Assembly (NCBI RefSeq): GCF_018613235.1
Contig: NZ_JAGGQP010000026.1
Span: 29,116 to 93,115 of the forward strand
Direction: 5' to 3'
Source: Bacillus sp. ISL-41
GTDB lineage: Bacteria > Bacillota > Bacilli > Bacillales > Cytobacillaceae
Length of the DNA: 64,000 nt
The translations under genes and the position numbers were made by a program. The notes below the pieces were generated by a model. The model had not been told where the DNA came from. It did no database searches and saw only the letters and a list, made by a program, of their open reading frames with translations. Below are positions 1-64,000 of the stretch, one piece after another (within the stretch, counting starts at the first letter, position 1; the number at the start of each line of letters is the position of its first letter).

Positions 1-165
1 GCAATCGAGAATGCGGTAGAGCAGGTGCTTGATGCTGGCAGCAGAACCCGGGATATTGCCGTATTTGGCACACCTTTTTTAACAACTGAAGGGATGGTCG
101 AGGAAATCAAAGCCGCATTGCTGGACAATGAAGCGATCCTGAATATCATGGGTGCTTACGCATAA
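1..165 (+). CDS. leuB: 3-isopropylmalate dehydrogenase, C-terminal end (partial)
   Basis: An open frame runs from the first base to a TAA at 163-165 and gives the last 54 residues of a protein. The ending (TRDIAVFGTPFLTTEGMVEE, then a short helix and ILNIMGAYA) resembles the C-terminal helices of LeuB, the NAD-dependent oxidative decarboxylase that follows LeuCD in leucine synthesis. The next gene is leuC, as in the ilv-leu operon of Bacillus. The start and active site lie outside the window, so the call rests on the tail and on context. Confidence 0.85.
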   Translation, partial: AIENAVEQVLDAGSRTRDIAVFGTPFLTTEGMVEEIKAALLDNEAILNIMGAYA

Positions 166-237
166 AGCAGGAATTTAAAGAATCAGGCAGTTTGCATAGA
201 AGAGATGAAAAGTGATTTGAAAAAGGGGAGGGTATTT

Positions 238-1647
238 TTGGGGAAAACGATTATCGAAAAAATTTGGGAGAAGCATATAGTGCGTCGGGAGGAAGGCAAA
301 CCAGACCTTATGTATATTGACCTCCATCTTGTTCACGAGGTAACCTCCCCGCAGGCTTTTTCGGGACTAAGGCAGAAAAAACGGTCTGTCCGACGGCCGG
401 ATTTGACGTTTGCGACCATGGACCATAATGTACCAACAGTTAACCGGCGTGAGATCACTGACCCTGTTGCGAAAACCCAGATGGATACCTTAAGGGAGAA
501 TTGCCTTGAATTCGGCATAGCACTGGCTGACCTTGACAGTCCTGAGCAGGGCATCGTCCATGTCATCGGGCCTGAATTGGGATTGACACAGCCTGGGATG
601 ACAATTGTTTGCGGGGACAGCCATACTTCTACGCATGGTGCGTTCGGAGCCCTCGCATTCGGAATTGGCACCAGTGAGGTTGAACATGTGCTGGCAACTC
701 AAACACTATGGCAGACGAAGCCTAAGACACTGAAAGTTGAGGTGTCCGGTACTCTTGCACCGGGAGTGAGCGCAAAGGATCTCATCCTGTTCATTATCAG
801 CAAGCATGGAGTCAATTTCGGTACCGGTTACGTGATCGAATTTTGCGGCGAGTCCATTAAGATGATGTCCATGGAGGAAAGGATGACTATCTGCAATATG
901 TCCATTGAAGGAGGAGCCAAGGCTTCCCTCGTGGCACCTGATGAAAAAACCTTCGCTTATCTGAATGGAAGGAAATATGTAGCACAGGGAGATGCCTTCC
1001 TAGATAAGATCCTTGAATGGCAGCAGCTCAGCTCAGATGATGATGCAGAGTATGACCATACCATCACGATAGATGGCGATGCCATATCACCAATGGTCAG
1101 TTGGGGTACAAACCCGTCAATGACTGCTCCGGTAACAGACAGAGTGCCTTATCTGGCAGAATGTGAGACTGAGGCAGAAAGGAAGTCCGTGCAAAGAGCG
1201 TTTGATTATATGGGGTTGGCGGAAGGCCAGTTAATTACAGATATTAATGTAACGAAAGTCTTTATCGGCTCCTGCACCAATTCAAGGCTAGAGGATCTCA
1301 GGGCAGCGGCTGACATCGTCAAAGGTAAAAAAGTGGCCGTTGGAGTTGAAGCGATTGTCGTCCCTGGTTCGCAGCAGGTCAAGAAGGCGGCAGAAGCAGA
1401 AGGTATCGCCCAGGTTTTTATCGAAGCAGGATTTGAATGGCGGGAATCCGGGTGCAGCATGTGCCTGAGTATGAACGCAGATATTGTACCGGCAGGCGAG
1501 CACTGTGCTTCCACTTCAAACCGGAATTTTGAGGGCAGACAGGGAGCCGGAGCGCGCACCCATTTAGTCAGTCCCGCAATGGCAGCAGCTGCCGCACTTC
1601 ATGGGCATTTTGTCGATGTCAGGTCGATGGCTGGCATTACCGTTTAA
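238..1647 (+). CDS. leuC: 3-isopropylmalate dehydratase large subunit
   Basis: Large subunit of isopropylmalate isomerase, an aconitase-family 4Fe-4S enzyme that converts 2- to 3-isopropylmalate together with LeuD. I place the start at TTG 238 ([13 protein letters not shown]), because the AAGGGGAGG ribosome site at about 221-229 sits just before it and Bacillus LeuC begins this way. The upstream in-frame ATG at 205 would include that site in the coding region. The product is 469 residues, the usual family length. The cluster ligands are visible as C346 (GSCTNSR) and C406/C409 (SGCSMC). The gene follows leuB closely. The 307-bp gap to leuD is longer than usual for this pair and carries repeats and a hairpin. 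Confidence 0.97.
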
Positions 1648-1677
1648 CTTCATCTTTTACCAAAATAAGGACGAAGG

Positions 1678-1782
1678 GGCAATTACTCGTATTGAATGGG
1701 CAATTAATGTGATTCTTGGATTAATTAATGTTTTGAATGGGGTAATTATCAGTTAGTTTGGGGCGAATATCTTCGTTGATTA
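1678..1782 (+). repeat. Five degenerate 21-bp tandem units between leuC and leuD
   Basis: Five consecutive 21-base units start at 1678, 1699, 1720, 1741 and 1762. Most begin GGCAATTA or a close variant (GGTAATTA, ATTAATTA, GGCGAATA) and have a second half like TGAATGG or TTGG. The period is exactly 21 with no indels, but the units have diverged substantially. The array is AT-rich, has no gene and lies directly before the hairpin at 1822. No function is evident. Confidence 0.7.
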
Positions 1783-1821
1783 AGAGAATAATTTTTCCAG
1801 TTAAAAATACAGACGTAAAAC

Positions 1822-1848
1822 TGACCCGAAAACGTAAATTTCGGGTCA
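1822..1848 (+). terminator. Hairpin in the leuC-leuD gap (attenuator or terminator-like)
   Basis: A perfect 10-bp inverted repeat, TGACCCGAAA (1822-1831) and TTTCGGGTCA (1839-1848), encloses a 7-base loop and is followed by TTTCACTA. The T run is short, so termination may be weak. Its position inside the leu operon suggests it could lower leuD expression or act as a processing or stability element. That is inference from structure only. Confidence 0.5.
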
Positions 1849-1954
1849 TTTCACTACCTATTTGCTGGAGTTTGCTACGCAAAACATATATTTAACTACC
1901 ACTTTGCTGAATATTGTGTTTTAAAAACATATTTTTCAATGAAAGGAGCTTAAA

Positions 1955-2551
1955 ATGACCAGATTTACAGAAATGAAGGGAAAAGTCGCTGCGATGGACC
2001 GGACAAATGTTGACACTGACCAGATCATTCCGAAGCAATTCCTTAAGAAAATCGAAAAGACGGGGTTTGGGCAGTATTTGTTTTACGATTGGCGCTATAA
2101 AACAAACGGTGAGCTCAATGAAGACTTTGAGCTCAATCATCTGGATAACGAAGGAACATCCATTTTAATTGCCAATGAGAATTTCGGCTGCGGTTCATCC
2201 AGGGAGCATGCGCCATGGGCATTGCTGGATTACGGATTTAAGGTTTTGATCGCTCCATCATTTGCGGATATTTTTAAACAGAATTGCCTGAAAAACGGAA
2301 TTCTCCCAATCGAACTGCCAGATAAAGACGTTACCTATTTGCTTACGAAAGCAAGCGGGCAGCAATATGAACTGAATGTTTCGCTGGAACAGAAAGTGGT
2401 TTATGACAACGAGGGGTTCAAAGCAGGATTTGATATCTCTCCCTATTGGTATAACATGCTCCTCAATGGCTGGGATGAAATCGAACTAACGCTCCAGCTT
2501 GAAGACAGTATCAGAGAATATGAGAATAAGCATATAGAAAAAGTAATCTAA
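1955..2551 (+). CDS. leuD: 3-isopropylmalate dehydratase small subunit
   Basis: The small (swivel-domain) subunit that pairs with LeuC. The 198-residue product has the family signatures NVDTDQIIPKQFLK near the N-terminus and NFGCGSSREHAPWALLDYG in the middle, which form the substrate-binding loop. ATG 1955 is preceded by AAAGGAGCTTAAA. A simple hairpin terminator follows at 2568, so leuD closes the leucine operon. The only unusual point is the long repeat-bearing gap upstream. Confidence 0.97.
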   Translation: MTRFTEMKGKVAAMDRTNVDTDQIIPKQFLKKIEKTGFGQYLFYDWRYKTNGELNEDFELNHLDNEGTSILIANENFGCGSSREHAPWALLDYGFKVLIAPSFADIFKQNCLKNGILPIELPDKDVTYLLTKASGQQYELNVSLEQKVVYDNEGFKAGFDISPYWYNMLLNGWDEIELTLQLEDSIREYENKHIEKVI

Positions 2552-2567
2552 CTTATAAAAAATGGTT

Positions 2568-2598
2568 GATTCACAGGCATAGCTTGTGAATCTTTTTG
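2568..2598 (+). terminator. Rho-independent terminator after leuD
   Basis: GATTCACA (2568-2575) pairs with TGTGAATC (2585-2592) around a short loop and is followed by TTTTTG. It ends the leu operon. Confidence 0.8.
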
Positions 2599-2697
2599 TT
2601 TTTTCAAGGATTCGTGCTAAACTTTCTAAAAAAGCTGAACTCAAATAAAAAAATGGAATTAATAGAGTGAACTATTAAAAAGTAAGGCGGTATGTGT

Positions 2698-3720
2698 ATG
2701 AAAAAACGGGAATCAAATGAGGATAATGTGATCCTGTTTCCCGGTCTGGAAAAGCGTCTGTTGGAGAAGGGCCTCGATTATTTAAAACAGCGAAAGTACA
2801 GGGATGCGATTCAGTTTCTTGAGCAGGCTTTGGAGCATGACCCTGAGAACAGTGATGTATACGTTGGCCTTGCTCTTTCTAATTATGAAGCAGGCAATAC
2901 CCATCAGGCCAAGGAAATTGTGGCGGAGATGCTCCGGAGCGGAATGGGTGATTACATACAAGTGATTGACATGTATCTAATGATCCTTGTCCAGTTGAAT
3001 CAATACAAAGAAGTTGTTGCGACTATCGAAGCCCTTCTTGAGGAACGGGAAATCCCGGCGGACAAGCATGAACATTTCATCACTATGCTTGAATTTGGGA
3101 AGCGGATGCTGAATGGCGAAACAGAAATGGAGCCCATTGAGAGTTTTGAAGAAGAGCCTGAAGAGGAAGAGCTTAATCTGTTTGACTATAAGAGTCCGAA
3201 CGATCAGGTAATGGTTGCTGCTGAACTTGCGAAGGTAAACATACGACCCTATATTGAAAAAATCAAGGAATATGTCGTATCAGGAGAAGGCCATCCCTTT
3301 TTAAAAACGATGCTTCTTAATATATTGAAAGAACAAGAGTATGTAGAAGAAACTCTGGTGCGTAAATTCGATTGGGAAGAATCGTTCAATCCAGCAGGTA
3401 TACCCGAACTTAAGGAATACATCGAGAACAGCGGTGTCATCCAACTTTTAAGCCGCGAGATTGAAAGTGATGATCCTGTTTTATTTGAAAATGTTCAAAG
3501 GCTGGTCGAACGATACCTCTTTTTGGTTTATCCTTTCGAACTGCCAATCGGACAGGCTTCAGCCTGGGCTGCTGCCTGCCATTTCATCGCGAATGAGTAC
3601 TATGGATTTGAAGATCCGCTCGAGTCATTTGCTGAAATATACCATAGCGAGGCCGAGGCGGCAGAACAGGTTTTGGACTTTATCCGGAAGCTAGAAGAAA
3701 TTTCTTACCCGATAATATAG
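2698..3720 (+). CDS. ysoA: TPR-repeat protein, YsoA-like
   Basis: A soluble, acidic protein of about 340 residues. The N-terminal third has tetratricopeptide-type helical repeats (for example KGLDYLKQRKYRDAIQFLEQ followed by HDPENSDVYVGLALSNYEAG), which normally bind other proteins. An acidic linker (EEEPEEEELN) lies near residue 150, followed by a helical C-terminal region of unknown fold. In B. subtilis a TPR protein of the same size, YsoA, sits between leuD and tig, so position and length support the name. The start is ATG 2698, eight bases after AAGGCGG; the alternative ATG 2692 is too close to that site. The molecular function is unknown. Confidence 0.85.
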   Translation: MKKRESNEDNVILFPGLEKRLLEKGLDYLKQRKYRDAIQFLEQALEHDPENSDVYVGLALSNYEAGNTHQAKEIVAEMLRSGMGDYIQVIDMYLMILVQLNQYKEVVATIEALLEEREIPADKHEHFITMLEFGKRMLNGETEMEPIESFEEEPEEEELNLFDYKSPNDQVMVAAELAKVNIRPYIEKIKEYVVSGEGHPFLKTMLLNILKEQEYVEETLVRKFDWEESFNPAGIPELKEYIENSGVIQLLSREIESDDPVLFENVQRLVERYLFLVYPFELPIGQASAWAAACHFIANEYYGFEDPLESFAEIYHSEAEAAEQVLDFIRKLEEISYPII

Positions 3721-3729
3721 TCCAGGCTG

Positions 3730-3757
3730 TTGAAACGAAATAATCCTGTGTTATAAT
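3730..3757 (+). promoter_or_regulatory. Sigma-A-type promoter for tig
   Basis: TTGAAA (3730-3735), a 16-base spacer and TATAAT (3752-3757), with a TG just upstream of the -10. It lies about 120 bases before the tig start and just after the ysoA stop. Confidence 0.65.
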
Positions 3758-3877
3758 GTAGTGGTTGTATTATGTAAAAATCATTCTATTTTACATTTAA
3801 TCTGGAATATTGCTTGGTAAACAAGAGTATTCATCGTCGAATGAAAATGACAATAGATTATTGTTGGAGGGAACTAT

Positions 3878-5167
3878 ATGTCTGCAAAGGTAGAAAAAAG
3901 AGAAGGGAACCAAACGGTTCTAACAATTGAAGTAGATGCAGAAAAGGTCAATAAAGGTCTTGACGCTGCATTCCAGAAAGTCGTTAAGCAAATTAACGTA
4001 CCAGGATTCCGTAAAGGGAAAATGCCTCGCCAAATGTTCGAAAAGCGTTTCGGCGTAGAGTCTTTATATCAGGATGCAATTGATATCCTTCTTCCAGAAG
4101 CATATGCAAATGCAATCGACGAAACTGGTATCGAGCCAGTTGACCGCCCGGAAATCGATGTAGAACAAATCGAAAAGGGCAAGAGCTTGATCATCAAGGC
4201 AACTGTAACAGTTAAGCCTGAAGTTAAGCTTGGCGAGTACAAAGGACTTGAAGTAGAAGCATTCGACACAAACGTAACAGATGAAGAAGTTGAAAATGAA
4301 TTAAAAGCAATGCAGGAAAAGCAGGCTGAGCTTGTTGTTAAAGAAGAAGGCACTGCTGAAAATGGCGACAATGTTGTCATCGATTTTGAAGGATTCGTTG
4401 ATGGCGAAGCTTTTGAAGGCGGCAAAGCTGAAAACTATGCACTTGAACTTGGTTCAGGTTCATTCATCCCTGGCTTCGAAGAACAGCTAGTTGGAACAGC
4501 TACTGGCGAAGAAAAAGATGTAGAGGTTACTTTCCCTGAAGAGTACCATGCAGCTGAACTTGCTGGTAAGCCTGCAACTTTCAAAGTGAAAGTTCACGAA
4601 ATCAAAGGAAAAGAACTTCCAGCTTTAGATGATGAGTTCGCTAAAGATGCTGACGAAGAAGTTGAAACTTTGGAAGAGCTTAAGACAAAGATCAAAGATC
4701 GTCTGGCTCACGACAAAGCACACCAGAAGGAACACTTCGAACGTGACACTGTTGTAGAAAAAGCAGCAGCTAACGCAGAAATCGATGTTCCTCAATCAAT
4801 GATTGATACTGAAATCGACCGCATGGTTAACGAATTCGAACAGCGCCTTCAAATGCAAGGCATGAACCTTGACCTGTACTACCAGTTCTCTGGACAGGAC
4901 GAAGCTGCTCTTCGCGAACAAATGAAAGAAGAAGCTGCTACACGCGTACGTGTGAACCTGACTCTTGAAGCAATTGCAAAAGCTGAAAACATCGAAGTTA
5001 CTGATGAAGAAGTAAGTGCAGAGCTTCAAAAGATGTCTGAAATGTACAATATGACTGCTGACCAAATCCAAGCAGCACTAGGCGGAAGCCTTGACGGAAT
5101 CAAAGGCGACCTTCAATTGAAAAAAGCAGTTGATTTCCTTGTAGAAAACAGCAAAACTGTTGCATAA
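3878..5167 (+). CDS. tig: Trigger factor, ribosome-bound chaperone and prolyl isomerase
   Basis: The first chaperone that nascent chains meet at the ribosome exit tunnel. The 429-residue product has the N-terminal ribosome-docking loop GFRKGKMP (residues 43-50) and a central FKBP-type isomerase domain at about 155-245 ([24 protein letters not shown]). The long helical C-terminal substrate-binding arms follow. ATG 3878 is preceded by TTGGAGGG. The gene has its own promoter at 3730 and a terminator at 5189, so it is probably monocistronic. The tig-clpX pairing is typical of Firmicutes. Confidence 0.98.
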
Positions 5168-5188
5168 TAGAATCAGGATATAATATAG

Positions 5189-5220
5189 AAACAAGGCGCG
5201 AGTAAATCGTGCCTTGTTTT
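5189..5220 (+). terminator. Terminator after tig
   Basis: AAACAAGGC and GCCTTGTTTT flank a short loop and are followed by T residues. It lies 20 bases after the tig stop. Confidence 0.8.
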
Positions 5221-5384
5221 CTACAATTAGCACCATATACATACATAATTTTTTAAGCAATTTGCTCTAAGTCGATTTAATGGCTTGATTTATGGTTAAG
5301 ATGAGTTAGTACATATTTTTTTCGATTCATAAGCGCGAAACTGAAATGGCCGAGGGTTATTATTTCCTGTACCCTGGCAAAATG

Positions 5385-5393
5385 TGATACAAT
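5385..5393 (+). promoter_or_regulatory. Extended -10 promoter element for clpX
   Basis: TGATACAAT at 5385-5393 fits the extended -10 pattern TGnTAnnnT. No good -35 hexamer lies 17 bases upstream, which extended -10 promoters tolerate. It is about 110 bases before the clpX start. The rest of the 333-bp tig-clpX gap shows nothing recognisable apart from the tig terminator. Confidence 0.4.
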
Positions 5394-5500
5394 GCAATAC
5401 ATACCTGCTCGACAGCAGCAGAAAAACTGTTACTTAACTGATCGTTTGCTTATGAATCGCAGCTTTATATATGTTTAGAAGTTCTCAAGGGGTGAAGGCA

Positions 5501-6763
5501 TTGTTCAAATTTAATGATGAAAAAGGACAGCTCAAATGTTCTTTCTGCGGTAAGACGCAGGATCAAGTCCGCAAATTGGTAGCAGGGCCAGGCGTCTATA
5601 TCTGTGACGAGTGTATAGAATTATGCACGGAAATCGTTGAAGAAGAACTTGGCACTGAAGAAGAAGTTGAGTTTAAGGATGTTCCAAAACCACTGGAAAT
5701 CCGCGATATTCTTAATGAGTATGTAATTGGGCAGGACCAGGCGAAGAAGAATCTGTCTGTAGCCGTTTACAATCACTATAAGCGTATCAACTCAAACAGC
5801 AAAATCGATGATGTTGAACTTTCAAAGAGTAATATTGCGATGATCGGGCCTACAGGAAGCGGTAAAACTTTACTTGCCCAGACTCTGGCGCGAATTCTCA
5901 ATGTACCGTTCGCAATCGCTGATGCAACATCACTGACAGAAGCAGGTTATGTTGGTGAGGACGTTGAAAACATCCTCCTAAAATTGATCCAATCAGCTGA
6001 TTATGATGTAGAAAAGGCTGAAAAAGGGATCATTTACATCGATGAAATCGATAAAATCGCCAGAAAATCCGAAAACCCTTCTATTACTAGAGATGTTTCC
6101 GGTGAAGGTGTACAGCAGGCACTTCTGAAAATTCTTGAAGGTACAGTTGCAAGCGTACCGCCACAAGGTGGACGAAAGCACCCTCATCAGGAATTCATCC
6201 AGATCGATACGACGAATATCCTGTTCATTTGCGGCGGAGCATTCGACGGTATCGAGCAAATCATCAAACGCCGCCTTGGCCAAAAAGTAATTGGCTTTGG
6301 CTCTGAAAAGAAAGAGGAAGATCTAGACAAGAAGGAACTGCTTTCAAAAGTGCTTCCTGAAGATTTGCTGAAATTCGGTTTGATCCCTGAATTCATCGGC
6401 CGTCTTCCGGTAATTGCCAGCTTGACTCCGCTTGATGAAGAAGCGCTAGTCGAAATCCTGACAAAACCGAAGAACGCACTAGTAAAACAGTATCAAAAGA
6501 TGCTTGAACTGGATGATGTCGAGCTTGATTTCGAAGACGACGCACTGATTGAAATTGCCAAAAAAGCAATTGAGCGCAAGACAGGTGCCCGCGGACTTCG
6601 TTCAATCATCGAAGGCATCATGCTGGATGTCATGTTCGACCTTCCTTCACGTGATGACATTGTTAAATGCATCATCACAAAGGAAACAATCGAAAACAAC
6701 ATGCCGCCAAAGCTCGTGTTAGAGGACGGTACAGTCCTTAAAGACGAAAGAAATTCAGCTTAA
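5501..6763 (+). CDS. clpX: ClpX, ATPase subunit of ClpXP protease
   Basis: An AAA+ unfoldase that feeds substrates to ClpP. I place the start at TTG 5501 ([17 protein letters not shown]), because AAGGGGTG lies just upstream and the 420-residue product then matches the family length. The ATG at 5471 would add ten unsupported residues. The N-terminal zinc-binding domain shows C13, C16, C35 and C38. Walker A (GPTGSGKT) lies near residue 120 and the Walker B region follows ([10 protein letters not shown]). The pore-loop and sensor regions are intact. A strong terminator follows. Confidence 0.98.
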
Positions 6764-6770
6764 TACGCAT

Positions 6771-6803
6771 AAATCCCGGTGAATTTTTCACCGGGATTTT
6801 TTA
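6771..6803 (+). terminator. Terminator after clpX
   Basis: AAATCCCGGTGA pairs with TCACCGGGATTT around a short T loop and runs into a T tract. Confidence 0.85.
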
Positions 6804-6843
6804 TTAGACTCTGAAATTGAGATTGGTGTGGGAAAACAGGGAG

Positions 6844-7050
6844 AACTTAAGACAGGTTTGATGTTAAAAGAGGAAAAGCTGTCAGAAGTAAGAGTAACTT
6901 AAGACAGGTTTGGTGTTGAAAGAGAAAAAGCTGTCAAAAGAAAGGGCAACTTAAGACAGGTTTGATGTTAAAAGAGGAAAAGCTGTCAAAAGAAAGGTCA
7001 ACTCAAGACAGGTTTGGTATTAAATGAGGATAAGCTGTCAGAACCAGGTC
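6844..7050 (+). repeat. Four tandem 52-bp repeats between clpX and lonB
   Basis: Units begin at 6844, 6896, 6948 and 7000. Three are 52 bases and the last is 51. Each starts AACTTAAGACAGGTTT (AACTCAAG in the last) and holds the half-sites GACAG and AAGCTGTC. These can form an imperfect hairpin spanning 33 bases, with a mismatch at the sixth stem position. No reading frame with a ribosome site is associated. The array ends about 45 bases before the candidate lonB promoter. Confidence 0.9.
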
Positions 7051-7094
7051 AAATCTTTGTTCATGTTGGCAGAAAGTTCATTAATTCCTTATCA

Positions 7095-7122
7095 AAATAT
7101 AGTCTTTACAGGTGGGAAAATT
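7095..7122 (+). promoter_or_regulatory. Candidate forespore (sigma-F/sigma-G type) promoter for lonB
   Basis: GGGAAAATT (7114-7122) resembles the sigma-F/G -10 pattern GG-N-R-A-N-A. AAATA (7095-7099), 14 bases upstream, partly matches the -35. B. subtilis lonB is forespore-specific, which makes this reading reasonable. It is a motif match only. Confidence 0.35.
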
Positions 7123-7206
7123 CACTTGAAAATATTGTTTATTCCAACACTGTCAGGGGGATACTAGGTTAAAGCCAATAGTATCAACTTACGGGAGGGA
7201 ATATAA

Positions 7207-8874
7207 TTGAGTTGGACCGGAATCGCCTTGTTCATACAGCTGTTTTTCGGAATCATCATCGGGCTGTATTTCTGGAATTTACTTAAGAATCAGCGGACTC
7301 AAAAAGTGTCAATCGATCGGGAATCACGAAAGGAAATGGAACAGTTAAGGAAGATGAGATCGGTCTCCCTGAGTGAACCGCTAGCTGAAAAAGTCAGACC
7401 ATCAAGCTTCAAGGACATTGTCGGACAAGAAGATGGAATCAAGGCACTAAAAGCTGCCTTATGTGGACCTAATCCGCAGCATGTCATCATCTATGGTCCG
7501 CCGGGAGTAGGGAAAACCGCTGCGGCCAGGCTCGTGTTGGAGGAAGCAAAGCAAAACCAAAAATCCCCCTTCAAGAAATCTTCAGTATTCGTTGAGCTGG
7601 ATGCTACGACGGCGAGGTTTGATGAGAGAGGAATCGCTGACCCACTGATTGGTTCCGTTCATGACCCGATTTATCAAGGGGCCGGAGCGATGGGCCAGGC
7701 AGGTATTCCTCAGCCAAAACAAGGAGCTGTTACCAATGCTCATGGCGGAGTATTGTTCATTGATGAAATTGGAGAGTTACATTCAATCCAAATGAACAAA
7801 CTATTGAAAGTATTAGAAGACAGGAAAGTGTTCTTAGAGAGTGCATATTATAATGAAGAAAACACGCAAATCCCGAGCCATATCCACGACATCTTCAAAA
7901 ATGGGCTCCCGGCAGACTTCCGCCTTGTAGGAGCGACGACAAGAACTCCAAGTGAGATCCCTCCGGCAATCAGGTCGAGATGCATGGAAGTATTTTTCCG
8001 TGAGCTAACCCAAGAGGAAATTTCTGAAGTAGCCAGGAATGCTGCTGAAAAAGTAGAACTGACTATGAGTGATAAAGCGATTGAAATCTTGTCAAACTAT
8101 GCACGGAATGGGCGCGAAGCCGTTAATATGGTACAGATTGCCGCAGGATTGGCCATAACAGATGAACGTACCTACATTAAAGAGGAAGAAATCGAATGGG
8201 TGGTGCATTCAAGCCAGCTGACACCAAGGATGGAAAGAAGGATCAATGAAAAGTCAGCAGTTGGTCTTGTCAATGGGCTGGCTGTCTATGGACCAAATAC
8301 AGGTGCACTTCTTGAAATCGAAGTGACGGTCATTAAAGCAAAAGAAAAAGGCTCCATCAATATCACTGGCATCGTCGATGAAGAAAGCATCGGCGGACAG
8401 GGGAAATCAATACGCAGAAAAAGTATGGCACGAGGGTCAATTGAAAATGTCATCACAGTTCTCCGGTCTATGGGTGTTCCAGCTGATGAATTCGACATCC
8501 ATGTCAACTTCCCTGGCGGTACCCCAATCGACGGCCCATCTGCCGGGATTGCAATGGCGACGGGAATTTATTCAGCCATCTATAAAATCCCAATGGACAA
8601 TACTGTCGCAATGACAGGAGAAATCAGCATCCATGGGAATGTGAAGCCGATTGGCGGTGTTTATCCAAAAGTGAAAGCAGCGAAAAAGGCGGGTGCCAAG
8701 AAGGTAATTATTCCGCAGGAAAATGTTCAGACCATCCTAAATGAAATCACTGATATAGAGATTATTCCAGTCACCCACCTGAACGAAGTCTTTGAAATTG
8801 CTCTTGTAAAAGATCATCCGAGAGAGCAGATTATTAAGGCAGCCGATGAACTGACGCAAAAAGAGACGAGCTAA
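7207..8874 (+). CDS. lonB: LonB, sporulation ATP-dependent protease
   Basis: A Lon-like protease with an N-terminal membrane segment (about residues 5-25), an AAA+ domain (Walker A GPPGVGKT, about 97-104; Walker B LFIDEIGEL) and a C-terminal Lon protease domain. The catalytic dyad is S445 (DGPSAG) and K488 (PIGGVYPK), 43 residues apart as in Lon. It lacks the long Lon N-terminal substrate domain. The start is TTG 7207, after GGGAGGG. At 555 residues it matches B. subtilis LonB (about 550), which is made in the forespore. It sits just upstream of lonA, the standard arrangement. Confidence 0.96.
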   Translation: MSWTGIALFIQLFFGIIIGLYFWNLLKNQRTQKVSIDRESRKEMEQLRKMRSVSLSEPLAEKVRPSSFKDIVGQEDGIKALKAALCGPNPQHVIIYGPPGVGKTAAARLVLEEAKQNQKSPFKKSSVFVELDATTARFDERGIADPLIGSVHDPIYQGAGAMGQAGIPQPKQGAVTNAHGGVLFIDEIGELHSIQMNKLLKVLEDRKVFLESAYYNEENTQIPSHIHDIFKNGLPADFRLVGATTRTPSEIPPAIRSRCMEVFFRELTQEEISEVARNAAEKVELTMSDKAIEILSNYARNGREAVNMVQIAAGLAITDERTYIKEEEIEWVVHSSQLTPRMERRINEKSAVGLVNGLAVYGPNTGALLEIEVTVIKAKEKGSINITGIVDEESIGGQGKSIRRKSMARGSIENVITVLRSMGVPADEFDIHVNFPGGTPIDGPSAGIAMATGIYSAIYKIPMDNTVAMTGEISIHGNVKPIGGVYPKVKAAKKAGAKKVIIPQENVQTILNEITDIEIIPVTHLNEVFEIALVKDHPREQIIKAADELTQKETS

Positions 8875-8883
8875 TAACGCGAA

Positions 8884-8911
8884 AAAGAACGCTTGCCGGC
8901 GTTCTTTTTTT
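8884..8911 (+). terminator. Terminator after lonB
   Basis: AAAGAACGC pairs with GCGTTCTTT around TTGCCG and is followed by a T run. It separates lonB from lon. Confidence 0.85.
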
Positions 8912-9313
8912 AGGCTTTTTTCGAAACAGTGTTTACATGCATCAATGAGCCTTTTTGAATTATCCCGGTAGCAGCTATGAATCAATTCAGCAAGAGCCTT
9001 CATAACTTCCATCAATAGTTCAAATAGCAACTTACGAAGAAAAGCGGGTTTATTTTTCCCTGGAAAAGGAAAGAGGGTGTAATAGAGGTTACCATGTTGA
9101 AGTTGCTGCTACCACAAATGAGATACCGTTTGCTTTTAAAAGTAACTTCAGATGTAGACATATTTTCGCATAAATATCAGGATACTAATCAATGACACAA
9201 AACGATGCTAAGTGCTCTTGTTATTAGACACCTGAAAATAAATACGATAGAATTGAACAACAAAGTATTTTATACTTATGGTTTGATACAATGCATGTTG
9301 GAGGTGCAATGTC
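8912..9313. other. Gene-free gap before lon
   Basis: About 400 bases with no convincing coding frame. A TACAAT at 9287-9292 could be part of a promoter, but I see no matching -35. No inverted repeat resembling a CIRCE or CtsR operator was recognised. Confidence 0.4.
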
Positions 9314-11641
9314 ATGGCGAATAAGAATGAGCACACTGTCCCACTCCTGCCGCTGCGCGGTTTGCTTGTGTACCCGACGATGGTTCTGCATTTGGATGTA
9401 GGACGAGAAAAATCGGTACAGGCATTGGAAAAGGCAATGGTGGATGACCATTTGATCTATCTTACAACCCAAAAGGATATATCCATAGATGAACCAGGCG
9501 AAGAGGATTTGTACCAGATGGGTACATTGACTCGCGTCAAACAAATGCTGAAGCTCCCGAACGGAACGATCCGCGTGCTGGTTGAAGGGTTGTCCAGAGC
9601 TGAAATCATTGAACTTTTTGACGAGAATGACCATTTTTCCTGCAAAGTAAGAACCTTCGAGGATGATGAGTCAAAAGATGTCGAAGATGAAGCATTGATG
9701 AGGACAATGCTTGAGTATTTCGAACAATACATAAAGATGTCCAAGAAGATTTCTGCGGAAACGTATGCATCTGTTTCTGATATTGAGGAGCCTGGAAGGA
9801 TGGCGGACATCATTGCCTCCCATCTGCCTCTTAAGCTCAAAGAGAAACAGGAGATTCTTGAGACGATTGACATCAAGGAACGGATGAATCGTGTCATCGA
9901 AATCATCCACAATGAAAAAGAAGTGCTGGGTCTCGAGAAAAAGATTGGCCAGCGTGTAAAGCGTTCGATGGAACGTACCCAAAAGGAATATTATTTGCGT
10001 GAGCAGATGAAGGCCATCCAGAAGGAACTTGGTGAAAAGGAAGGAAAGACAGGAGAAATTGCTGAGCTTACCGAAAAAATCGAGCTTGCCGGAATGCCTG
10101 AGAATGTGAAGGAAACTGCTTTGAAGGAACTCGACCGTTACGAGAAAGTTCCGACGACTTCTGCTGAAAGCGCAGTAATCCGGAATTATATTGAATGGCT
10201 TATTGCATTGCCGTGGTCAAAGTCGACAGAGGATGACCTGGATATCGGCAAGGCGGAAAAGATCCTTGATAAGGATCATTATGGATTAGAAAAGGTAAAG
10301 GAAAGGGTACTTGAGTATCTAGCAGTCCAGAAGTTGACGAACTCATTAAAAGGACCAATCCTGTGTCTAGCTGGACCTCCGGGAGTCGGTAAAACAAGCC
10401 TGGCCAGGTCGATCGCTAAATCACTTAACCGCAACTTTGTAAGGGTGTCTTTAGGCGGTGTCCGTGATGAGTCAGAAATTCGCGGCCACAGAAGGACTTA
10501 TGTCGGTGCGATGCCGGGCAGGGTCATCCAGGGGATGAAAAAGGCAGGAACGATTAATCCTGTGTTCCTTCTTGATGAAATCGATAAAATGTCCAATGAT
10601 TTCCGCGGCGATCCTTCATCTGCAATGCTAGAGGTACTGGATCCGGAACAAAACCATAATTTCAGCGACCATTACATTGAAGAGGCATATGACCTTTCAA
10701 AAGTAATGTTCATCGCTACTGCCAATAATCTTTCAACTGTACCTGGACCGCTGCTCGACAGAATGGAGATCATCAATATTGCAGGCTATACCGAGCAGGA
10801 AAAGCTGCACATTGCCAAGGATCATCTCCTTCCAAGACAAATCAAGGACCATGGTCTGTCAAAATCACAGCTTCAGATGAAAGATGAAGCGATTACGAAG
10901 GTAATTCGTTATTATACACGTGAATCTGGTGTGCGCTCCCTTGAGAGGCAGCTCGCATCCATCTGCAGAAAAACAGCGAAAATCGTTGTTTCCGGTGAGA
11001 AAAAACGTGTGATCGTCAGTGAAAAGAACGTCGAGGACTTCCTCGGAAAGACTAAGTTCAGGTATGGACAGGCTGAGTTGGAGGATCAGATAGGCGTTGC
11101 AACTGGTCTCGCTTATACAACAGTCGGTGGAGATACCCTCCAAATTGAAGTGTCCCTGTCACCAGGAAAAGGCAAGCTGGTCCTTACTGGTAAGCTAGGG
11201 GATGTTATGAAGGAATCTGCTCAGGCAGCCTTCAGCTATGTGCGTTCAAAAGCGAAGGATCTGGACATTGATCCGGACTTCCATGAAAAGAATGATATTC
11301 ATATCCATGTTCCTGAAGGTGCTGTTCCAAAAGATGGTCCTTCTGCGGGTATTACGATTGCTACTGCGCTAGTATCTGCTTTGTCAGGAAGGCCGATCCG
11401 CAGGGAAGTGGGAATGACAGGAGAAATAACGCTTAGAGGACGGGTATTGCCAATTGGCGGTCTAAAGGAAAAGTCGTTGAGCGCTCACAGAGCAGGCTTA
11501 ACCAAGGTTATTTGTCCAAAGGATAACGAAAAAGATATTGATGATATTCCAGAAAGTGTACGTAAGGAGCTCGAATTTGTGTTAGTTTCTCATTTAGATG
11601 AAGTATTGAAGCACGCTCTTGCCAGCGGTGATTCTCAATGA
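9314..11641 (+). CDS. lon: Lon protease (LonA)
   Basis: Housekeeping ATP-dependent protease of 775 residues. It has the N-terminal substrate-binding domain (starting [18 protein letters not shown]), a central coiled region, an AAA+ module with Walker [10 protein letters not shown] near 354-362, and a C-terminal protease domain with the dyad S677 (DGPSAG) and K720 (GGLKEK). ATG 9314 follows GGAGGTGCAATGTC. The stop overlaps the start of engB by four bases (ATGA), so the two are translationally coupled, as in B. subtilis lonA-ysxC. Confidence 0.98.
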
Positions 11642-12222
11642 AAGTAAATAGTGCAGAAATCGTGATCAGTGCTGTAAGGCCGAATCAATATCCGGAAGGC
11701 AATCTTCCGGAGTTCGCCCTTGCAGGCCGGTCGAATGTTGGAAAGTCTTCTTTTATCAATAAAATGCTTAATAGAAAAGCCCTGGCCAGGACTTCGTCAA
11801 AGCCGGGAAAAACACAAACGCTGAATTTTTATTTGATCAATGAAATACTTCATTTTGTTGATGTTCCAGGATACGGGTATGCCAAGGTTTCGAAGTCAGA
11901 GCGTGAAGCCTGGGGCAAGATGATTGAAACGTATATAACGTCACGAGAACAATTGAAAGCGATGCTATTGATCGTTGACTTGAGGCATCCGCCTTCAAAG
12001 GATGATGTCATGATGTATGATTTCCTTAAGCATTATGATATCCCCGTCATTATCATCGCGACCAAAGCGGATAAAATTCCAAAATCAAAGTGGCAAAAGC
12101 ACTTAAAGATTACAAAAGAGACACTTGATCTCGACCCGGATGATACAATCATTCTTTTCTCATCAGAAACCGGGGAAGGGAAAGACAAAGCCTGGTCAGT
12201 ATTAGGAAGTTTCATGAAATGA
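11638..12222 (+). CDS. engB: EngB/YsxC, ribosome-biogenesis GTPase
   Basis: A small essential GTPase (194 residues) required for late 50S subunit assembly. The G1 motif GRSNVGKSS is at 30-38, G3 is [10 protein letters not shown], and G4 is TKADK. The switch region [15 protein letters not shown] is typical of the YihA/EngB family. It overlaps the lon stop by ATGA and is followed by a bidirectional terminator. Confidence 0.97.
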
Positions 12223-12241
12223 TTTTTTCATAGAAGCACAA

Positions 12242-12280
12242 AGAAACCCGCACCGTATCGACTACGGTGCGGGTCTTCTT
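12242..12280. terminator. Bidirectional terminator between engB and the ysxD-like gene
   Basis: ACCCGCACCGTA (12246-12257) and TACGGTGCGGGT (12263-12274) form a strong GC stem. AAGAA flanks it on the left and CTTCTT on the right, so it can stop transcription from both convergent genes. Confidence 0.85.
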
Positions 12281-12764
12281 ATTTCTTTTTCATAAATAAC
12301 AGATAAACACCAATAAGGATCAATGCTGCCGGCCAAAATCTCCATGCTGTCGAAACTCCATTTTCCAATAAACCAAGCCATCCACTGACTTTGTCATAAA
12401 ACAGCAGCAGTCCTGCTAAAATGAGAAAGAGGACGCCGTGGAACAAGCCGTTGCCTGTTTTCTGATATCGCAGCAAAAAGCCAAGGGCGATGATTAAAAT
12501 GAAAGCTCCGAGGTGATCGGGCCAGAGTGTGAATTGATTGACCACATGGAAGTGAACACCGAAGCCGACGAGTATCACGCCCGGAAAGATTGATTCATAA
12601 TCCCTGCCCCAATAGGCCTGAACTAAAAAGGCGGCTCCGACGATGATCAAAAGTGTCGGCCACGTATAAAATTCATTGAACAACGATGCATTTTCTTGCT
12701 GAAGATAAAAGTAGATTCCAAATCCGATTAATATAATTGCTGGTATAATTCTCTGATTTTTCAT
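12279..12764 (-). CDS. Multi-pass membrane protein (LiaI/LiaF-like TM region), possibly YsxD
   Basis: A 161-residue hydrophobic protein with about six to seven predicted membrane segments (for example IIPAIILIGFGIYFYL, WPTLLIIVGAAFLV, WPAALILIGVYLLFM) and a basic KKK end. The alternation of Trp-Pro turns with Leu/Ile/Gly helices is typical of the LiaI-LiaF-like transmembrane region. The chosen start (ATG at 12764) follows GGTGAAAGA; a longer frame to 12824 lacks a ribosome site. B. subtilis has a small uncharacterised gene, ysxD, between ysxC and hemA, so this may be its counterpart. The function is unknown, though relatives act in cell-envelope stress responses. Confidence 0.7.
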   Translation of the reverse strand: MKNQRIIPAIILIGFGIYFYLQQENASLFNEFYTWPTLLIIVGAAFLVQAYWGRDYESIFPGVILVGFGVHFHVVNQFTLWPDHLGAFILIIALGFLLRYQKTGNGLFHGVLFLILAGLLLFYDKVSGWLGLLENGVSTAWRFWPAALILIGVYLLFMKKK

Positions 12765-12970
12765 TCTTTCACCGCTTCCAGAAAGGCTCACTTGAATTAA
12801 AGGACAAACTTTGATAAGGTACATTAGGGAGTATGTTTATTTGCTTTTGATATAGTATAAAAGTATAACAAACAGACAGAAAAAATAGTCCAATTTAATC
12901 AATGCATTTATATATATGTTTTTTCAACAGTTGTTCACATTTACAACGTAAGAAGTAAAAAAACGTCATG

Positions 12971-12976
12971 TATAAT
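12971..12976 (+). promoter_or_regulatory. Candidate -10 for the hem operon
   Basis: TATAAT, preceded by ATG, lies 48 bases before the hemA start. No clear -35 is seen at the right distance. Nothing nearby is a convincing PerR box, although hemA is PerR-controlled in B. subtilis. Confidence 0.35.
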
Positions 12977-13023
12977 TGCCTTAGCCAATTATGCAATTTC
13001 TATTGTGGGGGTGTCAATTAATA

Positions 13024-14370
13024 ATGCATATTATCGTTGTTGGTCTTAACTATAAAACTGCCCCTGTCGAAATCCGCGAAAGATTGACATTTAACGAGGC
13101 GAATCTTGGGGAAGCCATGAGTGCCCTTCAGGAAAAGAAGAGCATCCTTGAGAATGTCATCGTATCAACTTGCAACCGTACAGAAATATATGCTGTCGTG
13201 GATCAGCTTCACACAGGCAGATATTATATCAAAGAGTTTCTATCTGAATGGTTCGGGATCCCTCAGGCAGAATTTACGCCGTTCCTGTTCATCTATGAAC
13301 AAGACGGGGCTATTGAGCATTTATTCAAGGTTTCCTGCGGATTGAATTCCATGGTGTTGGGTGAAACCCAAATCCTTGGGCAGGTGCGTTCAAGCTTCAT
13401 GCTTGGCCTTGAAAATAACACGACTGGAACGGTATTCAACCAGCTATTCAAACAGGCAGTCACTATTGCCAAGCGCGGCCATTCCGAAACAGATATCGGC
13501 GCGAATGCTGTTTCTGTAAGTTACGCGGCTGTTGAGCTTGCCAAGAAGATTTTCGGCACTCTGGACCAGAAGCATGTCCTGATTCTTGGTGCTGGGAAGA
13601 TGGGTGAACTTGCGATCCAGAACCTTCATGCAAATGGTGCGAAGAAGGTAACGGTCATCAACCGTACTTACCAGAAAGCTGAGGATTTGGCGAACCGTTT
13701 CTCAGGCAAGGCAAAAACACTGGATGAACTTCAAACTGCGCTAGTGGATGCGGATATCCTGATCAGTTCAACAGGTGCGAAGAACTTTGTTGTCACGAAG
13801 GATATGATGGCAAAGGTCGAGCAAAAGCGAAAAGGAAAACCATTATTTATGGTGGATATTGCGGTGCCGCGTGATCTTGATCCGGAAATCGCTACGCTTG
13901 AAAATGTCTTCCTTTATGATATCGATGATCTAGAGGGCATCGTTGAAGCGAATCTGCAGGAACGTCATAAGGCAGCAGAGAAAATTCTGATCATGATTGA
14001 AAGTGAGATTGTCCAATTCAAACAGTGGCTTAATACGCTTGGCGTCGTTCCTGTCATCTCAGCATTGAGAGTTAAAGCCCTTTCAATCCAGCAAGAAACA
14101 ATGGATAGCATCGAGCGTAAACTGCCGCATCTATCTGATCGTGATATTAAGGTTCTTAACAAGCATACAAAAAGCATCATCAATCAGCTCCTTAAAGATC
14201 CAATCCTGCAGGCGAAAGAGCTTGCGGCTGGTCCGGATGCTGATGAAGCACTTGATCTATTCGTGAAGATTTTCAATATTGAACAGCTCGTCGCTGAACA
14301 AGAAGGAATGAAAACAGCTGAAACCAAGCAGGTAAAAGTTCCTTCGCCTCAGGCTTCTTTTCAGCCGTAA
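13024..14370 (+). CDS. hemA: Glutamyl-tRNA reductase
   Basis: First committed enzyme of C5 tetrapyrrole synthesis: it reduces Glu-tRNA to glutamate-1-semialdehyde with NADPH. The catalytic cysteine is C50 (VSTCNRTE). The Rossmann motif appears as [11 protein letters not shown], and a C-terminal dimerisation helix follows. I take ATG 13024 ([14 protein letters not shown]) as the start because Bacillus HemA begins there. The upstream in-frame codons read through the GGGGGTG ribosome site. The product has 448 residues, the normal length. It heads hemAXCDBL. Confidence 0.96.
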
Positions 14371-14384
14371 GAGAGGTGGTGCCC

Positions 14385-15218
14385 ATGGGTGATCTTTATA
14401 TTACGCGTCTCCATGAAATAACCATTGTGATTTATGCGGCCAGCGTGCTCTTATACTTTATCGATTTTCTTAATAGTAACCGGAGGGCAAACCAAATTGC
14501 CTTCTGGTTACTTGCATTTGTTTGGGGTTTCCAGACGATTTTCCTGTTGTATTACATGATCGACCAAGGCCGGTTCCCAGTTCTGACCCTTTTTGAAGGG
14601 CTTTACTTTTATGCATGGGTGCTGGTAACGCTGTCGCTGGCAATCAATAAGCTTTTAAAAGTAGATTTTATTGTCTTTTTTACAAATATCCTTGGATTCA
14701 TCATCATGGCGATCCATACATTCGCACCAGTTCAATATGATTCAAATGTTATGTCCGAACAGCTCGTATCGGAACTTTTGCTCATCCATATCACGATGGC
14801 GATCCTGTCATATGGAGCATTTTCGATCTCAGTGGTCTTTTCGCTGCTATATCTCATTCAATATGACCTTTTAAAGCGAAAAAAGTGGGGTAAGCTGTTA
14901 TGGAGGATAACAGATTTAACAAAACTGGATTATTGGTCATACATATTGAATGTCATCGGAGTGCCGATGCTGATCCTGAGCTTGATCCTCGGGCTCCAAT
15001 GGGCGTGGATCAAGGTGCCTGACCTTGCCTGGTATGATGCCAAGCTGATAGGATCATTCATCGTACTCGCTGTCTATAGCATCTACCTCTATTTAAGGGT
15101 TGGCAAAGAAATGTATGGAAAATCGCTTGCCCTTTGGAATGTCGCATCGTTCCTGATTGTATTAATCAACTTTTTCCTTTTCGGAAAATTATCATCTTTC
15201 CATTTTTGGTACCAATAA
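14385..15218 (+). CDS. hemX: HemX, membrane protein of the CcsA/cytochrome c assembly fold
   Basis: An integral membrane protein (277 residues) with about eight predicted helices and the CcsA-like motif region (FEGLYFYAWVLVTLSLAINK, and LGLQWAWIKVPDLAW near the end). B. subtilis HemX lies in the same position and limits the amount of HemA, although it is not itself a biosynthetic enzyme. ATG 14385 is six bases after GAGAGGTGG. An in-frame GTG at 14376 overlaps that site and is less likely. It lies 14 bases after hemA and 12 before hemC. Confidence 0.93.
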   Translation: MGDLYITRLHEITIVIYAASVLLYFIDFLNSNRRANQIAFWLLAFVWGFQTIFLLYYMIDQGRFPVLTLFEGLYFYAWVLVTLSLAINKLLKVDFIVFFTNILGFIIMAIHTFAPVQYDSNVMSEQLVSELLLIHITMAILSYGAFSISVVFSLLYLIQYDLLKRKKWGKLLWRITDLTKLDYWSYILNVIGVPMLILSLILGLQWAWIKVPDLAWYDAKLIGSFIVLAVYSIYLYLRVGKEMYGKSLALWNVASFLIVLINFFLFGKLSSFHFWYQ

Positions 15219-15230
15219 TAGGAGGCTGTC

Positions 15231-16166
15231 ATGAGAAAAATTATCGTTGGCTCCAGACGGAGTAAGCTAGCATTGACACAAACAAATTGGGTAATTGAGC
15301 AGCTGAAAAAACTAGGTGCTCCTTTTGAGTTCGAAGTAAAAGAAATCGTCACAAAAGGAGACAAAATTCTTGATGTGACTCTATCAAAGGTTGGCGGTAA
15401 AGGCCTTTTTGTAAAAGAAATCGAACAGGCTATGCTTGATAAAGAAATTGACATGGCTGTCCACAGCATGAAGGATATGCCTGCCGTACTTCCTGATGGA
15501 CTTGTCATCGGATCAATTCCTGAAAGGGAAGACCACCGCGATGTCCTGATTTCCAATGGCCATGTTGCTTTTAAAGATCTGAAACCAGGTTCAGTCATCG
15601 GAACAAGCAGCCTGCGCAGAAGTGCCCAGCTGCTGGCTCAGCGGCCTGATCTTGAAATGAAGTGGATTCGCGGAAATATCGATACAAGGATCGCTAAGCT
15701 TGAAACAGAAGACTATGATGGTATTATCCTTGCTGCTGCCGGTTTGAAGCGCATGGGATGGGCCAGTGATACAGTAACTGAGTTCATCAATGAGGATATT
15801 TGTGTACCAGCTGTCGGCCAGGGCGCGCTTTCGATCGAGTGCCGCGGCGATGATGAAGAGCTTCTTCAATTGCTGGAGAAATTCACTTCTGCTGAAACAA
15901 GAGCGACAGTCAGGGCTGAAAGATCGTTCCTTCACAAGATGGAGGGTGGCTGCCAGGTGCCGATTGCCGGATATGCATATCTTAACGACAAGGAAGAAAT
16001 TGTCCTTACAGCACTTGTTGGTTCTCCGGATGGAAAGACCATTTTCAAGGAACAGGTTACAGGAACAAACCCAGAGGAGCTGGGAGAGCTTGCAGCTGAC
16101 AAGCTGATCAGCCAGGGAGCGAAAGACCTGATCGACCAGGTAAAACAGGAGCTTGATAGTGAATGA
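15231..16166 (+). CDS. hemC: Porphobilinogen deaminase (hydroxymethylbilane synthase)
   Basis: Condenses four porphobilinogens into hydroxymethylbilane. The 311-residue product shows the N-terminal [12 protein letters not shown] motif, the Arg-rich substrate loop SSLRRSAQL, and the cofactor-bearing cysteine C241 in MEGGCQVPI, to which the dipyrromethane is attached. The start ATG 15231 follows GGAGGCTGTC. The stop overlaps hemD in an ATGA junction. Confidence 0.98.
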
Positions 16167-16939
16167 TTCCAGCGCATTCGCTGCAAAATAAAACGGTCAT
16201 GATTCCAAGGGGAAAGGCTCACGCGAAGTCTTTCTCCGAATTGGTTGCAAGCAATGGAGGGATTCCGGTGGAGATCCCTCTTATTGCCTTTCAGCCGGTT
16301 TCAGCATCTGAAAAACTACTTAAAACACTTGCGAAATTACATACCTACGATTGGATCATTTTTACGAGTAATGTGACGGTTGAAACCTTTTATTCTTTTT
16401 TGAAAAAGGGACAGGCTCTTCTGCCAAGAATAGCCGTAATCGGCGAAAAAACAAAAGAAGTCCTCGTGGACATGGGTGAAATGGTAGACTTTGTTCCAGA
16501 AGAATTTGTTGCAGAAGGCTTTGTCGATGAGTTTTTACCACATGTCAATCAGGGTGATAAAATCCTGATTCCAAAAGGGAACCTGGCCAGGGATTATATC
16601 TCTGCTGCATTGAAAGATAAGGGCGCAATTGTCGATGAAATCATCATCTATGAAACATTCATGCCTGATGAAAGCAGAGGCAAGCTCGTTAAGATGCTAT
16701 CTGAAAAAAGTCTTGATATACTTACATTTACAAGCCCTTCTACGATTGACCACTTTATGAAAATCGTTGAGGAAAATCAATTAAGAGACAAATTGGAGCA
16801 CTGTATCGTTGCCTGCATCGGCCCTGTATCCAAAAGGAAAGCAGAGCAGCGGGGATTGAAGGTGCATGCCATGCCGGAAAAATACACCGTTGAAGAGATG
16901 CTGAAAAGCGTTGCCAAGTTTATAAATATTGGAGGGTAA
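16163..16939 (+). CDS. hemD: Uroporphyrinogen-III synthase
   Basis: Closes and inverts ring D of hydroxymethylbilane to give uroporphyrinogen III. The 258-residue product has the two-lobed HemD pattern: [12 protein letters not shown] at the N-terminus, [13 protein letters not shown] in the first lobe, and [12 protein letters not shown] and [14 protein letters not shown] in the second. This family is weakly conserved, so operon position strengthens the call. ATG 16163 overlaps the hemC stop, which implies coupling; the stop lies three bases before hemB. Confidence 0.94.
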
Positions 16940-16942
16940 TCC

Positions 16943-17923
16943 ATGAAACATATTGAATTCAGTCGTCACCGCCGTCTTCGCCAATCAGCGAATATGCGCG
17001 CACTAGTACGTGAAAACTATCTTCGCACTGAAGACCTGATCTACCCGCTTTTTGTCGTTGAAGGAGAAAATGTGAAAAAAGAAGTTTCTTCAATGCCGGG
17101 AGTCTATCAACTATCCCTTGATAACCTGAAAGAAGAAATGACTGAAGTGGATTCTTTGGGCATTAAATCCGTGCTGCTTTTCGGCGTTCCTGACGAAAAA
17201 GATGAAGTAGGCTGTCAGGCATATCATGACCACGGAGTGCTGCAGGAAGCAATTCGAGTCATAAAAAAAGATTTTCCTGATATGGTTGTCATCGCCGATA
17301 CATGCCTGTGTGAATACACTAGCCATGGCCATTGCGGCGTCATCGAGGATGGCAAGGTTCTCAATGATCCATCTCTTGAGCTGCTCGGAAAGACAGCGGT
17401 CAGCCAGGCTAAGGCTGGAGCGGACATCATCGCACCATCGAATATGATGGATGGTTTTGTTACAGCGATTCGTTTTGCTTTGGATGAAGCAGGATTCCAT
17501 GATGTGCCGATCATGTCTTACGCTGTAAAATATTCTTCTGCATTTTACGGTCCATTCCGTGAAGCGGCAGAAAGCACACCGCAGTTCGGTGATCGCAAAT
17601 CATACCAGATGGATCCGGCAAACCGGATCGAAGCGATGCGCGAAGCTGAATCAGATGTCATGGAAGGTGCAGACTTCCTGATCGTCAAGCCGGGCATGCC
17701 TTACCTGGATATTGTCCGTGACGTAAAAAACAATTTCAACCTGCCTGTTGTCATTTATAATGTCAGCGGTGAATATTCAATGGTCAAAGCAGCCGCTCAA
17801 AATGGCTGGGTCGACGAAAAGAGCATCGTGATGGAAATGCTGACAGGTATGAAGCGCGCAGGGTCAGACCTGATCATTACCTATCACGCGAAGGATGCAG
17901 CACGCTGGTTGAAGGAACAATAA
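16943..17923 (+). CDS. hemB: Delta-aminolevulinic acid dehydratase (porphobilinogen synthase)
   Basis: Condenses two ALA into porphobilinogen. The 326-residue product shows a cysteine zinc site (C121, C123, C131 in [11 protein letters not shown]) and the two active-site lysines, K196 ([13 protein letters not shown]) and the Schiff-base K249 ([10 protein letters not shown]). The cysteine triad indicates the zinc-dependent class. ATG 16943 follows GGAGGGTAATCC. Confidence 0.98.
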
Positions 17924-18009
17924 GGATATAAGGCTTTGCTGATGTCTCTGGCAGTCATAATGGCTGGAACTGAATCGCCGGAGTCAATTAAATAGAAATG
18001 AGGGGTAAT

Positions 18010-19302
18010 ATGCGCTCATATGATAAATCGATAGAAGCTTTCAAGGAAGCGACAGAACTTTTGCCAGGAGGAGTTAACAGTCCAGTCCGCGCATTCAAGT
18101 CTGTCGATATGGATCCTATCTTCATGGAAAAAGGAAAAGGTTCTAAAATCTATGACATTGATGGCAATGAGTATATTGACTATGTATTGTCATGGGGACC
18201 ACTAATCCTTGGACACACCAACGACAAGGTCGTAGAGGGAATCAAGAGAGTGGCGGAGCTTGGGACAAGCTTCGGTGCACCGACAGTTGTTGAGAATGAG
18301 CTTGCACAATTAGTCATTGACCGAGTACCATCGATCGAGATGGTAAGGATGGTATCTTCGGGAACTGAGGCAACGATGAGTGCATTGCGCCTGGCCCGCG
18401 GGTATACAGGCCGGAATAAAATCCTGAAATTTGAAGGCTGCTACCATGGACATGGAGACTCATTGCTTATTAAAGCTGGCTCAGGCGTCGCTACACTAGG
18501 CTTGCCAGACAGCCCGGGTGTTCCAGAAGGAGTTGCCAAGAACACGATTACAGTACCTTACAATGACCTAGAGAGCGTCCGTTACGCATTTGAGCAGTTT
18601 GGTGATGATATCGCTGGTGTGATTGTGGAACCAGTAGCCGGAAACATGGGTGTTGTTCCCCCAGTTGAAGGCTTCCTGGAAGGTTTGCGCGAAATCACCA
18701 CTCAGTATGGCACAGTTCTTATTTTTGATGAAGTTATGACAGGCTTCCGTGTAGGCTATAACTGTGCGCAGGGCTATTATAATGTAACACCAGACCTTAC
18801 ATGCCTTGGAAAAGTAATCGGCGGCGGACTTCCTGTAGGTGCATACGGCGGCAAGAGAGAGATAATGGAGCAAATCGCTCCAAGCGGTCCGATTTACCAG
18901 GCGGGAACACTTTCAGGCAACCCGCTCGCGATGACAGCCGGCCTCGAAACGTTGAAGCAGCTGACACCGGAGTCCTACAAAGAATTTGAACGCAAAGCTG
19001 ACATTCTTGAAAAAGGCCTAAAGGCAGCGGCTGAGCAATACGGGATTCCGCATACAATCAACCGCGCAGGCTCAATGATCGGCATCTTTTTCACAAATGA
19101 AAATGTCATTAATTATGAAGTAGCCAAACAATCGAACCTGGATTTCTTTGCAGCCTACTACCGTGAAATGGCGAACGAAGGAGTCTTCCTGCCGCCATCA
19201 CAGTTCGAAGGCTTATTCCTGTCAACAGCACACACAGACGAAGACCTGCAAAAAACAATCGAAGCAGCAGAGAAAGCATTTGCAAAGCTGCAGAATAAAT
19301 AA
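18010..19302 (+). CDS. hemL: Glutamate-1-semialdehyde 2,1-aminomutase
   Basis: A PLP enzyme that converts the HemA product into 5-aminolevulinate. The 430-residue product matches the family length. It has the PLP lysine K268 in [17 protein letters not shown], the FDEVMTGFR motif before it, and [16 protein letters not shown] for cofactor phosphate contacts. I use ATG 18010 (MRSYDKS), four bases after GAGGGG; the in-frame ATG at 17998 precedes that site. It is the last hem gene and is followed by a terminator. Confidence 0.97.
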
Positions 19303-19310
19303 GCTAATTA

Positions 19311-19339
19311 GACACTCTTCAATTGAAGAGTGTCTTTTT
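19311..19339 (+). terminator. Terminator of the hem operon
   Basis: GACACTCTTCA and TGAAGAGTGTC form an 11-bp stem with a two-base gap between arms, followed by TTTTTC. Confidence 0.85.
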
Positions 19340-19410
19340 CAATTTCAAGGAAAGTGAGGAGTTAGGAATAAAATTGGATTTTAAGGGATATATCAATTTT
19401 TTAAAAAATG

Positions 19411-19711
19411 GCTCTGTTAAAGCTAAAATCTGTTATTACATCCTGTTGATTGTAGTGGAAGGCGCGAAGACTCCTCCGAAAATGCTAACGCATTTCCATC
19501 GTGCGTGGGCAGTTTCGAGGAAGCTCAATCAATGTCCTGCGGGATCAGCTGGACAGGTGAGACCCCACAGACGCCAACGGCGGCGAGGAGGCTCACCGCC
19601 AGCCCCAAGGAAGAATTGCTTATGAAAAAGACGGCAGTTGGTCTTTTTCATATTCTTCCCGCGGAAAGCGAAGCGCCTGGAACGAAAATCAACAGCCTTG
19701 ATTAACAGAGC
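19411..19711. repeat. MITE-like dispersed element with terminal inverted repeats
   Basis: The outer ends are GCTCTGTTAA (19411-19420) and TTAACAGAGC (19702-19711), a perfect inverted pair. Inside them, TGTTGATTGTAGTGGAAGGC near 19444 mirrors GCCTGGAACGAAAATCAACA near 19677-19694. The GC-rich interior (GAAGACTCCT, GACAGGTGAGACCCC, GCGGAAAGCGAAGCGCC) resembles a repeat I know from many Bacillus genomes. It encodes no transposase, and the short frames inside it have no ribosome sites. The rest of the 19340-19890 gap is AT-rich and featureless. Confidence 0.7.
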
Positions 19712-19890
19712 AAAGAATACTTAATTTTAAGGAATTTTAATGACTTTTATAGAATATATCATTCTATGTGTCAAACACAGGACACACCACATCCTTTTTA
19801 TGTTCTAAATTATCATAAAACTAAATACAGACTCATAAAGTGTTAATGACATAGTGATTTTACGTTTAAGGAATGAAAGGAGGAGTCGCT

Positions 19891-21078
19891 TTGTCTCAGG
19901 GGAATCAATCGTGCCTGCGATTTTCATTAGAAGAGTCTGTGTGGTTTCAAAGAGGACAGGAAGTCGCGGAGCTTGTCTCGATTTCACTCGATCCGAATAT
20001 AACCATCCAGGAAAATGAACAATACGTATCCATTCGCGGATCGCTGGAGTTGACTGGGGAATATACATGTCATGAACAGCAGCAAGAGGACGAAAGTCAA
20101 ATCGCAGCTCTTAAGTACGTGCATTCTGTCATGGAAAGGGAAGAAGGAGTCTATGAATTCCTTCATCGTTTCCCGGTAGATATCACAATTCCAAAAAACC
20201 GGATTGAAAGTATCTATGACATCGATATTCAGGTGGAAGGATTTGATTATGTTTTTCCGGAAAAAGACCGCCTGAAGCTGAATGCTGATCTTGCCATCAC
20301 TGGCCTGTACGGCGAACAGCAGCATGAAGCCGATCAGGATGCTGACAGTGAAGAGGCGGAGGAACTGGAAGTCAGCTACCGCCAGGAGGCAACTGCAGAG
20401 GTTGATGTTGACGTTGAAACAGAAGCCGAAGCAGAGGAGGAAAACCATAGCCTGGAAGATCGAGATGAACAAGACTTCCCGGAAGCTCCTGCCTATTCTT
20501 TCGTCCAGCAAAATGAAACATTAAATGAACAGGAGGAGCAGGACTCCTACGAAGAAGAATTGTATGCGCCATTTAGGGCAGAAGCAAAGAAATCGCTAGA
20601 TGCAGAAGAAGCATCTGAACCTGAATTGCAAGAGCAAAGAGAGCACCAACAAGTTCCTGAGTATGCTTTCAGTGACTTCAGAGGTGAGCCGGAGCCAGTT
20701 GCGGAGGTCGAATTAGAGCAAGAGGAAGTGGAAGTCGAAGTCGAACTGGAGGCAGAGGAGCAGCCACAAGCGGAAAATCAGCCTGCTGAAATGGAAGAGT
20801 CTCCCGAAAGCTCATCCTCTCCAATATTGAAAAAGAAGAAGCCGAATATGAAACAAGGCATTTCAATTGCTGAATTCTTAGCGCGTAAGGAAGAAGAAAC
20901 TGAGGTTGCTAAAATAAGAGTGTGCATTGTCCAGCAAGGCGATTCACTTCAATCGATTTCCGAACGATATGATGTGCCAGTCCAGCAGCTTCTCCGGGTA
21001 AATCATCTGAGCATCGACCATGAGGTACATGAAGGCCAGGTACTATATGTTCCAGGAGTCGCGGTTCACAATACTTAA
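19891..21078 (+). CDS. spoVID: SpoVID, spore coat assembly morphogenetic protein
   Basis: A mother-cell protein that drives coat encasement of the forespore. The N-terminal region (LRFSLEESVWFQRGQEVAEL, SISLDPNITIQE, SLELTGEY) closely resembles B. subtilis SpoVID. A long, very acidic repetitive middle follows (about residues 140-300, rich in Glu). The C-terminal LysM domain is at about 345-392 (VQQGDSLQSISERYDVP). The start is TTG 19891, five bases after AAAGGAGGAG; the ATG at 19873 precedes that site. At 395 residues it is much shorter than the roughly 575-residue B. subtilis protein, mainly in the acidic linker. It partners SafA, encoded at the window end. Confidence 0.95.
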   Translation: MSQGNQSCLRFSLEESVWFQRGQEVAELVSISLDPNITIQENEQYVSIRGSLELTGEYTCHEQQQEDESQIAALKYVHSVMEREEGVYEFLHRFPVDITIPKNRIESIYDIDIQVEGFDYVFPEKDRLKLNADLAITGLYGEQQHEADQDADSEEAEELEVSYRQEATAEVDVDVETEAEAEEENHSLEDRDEQDFPEAPAYSFVQQNETLNEQEEQDSYEEELYAPFRAEAKKSLDAEEASEPELQEQREHQQVPEYAFSDFRGEPEPVAEVELEQEEVEVEVELEAEEQPQAENQPAEMEESPESSSSPILKKKKPNMKQGISIAEFLARKEEETEVAKIRVCIVQQGDSLQSISERYDVPVQQLLRVNHLSIDHEVHEGQVLYVPGVAVHNT

Positions 21079-21121
21079 CACTTTTCACTTTATAAGTATT
21101 AAAATTTTACACTGCGATTTG

Positions 21122-21295
21122 TGTCTAGCTTCAGTGCCTAGCCCCTCGAGACGTTTCGATCCTGCCAATGAAGTCAAAGAACGACTTCACTGTCAGGCCC
21201 TCTATGGCGCAGGACGTGCAGACCTGCCAGCCACACGATGTGGCGTTTTAGGCGGGCAACACTTGTCGGGGCTGACCAAGGCGCTTACGCTTTTC
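21122..21295 (+). repeat. Dispersed Bacillus repeat, long copy
   Basis: Begins TGTCTAGCTTCAGTGCCTAG and ends AAGGCGCTTACGCTTTTC. It shares long near-identical stretches with 46398-46517 (CCCTCGAGACGTTTCG, GTCGGGGCTGACCAAGGCGC). An internal stem GAAGTC(A)AAGAACGACTTC is common to both. This copy carries about 55 extra bases just before GTCGGGGC. A frame of 152 codons crosses it but is not coding. Confidence 0.8.
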
Positions 21296-21449
21296 TTTGT
21301 AGCAACGCCTTGTCCAAAAGGAGGCTGGTTGTCAGGGCTGGCTTGGCTGCTGGCTGGGATTGCTATAGCTTTTAGTATGGGCAGGTGTCTAACACCTGCC
21401 CAGATTTATTTATTCGAGAATAAAAAGGTATATTGCTCAATTCGAGTAT

Positions 21450-21498
21450 TGTCCAGCTCTTGCGCTTGTCGGGGCTGACCAAGGCGCTTACGCTTTTC
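21450..21498 (+). repeat. Dispersed Bacillus repeat, deleted remnant
   Basis: Only the ends remain: TGTCCAGCTCTTGCGC joined to GTCGGGGCTGACC and AAGGCGCTTACGCTTTTC. This is a 49-base internal-deletion version of the element at 21122-21295, about 150 bases upstream. Confidence 0.75.
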
Positions 21499-21531
21499 TA
21501 AATATGATGTCCAGAAAGTAGGCGAGATTCG

Positions 21532-22569
21532 ATGGATGATCGCAATTTTTTAAAAGAAGAATCTGCAGTGTTAAAGCAATATCCTATCGATCCGTATTTT
21601 GCAGAGGATTTTGGCAAAGTGAAAAAAGTTTACACGAAATCGGGGACATTCGCTTTGAAAAAAATCCACCCGTATGAGGGGACAGATTTTATCAAACATA
21701 TCCAGCACCTTTATCAAAAAGGCTATAACAGGATTGTGCCAGTTTATCCGGCAAATGATGGACGATATGCTGTGCTGCATAAACAGTCCCTGTATTATTT
21801 AATGCCGTGGATTCCGAATGAGACAAGAGAGGACCAGTCTCAAAGACACCAGCAGCTGTTCAGGGAATTGGCGAGGATGCATACATTGTCAGTCAAGGAA
21901 CTGGAAATCAGTGCGGAAGTGAAGCAGGAGCATTATGAAAAGACGTTAAAAGAATGGGAAAAGGAAGAAGAATTCATTAATGGATTCCTTGAAAGCTGTG
22001 AGAACAGAATATATATGTCCCCGTTTGAACTGACATTCTGCCTGTATTATATTCAGATTCGCCAGGCAATCCAGTTCGCCAAGCATAAGCTGGAGACATG
22101 GAATGAAAAAACGAAGGAGCAAAAGAAAACGAGGACGGTCACGCTTCACGGTAAGGTCTCTCCTGAACATTTCCTGTTTGATGAAAGAGGATACGGGTAT
22201 TTCATCAATTTTGAGCAGGCGAGGCAAGGGTCGCCAATCCAGGATTTACTCCCATTCCTGGCAAGGTCGCTGAAGACCCAGCCAAAGTATGGGGATGAAG
22301 TCATCGACTGGATTTATCTATATCTGAAATACTTTCCTTTCCGAGAGGATGAAATGCAGCTATTCATGAGTTATCTTGCCTTTCCGTCAGGCATTATCCG
22401 GGTTGCGGAGATGTACCATCAGCGCAAGACAGAAGTGGATGAAAGGAAGTTTGTCCAAAAACTGCAGCGACAATACTGGCTCTTGAGCAATACCGGTTAT
22501 GTAGTGACCAAAATCGACGAAATGGAAAAACAAAAGGAGCAGGCAAAACAAGAAGGAGCCCAGAGCTAA
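21532..22569 (+). CDS. ysxE: YsxE, CotS-family spore coat protein
   Basis: A 345-residue protein of the CotS/YutH family, which has an aminoglycoside-phosphotransferase-like kinase fold. Visible features are the N-lobe FALKKIHP, the catalytic-loop equivalent VTLHGKVSPEHFLFDE (near residue 205, with His-Gly-Lys in place of the kinase HGD) and the following YFINFEQARQGSPIQDL (normally IDFD). The degenerate residues suggest a structural rather than enzymatic role, but this is inference. The ORF begins ATGGATGAT after TAGGCGAGATTCG, a modest ribosome site. B. subtilis has spoVID-ysxE in the same order. Confidence 0.9.
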   Translation: MDDRNFLKEESAVLKQYPIDPYFAEDFGKVKKVYTKSGTFALKKIHPYEGTDFIKHIQHLYQKGYNRIVPVYPANDGRYAVLHKQSLYYLMPWIPNETREDQSQRHQQLFRELARMHTLSVKELEISAEVKQEHYEKTLKEWEKEEEFINGFLESCENRIYMSPFELTFCLYYIQIRQAIQFAKHKLETWNEKTKEQKKTRTVTLHGKVSPEHFLFDERGYGYFINFEQARQGSPIQDLLPFLARSLKTQPKYGDEVIDWIYLYLKYFPFREDEMQLFMSYLAFPSGIIRVAEMYHQRKTEVDERKFVQKLQRQYWLLSNTGYVVTKIDEMEKQKEQAKQEGAQS

Positions 22570-22599
22570 ATGATGCTCTCAGGCTCCTTAAATAATTTC
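22553..22599. terminator. Hairpin at the end of ysxE
   Basis: AAGGAGCC, then AGAGC, can pair with GCTCT, then GGCTCCTT, across the ysxE stop codon. It lies between convergent genes and overlaps the tail of the small leftward gene. The T tract is interrupted, so efficiency is uncertain. Confidence 0.5.
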
Positions 22600-22782
22600 G
22601 AATTTAATTGCAAGAGCAATTATGATGAATATCGATAACAGGAAGACATCAAATGTCGTCGGAAAAAACAGGGTTCGGATTCCCTGGAAAACACAAAAAG
22701 GAATAATGAGCTGAGCGCATACTGCTCGTGCCGTCCTCGCCCACCTCGGGAGTGTATAAGGATTATATCGTCGTCTCTTCAT
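22588..22782 (-). CDS. Small basic membrane protein, unknown function
   Basis: A 64-residue frame with a very good ribosome site (TTTGGAGGG, seven bases before the ATG at 22782). The N-terminal half is basic (MKRRRYNPYTLPRWARTARA). Two hydrophobic stretches follow, roughly residues 24-38 and 45-62 (FDVFLLSIFIIIALAIKF). It reads like a small inner-membrane protein and converges on ysxE. I do not recognise the family. The strong start signal and the charge-then-hydrophobic layout argue that it is real. Confidence 0.6.
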   Translation of the reverse strand: MKRRRYNPYTLPRWARTARAVCAQLIIPFCVFQGIRTLFFPTTFDVFLLSIFIIIALAIKFEII

Positions 22783-22954
22783 CGCTATCCCTCCAAACAT
22801 CAGGTATCCCTTTTTTTATTCTATGAGTGACAGACCCAAAAAGTGCTTATTGTTCGCACATCAAGGTGCAAAAAGTATAAAATAATAAAAAATAGGAAAT
22901 GATGATTGACGTCAATCCACTTTTTTGGGTAGTATATCTATTATACAAAACACA

Positions 22955-23225
22955 TAATAAAGCAAAGCTTTGACAGGGAAGAGTACATGAGCAGCCAGCT
23001 TAAAGAGAGGGAGTCCATTAGCTGCGAGGACTTCTAAGCGGAACCATGGAAGGTCGCCCTTGAGCATCGCCTGGGAACGGAATATTCTCACTAACAGGCG
23101 ACGGTGAAGAACCGTTATCCATATTTGAGCCAGCAACCAAACTGTTTTTACCGTTGCTGGGAAAAAAGGTGGTACCGCGAACAAACTCCATTCGTCCTTT
23201 TATGGCGAATGGAGTTTTTTATTTT
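22955..23225 (+). promoter_or_regulatory. T-box riboswitch controlling valS
   Basis: A leader with the T-box bulge sequence GGTGGTACCGCG (23168-23179). The terminator arm AACTCCATTCG (23184-23194) pairs with CGAATGGAGTT (23206-23216) and runs into TTTTTT. Upstream are stem-I marks GGGAAGAGTA and AGAGAGGGAG, and a plausible specifier codon GTC (Val) at 23053-23055. Uncharged tRNA-Val would favour the antiterminator and valS expression. The start of the leader is approximate. Confidence 0.9.
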
Positions 23226-23257
23226 TCAAGGAAATGCATTGAATGGAGGAAAAACTG

Positions 23258-25897
23258 ATGGAAGAGAATTTATCTATGCCGACTAAATACGATCCGTCTT
23301 CAATTGAGCAGGGACGTTATGAATGGTGGATCAATGGTAAGTTTTTTGAAGCGAAGGATGACGAAACGAAAAAGCCTTATACAATCGTGATTCCGCCGCC
23401 AAACGTAACTGGAAAGCTGCACCTAGGCCATGCGTGGGACACAGCGCTTCAGGATATCCTGACACGAATGAAGCGGATGCAGGGCTATGACGTACTATGG
23501 CTGCCGGGAATGGACCATGCGGGCATCGCGACACAGGCGAAGGTTGACGAGAAGCTGCGCAGCCAGGGCATCAATCGATACGAACTGGGCCGTGAAAAAT
23601 TCCTTGAGGAAGCATGGAAGTGGAAAGAGGAATACGCACAGCATATCCGTACACAATGGTCAAAGCTCGGATTGGGGCTAGATTACAGCCGCGAGCGCTT
23701 CACATTGGATGAAGGTCTATCTAAGGCAGTAAAAGAAGTTTTCGTTTCTTTATACCGTAAAGGCCTGATCTACCGCGGCGAATACATCATTAACTGGGAC
23801 CCTGCAGCGAAAACGGCCTTATCTGATATTGAGGTTATCCATAAAGATATCCAGGGTGCTTTCTACCACATGAGATATCCTCTGGCAGATGGCAGCGGCC
23901 ACATCGAAATCGCAACAACAAGACCGGAAACAATGCTTGGCGATACTGCGGTTGCCGTTCATCCGGAAGATGACCGCTACAAGCATTTGATCGGCAAAAG
24001 TGTTATTCTGCCAATCGTCGGCCGTGAAATTCCGATTGTAGGCGACGACTATGTTGATATGGAGTTCGGTTCAGGTGCTGTTAAAATCACTCCTGCACAT
24101 GACCCTAACGACTTTGAAATTGGCAACCGTCATAACCTTGAAAGAGTCCTTGTCATGAACGAAGATGGCTCGATGAACGCAAAAGCCGGCAAGTATCAGG
24201 GTATGGACCGTTTCGAATGCCGCAAGCAAATCGTCAAGGATCTTCAGGATGCTGGCGTACTGTTTAAAATTGAAGAGCACATGCACTCAGTAGGACACTC
24301 TGAGCGCAGCGGAGCAGTAGTTGAGCCATATCTGTCAACTCAATGGTTCGTTAAAATGCAGCCGCTTGCTGACGAAGCAATCGCCCTTCAGAGTAAAGAA
24401 GAGAAGGTTAACTTCGTACCTGAGCGCTTCGAAAACACCTATATGCGATGGATGGAAAATATCCGTGACTGGTGTATTTCTCGTCAGCTTTGGTGGGGCC
24501 ACCGGATTCCTGCCTGGTACCATAAAGAAACAGGCGAGGTATACGTTGACCACGAGCCGCCAGCAGACCCTGAAAATTGGGAACAGGATAATGACGTTCT
24601 TGATACATGGTTCAGTTCAGCACTTTGGCCATTCTCAACAATGGGCTGGCCGAATGAAGATGCAGCTGACTTCAAGCGTTACTATCCAACAGACGCCCTT
24701 GTAACTGGATATGATATTATCGCTTTCTGGGTATCACGGATGATTTTCCAGGGACTTGAGTTCACAGGCCAAAGACCATTCAAAGATGTTCTGATCCACG
24801 GACTCGTTCGTGCAGAAGATGGCCGTAAGATGAGTAAGTCACTAGGGAATGGTGTTGATCCGATGGATGTCATCGACCAGTACGGCGCTGATTCACTCCG
24901 CTACTTCCTGACAACAGGGGGCTCACCGGGGCAGGACCTTCGCTACAGCACAGAAAAGGTTGAAGCGACCTGGAACTTCGCAAATAAAATCTGGAACGCA
25001 TCACGTTTTGCCTTGATGAACATGAACGGCCTAAAGTATGAAGAAATTGATTTGAGCGGCGAGAAATCTGTTGCGGATAAGTGGATTTTGACAAGGCTGA
25101 ATGAAACAATCGAAACTGTTACAAGACTTTCAGACCGTTATGAGTTTGGTGAGGTTGGCCGAGCGCTATACAACTTCATCTGGGATGATTTCTGTGATTG
25201 GTATATTGAAATGGCAAAACTTCCGCTATACGGCGAAGATGAAGCGGCCAAAAAGACGACAAGATCGATTCTTGCATACGTTCTTGATAACACAATGCGC
25301 CTGCTTCACCCATTCATGCCATTCATTACGGAAGAAATCTGGCAGAACCTTCCGCACGAAGGGGAATCCATCACAGTTGCAAGCTGGCCGCAGGTTGACC
25401 CGACTCTGACTGATAAGGAAGCAGCAGATGATATGAAGCTGCTGGTTGAAGTCATCCGTGCAGTAAGGAACATCCGCTCTGAGGTAAATACTCCGCTCAG
25501 CAAGAAGGTTGATATGTTCCTGAAGGCGAAGGATGAAAAGACATTAAGCATGCTTGAGAATAACCGCGGCTATATCGTCCGTTTCTGTAATCCAGAGAAC
25601 CTGGAAATCGGGCTTGAAGTCAATGCTCCTGAAAAAGCGATGACAGCAGTTGCTACTGGACTTGAAATCATCATGCCGCTTGAAGGCCTGATCAACATCG
25701 ACGAGGAAATCGCCCGTCTTCAGAAGGAAAAAGAGAAGCTCGATAAAGAAGTAGAACGTGTACAGAAGAAGCTTGCCAACGAAGGCTTCGTTAAAAAAGC
25801 TCCTGAGAAAGTCATTGAAGAGGAACGCGCAAAGGAAAAAGACTATCTGGAAAAACGTGCAGCAGTCGAAGCGCGCATTAATGAACTGAGAAGCTAA
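23258..25897 (+). CDS. valS: Valyl-tRNA synthetase
   Basis: A class I aminoacyl-tRNA synthetase of 879 residues. The HIGH-type motif is HLGH at 55-58 ([13 protein letters not shown]), the KMSKS loop is at 524-528, and the CP1 editing domain lies between them ([17 protein letters not shown]). A C-terminal coiled coil ([24 protein letters not shown]) is the usual ValS arm. I place the start at ATG 23258, seven bases after TGGAGGA; the in-frame ATG at 23243 overlaps that site. The upstream T-box senses tRNA-Val charging. folC follows after a hairpin. Confidence 0.98.
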
Positions 25898-25916
25898 TTA
25901 TTATAGATAAAAATTT

Positions 25917-25944
25917 GAAGGCGAACCAGAGGTGGTTCGTCTTC
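25917..25944 (+). terminator. Hairpin between valS and folC
   Basis: GAAGGCGAACCA (25917-25928) pairs with TGGTTCGTCTTC (25933-25944) over a four-base loop. A T-rich tract is nearly absent, so it may attenuate rather than end transcription. Confidence 0.5.
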
Positions 25945-25966
25945 ATCTTGAATTGAGGTGTGTTTT

Positions 25967-27280
25967 ATGTTTAATACATATGAACAGGCAATTGATTGGA
26001 TCCATGCAAGGCTGCGTCTAGGAATAAAGCCAGGACTTTCAAGGATGGAATGGATGCTTGAAAGGCTGGATCATCCTGAAAGAAGGATCAAAACCATCCA
26101 TGTCGGCGGCACGAATGGGAAAGGTTCGACAGTCACATTCCTGCGATCCATCCTGCAGACAGCAGGATACAGGGTCGGTACGTTTACTTCGCCATATTTT
26201 GAACAATTCAATGAACGGATCAGCATCAATGGCCAGCCGATCAGTGACCAAGAATTGGTAGAATTGACGAATGCGATTAAGCCGCTTGCTGACGAACTGG
26301 ATCATACGGAGTTGGGCGGACCGACTGAATTCGAAGTGATTACTGCGATGTCGCTCTATTATTTTGCAAAGATGTCACCTGTAGATGTTGTCATTTATGA
26401 GGTAGGACTTGGCGGCCGCTTCGATTCGACCAATGTCATTCACCCGCTGCTATCGATCATCACTAGTATCGGTCTCGATCACACGGCAATCCTGGGGGAT
26501 ACATATGAACAAATAGCTTTTGAAAAAGCAGGAATCATCAAAAACGGTGTAAGCGTCATTACTGGAGTCAAGCAGCCTGAAGCACTGGATGTCATCAGAA
26601 CAAAAGCACTTGAAGGAAAGTCCCCCATGTACCATCTTGGAGATGAATTCACAGCAGGCTCAAGAGAGTCCTTAGAGCGAGGAGAAGAATTTTCGTTTTC
26701 AAGCATGTTCGGCCAGCTTCAGAACCTAAAAACTTCAATGATCGGTTCCTATCAGGTAGACAATGCCGCCTGTGCTGTAATGGCCAGCCAGGTCCTTGCA
26801 AACTACTATTCATTTATGATCGAGGAAGAGCACATCAGGGAAGGGCTGCTTCAAGCCTACTGGCCCGGTCGGCTTGAAGTATTAAGTGAAAATCCTTTAG
26901 TCCTGATTGATGGTGCTCATAATGAAGAAGGAATAAATGCATTGGCAGGTGAAATAAGTTCGCGATTTGCCGATAAAAGGATTAGTATCCTATTTGCAGC
27001 TCTGAAGGATAAGAAGTTAGACAAGATGATTGCAACTCTTGAAGAAGCTGCCGACCAGCTGACTTTCACAACATTCGACTTCCCTCGGGCAGCTTCTGCG
27101 GAAGAACTATTGGAAGTTGGAAGCAATAAGGTAAATAACAATCTCGCAGTCGATTATCAAGACTTTCTCTCTGTGAAAATAAATGAATTAAAAGTAGATG
27201 AAATTCTAATTGTCACGGGCTCTCTTTACTTTTTATCAGAAGCAAAGCCTTTTATTGTAAACGTGTTGAAAAATAAATAA
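25967..27280 (+). CDS. folC: Folylpolyglutamate/dihydrofolate synthase
   Basis: An ATP-dependent ligase that adds glutamate to folates (and, in bacteria, often to dihydropteroate). The P-loop GGTNGKGST is at about 48-56, GLGGRFDSTN is in the middle, and GAHNEEGINAL marks the Mur-ligase-type C-terminal domain. ATG 25967 (MFNTYEQAIDWI) follows TTGAGGTG by six bases; an in-frame GTG at 25958 lies inside that site. The product has 437 residues, the normal length. In B. subtilis, folC borders comC-spoIIB; here the pilus cluster follows. Confidence 0.97.
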   Translation: MFNTYEQAIDWIHARLRLGIKPGLSRMEWMLERLDHPERRIKTIHVGGTNGKGSTVTFLRSILQTAGYRVGTFTSPYFEQFNERISINGQPISDQELVELTNAIKPLADELDHTELGGPTEFEVITAMSLYYFAKMSPVDVVIYEVGLGGRFDSTNVIHPLLSIITSIGLDHTAILGDTYEQIAFEKAGIIKNGVSVITGVKQPEALDVIRTKALEGKSPMYHLGDEFTAGSRESLERGEEFSFSSMFGQLQNLKTSMIGSYQVDNAACAVMASQVLANYYSFMIEEEHIREGLLQAYWPGRLEVLSENPLVLIDGAHNEEGINALAGEISSRFADKRISILFAALKDKKLDKMIATLEEAADQLTFTTFDFPRAASAEELLEVGSNKVNNNLAVDYQDFLSVKINELKVDEILIVTGSLYFLSEAKPFIVNVLKNK

Positions 27281-27364
27281 GAAAATTATGACATTCGACA
27301 AAAAGTTTGCTAAACTATAAAAAAAGTGTGACTTTTTACCTAGTAAGGAGGTGGATAGATAAAG

Positions 27365-29080
27365 ATGACTCCAATGATCAAAAAATCAATATGGTTCAGC
27401 TGGCTCCTGATCGTTCCGGTTGGACTCTGGCTGACCTATCAAGTCTATCCGCCTCCCAATAATATTTCTCTATTGGAAGTATTCACCTTTCTGGTCTTAA
27501 TGTCTGTTGTGGCTTCCATGCCTATGGTCGTCAATAATACGCCGATTTTCCTCATCCAGTGGGTTTCGCTCGCTGTATTCCTGTCATACGGGATTTTCGT
27601 AGAAATGGTTTTAATGCAAATTTCGGTCCTAATCCTTTTAATGAGGCTCAGGGTACAAAAATCTGATATCTACAGGTTTCCTCTGAATTCATTAATGTTC
27701 TTCATCGTTTCATTAGTGAGCGGATTGTTATTTTACGCACTGGGCGGAGCGCATGGCGCGCATTTGGCTGACGATCCATATACTTATATTTTGGGAACGG
27801 TATATGGCATCAGCAATTATAGTGTGAATACTTTATTCCTGATATTGCTGCAAGCAGTCGTCCTAAAACTGAAGGGACCTTACTTCGGTAAAGATTTCAT
27901 TTGGGAAACCGTTACGACATTGATTACATTCCCTATAGGCTTCATACTATATGAACTATACCATAGTGGGATGGGGCTCTATTCCTTACTGTTTGTCGGG
28001 ATTCCTTTCGCGAGTCTGTCTATCATACTCAGTCTCTATTACTCAAGCGGAAAGGTGAACCATTTTTTACAAAGTGCCGCAGAGATTGGCCATCAGCTGG
28101 CTGAGAGACTGAAGCCCAATGATGTTCTTGATCTATTTGTTCAAAAAGTGATTGAGATGCTTCCGGTTGACTATGCCTACATTTTGGATGTGGTGGATGA
28201 CAGGGAACTGAAACTGATCCATAAGGTGGAATTTGGGGAAGTAATGGATCCTGTAGCCGAGCCGCTTGGAAAAGGTAAAGGAATTAGCGGTCTTGTATGG
28301 GCTGAGAAAAAGCCTGTACTTTTCCATTCGAAAAAACAATGGAAACATATAAATTCAGGCTATATTCCAGCAGGTGCCGAAAGTATCCTCGGTGTGCCGA
28401 TCGTCAGGAACAACCAGGTGATCGGTGTCCTTGTCCTGGCCGCAAACAAAAAGAGGGCATTCGAAAAATCACAGCTGATGATCATCGATATCCTGTGTTC
28501 CCACTTTGCAATTGCCGTGGAGAATGCAAGGCACCATGAAAAGACGAAGGAATACAGCGAACGCTGCGCATTGACCGGGCTATATAATTATCGTTACTTT
28601 GAAAACATGCTGAGCTTAGAATTCGGAAAATTACAAAAAGGCGAAAGACACCTTTTGTCCCTGATCCTGCTCGATATCGACCACTTCAAATCCGTCAACG
28701 ATACATATGGTCACCAAAGCGGAAATGAAATTTTAATCGAGCTTGCTGAACGGCTCAGGGAAAGAATCGGCCATATTGGCACAGTTGCCAGATACGGCGG
28801 GGAAGAGTTTGTGATCCTGCTGCCTGACATGATGAAAGGCGATGCCCTTAAACTGGCAGAACAAATCAGGCTGTTGATCGCCGAAAATCCCTTCACACTG
28901 CTGCAATCAATGGATGAAGAAGGAAAGCAGCTCCTGGTCCATATCACCGCGTCAATCGGTGTGGCAGCTGCCCCGCAGGACGCCGATGACTCACTCGCAT
29001 TGATCAGGCATGCTGACAGGGCTTTGTATGTGGGTGCGAAAAGATCCGGACGGAATCGGGTTGCGGAATATGTGAAATAA
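27365..29080 (+). CDS. Membrane-anchored GAF-GGDEF protein, putative diguanylate cyclase
   Basis: A 571-residue protein. Residues 1 to about 225 are hydrophobic, with six or more membrane segments. A GAF sensor domain spans about 245-390 (LDLFVQKVIEML, GISGLVWAEKKPVLF, SILGVPIVRNNQVIGVL). A GGDEF domain spans about 400-568 (LTGLYNYRYFE, LDIDHFKSVNDTYGHQSGNEIL, ARYGGEEF at 475-482). The intact GGEEF site suggests active cyclic-di-GMP synthesis. The RxxD inhibitory site normally just upstream is missing (glycines at both positions), so product feedback is probably absent. AAGGAGGTGG precedes the start. It converges on the minor-pilin operon, so a role in pilus control is possible but unproven. 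Confidence 0.9.
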   Translation: MTPMIKKSIWFSWLLIVPVGLWLTYQVYPPPNNISLLEVFTFLVLMSVVASMPMVVNNTPIFLIQWVSLAVFLSYGIFVEMVLMQISVLILLMRLRVQKSDIYRFPLNSLMFFIVSLVSGLLFYALGGAHGAHLADDPYTYILGTVYGISNYSVNTLFLILLQAVVLKLKGPYFGKDFIWETVTTLITFPIGFILYELYHSGMGLYSLLFVGIPFASLSIILSLYYSSGKVNHFLQSAAEIGHQLAERLKPNDVLDLFVQKVIEMLPVDYAYILDVVDDRELKLIHKVEFGEVMDPVAEPLGKGKGISGLVWAEKKPVLFHSKKQWKHINSGYIPAGAESILGVPIVRNNQVIGVLVLAANKKRAFEKSQLMIIDILCSHFAIAVENARHHEKTKEYSERCALTGLYNYRYFENMLSLEFGKLQKGERHLLSLILLDIDHFKSVNDTYGHQSGNEILIELAERLRERIGHIGTVARYGGEEFVILLPDMMKGDALKLAEQIRLLIAENPFTLLQSMDEEGKQLLVHITASIGVAAAPQDADDSLALIRHADRALYVGAKRSGRNRVAEYVK

Positions 29081-29117
29081 ACAAGGCTGACCCAGTTTGG
29101 GTCAGCCTTGTTGTTTT
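29081..29117. terminator. Bidirectional terminator between the GGDEF gene and the minor-pilin operon
   Basis: ACAAGGCTGACCC (29081-29093) and GGGTCAGCCTTGT (29099-29111) form a 13-bp stem. TTGTTTTAA follows on the right and TTTATTTCA is read on the opposite strand. Confidence 0.85.
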
Positions 29118-30036
29118 AATATTTAACTTCTATACCATTGTCAGGGTCAATGGACCATTCATTGTCTAGTATTGGCTTAGGGCAGCTATCGGTATCGCCA
29201 CCATCGAATGAAGGGTATTCAACAATATTTTGATTCACTATTCTGTACGGTGTACCTAAAATACAGATTTTTGCCTTATTTGCTTTTAAATCTTTTACCT
29301 CTCCGGTGAATATGGCATCACCATACACGATGATGGTATCTCCCCCTTTTAGCGTAACACTTGAATGAAAGAAGGCATCTCCTCTGATGATTAAGGAAGA
29401 AGTACCTCTTAGAGTGACTGTTTTTTTGAAAAAAGTGGAGCCAGGGAAAGTCTCAGTATGTTTTTTTCCGCCATGGAAGTCAAAATCTTCCCATACAACA
29501 TAATCATATTCATCCTCATTTGTGGCTAAATCACCATCGAGAGAATCTTTGTTTTTGAAAATCGTAAGTGTACCTTGGAGTTCCTTTTCCTCATTATCTG
29601 TTAATCCTTTGCTGTCGAAAGTTAATGAAATCTTCCCATTATGTGTAGTGATGACTGGATTCGAGATTTCATACGAATTGGCTCCATCAACAGCCAGTGG
29701 CAAGTAGGCATTCTTTCCAACTTCATCCGACAATACCTTAATGAACACATCGTCATAATCAGGAACATTAAGATTTGGATTCTCACTCAATAAATCGAGA
29801 GCTTTTTGTACTGCCTGATCCGCTTCAGCATTTGCGTTTTTTACAATCCTGGTCAGCAGCGCCTCATAATGTGCTACACCCATTTCGGCAAGGTCAGTGG
29901 CTCGATTGATTTCGTCAGTCTTGTTGAACTGCTTTCTGGCAGAAAGGGCCATTCCACTCAAGGATAGGGCGAAGGTGAAGGTGATGGTGATAATCAGCAA
30001 AACCAGGACTAGCGCATAGCCTTTTTCATTTTTCAT
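29116..30036 (-). CDS. PilX-like minor pilin/pilus assembly protein
   Basis: A 306-residue protein with a prepilin-like N-terminus: a short basic leader ending in G, then a hydrophobic helix (YALVLVLLIITITFTFALSLSG) and ALSARKQFN, as in PilX proteins. It lacks the Glu at +5 found in major pilins. Residues 200-262 hold short strand repeats (TVTLRG, LIIRGDAFF, SVTLKGGDTIIVYGDAIF, KICILG) that look like beta-solenoid turns. AGGAGGG lies six bases before the ATG at 30036; a GTG just upstream is also possible. It is the last gene of a three-gene leftward operon. Confidence 0.75.
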   Translation of the reverse strand: MKNEKGYALVLVLLIITITFTFALSLSGMALSARKQFNKTDEINRATDLAEMGVAHYEALLTRIVKNANAEADQAVQKALDLLSENPNLNVPDYDDVFIKVLSDEVGKNAYLPLAVDGANSYEISNPVITTHNGKISLTFDSKGLTDNEEKELQGTLTIFKNKDSLDGDLATNEDEYDYVVWEDFDFHGGKKHTETFPGSTFFKKTVTLRGTSSLIIRGDAFFHSSVTLKGGDTIIVYGDAIFTGEVKDLKANKAKICILGTPYRIVNQNIVEYPSFDGGDTDSCPKPILDNEWSIDPDNGIEVKY

Positions 30037-30047
30037 CACATTCCCTC

Positions 30048-30479
30048 CTAATATCTTTTAATCATTGTTTCTATTTCATAGGTTTGTCCGGTGTTGTCTT
30101 TGAGAATTAACTGGATCGATAAAGGACTGTTTGAATAGATTACTTTTTCACCAGTAAAAGCCTCAGGGTTTGAAGAACCCGCCATGATTTGCAGTGAATA
30201 TCTGTCATCGCCCAGGATTTGCTCGCTGGCATTCACCCCAATTTTTGCAGTTTGCTCCGCTGCATTGTAGTCGATCATATACTCATCGTACTTCAAATGA
30301 TATTGCTTGATAGTAGAGATAATCAGGTTTGCTGCCTGATCCATATTATTTTTTTCCGAAATCTGATTATAGTTTTTATTGAATCCGAAGAAAACTCCAT
30401 AAATAAGAGCAGAGGCGACAAAAAGGATCGAAATCGCAGCAAGCAGTTCATATAATGTGAATCCACGTTGATCTTTCAA
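30048..30479 (-). CDS. Type IV prepilin-like minor pilin (GspJ/PilW-type)
   Basis: A 143-residue protein with a class III signal. The leader KDQRG is followed by FTLYELLAAISILFVASALIYG, with Glu at +5 of the mature form, which fits cleavage by the prepilin peptidase ComC/PilD encoded at 37.5 kb. The start is TTG at 30479, preceded by AAGGTGAT. It lies four bases after the upstream prepilin gene and eight before the PilX-like gene. The C-terminal half is divergent, and the exact minor-pilin class cannot be fixed by eye. Confidence 0.8.
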   Translation of the reverse strand: MKDQRGFTLYELLAAISILFVASALIYGVFFGFNKNYNQISEKNNMDQAANLIISTIKQYHLKYDEYMIDYNAAEQTAKIGVNASEQILGDDRYSLQIMAGSSNPEAFTGEKVIYSNSPLSIQLILKDNTGQTYEIETMIKRY

Positions 30480-30483
30480 GATA

Positions 30484-30900
30484 TCACCTTCTTATATATG
30501 TAAAAGTCCTTGAAGTACTGTCTGGGTTGTTTCGATCTTGCACAGATACTTCCACGCGAACTAACCCTTCTTCACCATTATTGAAACTGACGGAAATGTT
30601 ATGTGTGCCATCAAATGTACGATCCAATAGTCCCGCCAAGTTATCCTCATTGAGGGTGCATGGAAGACTCGGACATTCAGTGCTAGTGCTCAGTTTATCC
30701 CTGGTCAGCTTCACTTCTATTAAATTCACTATTTGCTGGACTGTCTGGGTTGTACTGATTTTGTCTTCATTTTTTTTCACAAACATTGCTGATTGTGTAA
30801 AAAAGCCAGCAAAAGATGTAAGAACTATTACAAGCAGTACAATTGACAGCAAAACTTCCAGCAAGGTGATTCCGCTTTGGTCATCCAACTTTTTGCCCAA
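30484..30900 (-). CDS. Type IV prepilin-like minor pilin (PilV/GspI-type)
   Basis: A 138-residue product when started at the TTG at 30900, which follows GGAGGAGCAATGAC. The class III leader LGKKLDDQSG precedes ITLLEVLLSIVLLVIVLTSFAG, with Glu at +5. A longer frame extends to 31095, but it has no ribosome site and adds 65 unlikely residues. Two cysteines (ECPSLPC) may form a disulfide in the globular part. It is the first gene of the leftward pilin operon and diverges from the gene at 31043. Confidence 0.8.
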   Translation of the reverse strand: MGKKLDDQSGITLLEVLLSIVLLVIVLTSFAGFFTQSAMFVKKNEDKISTTQTVQQIVNLIEVKLTRDKLSTSTECPSLPCTLNEDNLAGLLDRTFDGTHNISVSFNNGEEGLVRVEVSVQDRNNPDSTSRTFTYIRR

Positions 30901-31042
30901 GTCATTGCTCCTCCGTCTATTAAATCTATTGGTTTTATTATACAATATAAGAGAGTGAAATTTGTCAAAATATAAGATGATAGACTGATATATTGCGGAA
31001 TTTTGTAAAAAGCAACAAATACCAACAGCGTGGAGTGAGACA

Positions 31043-31570
31043 ATGGTAATCCTGATCCTTTTAATCCTATCCTCAGTTTTGAGTTTTATTCTCATTCACC
31101 TCATTCCATTTGGCTTAGAAAACAGACAGAAAAAGTTAATTTCTATCGCCGCGCCTGTTATTGGCTCTCTTGGAATCGCTTTTAGTTTAATCGCCACTCC
31201 ATGGCAATCTATGCTGGTCATAACATTATTGGCTGCTTCGGTTGGTTATGGAATGATTACAAGATTGACTGAAATACCTGACATTGAAGAAGGCAGACCA
31301 AGGGCGATGGATTCGGGTGATCTATCGAAATCAGAAGTTGATAATCATCTGCAAGAAACGGGTGACCATGCCGAAAACTTTGACTTGAATGAAATACCAG
31401 TCTCAAATACTCTCAACTCAAAAGAAATACATATAGCTGAGGATATCTCGTTTTTGGAAGTCAGAAATAATACGAAATTTGAATTGAATGACTTAGAGGT
31501 AATTCCTGTCCTGAATTTTGAAGGTCCCAAAGACGAAGAAATAATTGCCTACGATAGCAAGACTTCTTAA
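31043..31570 (+). CDS. Two-helix membrane protein with acidic tail, unknown
   Basis: A 175-residue frame with GGAGTGAG before ATG 31043. Residues 1-22 (VILILLILSSVLSFILIHLI) and about 33-72 are hydrophobic and probably form two or three membrane segments. The remaining 100 residues are acidic, polar and apparently unstructured. No family is recognised. It lies 30 bases before the VanW-like gene and is probably its operon partner at the head of the pil cluster. Confidence 0.65.
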   Translation: MVILILLILSSVLSFILIHLIPFGLENRQKKLISIAAPVIGSLGIAFSLIATPWQSMLVITLLAASVGYGMITRLTEIPDIEEGRPRAMDSGDLSKSEVDNHLQETGDHAENFDLNEIPVSNTLNSKEIHIAEDISFLEVRNNTKFELNDLEVIPVLNFEGPKDEEIIAYDSKTS

Positions 31571-31600
31571 ATACAATCTTTTTACCAGAGGGGAATATAT

Positions 31601-32917
31601 GTGAATACGCGCCAAATAGTAAAAGTCTCTTTGATCATCATTGTTTTTTCACTATTTACCTACAGTTTCACTTATTTTGGTGCTTCTGCTATAAGCTCCC
31701 CAAAAAGTGTGGAACCGTTATACTCTGAACATACTTTCATTGGGCCAATCGATGTATCAAACAAAACAAAAGATGAAGCAAGGGTTTTATTGGAAGAAAA
31801 GTGGACCGAATGGGCTCCTAATGCAAAGGTTGCACTGATGTATAAAGAGCATTCATATCCTATTACAGCAGAAAATCTAACTCTTTTAACAGATCTGTCA
31901 GTCAGCTCTGCGAGTAGTGGACAAAAGAACGGACTTTTCATTCAACTGGAATCCATAAATGGAATATTGCCTGACGCAATCATTAAACAATTGAACCAGG
32001 AAATGCTGAAAAATGATTTAACCGAAGCTATCCAAAGCTTCAATGAGCATATTGTCATTGATTTGGCCGGGTATCTCCCAAAAGAGGAACCAATTGAAGT
32101 TGCTTCGGCTTCTTACCTCCTGAAGGATAAAAATGAGGAAGTTTTTGCATTTATTGACTCTTTCCCGGCTATTGAGCTGGAAGCAGAGTCACAGTTCTCG
32201 CTTGCCGCTTTTGTGGCGGAAAGTGGAATGCCAGAGCTGTCGGATCATACTTACAGCCAAATAGCGACTGCCATTTATCAGGCCGTCATGGCCACGAACT
32301 TTCTTATATCAGAAAGGCATATAAGCAGGCAGCTTCCAGAGGGTATTGATCCGGGTTTTGAAGCAAAAGTTCAATTTGAGAAAAAAATGGATTTTAGTAT
32401 TTATAACCCCAACGCCTCGACTTATACAATCGAATTCGACTGGAAAAGCCCTAACCTGGAAGTGTCGGTTAAGGGAGCGTCATTCTTATACACTTACAGT
32501 ATTCACACTTTGGACAAGCAGGAATTCCAACCGAGGATGATCAAGCAGTTTTCGCCACTTTTAAGTACTGGCCAAAAGTCTGTAAAAGTGGAGGGAAGTC
32601 CTGGTCTGGTCGTAAAGGTCGTTCGCGAAACCCATTCTAAAAAGGGTGAACTGATGAAAACAGAGGTATTGTCTGAAGATTTTTATCCTCCAGTCCACCG
32701 AATAGAAGTTCATCCTTTAGGAACAGCTGCCAATGAAACTGGATCTGGAACTGCTGATGGGGAAGATTCAATCGTTTTGCCTAGTGAGGGTACTTCGGCC
32801 GTGCAGCCAGACCAATCGGCAGGAGAACCGCAACCTGTTGAAGATGAAAAGGACGATAAAGAAGCTTTCACCGAAAACGATGGACTATTCGGAAATCCGA
32901 ATGAAGAACCAAAGTAA
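31601..32917 (+). CDS. VanW-like/peptidoglycan-binding-like membrane-anchored protein
   Basis: A 438-residue extracytoplasmic protein with one N-terminal anchor (about residues 6-30). A segment at about 45-105 (IDVSNKTKDEARVLLEEKW, YPITAENLTLLTDLSV) resembles the PG_binding_4/YoaR type. A degenerate VanW-like middle follows (YSQIATAIYQAVMATNFLISERHISRQLP, FSIYNPNASTYTIEF), and then a G5-like strand region (VVKVVRETHSKKGELMKTEVLSEDFYPP). The tail is acidic and disordered. The GTG start at 31601 follows AGAGGGG. It ends 23 bases before pilB, so it is likely part of the pilus operon and may help the fibre pass through or dock on the wall (inference). Confidence 0.75.
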   Translation: MNTRQIVKVSLIIIVFSLFTYSFTYFGASAISSPKSVEPLYSEHTFIGPIDVSNKTKDEARVLLEEKWTEWAPNAKVALMYKEHSYPITAENLTLLTDLSVSSASSGQKNGLFIQLESINGILPDAIIKQLNQEMLKNDLTEAIQSFNEHIVIDLAGYLPKEEPIEVASASYLLKDKNEEVFAFIDSFPAIELEAESQFSLAAFVAESGMPELSDHTYSQIATAIYQAVMATNFLISERHISRQLPEGIDPGFEAKVQFEKKMDFSIYNPNASTYTIEFDWKSPNLEVSVKGASFLYTYSIHTLDKQEFQPRMIKQFSPLLSTGQKSVKVEGSPGLVVKVVRETHSKKGELMKTEVLSEDFYPPVHRIEVHPLGTAANETGSGTADGEDSIVLPSEGTSAVQPDQSAGEPQPVEDEKDDKEAFTENDGLFGNPNEEPK

Positions 32918-32940
32918 GCCAAAACACAGGAGTGATCAAT

Positions 32941-34605
32941 GTGAGGCAAATGAGAAAACGGCTTGGCGACTTATTAGTCGAAACAGGGCTGCTTTCAGAA
33001 GCTCAGCTGCAAGCAACCCTTGCTGATAAAGCAGCTGGGCAAAAATTGGGAGATGCACTCCTGCAAAGAGGGCTGATAACAGAACAGCAGTTGATTGAAG
33101 TTCTCGAGTTCCAGCTGGGAATTCCACATATCAGTTTATACCGCTATCCATTTGATACAAAGCTTTTTACGCTCATTCCTAAAGAGATGGCAAAGCGAAA
33201 CTTAGTGATACCTCTGAAAAAAGAAGGGGAAAAGCTGTTCGTTGCGATGGCGGATCCGATGGATTTTTTCACGGTCGATGATCTCAGACTGTCAACAGGC
33301 TTCCATATTGAAACCGCGATCGCAACCAAGGACGATATCATCCGCGCGATTAATAAATACTACGATAACAACGATGGACTAGATGATTTGATTGGCATCA
33401 GCAGCCCGGCAATGGAAACTGTTCAGGAAGAAAATCTGACAGAAGCCGATTCTCCTGTCATCAGGCTGGTGAATCAATTGCTGTCAAATGCGTCTGCCAA
33501 CAAGGCAAGTGATATCCATATAGACCCGCAGGAAACGAAGGTTGTCATTCGCTATCGGATAGATGGAATTCTTAGAGTGGAACGGGTGTTGCCGAAGCAT
33601 ATGCAAAATGTGCTGATCGCAAGGATCAAGATTATGTCAAATCTCGATATCACAGAGAACAGGACTCCTCAGGATGGAAGAATCAAAGTCAATCTTGATT
33701 TTCATCCTATCGACCTTCGTGTTTCCACTTTGCCAACCGTTTTTGGCGAAAAGGTGGTCATGCGGATTCTTGATATGGGCAGCACATTGAATGACATTGA
33801 GAAGCTAGGGTTCAACACGCATAATCTCAACCGGTTTACGAAGATGATCTCGAAACCGAATGGAATTGTCCTGATTACTGGTCCTACTGGTTCCGGGAAA
33901 TCTTCTACCCTGTATGCCGCTTTGAACAAGCTGAATAGTGAAGAGGTCAACATCATTACGATAGAGGATCCGGTTGAATACCAAATTGAGGGCATTAATC
34001 AAATCCAGGTCAACCCGAATGTCGGCATGACCTTCGGGGCCGGTCTGAGGTCAATCCTCCGCCAGGATCCGAACATCATCATGGTAGGTGAAATACGGGA
34101 TAAAGAGACAGTGGAAGTCGCAGTAAGAGCCTCTTTGACCGGACATCTGGTACTGAGCACGATGCATACGAATGATGCTCTGAGCTCAGTTACGAGGATG
34201 CTGGATATGGGAGTCGAGCCTTTCCTTGTCGCATCTTCGTTAAGTGGAGTTGTCGCCCAGCGGCTTGTCCGGAGGGTGTGCCGTGATTGTGCAGAAGCTC
34301 AGGAGCCGACAAAGCGTGAAATAGACATTTTTTCTAAACGAGGAATGTCGATTGAGACTGTCTGGAAGGGAAGAGGATGTTCTTCCTGCAATATGACTGG
34401 TTATCGAGGCCGGCTGGCAATCCATGAGGTGCTGTCAGTGGATGACGAACTTCGCAGAGCGATCATGAATGAAGAGTCTGTTACGGCTCTGAGGGAAATA
34501 GCAGTAAGGAATAAAACAATCTTCCTGATCGACGATGGATTGCTGAAAATTAAACAGGGACTCACCACGACCGAAGAAGTTTTAAGGGTAGCCATAACAG
34601 AATAA
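32941..34605 (+). CDS. pilB: PilB, type IV pilus extension ATPase
   Basis: The GspE/PilB hexameric ATPase that powers pilin polymerisation at the inner face of the membrane. The 554-residue product has an N-terminal MshEN-like domain (LGDLLVETGLLSEAQLQ). Walker A is GPTGSGKS at 314-321, the Walker B/Asp-box region is GEIRDKETVEVA, the His box is TGHLVLSTMHTNDA, and the zinc site is C447, C450, C480, C483. I start it at GTG 32941, six bases after AGGAGTG; an in-frame GTG at 32932 overlaps that site. It is distinct from the shorter competence ATPase ComGA, which lacks the long N-terminal domain. Confidence 0.95.
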   Translation: MRQMRKRLGDLLVETGLLSEAQLQATLADKAAGQKLGDALLQRGLITEQQLIEVLEFQLGIPHISLYRYPFDTKLFTLIPKEMAKRNLVIPLKKEGEKLFVAMADPMDFFTVDDLRLSTGFHIETAIATKDDIIRAINKYYDNNDGLDDLIGISSPAMETVQEENLTEADSPVIRLVNQLLSNASANKASDIHIDPQETKVVIRYRIDGILRVERVLPKHMQNVLIARIKIMSNLDITENRTPQDGRIKVNLDFHPIDLRVSTLPTVFGEKVVMRILDMGSTLNDIEKLGFNTHNLNRFTKMISKPNGIVLITGPTGSGKSSTLYAALNKLNSEEVNIITIEDPVEYQIEGINQIQVNPNVGMTFGAGLRSILRQDPNIIMVGEIRDKETVEVAVRASLTGHLVLSTMHTNDALSSVTRMLDMGVEPFLVASSLSGVVAQRLVRRVCRDCAEAQEPTKREIDIFSKRGMSIETVWKGRGCSSCNMTGYRGRLAIHEVLSVDDELRRAIMNEESVTALREIAVRNKTIFLIDDGLLKIKQGLTTTEEVLRVAITE

Positions 34606-34618
34606 GCGGGGAGTTAGC

Positions 34619-35659
34619 ATGAAAGAAAAAATAGAGCATTTGCTGAGGTCTGGTTTCGAGCTTAAGGCATCAGATATTCACATCACTGTCGGCATCCCCC
34701 CAGTAATGAGAATCAATGGGGATTTAAGAAGATATGGAACGGATACGATTACTCCGGATGAAGTTGAAGAAATGGCAAAAGCCATCATCCCGGAAAATTC
34801 CTGGAATGTATTCAAATCGAAAGGTGAACTAGACTTTTCGTACGGAATACCAGGCATCTCCAGGTTCAGGGTTAATGCCTACCATCAAAGAGGCTGCGTT
34901 TCGCTTGCAGTCAGGATTGTTCCTACAAGAATCCCGACATTGGAGGAGCTGGAACTGCCAGATATCCTTAAAAGGATTGCCGAAAAGCCACAGGGACTGG
35001 TTCTCGTGACAGGACCAACCGGAAGCGGCAAATCTACGACACTGGCATCACTGATCCAGCATATGAACATGACCATGCGGAAGCATATCGTCACATTAGA
35101 GGACCCGATTGAATATTTGCATAAGCATGGCAACAGCATCATTGACCAGCGTGAAATCGGACTGGATACAAATAATTTTGCCAACGGACTGCGCGCAGCC
35201 CTTCGACAGGATCCGGATGTCATCCTGGTAGGGGAAATGCGTGACCTAGATACAATACAGACTGCGATTACCGCTGCTGAAACCGGGCATCTTGTCCTTG
35301 GCACTCTCCATACTTCAAGTGCACCAGCCACAATCAATAGAATAATAGATGTTTTTCCGCCGGGACAACAGGCACAGATACGAATTCAGCTCGCTTCGGT
35401 CCTGGTCTCCGTCATTTCCCAGCGGCTCTTTCCTACTGTGGATAAAAAGGGGCGAAGAAGCGCAACGGAGATTTTGATCAATAATGCGGCAGTGGCGAAT
35501 TTGATCAGGAACGAGAAAATCCATCAAATCATCAGTATCATGCAGACATCCAGAATTCATGGAATGCATACCCTTGAGATGGATATTAAGGAGCTTGTCC
35601 AGAGAGGAATTGTCTCCAAGGAAATTGCTGAACCATTTTTACTGGAGAAGATGATTTAA
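34619..35659 (+). CDS. pilT: PilT, pilus retraction ATPase
   Basis: The ATPase that depolymerises the fibre and pulls it back, which gives twitching motility. The 346-residue length fits PilT. Walker A is GPTGSGKST at 132-140, followed by Asp and Walker B boxes (TLEDPIEYLH, ILVGEMRDLDT), the His box TGHLVLGTLHTSSA, and the C-terminal PilT-type segment ANLIRNEKIHQIISIMQT. It lacks the PilB zinc cysteines and long N-domain. It sits 13 bases after pilB and one base before pilC. B. subtilis has no PilT, so its presence argues for a retractile pilus. Confidence 0.95.
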   Translation: MKEKIEHLLRSGFELKASDIHITVGIPPVMRINGDLRRYGTDTITPDEVEEMAKAIIPENSWNVFKSKGELDFSYGIPGISRFRVNAYHQRGCVSLAVRIVPTRIPTLEELELPDILKRIAEKPQGLVLVTGPTGSGKSTTLASLIQHMNMTMRKHIVTLEDPIEYLHKHGNSIIDQREIGLDTNNFANGLRAALRQDPDVILVGEMRDLDTIQTAITAAETGHLVLGTLHTSSAPATINRIIDVFPPGQQAQIRIQLASVLVSVISQRLFPTVDKKGRRSATEILINNAAVANLIRNEKIHQIISIMQTSRIHGMHTLEMDIKELVQRGIVSKEIAEPFLLEKMI

Positions 35660-35660
35660 T

Positions 35661-36866
35661 ATGGCTCGCTTTAAATATTCCGGACGCGACCGGACAAAAA
35701 AACGCTCTGGCACAATTACGGCTGGTTCCAAGCGTGAAGCATTAGAGAAGCTTCGCGAAGACGGAATCAGGACTACCGAGATTATCGAAGTGCCTGAAAC
35801 TTGGCTTACAAAAGATATCACGATTGGAAATCCTGTTAAGCTGCAGCATCTGGTCATCTATTTAAGGCAGTTTGCTACTTTGTTAAAAGCCGGAGTCTCG
35901 GTTGTGGAGTCCACTAAGATTTTAGCAAAACAAACGGACAGTAAAGCATTGAAGAAGGCACTGATGGACATCGAAGCAAATCTGAGGGAAGGGGTCCAGC
36001 TATCAGAAGCAACCTCCAAGCACAGTAAAATCTTTTCTCCCATGTATATCAACATGGTGAAGGCAGGAGAAGCAGGCGGAAATATGGATGAGACGCTGGA
36101 ACGGCTTGCTGAACATTATGAAAAGCAGCATAACACCCGGCAAAAGGTAATCGCCGCAGTCAGTTATCCAGCCGTCATCGCGGTACTGGCGATCCTGGTC
36201 GTCATCTTTTTGCTGGTATCCATTGTCCCTACATTTGTTGGCATGTTCGAGGATTTTGGCGGTGAATTGCCGGTCATCACCAAATTTGTTCTTGGGGCAA
36301 GCGAATTCATGCAATCGTTTTGGTGGCTGATCCTGCTATTGCTTTTAGGAGTAGTTGCGGGTCTGTCGGCAATGAAGAAAAATAAGCAGACCAAGTATTA
36401 TCTGGATTTCGCTATTTTACGGATGCCGATTTTTGGAAAAATGATGCAAAAAGCAGTCCTGGCCAGAATGACAAGAACCCTTAGTTCCTTATTTTCGAGT
36501 TCAGTCCCGATCCTGCAGGCGTTATCGATTGTCGAAAATGTGGTGGAGAATGAAGTGGTTGGTAGAGTCGTACGGGAGTCACGTGACGCGCTTGAAATCG
36601 GGCAATCGATGACCGGACCGATGAAAAAACACTGGGCATTCCCCCCATTAGTCACACAGATGATTGCAATCGGTGAAGAAACAGGCTCATTGGACGCCAT
36701 GCTGGGAAAAGTAGCCGACTTCTACGAAAAAGAAGTAGAGACGAGTACAGACCAGTTAAAGTCATTGATCGAACCAATCATGATCGTCATACTTGCCGGA
36801 CTCGTCGGAACAATTGTTACTTCCATCATGATTCCAATGTTCGACATATTCAATCACGTAAATTGA
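35661..36866 (+). CDS. pilC: PilC, type IV pilus inner-membrane platform protein
   Basis: A GspF/PilC family protein of 401 residues. It has two duplicated cytoplasmic domains (LVIYLRQFATLLKAGVSVVE and TRTLSSLFSSSVPILQALSIV) and three membrane segments (about 170-195, 215-240 and 370-395). It anchors the ATPases and the pilin-assembly complex. The ATG begins one base after the pilT stop (TAATATG), so the three genes are tightly coupled. Confidence 0.95.
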   Translation: MARFKYSGRDRTKKRSGTITAGSKREALEKLREDGIRTTEIIEVPETWLTKDITIGNPVKLQHLVIYLRQFATLLKAGVSVVESTKILAKQTDSKALKKALMDIEANLREGVQLSEATSKHSKIFSPMYINMVKAGEAGGNMDETLERLAEHYEKQHNTRQKVIAAVSYPAVIAVLAILVVIFLLVSIVPTFVGMFEDFGGELPVITKFVLGASEFMQSFWWLILLLLLGVVAGLSAMKKNKQTKYYLDFAILRMPIFGKMMQKAVLARMTRTLSSLFSSSVPILQALSIVENVVENEVVGRVVRESRDALEIGQSMTGPMKKHWAFPPLVTQMIAIGEETGSLDAMLGKVADFYEKEVETSTDQLKSLIEPIMIVILAGLVGTIVTSIMIPMFDIFNHVN

Positions 36867-36992
36867 TGTTAAACATAAAGAGACAAATCTCTACACATTC
36901 TTTATAGGAAATTCATAATCTATCATTTATAATATGATTAGATATATATTCCAATGGTCATAGGTAAAATTAACTAAAAGGAGAAGATTATT

Positions 36993-37457
36993 ATGTTGAA
37001 AGCAATCAAGAAAAAAATGAAAGATCAAAGAGGTTTGACCCTGGTTGAACTTTTGGCTGTAGTTGTTATTTTGGGGATTATTAGTGCGATTGCCGTGCCG
37101 AGTATTTCAGGGATTATACAAAAATCAAAGATTGATGCAGTGCGAGCTGAGGCTATACAAGTTTTAAATGCAGGTAAAATGCACCTGACAGCAGTTGAAA
37201 CTAATACTACCTTAACTGAAGATCAACTTGAATCATACTTAGAAAATATTAATTTAGAAGATTATACAGTAACTAAAAATGGAAAAGTTTTAACCGTTTC
37301 AGCTACTGCTAAAGTTGGAGAGATAGATATAACGATCCAGAACGCAACTCTTAAAACGTTAAATGAAGGAGATTGGAATCCGGATGATGATGACAATATA
37401 ACAATTGGCACAGCTACAAATCCTACAGATCCTACTAAAGATGATGGTGATGAATAG
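36993..37457 (+). CDS. pilA: Major type IV prepilin (PilA-like)
   Basis: A 154-residue prepilin. The basic leader MLKAIKKKMKDQRG is cleaved before LTLVELLAVVVILGIISAIAVPSI (Leu +1, Glu +5), the classical N-methylated pilin helix. The globular part is small, and the tail is strikingly acidic and Asn/Thr-rich (WNPDDDDNITIG, ending KDDGDE). No cysteine pair is present. Its coding DNA is visibly more AT-rich than its neighbours, which fits a fast-evolving surface protein. AAAGGAGAAG precedes the ATG. The 126-bp gap upstream suggests its own promoter, though I cannot assign a convincing pair of hexamers. Confidence 0.92.
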   Translation: MLKAIKKKMKDQRGLTLVELLAVVVILGIISAIAVPSISGIIQKSKIDAVRAEAIQVLNAGKMHLTAVETNTTLTEDQLESYLENINLEDYTVTKNGKVLTVSATAKVGEIDITIQNATLKTLNEGDWNPDDDDNITIGTATNPTDPTKDDGDE

Positions 37458-37485
37458 TAATTAAAAAGTGAGGTAGTTGACAATT

Positions 37486-38238
37486 TTGGAATTTGTTTTA
37501 TTTATTTACGGCCTAGTCCTAGGCTCCTTCTACAACGTAGTAGGTCTTAGGGTCCCAGAAGGAAAATCAATCGTGTCACCTCGTTCTTCGTGTCCGAAAT
37601 GCGGGCATCAGCTGCGCGCGATTGAATTGATTCCGGTCGTTTCATATTTATTTCAAAGGGGGAAGTGCCGCCAGTGCAAGGTCGGCATTTCGCCCGTTTA
37701 TCCTTTTTTTGAGCTTTTGACAGGTCTGCTGTTTGCGGGTGCCTATCTTTTGTTTGGTTGGAGCGGTGAATTGGTCATCGCGCTGACTTTAATTTCATTG
37801 TTCATCATCATTACGGTGTCCGACCTTGCGTACATGATTATCCCTGATAAGGTGCTGCTTGTATTTGCGGGTATTTTTATTATCGAGCGTATAATTCTTC
37901 CTCTATCACCCTGGTGGGACTCATTCGCTGGGGCTGTTGCGGGATTCATGATCCTCTTGTTTATTGCCCTCATCAGCAAAGGGGGAATGGGTGGCGGCGA
38001 TATCAAGCTCTTTGCGTTGATTGGGTTCGTGGTTGGTTTTAAGACGATGCTTCTATCCTTCTTCTTTGCTACCTTTTATGGCGCTTTCTTTGGCATTGCT
38101 GCCATGCTGCTTGGATTTGTAAAAAGAAAGCAAGCAATTCCATTCGGCCCGTTCATTGCCCTTGGTACTCTAACAGCCTATTTCTATGGTGCAGAAATCT
38201 TAGGATGGTATCTTCAACTTTTCGTGATTGCCTTGTAA
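37486..38238 (+). CDS. comC: Prepilin peptidase/N-methyltransferase
   Basis: A membrane aspartic protease that cleaves and N-methylates prepilins. It has the zinc-type cysteines C36, C39, C61 and C64 (SSCPKCGH, GKCRQCK) and catalytic aspartates D113 (TVSDLAYMIIPD) and D172 (GGGDIKLFALIG). About eight membrane helices account for most of the 250 residues. I favour TTG 37486, which aligns with the B. subtilis ComC N-terminus; TTG 37477 lies almost on top of GTGAGGT. It is ComC by synteny (between folC and maf) and PilD by operon. It may serve both the pilus and a ComG pseudopilus elsewhere. Confidence 0.94.
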   Translation: MEFVLFIYGLVLGSFYNVVGLRVPEGKSIVSPRSSCPKCGHQLRAIELIPVVSYLFQRGKCRQCKVGISPVYPFFELLTGLLFAGAYLLFGWSGELVIALTLISLFIIITVSDLAYMIIPDKVLLVFAGIFIIERIILPLSPWWDSFAGAVAGFMILLFIALISKGGMGGGDIKLFALIGFVVGFKTMLLSFFFATFYGAFFGIAAMLLGFVKRKQAIPFGPFIALGTLTAYFYGAEILGWYLQLFVIAL

Positions 38239-38307
38239 TTAAGCAATTAATTTAAGTTAAAGATTCTCACCATTAAAAGTACAGTCATACATTAAGGAGT
38301 TTCAATC

Positions 38308-39300
38308 ATGGCATTTTCCTTATTTTCCAGCAGAAACAAGATAGTCAATATCGTTCTCAATGACCATTCCATTCGTTTTGTGGAGCTAAAACAGAAGAAC
38401 CCCGTCATAGTGAATCATTATGGACAGAGGTACTTACCGCCAGGAATTATTTCGGATGGAAAAATCCTCGATTTTGCGACCTTATCCAATATATTGGATG
38501 AATGCATAGCTGAATGGAAAATAGCCAAAAGGGAGATTCGCTTCATCGTACCAGATTCCCTTGTCATTATCAGGAAGGTAAGTATCCCTGGGGATGTCAA
38601 AGATGATGAAATTGATGGCTACTTATATTTGGAGCTCGGTTCAACCATCCATTTGCCTTTTGAAGATCCTGTATTTGATACAATTAAACTGGGTACAGAA
38701 AATAATAAACAAGAGATTCTCTTATTCGCTGCCCCGGAAAAATACATACTTGAGTATGAAGACTTATTTAAAAGTGTCAGACTTAAGCCGGTGGCAGCTG
38801 ACATTTCACCGCTGGCCATTTACCGACTCTATCATCATCATGACATGGCAGTGAGAAATGAGGTATTGCTTACTGTTCAATTCGACCTTGATGTTGTCAG
38901 TCTGTGTATTTTTGAAGAGCAAATCCCTGTTTTTATGCGTCATATCCCAGGTGATTTGAAGGATCACTGGAAGCTTTCACTTCGGAGAGAGGATCATTCT
39001 AATCCTGAACTCGTTTATGATGGTGAAGTATCCGATATTATTTTCCAGCTTGAAGAAATCTACAGGGATATTGCGAAATTAATGGATTTTTATCGATTTT
39101 CGCTGACACAGGGAAAAAAAGAGGTAACAAGACTTTTAGTAAATGGTGACCATCCCATGCTTGACCGGGCTATTTCCGATATGAGTGATCGGTTTGGAAT
39201 GTCTGTATCAACAATCAATATGAAAGCAACTGGTTCGAAATCAGAAGAATTGCCAGTTGCGTTTAATCTTGCTCTTGGGCTTGGATTGAAAGAGGTGTAA
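38308..39300 (+). CDS. pilM: PilM, actin-like pilus assembly protein
   Basis: A 330-residue cytoplasmic protein of the FtsA/PilM fold (IVNIVLNDHSIRFVELKQ at the start, VTRLLVNGDHPMLDRAISDM near the end). It binds the N-terminal tail of PilN and links the membrane ring to the ATPases. ATG 38308 follows AAGGAGTTTCAATC. The family is divergent, so the order pilM-pilN-pilO supports the name. Confidence 0.9.
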   Translation: MAFSLFSSRNKIVNIVLNDHSIRFVELKQKNPVIVNHYGQRYLPPGIISDGKILDFATLSNILDECIAEWKIAKREIRFIVPDSLVIIRKVSIPGDVKDDEIDGYLYLELGSTIHLPFEDPVFDTIKLGTENNKQEILLFAAPEKYILEYEDLFKSVRLKPVAADISPLAIYRLYHHHDMAVRNEVLLTVQFDLDVVSLCIFEEQIPVFMRHIPGDLKDHWKLSLRREDHSNPELVYDGEVSDIIFQLEEIYRDIAKLMDFYRFSLTQGKKEVTRLLVNGDHPMLDRAISDMSDRFGMSVSTINMKATGSKSEELPVAFNLALGLGLKEV

Positions 39301-39302
39301 TA

Positions 39303-39908
39303 ATGCTGGTTGAGATCAATCTTTTACCGAAAAAAGAGCATAGAAAGTCATCACAGCTTATTATTGCCGCGGTTACCCTTATGTTGATAGCGATAACGAT
39401 ATCTATTATTTATCTTCAGGGAAGTAGCTATGAAAATGAAATGAAACAAGTCGACCAGAAAATCTCTAATCTGCAAAAATTGAATAATCTCCAGCAGGAA
39501 AAATTGGCTGAAGAAAATGCCGGGAATTCAGTCGTTAAACTGCAGGAAGCGGTCAAATGGGCAGAGAAACACCCGGTGCAAACAGTACCTATTGTGCGGA
39601 ACATCATTACCTTGCTGCCTGAACGCGGATTTATCCAGAACTTTGAATATAGCATGGATTCTATTCTCGTCACGATTCAATATGATGCTTCAAGGGACGC
39701 TGCCTTTTACCTGAGCTCCCTGAAACAATCGGAATGGGTCAAAGAAGCTGAATTGTTGAATGTGGTAGCACTTGAGATTTCAGATGGTGCTGAAGGAAAC
39801 AATGCTGCTGATGGAGTAACACTTCCGCGATATAGTGCGGATTACAAAATTGTATATCGTCCGGAATTTTTTAAACCGGAAGCTGGCGAAGGGGGAGATG
39901 GCTCATGA
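39303..39908 (+). CDS. pilN: PilN, pilus alignment-complex protein
   Basis: A bitopic membrane protein of 201 residues. The N-terminal cytoplasmic tag MLVEINLLPKKE is the hallmark PilM-binding motif of PilN. One membrane helix (about 20-40), a coiled coil (MKQVDQKISNLQKLNNLQQEKL) and an extracytoplasmic ferredoxin-like domain follow. It starts two bases after pilM and overlaps pilO by four. Confidence 0.92.
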   Translation: MLVEINLLPKKEHRKSSQLIIAAVTLMLIAITISIIYLQGSSYENEMKQVDQKISNLQKLNNLQQEKLAEENAGNSVVKLQEAVKWAEKHPVQTVPIVRNIITLLPERGFIQNFEYSMDSILVTIQYDASRDAAFYLSSLKQSEWVKEAELLNVVALEISDGAEGNNAADGVTLPRYSADYKIVYRPEFFKPEAGEGGDGS

Positions 39909-40735
39909 ACCTTCGACTTGAAAAAAAGCATTATATGATTCTTCTTGCAGCAGCAGGCGTCTCTATTTTCGTTTATCTAATTGCTTATTATTTATATTTG
40001 AATCCCTTGAACACTAGCTTGGCGTTAAAGGAAAGCCAATTGAAAATGGAGCAAGAGCTGAATACCACCTTGGAAGCGAGACTAGCTGCAGTAAATGAAA
40101 CAGACTTTAGCAGCACAGCTGAGTTGCAAAAAAGGCTCCCGGTTGACCCAATGGTAGAGCAGTTAGTTCTAGACATTGAGAAAGCAGAAGTGATTTCCAA
40201 CAGCTTTGTCTCTTCGATAGAATTCAATGCTAAGCAGCAGGCTGGAGTTCCATTGGAACAGGAAACAACATCTGTAGAACAGGCTGACCAACAAAATAAT
40301 AAGTCTGAGGATCAGGTTGAAAACACCATATCAGAGGTACCAGTATCGAATTCGCAAACAATGTTTCCCGATGGCCTATTGAAAACATCTGTTCAAATCA
40401 ATGTTAAAGCAGAGAATTACTTTAGCCTTGAGAAATTCATAGAAACGTTAGAATCCTTAAGGCGCATTGTGGTCGTAGAATCTATTTCCTTTAGTGGACC
40501 GCAAGAAAGCTTCGCTGTATCAGATGAAGATGTGCCGATTGAAATGTCACTATCCATTAATTCGTTTTATTTTCCGGAACTTGCAGACTTGATGGACTAT
40601 AATCCGAAAATCCAGGCACCAGAACCTGCCAACAAACGCAATCCATTCCCGACTTTCGGCGATTATTCTGAGGATAATCTTATTGAACAAGAGCAATCCA
40701 AAGGTGATGAAACCGTGGAAACAGACGAAAACTAG
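39905..40735 (+). CDS. pilO: PilO-like pilus alignment-complex protein
   Basis: A 276-residue bitopic protein. A short basic N-terminus is followed by one membrane helix (about 10-30) and a coiled coil (LNTSLALKESQLKMEQELNTTLEARL). A C-terminal domain of the PilO type follows (FSLEKFIETLESLRRIVVVESISF), then an acidic tail. An acidic Gln-rich insert (QADQQNNKSEDQVENTISE) separates the coil from the domain. The ATGA overlap with pilN indicates coupling. A strong terminator follows. PilP/PilQ are absent, as expected without an outer membrane. Confidence 0.88.
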   Translation: MNLRLEKKHYMILLAAAGVSIFVYLIAYYLYLNPLNTSLALKESQLKMEQELNTTLEARLAAVNETDFSSTAELQKRLPVDPMVEQLVLDIEKAEVISNSFVSSIEFNAKQQAGVPLEQETTSVEQADQQNNKSEDQVENTISEVPVSNSQTMFPDGLLKTSVQINVKAENYFSLEKFIETLESLRRIVVVESISFSGPQESFAVSDEDVPIEMSLSINSFYFPELADLMDYNPKIQAPEPANKRNPFPTFGDYSEDNLIEQEQSKGDETVETDEN

Positions 40736-40764
40736 TCTAGTAAAAAAATTGACGAAAGCATTCT

Positions 40765-40799
40765 ATAACAAGACGACAAAAGTCTTGTTATTTTTTTTT
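40765..40799 (+). terminator. Terminator of the pil operon
   Basis: ATAACAAGAC (40765-40774) pairs with GTCTTGTTAT (40782-40791) and is followed by a run of eight or more T. It isolates the pil cluster from spoIIB. Confidence 0.9.
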
Positions 40800-40852
40800 G
40801 CCGCTATGATAGGATGGAGCCAAACACGAACGGGCAGGGGGAGGTACAAGCA

Positions 40853-41974
40853 TTGGACAAGCAAGGAAAGACCATCACAATCAAGATTAATGGCAAGGAC
40901 CGTCCGATTCAGGCAGACAAAAAGATGCAGGATAATGGAATCAGAAAGAAACATAAACAAGAAGGACCCAATGAGAATGGTCCATATGATCAAAAAAAGA
41001 GCAGCAATTACCCAATTAATGGTATTCGCGAAGACCGAAGCAAGGTCTATCCGCTGGAAAATGATGCAGCGCTGAATGAAAGTGCTGCTGCCCAGGAACA
41101 AACTGAGGAAAGCTTTGACTGGATTTTGCCTGATCCCGTCGACGAGGAAATCATAAAGGAATACAAGATCGCCCCGAAACAGGCAAAAAAGCAAAAAAAG
41201 AACGGCATCGGCATTTCGGTTTGGAATACTAAATCAAAACGCAGCAATCGCCTTTATACGACGATTATCATGAATGTTCTTTTTGCCGTGCTGCTTGGAA
41301 CAGCATTTGGCGTGACATTCCTTAAATTCCTCCCATCAGAACCTGATACAGCTGCGCCAGCAGTGACGCAGCCAAAAGCCGGCCAAACTGCAGAGAGCCC
41401 GGCAGGCGGGAAGGAACAGCTTGAGTTAAAATCGATCCAGACCTTTATCGTCCAGAATGGCATTTTCACAACAGAAGCTGGAGCGAAGGAAAGGGTGCAA
41501 TTACTTGCCGGACAGGGAGTCACGGCTGAGCTATTTCCTGTGAATGGCCAGTTCGCCGTCTTTTTAGGAACTGCCGGAAGCATTGAGGCTGCCAAACAAC
41601 AGTCAGAAGCACTCAAGGCCAAGGGTGTTGAAGTGTTCGCAAAACCTTTTGAAATTGCTGGCGGAACGGCTGCCGGATTAGCAGCAGCTGAATCGGAATT
41701 CCTCAAGCAGGTACCAGAAATCTATACCATCCTGATGAATGGATCAGCAGCAGCGCCAGAGGAAGTAAAAAAAGTTGAGAATTACCAGGCAATGCTTACG
41801 AAAATTGAAGACAAGAGTGTAGAGGATCAGACTGTCCTCAAGGCTAAGGTTAGCATGGAAAGAGCAAGTGCTGCTTTTACAAGCTACCAGAAAACGAAGG
41901 ATGCCAATCAGCTGGCGGAAATGGAGAAAAGCCTTCTGGCATTCCTGTCTGCGTATCAAGCGATTGGCAAGTAA
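40853..41974 (+). CDS. spoIIB: SpoIIB, SPOR-domain sporulation protein
   Basis: A septal protein that helps dissolve septal peptidoglycan during engulfment. It has 373 residues when started at TTG 40853 (MDKQGKTITIKING), eight bases after GGGGGAGG. The cytoplasmic part is basic and polar with a conserved patch (ESFDWILPDPVDEE). A single membrane helix lies at about 137-160 (TTIIMNVLFAVLLGTAFGV), and a SPOR domain at about 195-270 (IQTFIVQNGIFTTEAGAKERV, FAVFLGTAGSIEAA). Synteny with B. subtilis folC-spoIIB-comC-maf supports the name, although here the pil genes precede it. Confidence 0.85.
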   Translation: MDKQGKTITIKINGKDRPIQADKKMQDNGIRKKHKQEGPNENGPYDQKKSSNYPINGIREDRSKVYPLENDAALNESAAAQEQTEESFDWILPDPVDEEIIKEYKIAPKQAKKQKKNGIGISVWNTKSKRSNRLYTTIIMNVLFAVLLGTAFGVTFLKFLPSEPDTAAPAVTQPKAGQTAESPAGGKEQLELKSIQTFIVQNGIFTTEAGAKERVQLLAGQGVTAELFPVNGQFAVFLGTAGSIEAAKQQSEALKAKGVEVFAKPFEIAGGTAAGLAAAESEFLKQVPEIYTILMNGSAAAPEEVKKVENYQAMLTKIEDKSVEDQTVLKAKVSMERASAAFTSYQKTKDANQLAEMEKSLLAFLSAYQAIGK

Positions 41975-42009
41975 TATACCAGAATATTTTCCGGGAAATT
42001 GTACAAATT

Positions 42010-42051
42010 AACAGAGCCTTCGGCAAAATGCGCCAGGCTCTGATTTTTTTT
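42010..42051 (+). terminator. Terminator after spoIIB
   Basis: CAGAGCCT (42012-42019) and AGGCTCTG (42035-42042) form the stem, followed by ATTTTTTTT. Confidence 0.85.
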
Positions 42052-42146
42052 GCCAAACCGACGACTAAAGATTGTTACTAAAGGTGAACTTTGATAGTAT
42101 TAGCTTGTATCTCCCTTTGATGCAAAAAGAAAAGAAAGGTGATTTT

Positions 42147-42719
42147 ATGCAACGCCTCATTTTAGCCTCTTCTTCTCCACGGCGAAAAGAACTTCTTGAA
42201 AACCTCCGCTTGAATTTTGAAATCTCGAGCAGTGATGCAGACGAAAGTTTCAGTGAGACACTCAGCCCTGCCGACGCGGTAATGGAGCTTGCTTCAAGAA
42301 AGTCGGGAACTGTGGCTAAGGATTATCCTGATTGCTTCGTGATTGGCTCGGATACTGTCGTCGTCCATGATGGAACGATCCTTGGGAAGCCTGAAAGCGG
42401 ACAAGAAGCCTTGAAGATGCTCAAAAAGCTGTCTGGGGACACTCATTCAGTCTACACAGGAGTATCCATTATCTCCCCTGAGAAGGAAACGCGTTTCTAT
42501 GAAAAAACAGATGTGACGTTCTGGGAACTGTCAGATGAAGAAATCGACACCTATATAAAGAGCGGTGAACCATTCGATAAGGCTGGCGGCTATGGAATCC
42601 AGGGATTCGGCAGCATGCTTGTCAAAGAGATCAGTGGGGATTATTACACAGTTGTTGGACTGCCTGTATCCAGGGTGATCAGGGAGTTAAGAAAAATCGG
42701 GTACAACCTTCCTTATTAA
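42147..42719 (+). CDS. maf: Maf, nucleoside triphosphate pyrophosphatase
   Basis: A dTTP/UTP/modified-nucleotide pyrophosphatase (house-cleaning enzyme), linked in Bacillus to septum formation and competence-related division arrest. The 190-residue product has LILASSSPRRKELL at the N-terminus and the catalytic region IGSDTVVVHDGTILGKP. FDKAGGYGIQGFG is near the end. The start is ATG 42147 after AAAGGTGAT; the longer frame from 42072 lacks a ribosome site. Confidence 0.96.
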   Translation: MQRLILASSSPRRKELLENLRLNFEISSSDADESFSETLSPADAVMELASRKSGTVAKDYPDCFVIGSDTVVVHDGTILGKPESGQEALKMLKKLSGDTHSVYTGVSIISPEKETRFYEKTDVTFWELSDEEIDTYIKSGEPFDKAGGYGIQGFGSMLVKEISGDYYTVVGLPVSRVIRELRKIGYNLPY

Positions 42720-42784
42720 GAGAAAACCACAGAAACTTCTTCTACACTTCCCTCGTCATAATCAATGACTGGGAGGAAAATCTA

Positions 42785-43474
42785 TTGTCTACACATTCAT
42801 TAATGATCAGAGATTATCCGCAAAATGAGCGGCCGCGGGAGCGATTTGTCCAAAATGGCCCCCAGAGCCTTTCCAATCATGAATTGCTTGCCCTGCTGTT
42901 AGGTACGGGGTCGCGGGAAGAATCAGTCCTTCAGCTTGCAAACAGAATGCTTTCCCAGTTTGAGGGCCTCCGGCTTCTTAAAGATGCAACACTGGAAGAA
43001 CTGACACAAATTAAAGGAATCGGGACAGCAAAAGCGATCCATGTCCTTGCGGCTGTGGAAATCGGCAGGCGCATTGCCAACCATACCCTTGATGAACGCT
43101 ATGTGATCCGCTCACCGGAAGACGGGGCGAAATATTTAATGAACGATATGCGCTTTCTGACCCAGGAGCATTTTGTCTGCCTGTACTTGAATACGAAAAA
43201 TCAGGTGATCCACAAGCAGACGATTTTCATCGGCAGCCTTAATGCTTCGATTGTCCATCCGCGAGAGGTCTTCAAAGAAGCGGTCCGCAGATCGGCAGCA
43301 TCAGTCATTTGCGTGCACAATCATCCCTCGGGTGATCCGACCCCGAGCAGGGAGGATATCGAAGTCACCAAGCGGCTTGCCGAGTCCGGGAAAATTGTCG
43401 GAATTGAATTGTTAGATCATTTGATCATTGGGGAAAATAAATATGTTAGTTTGAAGGAAAAAGGGTATGTATGA
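42785..43474 (+). CDS. radC: RadC family protein (JAB/MPN domain)
   Basis: A 229-residue protein with an N-terminal helix-hairpin-helix (LLKDATLEELTQIKGIGTAKAIHVLAA). The C-terminal JAMM metalloprotease-like motif is HNHPSGDPTPSRED, with the upstream glutamate in REVFKEAVRRSA. Its biochemical role is still unclear despite the name. The start is TTG 42785, eight bases after GGGAGG. It sits between maf and mreB as in B. subtilis. Confidence 0.96.
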   Translation: MSTHSLMIRDYPQNERPRERFVQNGPQSLSNHELLALLLGTGSREESVLQLANRMLSQFEGLRLLKDATLEELTQIKGIGTAKAIHVLAAVEIGRRIANHTLDERYVIRSPEDGAKYLMNDMRFLTQEHFVCLYLNTKNQVIHKQTIFIGSLNASIVHPREVFKEAVRRSAASVICVHNHPSGDPTPSREDIEVTKRLAESGKIVGIELLDHLIIGENKYVSLKEKGYV

Positions 43475-43488
43475 TACTAGGATTTTGA

Positions 43489-43518
43489 TTGACGTTACGA
43501 TATAATATAATTTATGAT
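43489..43518 (+). promoter_or_regulatory. Sigma-A-type promoter before mreB
   Basis: TTGACG (43489-43494), an 18-base spacer and TATGAT (43513-43518), about 115 bases before mreB. The intervening leader shows no clear fold. Confidence 0.6.
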
Positions 43519-43573
43519 TTTTGCGGACAAGTTAAAAATTTGTCAGGAAATCTGCCTATGAACAATCAACTGA

Positions 43574-44656
<1,083 letters not shown>

Positions 44657-44730
44657 TAGGGAAGGGAAGCGGGGATTATCCACTTCCCTCCCTTTCTGTC
44701 ATCCATTTTTATAGATTAGAGGTGTAAATC

Positions 44731-45621
44731 ATGCCACAGTTCTTTTTTAATAAACGCCTGATAATGCTGCTTGTGAGCATTATAGTCCTCGTGGCATTGA
44801 TTGGATTTTCTTTAAGGGAAAGAGAAGAATTGACATGGCCCGAGCAGTTTATCAAAGACTCGACCAGCTGGGTGCAATCCGTTGTTTCCAGGCCGGCCAA
44901 TTATATCGCTGGTTTAATTGAGAACCTTCAAGACTTGCAAAATACATATCAGGAAAACAAAGAGTTGAAGAAACGCGTTGATGATATGGCCCGCCTTGAA
45001 GCGAAAGTATACTCCCTTGAAAAAGAAAACGAGGAGCTTCAGGAAATTTTAAATAAGAAAGAATCACTAGCAGACTATGAGCCAATCCAGGCTGTAAGGA
45101 TTGCCAGAAGTCCAGAACGATGGAATGAACTGATCATCATCAATAAAGGCGCTTCCAATGGAATTGAAAAAAATATGGCCGTTATCACGTCAAAAGGTTT
45201 AATTGGCAAAATCAAAAGCACAACACCATTCTCGGCAACTGTGCAGCTCATCAGTTCCATTGACCCGACCAACAGGATTTCTGCCATCCTGCAGGCTGAT
45301 AAGCCGCTTTATGGCACGATCGAAGGATATGATAAGAAAAATGAGCTTCTTTTATTAAAAGGACTGCCATATAATGCGGAAATTGAAAAAGGACAAAATG
45401 TCGTCACCACTGGTATGGGCGGCATCTTTCCAAAAGATCTTCCAATCGGAAAGGTTGTCAAAGTTGTCCCGGATCAATTTGGTTTGAACCAAACAGCATA
45501 TATTAAGCCCGAAGCAAATCTCTATGACCTGGAACATGTCATGGTTGTTAAAAAATCAATGATTTCAGTAGACATTGAAGAAAGCTTGGAAGATAGCGAA
45601 GGCGAGGAGGAAGGCAATTGA
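44731..45621 (+). CDS. mreC: MreC, elongasome scaffold
   Basis: A bitopic membrane protein of 296 residues. One N-terminal helix (about 8-26) and a coiled coil (about 65-115, ENEELQEILNKKESL) precede a beta-rich extracellular domain with GLIGKIKSTTPFSATVQLISS and VVTTGMGGIFPKDLPIG. It links MreB to the cell-wall synthases. GAGGTGTAAATC precedes ATG 44731. The stop overlaps the TTG start of mreD. Confidence 0.97.
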   Translation: MPQFFFNKRLIMLLVSIIVLVALIGFSLREREELTWPEQFIKDSTSWVQSVVSRPANYIAGLIENLQDLQNTYQENKELKKRVDDMARLEAKVYSLEKENEELQEILNKKESLADYEPIQAVRIARSPERWNELIIINKGASNGIEKNMAVITSKGLIGKIKSTTPFSATVQLISSIDPTNRISAILQADKPLYGTIEGYDKKNELLLLKGLPYNAEIEKGQNVVTTGMGGIFPKDLPIGKVVKVVPDQFGLNQTAYIKPEANLYDLEHVMVVKKSMISVDIEESLEDSEGEEEGN

Positions 45622-46136
45622 TCCGTTTCTTGCTCCCTGCTCTTTTCGCTTTTTTATTCATTCTGGAAAGTCTGTTTGTCGAATTGCTGCCTGCCGAGTT
45701 ATTCAACAGCGACCGGATTCTTGTACCGCATTTCCTCATGGCAGGGATTTTATTTCTGACGGCATACCTGAGCCCAAAACATGGAATCATTTATGGATTA
45801 ATTTTCGGACTCCTTTTTGATATCGTCTACACGGAAATCATCGGGATCTATCTTTTCATGTTTCCGTTCATTGCTTATTTGGCCGCAAACATGATGAGGA
45901 TCCTGCAGACCAATATTTTAATTGTATCCATTCTATCCCTGCTTGGCATTGCGCTTCTGGAGGTAGGAGTTTACGAGTTGATGCTGCTGATAAAAATTAC
46001 TGACCTGGACTTTTCGACCTATGTTAAAATAAGACTAGTCCCTACATTGATTCTGAATCTTGCTTTTATCATATTAGCGGCCTATCCATTTAAAAAACAG
46101 TTCGAGAATGCCGCAGACCGGTTACGAAATGATTAG
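45618..46136 (+). CDS. mreD: MreD, rod-shape membrane protein
   Basis: An integral membrane protein (172 residues, five to six helices), such as IRFLLPALFAFLFILESLF and HFLMAGILFLTAYLSPKHGIIYGLIFGLLFDIVYTEIIGIYLF; the latter is the family core. The TTG start at 45618 overlaps the mreC stop (TTGA) and follows GAGGAGGAAGG. It completes mreBCD. The 400-bp gap after it contains two repeat elements before minC. Confidence 0.95.
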   Translation: MIRFLLPALFAFLFILESLFVELLPAELFNSDRILVPHFLMAGILFLTAYLSPKHGIIYGLIFGLLFDIVYTEIIGIYLFMFPFIAYLAANMMRILQTNILIVSILSLLGIALLEVGVYELMLLIKITDLDFSTYVKIRLVPTLILNLAFIILAAYPFKKQFENAADRLRND

Positions 46137-46247
46137 AATTATTTTATCGGAGCTATAAAAATATTGTACATGTATCCCGAATAAAGGAATTTGGCGGAGG
46201 GATGTCGAATTTCTTTCAGGTGAAATAATTTTATTACGGCAGATAAA

Positions 46248-46361
46248 TGTCCAGCTCCAGCGCCAAGCCACCATTGTTGCAATGAGATGACTTAATGCAG
46301 TCAAAGAAACTGTAGTGCGGTCCCAGGCAATTGTTCTGGCTGCCAGGCGTTTGCGCTTTTC
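46248..46361 (+). repeat. Dispersed Bacillus repeat, divergent copy
   Basis: Starts TGTCCAGCTCCAGCGCCAAG and ends CAGGCGTTTGCGCTTTTC, the same ends as 46398-46517. The interior differs (GACTTAATGCAGTCAAAGAAACT in place of the CTCGAGACG core). Confidence 0.65.
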
Positions 46362-46397
46362 TTATGATTAATGTTTAGACATTTACACTTAGATTAG

Positions 46398-46517
46398 TGT
46401 CTAGCTCCAGCGCCAAGCCCCTCGAGACGTTTCGGTCCTGCCAATGAAGTCCAAGAACGACTTCACTGTCAGGCTCTCCAACGCTGGTCGGGGCTGACCA
46501 AGGCGCTTGCGCTTTTC
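46398..46517 (+). repeat. Dispersed Bacillus repeat, standard copy
   Basis: A 120-base element from TGTCTAGCTCCAGCGCC to GGCGCTTGCGCTTTTC. It has an internal GAAGTC(C)AAGAACGACTTC stem and GTCGGGGCTGACCAAGG. It is nearly identical to the ends of 21122-21295. It stops 20 bases before minC, so the minC leader RNA, if read through from mreD, contains this fold. Confidence 0.8.
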
Positions 46518-46537
46518 GTATGAGGTGAACATCCAGT

Positions 46538-47218
46538 ATGAAGAAAACACAAAATGTGACAATAAAAGGAACAAAAGATGGACTTACGCTCCATTTGGAT
46601 GATACTTGCTCCTACGATGAACTGAAGAAGGAGCTTGACAGGAAGCTTTCCAATTCTTCACGTGTCCAAGAAGAGGAGCAGTTGCTTTCGGTTAAGGTGA
46701 AAGTAGGAAATAGGTACCTTTCAAAAGCTCAGGAAGAAGAGCTGAAAGACCTGATCCGCCAGAAGAGGAACTTAATCGTCGAGGATCTGGAGACAAATGT
46801 GATCACCAGGGAGGAAGCCGACAAGCTTCGTCAGGAAACAGAAATCGTGCCTGTTGCCAAAGTGATCCGTTCAGGACAGGTTCTTGAGATAACTGGGGAC
46901 TTGCTCCTCATTGGAGATGTCAATCCCGGAGGAACAGTCAAGGCGACAGGAAATATATTCATCATGGGTGCTTTAAAAGGGGTTGCGCATGCTGGTTCGG
47001 AAGGCAATAACGAAGCAGTCATTGCAGCTTCTGTCATGAAGCCGTCACAACTCAGGATCAGTGATTGCATAAACCGGGCTCCAGACCATGTTCCCGATGA
47101 AGAAAACCGCGTGATGGAATGTGCTTACATATCGGACAGTCAACAGATTGTAGTTGATAGATTGCAAGTTTTAATGAAAAAAAGACCTAGTTTAACTAGG
47201 TTTGAAGGAGGCCTCTAA
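46538..47218 (+). CDS. minC: MinC, septum-site inhibitor
   Basis: An FtsZ polymerisation inhibitor of 226 residues. The N-terminal domain ([16 protein letters not shown]) and the C-terminal beta-helix domain ([44 protein letters not shown]) are intact. The latter contacts MinD. TGAGGTGAAC lies about 10 bases before ATG 46538. It ends one base before minD, with its ribosome site GAAGGAGG inside the minC tail. Confidence 0.97.
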
Positions 47219-47219
47219 A

Positions 47220-48023
47220 GTGGGAGAAGCGATAGTAGTTACATCCGGAAAAGGCGGAGTTGGCAAAACGACAACTTCTGCTAATATAGGTACAGCTTTG
47301 GCCCTTCAAGGCAAAAGAGTCTGCCTTGTCGATACAGATATCGGCTTGCGCAACCTGGACGTTGTCATGGGGCTTGAAAACCGCATCATATATGATCTCG
47401 TCGATGTAATTGAAGGAAGATGCAAGATCCATCAGGCCCTTGTAAAGGATAAGCGCTTCGATGACCACCTATATTTGCTTCCAGCGGCACAGACTAGCGA
47501 TAAAACGGCGGTCCAGCCGGAACAAATGAGAAAATTGGTGAATGAACTAAAGCAGGACTATGATTATATCATCATCGATTGCCCGGCAGGAATCGAGCAG
47601 GGCTATAAAAACGCTGTTGCTGGTGCTGACAAGGCTATTGTCGTCACAACCCCAGAGGTTTCAGCGGTCAGGGATGCTGACAGGATTATCGGCCTGCTTG
47701 AAAAAGAGGAAAATGTTGAATCACCAAAACTTGTCATCAATCGGATCCGCACCCATATGATGAAAAATGGCGACATGCTGGATGTGGATGAAATCACGAC
47801 ACATCTCTCGATCGATTTAATCGGGATTGTGGCCGATGATGATGAAGTCATCAAAGCATCAAACCACGGCGAGCCAATCGCGTTGAACCCAAATAGCAAA
47901 GCATCCATTGCGTACAGGAACATTGCCAGGAGGATTCTTGGTGAGTCTGTTCCATTGCAGCAATTGGATAATGATAATAAAGGCGTATTTTCGAAGATTA
48001 AAAAGTTCTTCGGTGTCCGCTGA
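47220..48023 (+). CDS. minD: MinD, division-site placement ATPase
   Basis: A ParA-type ATPase that recruits MinC to the membrane. The 267-residue product has the deviant Walker A GKGGVGKTT at 10-18, DTDIGLRNLD and the Walker B VIIDCPAG-type segment. It ends in an amphipathic membrane-targeting helix (KGVFSKIKKFFGVR). I use GTG 47220 (MGEAIVVTSGKGG), the B. subtilis start, seven bases after GGAGG; the ATG at 47202 lies in the minC tail before that site. Confidence 0.98.
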   Translation: MGEAIVVTSGKGGVGKTTTSANIGTALALQGKRVCLVDTDIGLRNLDVVMGLENRIIYDLVDVIEGRCKIHQALVKDKRFDDHLYLLPAAQTSDKTAVQPEQMRKLVNELKQDYDYIIIDCPAGIEQGYKNAVAGADKAIVVTTPEVSAVRDADRIIGLLEKEENVESPKLVINRIRTHMMKNGDMLDVDEITTHLSIDLIGIVADDDEVIKASNHGEPIALNPNSKASIAYRNIARRILGESVPLQQLDNDNKGVFSKIKKFFGVR

Positions 48024-48029
48024 TCAAAA

Positions 48030-48068
48030 GGCATCTGCCCTCGTTTTTTTGAGGGTTGATGTCTTTTT
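48030..48068 (+). terminator. Terminator after minD
   Basis: GCATC..CCCTC and GAGGG..GATGT form an interrupted stem around a T-rich loop, followed by CTTTTTTTA. Confidence 0.75.
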
Positions 48069-48094
48069 TTATCTATTTCTAATACTTGAACTTG

Positions 48095-48123
48095 TCATAC
48101 TCTTATTGGACAGGTCATAGACT
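48095..48123 (+). promoter_or_regulatory. Candidate sigma-E promoter for spoIVFA-spoIVFB
   Basis: TCATACT (48095-48101), a 14-base spacer and CATAGACT (48116-48123) resemble the sigma-E elements (-35 near ATATT, -10 CATACAnT). The spoIVF operon is sigma-E-dependent in B. subtilis. It lies 40 bases before spoIVFA and after the minD terminator. Confidence 0.5.
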
Positions 48124-48162
48124 TGTACTAACTTAGAGTACAAGGGGAATGGTGGGGATTGG

Positions 48163-48939
48163 ATGAACTCGAGAGCTGATGATATACGCAGAAGGATGAT
48201 GAAGAGGAAAAGAGAGCGGGAAAGAATGGAGAAAATGAGCCATAACCGCTTATTTTCAACGGAGGAAGAACGGCATGGTTTTGACAGAATTCCATCTTAT
48301 GACATGGGGCCGGGGGAAGGGGGACATCCTCTATTCAAGAAGGAAGTTTTTTTATTCAAAGTGCTCGCTTCGGCATGCCTCGTTTTGATCATTGCGATCA
48401 TTTTCCGGAGCCCATCAGAAAAAGCAGAAACATTTCAGCAATATGTGAAGCATACGATGGACCAGGAATTCCAGTTTGCTGCCGTTTCAGACTGGTATGA
48501 AAATCAATTTGGCAAGCCGCTCGCTTTGCTTCCTGCCAAAAGTGCAGATGAAGAAACCAATCAGGAACTGAACCCAGGCGCTCAATATGCACTCCCTGCT
48601 TCCGGGAAAATCCTTGAAGATTTTGGCGACAATGGCCAGAGGATCCAGATTGAAACCGGCAAGGGTGCTGATGTGGAAGCGATGGATGAAGGGCTTGTCC
48701 ACTTTGTCGGCATGAAAGAAGGATTCGGTAAAACGGTTATTGTGCAGCATGCAGACAAGAGCGAAACATGGTATGGAAACCTCGATAAAATCGATGTAAG
48801 CCTCTACGAGTATATCTCTAAAGGAGCGAAGGTAGGTACGGCGATGGACAGTACGGATGGAATAAAGGGTTCATTTTATTTCGCCATTAAAAAAGGGGAT
48901 GACTTCGTAGATCCCGTCCAGGTGATCAAGTTTGAATAA
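48163..48939 (+). CDS. spoIVFA: SpoIVFA, inhibitor/anchor of the SpoIVFB protease
   Basis: A mother-cell membrane protein that holds SpoIVFB inactive until the forespore signal arrives. The 258-residue product has a basic cytoplasmic N-terminus (RRRMMKRKRERERMEKM), one membrane helix (about 66-84, VLASACLVLIIAIIF) and a C-terminal degenerate LytM/M23 domain (GKGADVEAMDEGLVHFVG, VIVQHADKSETWYGNL). The domain appears to lack the full zinc-ligand set. GGTGGGGATTGG precedes the ATG. The end overlaps spoIVFB by eight bases. Confidence 0.94.
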   Translation: MNSRADDIRRRMMKRKRERERMEKMSHNRLFSTEEERHGFDRIPSYDMGPGEGGHPLFKKEVFLFKVLASACLVLIIAIIFRSPSEKAETFQQYVKHTMDQEFQFAAVSDWYENQFGKPLALLPAKSADEETNQELNPGAQYALPASGKILEDFGDNGQRIQIETGKGADVEAMDEGLVHFVGMKEGFGKTVIVQHADKSETWYGNLDKIDVSLYEYISKGAKVGTAMDSTDGIKGSFYFAIKKGDDFVDPVQVIKFE

Positions 48940-49798
48940 AGCCATTGCGTTAATGCGAAAAATACACATCCATCCTTTGCTGTGGGTGATCATCGCCCTT
49001 GCGGTTGCGACCGCGCATTTTATAGAGTTGATGATGGTGCTGCTGATTATTTTTGTTCATGAAATGGGACATGGTGCTGCAGCTTCTTTTTTTTCGTGGA
49101 GAATCAAGAAAATCGCCCTGCTTCCATTTGGTGGGGTAGCTGAAATGGATGAGCACGGGAACAGGCCGTTAAAAGAAGAATTGATTGTTGTTCTGGCAGG
49201 ACCTCTGCAGCATGTTTGGATGGTGGCGCTCTCTTATTTGCTGTTTGCTGCCGGGGTTTTTCCGGAAAAGTGGCATCTGCTGTTCATTGAATATAATATG
49301 ATGATCCTCCTGTTCAATCTGATTCCAATCTGGCCCTTGGATGGAGGCAAGCTGGTATTCATTTTGTTATCAATGAACAAATCCTTTCAGGAAGCCCATC
49401 TGCGTACTTTGTATATTTCAGCAGGTTCACTCGTTATTTTTTCGGTGATTCTAAGCATTATCGCACCTCTGACATTGAATGTCTGGGTCATCATCGGTTT
49501 CCTGGCCTTTTCTATTTATTATGAATGGAAGCAGCGGCGTTTTATCTTTATGCGTTTTTTGATGGAGCGGCATTATGGAAAGCAGCTGGACTTGAGAGAG
49601 CTAAAGCCGATCAGCGCAACAGAGAATGAAATGGTCGGCCATGTATTGGAAAAGTTCCAGCGCGGCTGCAAGCATCCCATCATCGTCAAGCAGCAGGACG
49701 GCAAGGAAATGGTCATGGATGAGAATGAATTGCTCCATGCTTTTTTCAATGAGAAGTTATTATCAGCGAAAATTGGAGATTTGCTTTACACCTTCTAA
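48932..49798 (+). CDS. spoIVFB: SpoIVFB, intramembrane metalloprotease that processes pro-sigma-K
   Basis: An S2P-family protease of 288 residues. The catalytic motif HEMGH is at 43-47 (H43, E44, H47), with the third ligand D138 in NLIPIWPLDGGK. A CBS domain occupies the C-terminus (GHVLEKFQRGCKHPIIVKQQDG). The TTG start at 48932 overlaps the spoIVFA stop, exactly as in B. subtilis, so the protease and its inhibitor are coupled. A terminator follows. Confidence 0.97.
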   Translation: MNKAIALMRKIHIHPLLWVIIALAVATAHFIELMMVLLIIFVHEMGHGAAASFFSWRIKKIALLPFGGVAEMDEHGNRPLKEELIVVLAGPLQHVWMVALSYLLFAAGVFPEKWHLLFIEYNMMILLFNLIPIWPLDGGKLVFILLSMNKSFQEAHLRTLYISAGSLVIFSVILSIIAPLTLNVWVIIGFLAFSIYYEWKQRRFIFMRFLMERHYGKQLDLRELKPISATENEMVGHVLEKFQRGCKHPIIVKQQDGKEMVMDENELLHAFFNEKLLSAKIGDLLYTF

Positions 49799-49809
49799 AA
49801 TAGGATAAT

Positions 49810-49847
49810 GAATGCAGCGCAGATACCTCTAGCGCTGCATTTTTTTA
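49810..49847 (+). terminator. Terminator after spoIVFB
   Basis: AATGCAGCGC and GCGCTGCATT form the stem, followed by a run of seven T. Confidence 0.88.
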
Positions 49848-49862
49848 CGATTAGGAGAATCA

Positions 49863-51317
49863 ATGAACCAGTTAATTATCAATGCAAATTCAAGAGAAAA
49901 GCGCTTCGCAACGGTCAAGAATGGCGAAGTTGAAAAAATATACATCGAACAGCCGGGCCAGCTATCGCTGGTCGGGAATATCTACCTTGGCATCGTCGAA
50001 AAAGTCATACCAGGGATGAACGCGGCATTCGTCAATTTTGGCGAAGAAATGAGCGGCTTCCTGCAGAAAGATAAGCTCCCATCTTACGTACTGTCAGATG
50101 ACGAAAATAAGACGAATCGGTCCATCTCTTCATATGTCCATCAAGGTGAAAAACTGCTGGTCCAGGTTGAAAAAGATGCGGCCGGGACAAAAGGGGCAAG
50201 GCTGACAGGAATCATCGAATTACAAGGTGAGAACCTTGTCTATATGCCTCAGGGTAAATACATAGCTGTGTCCAAAAAGGCGGATTCAGCAGACACCAGG
50301 AATAAATGGAGAGAATTCGCCAGCCAGGTCAAAACACCTGAAGAAGGCCTTATTTTCAGGACCGAAAGCCTGAACCAGACTGAGGAAGCAATCATGAGTG
50401 AGCTTGAGCGCCACCGCGCTGAATACTCTCAAATGAAAAACGCCATGTCAGCAATGAAGAAGCCCGGAATCATCCATAGCCGTGATTATTTTTTTGAGCA
50501 GGCTGTGGCAGCACTTCTGTCGTTTGAAAATGGAGAAGTGATTACGGATAGTCTCGATTTTAAGAAAAGAATTCAGGACCATATCACTGAAGGTATAGAG
50601 ATTGAGTTTTATAATGGAAATGATCATATCTTTTCTTTTTATAAAATTGAACAGGAAATCGAGCGGCTGCTTAAAAGGATTGTCTGGCTGGATAAAGGAG
50701 CTTACATGGTCATAGACCAGGGTGAGGCACTTACAATGATCGATGTGAACACAGGAAAGTTTTCCGGCAAAACGGATTTGCGCGATACTGTTACGAAAAC
50801 GAATCTGAATGCTGCAGTCGAAGCGGCAAGGCAAATCAGGCTCAGGGATCTTGCAGGCATCATCCTGATTGATTTTATTGATATGAAGAATGATAGTGAA
50901 CGGAACAAGGTGCAGAAGCTCATTCAAAAAGAGCTGCTTCAGGATGAACGGCGGACAAGGATCATCGGCTTTACCGAGCTGGGAATCCTCCAGCTGACAA
51001 GAAAGAAAACGAAGCAGTCGCTGGCCGAGACGCTGACTGAAAAATGCTGGACATGCGGAGGTACGGGGCAGGTGCTGAGCGCGGAAACCGTCGCATACAG
51101 ACTCGAGCGCGCGTTGTGGGAATATAAAAACTCAGATTATGAAGAAGTCCTCATAGCCGCAACGAATGAGGTCATCAACCGTTTTTCCGGTGAGGCCGAT
51201 ATCCATAAATTGAGGCTTGAAAAAGCACTGGGCCTTAAGATAAAATTCTCTTTGTCAGACGCGGCGAAACCTTTTTATGAAATTCTTAAGGTTGGTGCTT
51301 CGACAGAATCAGGTTAA
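49863..51317 (+). CDS. rng: RNase E/G family endoribonuclease
   Basis: An endonuclease of 484 residues, the RNase G-like length without the RNase E scaffold tail. It has the S1 RNA-binding domain (about 35-125, GNIYLGIVEKVIPGMNAAFVNFGEEMSGFLQ) and a DNase I-like domain with metal-binding aspartates in TMIDVNTGKF and GIILIDFIDM. The zinc-link motif is CWTCGGTG. AGGAGAATCA precedes ATG 49863. B. subtilis lacks this family and relies on RNase Y and J, but other Bacillaceae carry it here between spoIVFB and rplU. The role in this organism is inferred from the family. Confidence 0.94.
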   Translation: MNQLIINANSREKRFATVKNGEVEKIYIEQPGQLSLVGNIYLGIVEKVIPGMNAAFVNFGEEMSGFLQKDKLPSYVLSDDENKTNRSISSYVHQGEKLLVQVEKDAAGTKGARLTGIIELQGENLVYMPQGKYIAVSKKADSADTRNKWREFASQVKTPEEGLIFRTESLNQTEEAIMSELERHRAEYSQMKNAMSAMKKPGIIHSRDYFFEQAVAALLSFENGEVITDSLDFKKRIQDHITEGIEIEFYNGNDHIFSFYKIEQEIERLLKRIVWLDKGAYMVIDQGEALTMIDVNTGKFSGKTDLRDTVTKTNLNAAVEAARQIRLRDLAGIILIDFIDMKNDSERNKVQKLIQKELLQDERRTRIIGFTELGILQLTRKKTKQSLAETLTEKCWTCGGTGQVLSAETVAYRLERALWEYKNSDYEEVLIAATNEVINRFSGEADIHKLRLEKALGLKIKFSLSDAAKPFYEILKVGASTESG

Positions 51318-51353
51318 GCCAAGCTGGCCATTAAAAGAACATCGATAATTATG

Positions 51354-51383
51354 TTGACACTTTCGTTAAACATATGATAGTAT
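51354..51383 (+). promoter_or_regulatory. Promoter of the rplU operon
   Basis: A consensus -35 TTGACA (51354-51359) is followed by TATGATAGTAT. The -10 could be GATAGT (16-base spacer) or TAGTAT (18-base spacer). Confidence 0.6.
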
Positions 51384-51394
51384 TTTAATGTTAT

Positions 51395-51501
51395 TGTTTG
51401 TAGCACCCGTGCTACAACCGCACACTTCAGGTATCTAAGCTTTGCAAATTTGCAAACGCCTGCGGTTGGCGAGTCTGAGTCTAATGAGGAGGTGCACTGG
51501 A
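51395..51501 (+). ncRNA. L21 leader (autoregulatory mRNA structure)
   Basis: The rplU leader contains a perfect hairpin TTGTAGCAC/GTGCTACAA (51398-51417). An adjacent AACCGCAC pairs with the downstream CTGCGGTTGGC, and the strong ribosome site GAGGAGGTG follows. This layout matches the Rfam L21 leader found before rplU-ysxB-rpmA in Bacillus, thought to bind L21. I recognised it by position and shape, not by a covariance search. Confidence 0.75.
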
Positions 51502-51810
51502 ATGTACGCAATTATCGAAACTGGCGGCAAGCAAGTAAAGGTAGAAGAAGGACAAGCAATCTACATTGAAAAGCTAAACGCTGCTGAAGGCGAAACTGTA
51601 ACTTTTGACAAGGTTCTTTTTGTAGGTGGCGATAACGTTAAAGTTGGTAGCCCAGTAGTTGAAGGCGCAACTGTAACTGCTAAAGTTGAAAAGAACGGCC
51701 GTCAAAAGAAAATCATCGTTTTCAAGTACAAAGCGAAAAAGAACAATCGTAAGAAGCAAGGTCATCGTCAGCCTTACACTAAAGTTGTTATCGAAAAGAT
51801 CAACGCTTAA
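51502..51810 (+). CDS. rplU: 50S ribosomal protein L21
   Basis: A 102-residue protein with the family start [18 protein letters not shown] and the signature [33 protein letters not shown]. The ATG at 51502 follows GAGGAGGTGCACTGGA. The longer frame from 51442 runs back through the leader and is not coding. It forms an operon with prp and rpmA. Confidence 0.98.
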
Positions 51811-51825
51811 TTAAGGCGGATTACC

Positions 51826-52158
51826 ATGATTCGTGCAACGATTAATCGTACAAAATCCGGAAGCATCCAATCGTTTACGATTAGCGGCCACGCTGGATAT
51901 GCTGCCCATGGCAGTGACATTGTCTGTGCAGGTGTTTCGACCATCTCGATCGGAACTGTCAATTCCATCATAGGTTTGACAGGTATCACCCCTGACATTG
52001 AGCAAGGCGCCGACGGTTTTCTCCGCTGTGAAATCCCCGACAATTTGCCGGCGAATACACAGGAGAAAATCCAACTGCTCCTCGAAAGCATGGTCATTAC
52101 ATTGCAATCGATGGAAAAAGAGTACGGAAAGCATATAAAATTAACCTTCAAACAGTAG
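51826..52158 (+). CDS. prp: Prp, cysteine protease that processes ribosomal protein L27
   Basis: A 110-residue YsxB-family protease that removes the N-terminal extension of L27 in Firmicutes. The catalytic pair H22 (SGHAGYA) and C34 (DIVCAGVS) is intact. The gene always lies between rplU and rpmA, as here. The substrate encoded next door carries the expected cleavable leader. AAGGCGGATTACC precedes the ATG. Confidence 0.97.
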
Positions 52159-52171
52159 GAGGTGGAACAAA

Positions 52172-52462
52172 ATGTTAAGATTAGATCTTCAATTCTTCGC
52201 TTCTAAGAAGGGTGTAGGTTCAACTAAGAACGGACGTGACTCAATCTCTAAGCGCCTTGGCGCTAAGCGTGCAGACGGTCAATTCGTATCTGGTGGTTCT
52301 ATCCTTTACCGTCAGCGCGGAACTAAAATCTACCCAGGTGTAAACGTGGGTAAAGGTGGAGATGACACTCTATTCGCTAAGGTTGACGGCGTCGTTAAAT
52401 TCGAACGTCTTGGCCGTGACCGCAAGCAAGTAAGTGTTTATCCAGCAGCTCAAGAAGCGTAA
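52172..52462 (+). CDS. rpmA: 50S ribosomal protein L27, with a cleavable N-terminal extension
   Basis: A 96-residue protein. The first nine residues, MLRLDLQFF, are the Firmicute-specific extension removed by Prp before [15 protein letters not shown], which reaches the peptidyl-transferase centre. The core [38 protein letters not shown] is standard. GTAGGAGGTGG precedes the ATG; a terminator follows. Confidence 0.98.
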
Positions 52463-52472
52463 GCTAAAGAGA

Positions 52473-52501
52473 AGCCCTAACCACTGCGGTTAGGGTTTTC
52501 T
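52473..52501 (+). terminator. Terminator of the rplU-prp-rpmA operon
   Basis: GCCCTAACC and GGTTAGGGTT pair around ACTGC and are followed by TTCTT. Confidence 0.8.
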
Positions 52502-52743
52502 TGTATTTTAAAGCTTATTGATGGCATTATGGAGTTCTTATGTATTGAATGCTCCATAAATGTGATCTGCTGAATGGAGCAAAGAATTTATTAATGCCCG
52601 AATAGGGTGTTATGATAGTGATTCCGGTTAAAATAAATCACGATTTTATAGGTCCAACCGACATTTAAATACATAATTAGCTTACGCAGAATGGCTTTTT
52701 TGTTATACTTACACCAAGCAGTCTTATGAGTAGGAGTATGTGT

Positions 52744-53283
52744 ATGAAGAAAGAGTGGGATACAATCGAGGTTTTGCGCCATGCACGCCATGATTGGATG
52801 AATAAGCTTCAATTAATTAAAGGGAATTTATCACTGAATAAAGTGGACCGGGCTAAAGAGATCATTGAAGAAATTATCATGGAAGCCAGGCAGGATGCAA
52901 AGCTATCTAATTTACATCTTCCTCAGTTTGCCTCTACATTGTTAACCTGCAATTGGGAGAATCATCATTTCCAATTGGAATATGAAGTAATGGACTCCCA
53001 GAACTTCCACAGATTAGATGACCAGCTGTTGACTGGCTGGACAGAGCAGCTTTTTGATACATTGAATTCTTCGATTGAACAATATCAGGAAAATCATCTC
53101 TCCGTCACAATTGAGCCGCAGGAGAAAGGAATTGGGTTCTTTTTTGATTTTAGCGGAATAATAAATGATAAAAATCGCTTAAAAAGCTTCCTCGACAAGC
53201 AGCCGGGTAAAAATATGAAAGTTATCTCGGATGGCGTGGTCGATGGGGAATTGACGATAGAAGTTTTTATGGAATCAGTCTAG
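52744..53283 (+). CDS. spo0B: Spo0B, sporulation phosphorelay phosphotransferase
   Basis: Transfers phosphate from Spo0F to Spo0A. The 179-residue product shows the helical-hairpin motif [23 protein letters not shown]. The phospho-accepting histidine is H16, equivalent to H30 of B. subtilis, followed by [15 protein letters not shown]. The C-terminal half is a degenerate kinase-like domain without ATP motifs. ATG 52744 is seven bases after TAGGAG; ATGs at 52726 and 52738 are poorly spaced. Its N-terminus is shorter than in B. subtilis. It lies upstream of obg, the usual arrangement. Confidence 0.95.
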
Positions 53284-53330
53284 GGAAACATAGAAGCGAT
53301 AACAAATTTCAGACAGGTGGTAATGACATA

Positions 53331-54623
53331 ATGTTTGTCGATCAGGTTAAGATTTATGTAAAAGGCGGGGACGGCGGCGATGGAATGGTCGCGTTCCGAC
53401 GTGAAAAGTATGTGCCGAAAGGCGGCCCGGCTGGCGGCGACGGCGGTAATGGTGCGAATGTAGTCTTCCAGGTAGAGGAAGGACTGCGCACGCTGATGGA
53501 TTTCAGGTACCAGCGCCATTTCAAGGCACCGCGCGGCGAGCACGGAATGTCTAAAAACCAACATGGTAAAAATTCAAAGGATATGATCGTAAAGGTTCCA
53601 CCAGGGACAATCGTGTCCGATGCCGAGACCGGCGCAATCATTGCTGACCTTGTAGAGCATGGGCAGAAAGCTGTAATCGCTAAGGGAGGACGCGGCGGAC
53701 GCGGTAACTCGCGTTTCGCAACACCGGCCAACCCGGCACCAGAGCTTTCCGAAAAAGGTGAACCAGGACAAGAAAGAGAAATCATCATGGAGTTGAAGCT
53801 CCTTGCGGATGTGGGACTAGTGGGCTTCCCGAGCGTCGGGAAATCGACGTTATTGTCTGTTGTTTCAGCTGCTAGGCCAAAGATTGCAGAGTACCACTTC
53901 ACGACCATTGCACCGAACTTGGGTATGGTCGAAACAGAAGACGGCAGAAGCTTCGTGCTTGCAGACTTGCCTGGGCTTATTGAAGGAGCACATTCAGGGG
54001 TGGGCCTTGGGCATCAGTTCCTGCGCCATATCGAACGTACACGGGTTATCATCCACGTTATTGACATGGCTGCAACGGAAGGCCGCGATCCTTATGAGGA
54101 TTATCTGACGATCAATAATGAATTGAAGGAATATAACTTGAGGCTGACGGAGAGACCGCAGGTAATCGTGGCCAATAAAATGGACATGCCAGATGCGGAA
54201 GAAAACCTGAAAGTGTTCAAGGAAAAATTGGGAGATGAGCATCCTGTTTTCCCAATTTCGGCTGTAACAAGAGAAGGTCTGCGTGAATTATTATTCGCGG
54301 TAGCTGACCTGATTGAAAAGACTCCTGAGTTCCCTCTCATTGATGAAGAGGAATTAGAAAAAGATGAAACCCGAGTCATGTACAAGCATGAAAAAGCGGA
54401 GCAGGAATTCCAGATTACCCGTGAATCGGATGGAGCATTTGTTATTTCCGGGGACAGTATTGAAAGGTTGTTCAAGATGACCGATTTTTCTAGGGATGAA
54501 TCTGTCCAAAGATTCGCCCGCCAGATGCGCGGTATGGGCATTGATGATGCCCTTCGTGAAAGAGGCGCGAAAGATGGAGATACAGTGAAGCTGCTTGAAT
54601 ATGAATTTGAATTCGTGGAATAG
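53331..54623 (+). CDS. obg: Obg, ribosome- and stress-associated GTPase
   Basis: An essential GTPase of 430 residues. It has a glycine-rich Obg fold (1-158, [37 protein letters not shown]) and a G domain (P-loop GFPSVGKST near 165-173, [14 protein letters not shown]). A C-terminal OCT domain runs from about 350 to 430. It acts in 50S assembly and links to sporulation onset, consistent with its place after spo0B. The start ATG 53331 follows AGGTGGTAATGACATA. Confidence 0.98.
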
Positions 54624-54644
54624 GCTTAAATGATTTTAGAAGGT

Positions 54645-54680
54645 CGATTAGCCGGAAACAGGCTAATCGGCTTTCCTCTT
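54645..54680 (+). terminator. Terminator-like hairpin after obg
   Basis: CGATTAGCC (54645-54653) pairs with GGCTAATCG (54661-54669), followed by GCTTTCCTCTTT. The T tract is interrupted, so some read-through into pheB is likely. Confidence 0.6.
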
Positions 54681-54742
54681 TAAAAAACGAATCGTGGCAG
54701 CAAGAAGAATAAAAAAGCCAGCAAACGGATGGGGTGGTGGAG

Positions 54743-55195
54743 ATGAAGCAAAATCAAGATAGGAAGTTTTACCTTGTTCGTGAAGATGTCCTGCCTGAGG
54801 CAATGAAGAAAACGCTCGAGGCAAAGGAAATGATCGAGCGTGGTAAAGCAGAGTCAGTCTGGGATGCAGTTCAACGTGTCGATTTGAGCCGAAGTGCATT
54901 TTATAAATACCGTGATACCGTTTTTCCTTTCCATACAATTGTGAAGGAACGGATCATTACGCTGTTTTTTCAGCTTGAAGATCGGTCTGGGACGCTTTCT
55001 GAACTGCTGAGCACGGTTGCTGCAACTGGCTGCAATGTTTTGACCATCCATCAGACCATTCCTCTGCAAAGCAGGGCAAATGTAACGCTGAGCTTGAATG
55101 TCACCGAAATGAGAGTCGAAATGGATGAATTGCTCGCGAGACTGAAAAGACTGGAATTTGTAGAAAAAGTTGAAGTTCTGGGGTCAGGAGCTTAA
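54743..55195 (+). CDS. pheB: PheB, ACT-domain protein
   Basis: A 150-residue protein with an N-terminal helical segment ([44 protein letters not shown]) and a C-terminal ACT domain ([32 protein letters not shown]). B. subtilis PheB has the same design and precedes pheA; its precise role in phenylalanine synthesis or regulation is not firmly established. ATG 54743 (MKQNQDRKF) follows GGGGTGG; in-frame GTGs at 54734 and 54737 overlap that site. Confidence 0.94.
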
Positions 55196-55227
55196 CAAGA
55201 AAGGGTACTGTAGCAGGGGGGATAGAC

Positions 55228-56070
55228 TTGATTATTGGATATCTTGGACCGGAAGCAACATTTACGGATTATGCTGCCCGGCAATTGTTTAAAGAGGCTA
55301 AGAGGATACCATTTGTGAGTATACCAGAATGCATGGATGCGGCTTCTGCAGGAGAAATTGACGCAGCCATCGTTCCGCTGGAAAATTCAATCGAGGGTTC
55401 TGTTAATCTTACCATCGATTATTTGGTCCATGAAACAGACCTTCAGATTGTTGGTGAAGCGGTGGTGCCAATCAGGCAGCATTTGCTGGTTCATCGAGAC
55501 AATATCGAAAAGTGGATGGAAGCTGAATTAATTTGCAGTCACCCACACGCACTTGCACAGTGCCATAAATTTTTACATAAAGAATTCAAAGGAATTCCTC
55601 TTGAAGATATGTCTTCTACAGCAGCAGCAGCCAAATATGTAAAAAACCATCCAGAGCAAAATATTGCCGCCATCGCGAATAGCCTCGCTGCAGAGGAATA
55701 CGAATTGGTGACGGCTAAGCAAAATATCCATGATTACAGCTATAATCATACCGTCTTCGCTGTGCTTGCAAAGGAAGATCATGATATTCACATGGATCAA
55801 ACCGAAGAGTCCAAGACAAGCCTGATGATTACACTGCCTTCAGATCGCGCAGGAGCGCTGCATCAAGTTTTATCTGCTTTCTCCTGGCGGAAGCTCAATC
55901 TGTCCAAGATTGAATCACGTCCGATGAAAACGGGCTTAGGAAGATACTTTTTCATAATTGATATCAATTTGAAAATGGATGATGTATTGGTTCCTGGAGC
56001 GATTGCGGAATTAGAGGCACTGGGGTGCGCTGTTAAGGTGCTTGGGAGCTATTCAAGCCATAAGCTATAA
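55228..56070 (+). CDS. pheA: Prephenate dehydratase
   Basis: Decarboxylates and dehydrates prephenate to phenylpyruvate. The 280-residue monofunctional enzyme has GYLGPEATFTDYAA and VPLENSIEGSVNLTIDYL in the periplasmic-binding-like catalytic lobes, and the conserved TSSTAAAAK-type segment MSSTAAAAKYV. A C-terminal ACT domain with SAFSWRKLNLSKIESRPMKTG binds phenylalanine for feedback inhibition. The TTG start at 55228 follows GGGGGG. pheB lies 32 bases upstream. Confidence 0.97.
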   Translation: MIIGYLGPEATFTDYAARQLFKEAKRIPFVSIPECMDAASAGEIDAAIVPLENSIEGSVNLTIDYLVHETDLQIVGEAVVPIRQHLLVHRDNIEKWMEAELICSHPHALAQCHKFLHKEFKGIPLEDMSSTAAAAKYVKNHPEQNIAAIANSLAAEEYELVTAKQNIHDYSYNHTVFAVLAKEDHDIHMDQTEESKTSLMITLPSDRAGALHQVLSAFSWRKLNLSKIESRPMKTGLGRYFFIIDINLKMDDVLVPGAIAELEALGCAVKVLGSYSSHKL

Positions 56071-56099
56071 AAAAATCCATCGATTGATGGATTTTTTTA
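56069..56099. terminator. Bidirectional terminator between pheA and niaR
   Basis: AAAAAAATCCATC and GATGGATTTTTTT form a symmetric stem with A and T tracts, suitable for both convergent genes. Confidence 0.88.
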
Positions 56100-56104
56100 T
56101 ATCC

Positions 56105-56644
56105 TTATTCGAAATTAATAAGTAATCCTTCTTTTCTTAGCGTTTCTTCTGCTTCATCCAGCGCTTTTTCCGTTGGAGCGGAGATTGTGTGCAGGTGGAT
56201 TCCGCCTGTTAATTCCGATAGGTAAGAAGCGTTAGTAGCCATGATTTTTTTCATGAACTGTTTTACTTCGTTCCGGTTTGAGACCATGATGGATGCAGTT
56301 AGATCCCCATACACAGGATGCTCAATTTTTACGTCCTTAACAGTTACTCCGTGATCGACAAGAAGCAGGAGTTCTTCTTCTGTCCTTTCAGGGCCGTGGG
56401 AGACAGCAATGGTCCTTTCCGCTGCTGAAGGACGAGAGGCATGCATATATAGATATCCCTGGCTGGTAGCAATGATTGGTTCGTTTTTGGCTTTAAGCAA
56501 GGTAATATCGCCAACAATGACCTGCCTGCTTACATTCGTTATTGCCGAAAGTTCGCCTCCGGTGATGGGTTCACTGCTTTCCTGCAGACGTTTCAGGATG
56601 TATGCCCGGCGTTCATCTCCGAGGATTTTCGTAGGTTCCTTCAT
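56105..56644 (-). CDS. niaR: NiaR, nicotinate-responsive repressor of NAD synthesis
   Basis: A transcriptional repressor of 179 residues (YrxA in B. subtilis) that binds nicotinic acid and shuts down de novo NAD genes. An N-terminal HTH_11 domain (RRAYILKRLQESSEPITGGELSAITNVSRQVIVGDI) is followed by a C-terminal 3H domain. The latter's conserved histidines appear in VDHGVTVKDVKIEHPVYGDL and GGIHLHTI. It is transcribed leftward behind nifS, 59 bases downstream, and probably in one operon with it. A matching operator lies before nadB. Confidence 0.96.
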   Translation of the reverse strand: MKEPTKILGDERRAYILKRLQESSEPITGGELSAITNVSRQVIVGDITLLKAKNEPIIATSQGYLYMHASRPSAAERTIAVSHGPERTEEELLLLVDHGVTVKDVKIEHPVYGDLTASIMVSNRNEVKQFMKKIMATNASYLSELTGGIHLHTISAPTEKALDEAEETLRKEGLLINFE

Positions 56645-56703
56645 AATCCGATCTCTCCTTCGACTTCTTCATTCGAGAATTTTACCATAAAATCAGCTTG
56701 AAG

Positions 56704-57843
56704 TTAAACGGCCGACATCTGTGCAGTGATTGCTGCAAGCATTTTCCCAAGATCGCCTGCATCTTCCTGACTAGTCTCCCTCCCGAAAGAAATTCTGAAA
56801 AACTCCTTTGCCTGTTTCCCGTTAATTCCCATTGCAGACATCGTCTTCGCAGGTGACAGCATGCCTGTATGACAAGCGGTTCCGGTGGAAATCGCAAATC
56901 CACTGCGGTTGCATTCAAGCAGGACATATTGTCCCTCCAATCCCTTTATCGCCATTCCCATGATACCTGGAAGCTGTTCATCGCCCTCTGCACCAAAAAT
57001 CTCAATTGAATCCCTGACATCTGAAAGGGATTCAGTTAGAGCCTCTCTCAATTTAGTAACTCTTTTCGTTTCTTTATCCATGATGGAATGTGCTTTTTGC
57101 GCTGCTGCAGTCATTGCTGCGATTCCCGGGACATTTACCGTGCCAGGCCTGAAGCCTTTTTCATGTACAGTTCCATCAATGTAAGGCTTCCATGCAAGCT
57201 TCGGATTGACATAGGCCGCTCCGGTTCCTTTTGGCCCGTAAAACTTATGGCCTGAAATCGAAAGGGCATCTACGCAGCCGGCCAGGGTGTTAAGTGGTAT
57301 TTTTCCAAATGTTTGCACACAGTCAGTGTGAAACAATATGTCTTTTGAATGGCAATAATCAGCAAACGTGATGACCGGCTGGATTGTGCCGATCTCAGGG
57401 TTTCCATGCTGAATCGAAACGAGTACAGTTTTCGGCCGGACAGCTTCTGTAAAACTGGCAAAGTCTATTTTTCCATTTATGTCCAAGGGGAGGTATGTGA
57501 TTTCCCATCCCTCTCCTTCAAGCTTTTTCATCAGATTGTAGACAGATGAATGCTCAGCTGCCCCGGTAATAATGTGATTGCCGGATTTTCTTTTGGCAGA
57601 GAGGAGCGCCATAATGCCAAGGTAATTCGCTTCAGAACCACCGCTTGTAAAATAAATCCCTGCTTCATCGACATCAAGCAGGTGCGAAAACTCCTTTCTG
57701 CAGTTCTCGAGGAGGTTGGCAGATGCACTCCCGGCTTCGTGCAGGCTCTGGCTATTTCCAAAGTACTTTGTTGACGCTTCAAGGAAAATATTAGCTGCGT
57801 CCCGGTCAAGCGGGCATGTTGCCGCGTAATCAAAATATTTCAT
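56704..57843 (-). CDS. nifS: NifS-type cysteine desulfurase (for NadA)
   Basis: A PLP enzyme of 379 residues that supplies sulfur for Fe-S assembly; in B. subtilis the nad-linked NifS serves NadA. The PLP lysine is K200 (SGHKFYGPKG), and the persulfide cysteine is C324 in STGTACHTG. GGSEANYLGI and the HTDCVQTFGK region are typical. The segment usually reading NNEIGTIQ is here HGNPEIGTIQ, a minor variant. CAGGAG precedes the ATG. It diverges from nadB across the 52-bp repeat array. Confidence 0.95.
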   Translation of the reverse strand: MKYFDYAATCPLDRDAANIFLEASTKYFGNSQSLHEAGSASANLLENCRKEFSHLLDVDEAGIYFTSGGSEANYLGIMALLSAKRKSGNHIITGAAEHSSVYNLMKKLEGEGWEITYLPLDINGKIDFASFTEAVRPKTVLVSIQHGNPEIGTIQPVITFADYCHSKDILFHTDCVQTFGKIPLNTLAGCVDALSISGHKFYGPKGTGAAYVNPKLAWKPYIDGTVHEKGFRPGTVNVPGIAAMTAAAQKAHSIMDKETKRVTKLREALTESLSDVRDSIEIFGAEGDEQLPGIMGMAIKGLEGQYVLLECNRSGFAISTGTACHTGMLSPAKTMSAMGINGKQAKEFFRISFGRETSQEDAGDLGKMLAAITAQMSAV

Positions 57844-57912
57844 AGGTTTTCGCTCCTGTCCACTCTTACTGTTTGCTTATGCCTGTAAAGCTGATTCTTC
57901 TGAAATCTCGAT

Positions 57913-58900
57913 TACTAGAAGGGCCAGCATGTGCCCGAAGTCAGGCTTTGTAACGAATTTCGGTCACAAGAAGAGCCAACATGTGCCCAAAGTTAGGTTT
58001 TGTAACGAATTTCGGTCACAAGAAGAGTCAACATGTGCCCGAAGTCAGGCTTTGCAACGAATTTCGGTCACAAGAAGAGTCAACATGTGCCCGAAGTCAG
58101 GCTTTGTAACGAATCTCGGTCACAAGAAGAGCCGACATGTGCCCGAAGTGAAGCTTTCTAACGAATTTCGGTCACAAGAAGGGCTAACTTGTGCCCGAAG
58201 TCAGGCTTTGTAATGAATCTCGGTCACAAGAAGAGCCGACATGTGCCCGAAGTGAGGCTTTCAAACGAATCTCGGTCACAAGAAGAGTCAACATGTGCCC
58301 GAAGTGAGGCTTTCAAATGAATCTCGGTCACAAGAAGAGCCAATATGTGCCCGAAGTCAGGCTTTGTAACGAATTTCGGTCACAAGAAGAGCCAACATGT
58401 GCCCGAAGTCAGGCTTTGTAACGAATTTCGGTCACAAGAAGAGTCAACATGTGCCCGAAGTCAGGCTTTGCAACGAATCTCGGTCACAAGAAGAGCCAGC
58501 ATGTGCCCGAAGTCAGGCTTTTAAACAAATCTCGGTCACAAGAAGAGCCAGCATGTGCCCGAAGTCAGGCTTTAAAATGAATTTCGGTCACAAGAAGAGC
58601 CAGCATGTGCCCGAAGTCAGGCTTTGTAACGAATTTCGGTCACAAGAAGAGCCAGCATGTGCCCGAAGTCAGGCTTTGCAACGAATCTCGGTCACAAGAA
58701 GAGCCAACATGTGCCCGAAGTGAGGCTTTCAAACGAATCTCGGTCACAAGAAGAGCTAACATGTGCCCGAAGTCAGGCTTTTAAACAAATCTCGGTCACA
58801 AGAAGAGCCGACATGTGCCCGAAGTGAGGCTTTCAAATGAATTTCGGTCACAAGAAGAGCCAATATGAGACGGAAATCTAGCTTTCGGTTTCCTCTCGGT
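57913..58900. repeat. Nineteen tandem 52-bp units between nifS and nadB
   Basis: Exactly 19 x 52 = 988 bases without an indel. Unit starts run 57913, 57965, 58017 and so on to 58849. A typical unit is CACAAGAAGAGCCAACATGT, then GCCCGAAGTCAGGCTTTGTA, then ACGAATTTCGGT. Point variants recur across units (GTCAGGCTTTGTA or GTGAGGCTTTCAA; ACGAATT, ACGAATC or ATGAATC). The first and last units have diverged most. TTCGGTCACA of one unit and TGTGCCCGAA of the next form a 33-base imperfect hairpin. The short frames inside have no ribosome sites, and the frame rotates every three units. Confidence 0.97.
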
Positions 58901-58943
58901 CACATATCGTATCTTGCATTCTCCAATGTAAAAATAAAAGCTC

Positions 58944-58991
58944 TTGTCAACAGTGTAAAACTGTGTAAACATAGATGTCAAGACACCTGTT
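58944..58991 (+). promoter_or_regulatory. nadBCA promoter with overlapping NiaR operator
   Basis: TTGTCA (58944-58949), a 16-base spacer and TAAACA (58966-58971), preceded by TGTG, form a plausible promoter. The dyad AACATAGATGTC/AAGACACCTGTT at 58968-58991 fits the NiaR-type site (TGTCTTGACA-like core on the reverse strand) as I recall it. It covers the -10 and start site, a standard repression geometry. Confidence 0.65.
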
Positions 58992-59012
58992 AATCCAGGA
59001 GGCTATCAATAT

Positions 59013-60629
59013 ATGAAACAATCAGATGTAATCATTGTTGGCAGTGGGATTGCCGCATTGCAATTGGCCAATAAATTATCAAAGGATTTAAATGTGATTA
59101 TTCTCACAAAAAGGGAATTGACAGCGGGCAATTCATATCTTGCCCAGGGTGGGGTTGCGGCTGCGGTTTCCACGAGTGATGATCCTTATTTCCATTATCT
59201 CGACACAATGGAGGCGGGAGCTCATCATAGTAACCCTGAAGCTGTACTTGAAATGACCAGAAAAGCACCGCAGCTGATTAAGGGTTTATGGAAATCTGGA
59301 TGTCGCTTTGATGAAGATGGAAACGGAAAATTGCTTCTTGGGATGGAAGGAGCTCATAGTGAAAAAAGGATTATCCACAGCGGCGGTGATGCGACTGGTA
59401 AGCATATGGTCGACTTTTTGCTAACGGGTCTGAATGCCAATGTTTCAGTTCAACAATCCACATTTGTTTATGAACTTATTTTAAACAGTGATGAAACACG
59501 CTGTACCGGAGTGAAATCGAAGCTGCCGGATGGAACGATTGAAGTATATTGTGCTCCCCATGTTGTGCTTGCTACGGGCGGCTGCGGGCAAGTATTCGCC
59601 CTCACCTCGAATGCTGAGACTGCAACCGGGGATGGAATGGCGCTGGCCTACAGAGCAGGTGCGGAGCTGGCCGATATGGAATTTATCCAGTTTCATCCTA
59701 CACTTCTTTACGTAGATGGAAAGACGAAGGGGCTCATTTCAGAAGCAGTAAGGGGTGAAGGGGCAGTTCTAGTCACTGCAGAGGGAAAGCGGATCATGGA
59801 AGAAGTTCATCCGTTGAAGGACCTGGCACCACGGCACATTGTTTCCCAGACTATTTATGATTACTCGCGGAGAGGAATTCAAATCTATTTAGACATTGCC
59901 AACATCCAGGATTTCAACAGCAGGTTCCCGACGATCAGCACGCTATGTGCACAGCATGGAATAGATATTGAAAAAGGCTTGATCCCTGTTGTTCCCGGGA
60001 GCCATTTTATCATGGGCGGGGTAAAAACAGACTTGCATGGCAGAACCAGTATCCCCGGATTGTATGCAATTGGTGAAACTGCATGCACTGGAATCCACGG
60101 AGCAAACAGGCTGGCGAGCAATTCCTTATTAGAAGGCATGTTTGTTGGCGAAAACCTTGCTGAATGGATCAACAGCCATCAAGCTGCCAAAAAAGAGGCA
60201 GTAAGTTTCATGGAAATTCATTATCAAACTGCCAAAAGAGAATCCAACATGAATCAAGTTGTATTCGAAGGTGAGCTTCCAGACGTGGATTCACTAAAAC
60301 AAACAATGATGGACCGTACAGGCATTGTCCGGACAAAAGAATTGCTGATCATACAGAATGAGTGGCTTGAACAGTTCAAACTGGGACAATGGCTTGAGGC
60401 TCGTCTGGACCACTTGGATCCATCTGAATTGAACAGACTGTTCATGTACATCACCGCAACCTTAATCACACAGTCGGCTTTGGAAAGGACTGAAAGCAGG
60501 GGCGGTCACTACCGAAAAGATTTTCCGCATGAAGATAACGCCAATTGGATGAAAAAACAAATCATCCATCAACGAAAAAACGTAAAGGATGGTAAGCATG
60601 AATTCAATCAAACTGCGCTTGCTACTTGA
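59013..60629 (+). CDS. nadB: L-aspartate oxidase
   Basis: A flavoenzyme that oxidises aspartate to iminoaspartate, the first step of de novo NAD synthesis. The 538-residue product has the FAD motif VIIVGSGIAALQLA at the N-terminus, TAGNSYLAQGGVAAAV, the flavin loop ATGGCGQVFALTSN and the catalytic-region HPTLLYVDG. The C-terminal helical domain is complete. GGAGGCTATCAATAT precedes ATG 59013. It overlaps nadC by 32 bases. Confidence 0.97.
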   Translation: MKQSDVIIVGSGIAALQLANKLSKDLNVIILTKRELTAGNSYLAQGGVAAAVSTSDDPYFHYLDTMEAGAHHSNPEAVLEMTRKAPQLIKGLWKSGCRFDEDGNGKLLLGMEGAHSEKRIIHSGGDATGKHMVDFLLTGLNANVSVQQSTFVYELILNSDETRCTGVKSKLPDGTIEVYCAPHVVLATGGCGQVFALTSNAETATGDGMALAYRAGAELADMEFIQFHPTLLYVDGKTKGLISEAVRGEGAVLVTAEGKRIMEEVHPLKDLAPRHIVSQTIYDYSRRGIQIYLDIANIQDFNSRFPTISTLCAQHGIDIEKGLIPVVPGSHFIMGGVKTDLHGRTSIPGLYAIGETACTGIHGANRLASNSLLEGMFVGENLAEWINSHQAAKKEAVSFMEIHYQTAKRESNMNQVVFEGELPDVDSLKQTMMDRTGIVRTKELLIIQNEWLEQFKLGQWLEARLDHLDPSELNRLFMYITATLITQSALERTESRGGHYRKDFPHEDNANWMKKQIIHQRKNVKDGKHEFNQTALAT

Positions 60630-61485
60630 GCAATTTTTTATTGAAGATATAGGTGAACGTGATGTCACCAGTGAACTGATTTTCGGAAAAGAAAACAAAG
60701 GAAGCCTTGTTTTAATCTCGAAGGATGAAGGGATTTTCTGCGGGGAGCAAATCATCCAAACAGGCTTCAGGCTGCTTGATGAGGGCTGTCAGATTATCCT
60801 GCATGTTAAAGATGGGGATAAAGTAGTCAAGGGTCAAGAATTAGCCTTGATCACTGGCAGAGTTTCCGGTTTGCTTAAAGCAGAAAGAGTCGTCCTTAAT
60901 CTTGTACAGCGGATGAGCGGGATTGCGACGAAAACCAGTGAAGCTGTCAGAGTTTTGGACAGCGCAAAAACGAGAATCTGTGATACGCGTAAAACCACCC
61001 CGGGTCTCAGAATGCTTGAGAAGTATGCGGTTCGCTGCGGCGGCGGCTTCAACCATCGTTATGGATTGTATGATGCCGTGATGATCAAGGATAATCACAT
61101 CTCATTCGCAGGATCAATCAGCAGTGCAGTTGAAGCAGTGAGATCAAATCTTGGGCATATGGTGAAGGTCGAAGTGGAGATTGAAACAAAAGACCAGCTT
61201 CTTGAAGCGATTGATTCAAAAGCTGACTGCATCATGTTCGATAACAGGCCGCCGGAACAAATCAAGGAATGGATTGGCAATGTCCCAACAGGGATTTTAA
61301 CAGAGGCATCCGGAGGGATTACGATCGATAACCTCCATAGCTATAGAGATTGCGGAGTGGATTATATTTCTCTTGGATTCCTTACACATTCTGTAAAATC
61401 ATTGGATATTAGCGCAAAAGTGATGGCTGAAACGAAAGGGGCTGCAGAATATGAATTTTTTGGAGGCGCTCGAAGCGAAATCTAG
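60598..61485 (+). CDS. nadC: Quinolinate phosphoribosyltransferase
   Basis: Converts quinolinate and PRPP to nicotinate mononucleotide. The 295-residue product has [14 protein letters not shown], the [26 protein letters not shown] block that binds substrate, and the C-terminal [23 protein letters not shown] barrel loop. ATG 60598 is five bases after AAAGGATGG; ATG 60589 lies inside that site. It overlaps nadB and nadA, giving tight coupling. Confidence 0.97.
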
Positions 61486-62557
61486 GATGCTTCCTGATAA
61501 GTACAAAAATATGGCTGTCCAGGAACTTGAGGACATGATCAAGGGAATTAAAGAGAAAATGGGCAAGAAACTTTTTATCCCTGGTCATCATTATCAAAAA
61601 GATGAAGTGATTCAATTCGCTGATGCGACTGGGGATTCATTGAAATTAGCCCAGCTGTCGGCAGAGAACAGGGAAGCAGAACATATTGTGTTTTGCGGAG
61701 TTCATTTCATGGCCGAAACGGCAGACATATTAACGACCGAAAGCCAGAAGGTCTACCTGCCAGATATGAGGGCAGGCTGCTCGATGGCGGATATGGCGGA
61801 TATTTACCAGACGGAAAGAGCCTGGGAATTCCTTCAGGTCTTGTTTGGTGACACTATTCTGCCGTTGACGTATGTGAACTCAACAGCAGCGATTAAATCA
61901 TTTGTCGGAGCGAATGGCGGTGCGACTGTGACATCCTCTAACGCTGAGAAGATGGTACGATGGGCTTTTTCAAAAAAAGAACGTCTGCTATTCCTTCCGG
62001 ATCAGCACTTGGGAAGGAATACTGCTTTTAATATCGGCGTCAATCTGGACGAAATGGCCGTTTACAACCCGATTGAGAATATCCTTGAATTTGACGGCCC
62101 GCTTGAAAAAGTGAAGGTCATTCTTTGGAAGGGACATTGCTCTGTCCACGAGAATTTTACAGTGGAAAATGTTGCCCATGTGCGAGAAGTATACCCGGAC
62201 ATGAAAATCATTGTCCATCCTGAATGCTCACGTGAAGTTGTTGCGTTGTCAGATATGGCAGGCTCTACAAATTATATTATTGAAGCGATCGAAGGTTCAC
62301 CTGCCGGCTCATCCTGGGCGGTTGGGACAGAAATGAATCTGGTCAAACGCCTGATTTCACATTATCCTGATAAGCAGATTATTTCCTTGAATCCTCATAT
62401 GTGTCCATGCCTGACAATGAACAGGATCGACCTGCAGCATCTTGCCTGGAGTCTCGATAGTGTTTTTCAGGGGCAAGAAATTAATGTTATAAAAGTAGAT
62501 GAAAAGACAGCATTAAACGCGAAGCTTGCCCTAAACCGCATGCTCGAGCAATCATAA
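61451..62557 (+). CDS. nadA: Quinolinate synthase
   Basis: A 4Fe-4S enzyme that condenses iminoaspartate with dihydroxyacetone phosphate. Its length of 368 residues equals B. subtilis NadA. The cluster cysteines C110 (RAGCSMADM), C230 (WKGHCSVHE) and C320 (HMCPCLTMN) are all present, and C318 gives the Firmicute CxC pair. The ATG at 61451 lies inside the nadC tail after AAAGGGGCTGCAG. Sulfur for the cluster is probably supplied by the neighbouring NifS. A terminator follows. Confidence 0.97.
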
Positions 62558-62561
62558 ATAG

Positions 62562-62593
62562 GAATCCTCCCGGACCGGGGAGGATTTTTTTTA
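62562..62593 (+). terminator. Terminator of the nadBCA operon
   Basis: AATCCTCCC and GGGAGGATT pair around GGACCG and run into eight T. Confidence 0.88.
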
Positions 62594-62684
62594 TGGGAAA
62601 AGCTTAATCTCCTGTGGAAAAACATATTTATTTAGATAGAAGCATAAGTTTTTTTGAAGATTGTTAGCAATTTTCCCACACCAA

Positions 62685-62695
62685 CATAGAATATA
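62685..62695 (+). promoter_or_regulatory. Candidate mother-cell (sigma-E/sigma-K) -10 element for safA
   Basis: CATAGAATATA fits both the sigma-E -10 (CATACAnT) and the sigma-K -10 (CATAnnnTA). The -35 is unclear. It lies about 30 bases before the safA start, which is plausible for a coat gene. Confidence 0.35.
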
Positions 62696-62723
62696 TGGAC
62701 TTATGCCATAGGAGGGAATCAGA

Positions 62724-64000
62724 GTGAAAATCCATATCGTACAGAAAGGGGATACTCTTTGGAAGATCGCCAAGAAGTACGGCGTGAACTTTGAAGAGCT
62801 GAAAAAGATGAACGCGCAGCTCAGCAACCCTGATATGATTATGCCCGGTATGAAAATAAAAGTTCCAACTGCTGGAGGAACAGTAAAAAAAGAAGCTCCA
62901 ATCGCAGGTGGAACGCCTCAAGCAAAAATCAATATGGGTGGCAAAAAGGAAATGCCGATTGCCAAAGAGAAACCAATGCCAATGCCAGAAGTGAAGAAAG
63001 AAGTTCCAAAAGAGGCTCCAGTTAAGGAACAGCCGAAGATGGAGATGCCTAAACCTGTTCCAAAGGAAGAGCCAGTTAAACCATATAAACCGAAGATGCC
63101 AGTGCAAATTAAGCCTGAGATTGACATCAACAATTACTATATGATGAATATGGCTAATATGCAGATGCCGCCGCAGCCAAAACCGCAGCCAAAACCACAG
63201 CCGAAGCCGCAGCCAAAACCACAACCCAAGCCGCAGCTACCGCCGAAACCAGACAATATCTTTCCAGAAGTCAAGCCAGAGGTAAAGCCAGAAGTCAAGG
63301 CTCCAGTCAAGCAGCAGATCAAACCACAGGTTAAGCCAGAGGTAAAACCTCAGCTGCCAAAAGCTGAGATGAAACCAAATGTGAAGTCAGAAATAAAGCC
63401 CGATATAAAAATTGAAAAGAATGATTTCATGGATGAATCTCCATCAATGATGCCATTCGTTCAAGGAGGTTACCAGCAGCCGATGATCCCTTATCCTTAT
63501 AACTGTTATCCAGGATCACCTTCCATGACAGGTCCCGCATATGGCCATCAAGGACAGCAAATGCCATATCCTCAAGGACAGCAAATGCCATACCCTCAGG
63601 TACAGGGGATGTCCCAATACCCAGGGATGATGCCAAACATGGCATTGCCAGCGGAGGATATGGAATCATCATCTTTTGCCCAGATGCAGATGCCATTGAG
63701 CCCGACTATGGGGGGGAATATGCCTCATCATACAGCACCGCAAATGACAGGTCCTGTTTTCCACGGTGTTCCTATTTCACCTGTAATGCCTGGACCAGGC
63801 TGCATTCCAGAACAAGGGTATCCTCAACAGATGCCATATATGCCGCAAGTTGCAGGTGCGATGGATGAGCAAATGCCTTTACAGCCACAAGTAGGCGGAA
63901 TGATGGATAATCAAATGCCGCAGGTTGGCGGAATGATGGATGATGAATCTTCGGATATGCCAATGCCTCAGATGCCGCAAGTAGGCGGAATGATGGATAA
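62724..64000 (+). CDS. safA: SafA, LysM spore coat/cortex interface protein (3' end outside window)
   Basis: A spore morphogenetic protein that sits at the cortex-coat interface and works with SpoVID. The GTG start at 62724 follows AGGAGGGA. Residues 1-48 form a LysM domain (MKIHIVQKGDTLWKIAKKYG). A Lys/Pro-rich linker follows, with an uninterrupted PKPQ tandem near 63174-63250 and EVKPEVK-type repeats. A Met/Gln/Pro/Gly-rich coat-like region runs to the edge, with QGQQMPYP and VGGMMD repeats. At least 425 residues are open and no stop is reached, so it already exceeds the 387 of B. subtilis. Only the LysM end is conserved enough to identify. Confidence 0.92.
   Translation, partial: MKIHIVQKGDTLWKIAKKYGVNFEELKKMNAQLSNPDMIMPGMKIKVPTAGGTVKKEAPIAGGTPQAKINMGGKKEMPIAKEKPMPMPEVKKEVPKEAPVKEQPKMEMPKPVPKEEPVKPYKPKMPVQIKPEIDINNYYMMNMANMQMPPQPKPQPKPQPKPQPKPQPKPQLPPKPDNIFPEVKPEVKPEVKAPVKQQIKPQVKPEVKPQLPKAEMKPNVKSEIKPDIKIEKNDFMDESPSMMPFVQGGYQQPMIPYPYNCYPGSPSMTGPAYGHQGQQMPYPQGQQMPYPQVQGMSQYPGMMPNMALPAEDMESSSFAQMQMPLSPTMGGNMPHHTAPQMTGPVFHGVPISPVMPGPGCIPEQGYPQQMPYMPQVAGAMDEQMPLQPQVGGMMDNQMPQVGGMMDDESSDMPMPQMPQVGGMMD

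Follow-up and report, generated by a model that had tools for sequence, protein, structure and literature searches.

The gap between the divergent genes nifS and nadB of Bacillus sp. ISL-41 holds a 52-bp tandem array of the class that Subirana and Messeguer (2020, 2021) described as 52-nt tandem repeats, and arrays of this class in related genomes nearly always follow the direction of the replication fork, independently of the genes flanking them. The units at nifS-nadB run along the inferred fork, and, as a tentative explanation that we regard as quite possible, the array may persist as a DNA satellite in which whole units are gained and lost when the palindromic repeats become single-stranded during replication. 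This explanation is based on the fixed period, the palindromic unit, the gene-independent fork polarity, the labile copy number and the mosaic nature of the units, all of which are documented here. The array was found in a stretch of 64,000 nucleotides (the window) from a genome that we call G000.

The array occupies positions 57904-58873 of the window and is described on the plus strand. TRF called it at 57904-58867 with a period of 52, 18.5 copies, 90% matches, 0% indels and a score of 1480, and 19 core positions follow one another at steps of exactly 52 bp, the whole series running from 57909 to 58873. Each unit consists of a 29-bp imperfect palindrome, CGGTNACAAG-8-ACNTGTGNCCG, and a 23-bp spacer. 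In an exact copy of the core (58377-58405, plus strand), T (core position 4) and C (core position 26) stand opposite each other as a conserved mismatch. Inner units carry 0 or 1 mismatch per core and the outer two are degenerate: the first (57909-57937, plus strand), 65 bp from the nifS start codon, has 3 mismatches, and the last (58845-58873, plus strand) has 3-4. An earlier, sequence-only reading of this DNA had described 19 consecutive in-phase units of 52 bp without an indel and arms TTCGGTCACA and TGTGCCCGAA separated by 13 bases, and both descriptions are confirmed, the former by TRF as well as by the core positions and with the two outer units degenerate.

That reading had also noticed variants common to distant units, which are real: however far apart two units lie, their mean identity is 0.87-0.92, and identical blocks as long as 64 bp reappear 8 units away. 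Because identity stays flat over distance and exact blocks recur, units have been exchanged along the array, and this mosaic structure supports the unequal exchange that had been suggested. The proposed imperfect hairpins held up in part, in that the palindrome is kept with compensating changes but its predicted stability is unremarkable; folding of six units gave z values of -0.81 for minus-strand RNA and -1.38 for plus-strand DNA, a modest thermodynamic signal that beats shuffles weakly. No Rfam family matched the array at gathering score, and a CRISPR array was rejected because its spacers should vary between units, whereas those at nifS-nadB are nearly identical. Elsewhere in the window, Rfam matches correspond to a T-box leader (22961-23202) and a ribosomal protein L21 leader (51406-51486), and TRF found tandem repeats with periods of 12 and 24 at 63171-63605 that probably code for Pro/Lys/Gln-rich protein segments.

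Assignment to the 52-nt class rests on several shared features. The class has a constant length of 52 (±1) and at least 4 units, and the nifS-nadB array has units of exactly this length at 19 core positions; arrays of the same length and other sequence occur in the window (6844-7040), elsewhere in G000 and in the relative G018; a short signal and its reverse lie inside the unit; and the host lineage is a known one, by way of M. boroniphilus and M. subterraneus. In the accessible text of the published account, the class is likewise characterized by constant length, variable sequence and several families per genome, by signals with their reverse in the unit, by a non-coding nature and by partial conservation between strains. 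From a survey of 176 genomes, the same text places these repeats in ~30% of the Bacillus species covered; it names B. selenatarsenatis, B. boroniphilus and B. subterraneus with its Table 1, and suggests nucleoid proteins or small RNAs (PMC8161180). The words “orientation” and “leading” are absent from the main text of PMC8161180, and no earlier report of fork polarity for 52-nt repeats was found in the open-licence papers searched. Relative to the printed record searched, the fork polarity, the common palindromic plan and the history at one junction are additions.

The second array in the window (6844-7040, plus strand; stem CTGTC/GACAG) lies with the inferred fork between a lonB-like gene and a clpX-like gene, the latter presumably clpX as named from a reading of the sequence, and its core, CTGTCANAAG-8-ACTTAAGACAG, has the same 29+23 layout as the nifS-nadB unit. 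Stems vary among the families of G018, and include GGTCACATAGAA/TTCTATGTGCCC, GGTCACC/GGCGCCC, CTGTC/GACAG, TTTGTCCGAA/TTCGGACAAA and AAAATGTC/GACATTTT. TRF analysis of an even 0.8-Mb sample of the complete genome G018 yielded 19 arrays (14 with period 52, one with 51, one with 50, two with 104 and one with 102), from which the whole genome is estimated by extrapolation to contain roughly 110; in two relatives lacking array-pattern matches, 0.2 Mb of sequence apiece yielded no period close to 52. One G018 array (C1:2750163-2753782, L185) spans 3.6 kb, with ~70 units and a higher-order period of 104 bp.

The pairing of the arms was analyzed in 45 representative units of the family with the CGG motif, picked by a motif scan (at most 2 mismatches) that left core positions 5, 21 and 26 and everything outside positions 1-29 free, such that part of the conservation seen in the demanded letters follows from the selection. 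In the imperfect stem of 12 pairs, 82.6% of cells are paired, compared with 77.8% when partners were shuffled and 26-42% in sliding controls. Doubly changed cells number 32 versus 17.4 in shuffles (a value reached in 0 of 500 shuffles), and 19 of the 32 come from one pair beside CGG/CCG that is T-A in 20 units and A-T in 19; doubly changed pairs number 4, with no excess over shuffles (3.4). Covariation in this family thus leans largely on one pair. The T-C mismatch between core positions 4 and 26 is retained in 44 of the 45 units (of the two letters, only the T was required by the scan). A motif-free test found an inverted repeat better than shuffles (p ≤0.05) in 37 of 50 non-redundant arrays, and in 36 of those 37 the inverted repeat spans 27-37 bp. 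The common plan of the 52-nt unit is an imperfect palindrome plus a spacer, with compensating changes in the arms.

A search of the whole genome with the array, as the sequence-only reading had proposed, located related DNA at 13 places, nifS-nadB included. TRF reported a period of 52 without indels at 11 of the 12 other places, the twelfth being one unit at a contig end, and the spacer sequence is particular to each array. The exact core CGGTNACAAG-8-ACNTGTGNCCG occurs 65 times in this genome (39 forward, 26 reverse; reversed control 0). Within the genus, 16 of 21 genomes contain this exact core, and 40 genomes from other genera yielded none. The genus name Mesobacillus is inferred from core-bearing records: in the named collection, the tandem core is present in Mesobacillus records, including M. 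boroniphilus and M. subterraneus, in strains that coincide with genus members, and in Evansella tamaricis. Five single core matches in unrelated lineages look like chance. Units in relatives are spaced by 52 at nearly every step, with lone steps of 44, 50, 51, 53 or 103 in a few arrays. Solitary cores (at most 3 mismatches) are few and resembled array remnants or contig-edge copies, and they therefore carry no inference on insertion versus expansion. Across the order, the pattern AAG-8-ACWT, required three times at 52-bp spacing, matched 25 of 397 genomes and its reversed control about 22; outside the genus the counts were 16 genomes forward and 19 for the control. Because the control matches as often there, the pattern shows 52-bp arrays of many sequences rather than sharing of the motif. 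Six records labelled Chryseobacterium sp. ISL-80 (L035, L038, L043, L049, L051 and L053) carry Mesobacillus-type arrays at positions that coincide with those of G014, and their label looks wrong. Array matches also lie at the ends of G000 contigs C25, C37, C38 and C41, where 52-bp arrays break the assembly.

To place arrays in a fork frame, replichores were defined by dnaA and a single dif-like site in seven relatives and by dif and skew in an eighth. The sign of the skew agrees with dnaA/dif in 43 of 43 G018 stretches, and skew was therefore used for G000, G340 and the window, whose GC skew is positive in all eight 8-kb bins and gives the inferred fork direction. Every one of the 39 CGG-motif places in the eight relatives is oriented from origin to terminus. 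Exact or one-mismatch cores account for 7 places in G009, 3 in G011, 2 in G017, 3 in G018 and 10 in G019, and exact cores for 4 in G001, 3 in G007 and 7 in G016; 8 of the 39 are single cores at the chosen stringency, four unassignable G007 arrays (contigs C3 and C6) were excluded, and some nearly palindromic G019 units that match both strands were counted once with their array.

Polarity was also assessed without the motif, by comparing 69 arrays from eight genomes. In the fork frame, 293 of 297 similar pairs agree, and 147 of these 293 link opposite replichores; array by array, 57 of 59 agree and 10 of the 69 are without a partner. Because many of the compared arrays are orthologous, these counts are not independent events and overstate independence. 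Agreement among arrays with a partner was 12/12 in G000, 8/8 in G019, 8/8 in G018, 10/11 in G340, 3/3 in G011 and 2/2 in G009. The exceptions are G340 C1:115499 and G017 C1:498293, and the tally becomes 55 of 57 when the pair of G340 arrays in a partly masked stretch is set aside. Control genomes G042 and G045 and near-duplicate arrays in overlapping stretches were removed from the pairs, and pairs with a score difference <3 were dropped from the per-array graph. The two masked-stretch G340 arrays were kept for polarity and flanking genes and dropped from the folding, octamer and heptamer, inverted-repeat and promoter tests, and the two exceptions were dropped from the folding and from the octamer and heptamer tests because their polarity is reversed. 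The fork strand of the arrays is purine-rich (63.8% versus 53.3% for G018; 45 of 48 non-redundant arrays), the nifS-nadB array lying below this class mean at 56.5%, and the two strands did not differ in predicted DNA folding (26 versus 22 arrays, p = 0.24).

The 20-21-nt repeats described by the same authors resemble the 52-nt arrays in being intergenic, constant in length, divided into several families and present in the same genomes, but they differ in showing no strict fork polarity here: pairs of the 20-21/40-42-nt class had the same orientation in 13 cases and the opposite one in 8 (p = 4e-8 against the 52-nt class, on pairs that are not independent). G018 repeats of 20, 41 and 42 bp (e.g. 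C1:801151, 577512 and 3898551), several with the motif TCGCCAATAAA, form this separate intergenic class.

Of 1758 genes called as longest ORFs in the stretches that hold the 52-nt arrays, 1395 are oriented with the fork. The genes flanking the arrays, counted in the fork frame and with 5 of the 69 arrays excluded for lying at stretch edges, are ++ for 35 arrays, +- for 14, -- for 9 and -+ for 6. All seven CGG-motif arrays between two anti-fork genes keep fork polarity, and the other two of the nine -- arrays are the masked G340 pair. The fork polarity of arrays is independent of the flanking genes. Twelve arrays with an anti-fork upstream neighbour had a co-fork promoter-like site in 1 case and an anti-fork site in 7, where shuffling gives an expectation of ~4.4 per direction (arrays with <40 bp upstream were excluded); the anti-fork sites could belong to the neighbouring gene. 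Arrays are rarer in divergent gaps than the background (6 of 64 versus 162 of 725, p = 0.016), and their median distance is 170 bp from gene 5' ends and 108 bp from 3' ends (p = 0.006).

At the junction itself, a nifS-like cysteine desulfurase gene (Aminotran_5; 56704-57843) and niaR (HTH_11 and 3H domain; 56105-56644) lie on the minus strand, and nadB (FAD_binding_2, Succ_DH_flav_C; 59013-60629) lies on the plus strand. The nifS and nadBCA operons are described in the accessible text of PMC7713382 as having a common promoter region, and a NiaR site at 58964-58985 equals the B. halodurans nifS-nadB probe of that study in 21 of 22 bases. The NiaR element is next to nadB in 16 of 16 Mesobacillus loci, array or no array (15 found by pattern, G016 by reading). 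A consensus scan predicted three promoter-like sites, all on the minus strand, where 1.3 are expected by chance over both strands; no such site was found on the plus strand at the array. Two of the three, at 58931-58981 on the nadB side (58981-58952, 10/12; 58959-58931, 9/12), are candidate promoters for nifS, and the remaining site (57862-57834), which overlaps the start of nifS, could not serve that gene. The array had been proposed to push the nifS and nadB promoters more than 1 kb apart; the NiaR site and the two candidate nifS promoters instead sit together on the nadB side, which puts the array between the shared control region and nifS. Judged from these sites, the array would give nifS a predicted leader of about 1.1 kb while leaving the promoters unseparated. 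Insulation of the divergent promoters, another of the roles considered in the sequence-only reading, is unsupported because the control elements are unsplit and arrays are rarer between divergent genes, and a function specific to NAD genes is unsupported given that a dozen other places in the genome carry the same units.

Counting cores with at most 5 mismatches at this junction across Mesobacillus genomes, the comparison that had been proposed, bore out a variable-number locus, with 0 to 19 units in relatives. G000 has 19 cores, G013 8, G007 7, G011 6 (two weak), G014 4, G003 3, G006 3 (one weak), G009 2, G004 1 and G001 1 (weak), and G016 has 11 exact cores directly upstream of nadB; none was found in G012, G015, G002 or G010, where the operator is intact, and G005 was unreadable that far. 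At least one core is thus present in 11 of the 15 readable genomes, our own counted. The G016 nadB (C1:915101-916765) contains one in-frame TAA in the search alignment. Recurrence in 11 of 15 genomes and a position inside the predicted nifS leader would suit a local control element of nifS/nadB, either an insulator or a regulator of the leader, yet we consider such an element very unlikely: the unit number ranges from 0 to 19 and is zero in 4 of 15 genomes with an intact operator, the same units lie at many unrelated loci, and the control elements are unseparated. Dispersed copies and variable number disfavour a local role, and at nifS-nadB the array would most likely have grown passively within the nifS leader, without reaching the NiaR control element.

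Other explanations make different demands on the same data. Hairpin RNAs transcribed from the fork strand, with co-orientation reflecting avoidance of head-on transcription, would agree with the purine-rich fork strand, with the compensating pairs in the stem and, as far as the accessible parts of two reports go, with the transcription of 52-nt repeats in B. coagulans (PMC8625621, PMC8161180). We nevertheless think this explanation improbable, since the seven CGG-motif arrays between anti-fork genes keep the fork direction, a co-fork promoter-like site precedes 1 of 12 arrays (in a consensus scan that weak sites would escape), and the nifS-nadB array combines a weak fold with the lack of an Rfam match and of a plus-strand promoter-like site; it is the missing co-fork promoters that disfavour an RNA role. 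Transposition through single-stranded DNA is expected to produce fork-biased orientation and hairpins, and a REP/RAYT- or IS200/IS605-type mobile hairpin that a Y1 transposase had placed in the lagging-strand template, and that was then duplicated in tandem, would account for both. REP/BIME elements associated with RAYT are intergenic imperfect palindromes, at times in tandem, and in this they resemble the arrays, but they are not known for a fixed 52-bp period, and the distribution of Y1 genes does not match that of the arrays: of 18 genomes with array-pattern matches 15 have Y1_Tnp, and of 18 without such matches 13 do. It is absent from G016 (with 70 exact cores), G006 and G353, and Y1 transposase was rejected as the source of polarity because it is missing in these 3 of 18 array-bearing genomes. 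With solitary copies, moreover, resembling array remnants or contig-edge copies, a mobile origin is highly improbable. That the array is an assembly artefact is hardly conceivable; arrays do break contigs of G000, but the units differ from one another and arrays of the same kind are found in single-contig genomes of relatives.

A protein is a more serious contender. With a period of ~five helical turns, palindromic sites would lie on one face of the DNA, where a nucleoid or chromosome protein could polymerize into a polar complex tolerated only in the fork-permissive orientation. This possibility, which we judge to be on the unlikely side, would fit the period of 52 common to arrays of different sequence, the palindromic sites and the larger gap that arrays leave to gene 5' ends than to 3' ends (medians of 170 and 108 bp), and Subirana and Messeguer put forward a nucleoid protein in the accessible text of PMC8161180. 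The stems within one genome, however, are so unlike (CGGTCACA, CTGTC, TTTGTCCGAA and AAAATGTC) that a single sequence-specific protein is difficult to imagine, and the period is not absolute, with one G018 array of 51 and one of 50 and with spacings of 44, 50, 51, 53 or 103 inside a few arrays of relatives. RTP-Ter of B. subtilis offers a parallel, being a system of polar fork-arrest sites with a ~29-bp imperfect inverted repeat, oriented with respect to the fork. The 52-bp arrays differ in being spread over the whole chromosome, and RTP, the sole polar fork-barrier protein tested, was rejected because none of 10 array-bearing genomes has a PF02334 match above the cut-off, all matches falling below it. 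The SpoIIIE recognition octamer, which we take to be GAGAAGGG, was also rejected: the exact octamer occurs 0 times on the fork strand of arrays versus 2.5 in shuffles, and one-mismatch versions 44 times versus 44.9. The heptamer AGAAGGG, the last seven bases of the octamer, occurs 22 times versus 6.9 in shuffles on the fork strand of 65 arrays and 0 times on the other strand, and a diverged SpoIIIE site in arrays is possible.

With an RNA role, Y1, RTP and a local role disfavoured, a DNA-level, replication-coupled process remains. We infer both this satellite and its main rival, a polar protein array on one helix face, and favour the former. In the satellite model, the purine-rich strand of an array would be the lagging-strand template, where folding or mispairing at the fork may lead to slippage or recombination by whole 52-bp units, and arrays might be yielded or tolerated in one orientation only. 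Predicted folding does not differ between the strands, so the stability of hairpins by itself does not account for the favoured orientation. Slippage also leaves unexplained why 52 bp is common to unrelated families, a length that amounts to 5.0 turns at 10.4 bp per turn and that a protein on one helix face would explain. More speculatively, and in our estimate improbably, 52-nt arrays could be fork-polar chromosomal signals that are recognized in structured, single-stranded form on the lagging-strand template, perhaps as replication-restart stations or by a polar barrier protein, with pairing, five-turn spacing and polarity under selection while the letters drift.

In print, at least in the accessible text of PMC8161180, the 52-nt repeats are a puzzle of constant length combined with variable sequence, with no function assigned. 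A polarity that is independent of the genes and missing from the 20-21-nt class speaks against transcription-based explanations of these repeats and points towards the replication fork.
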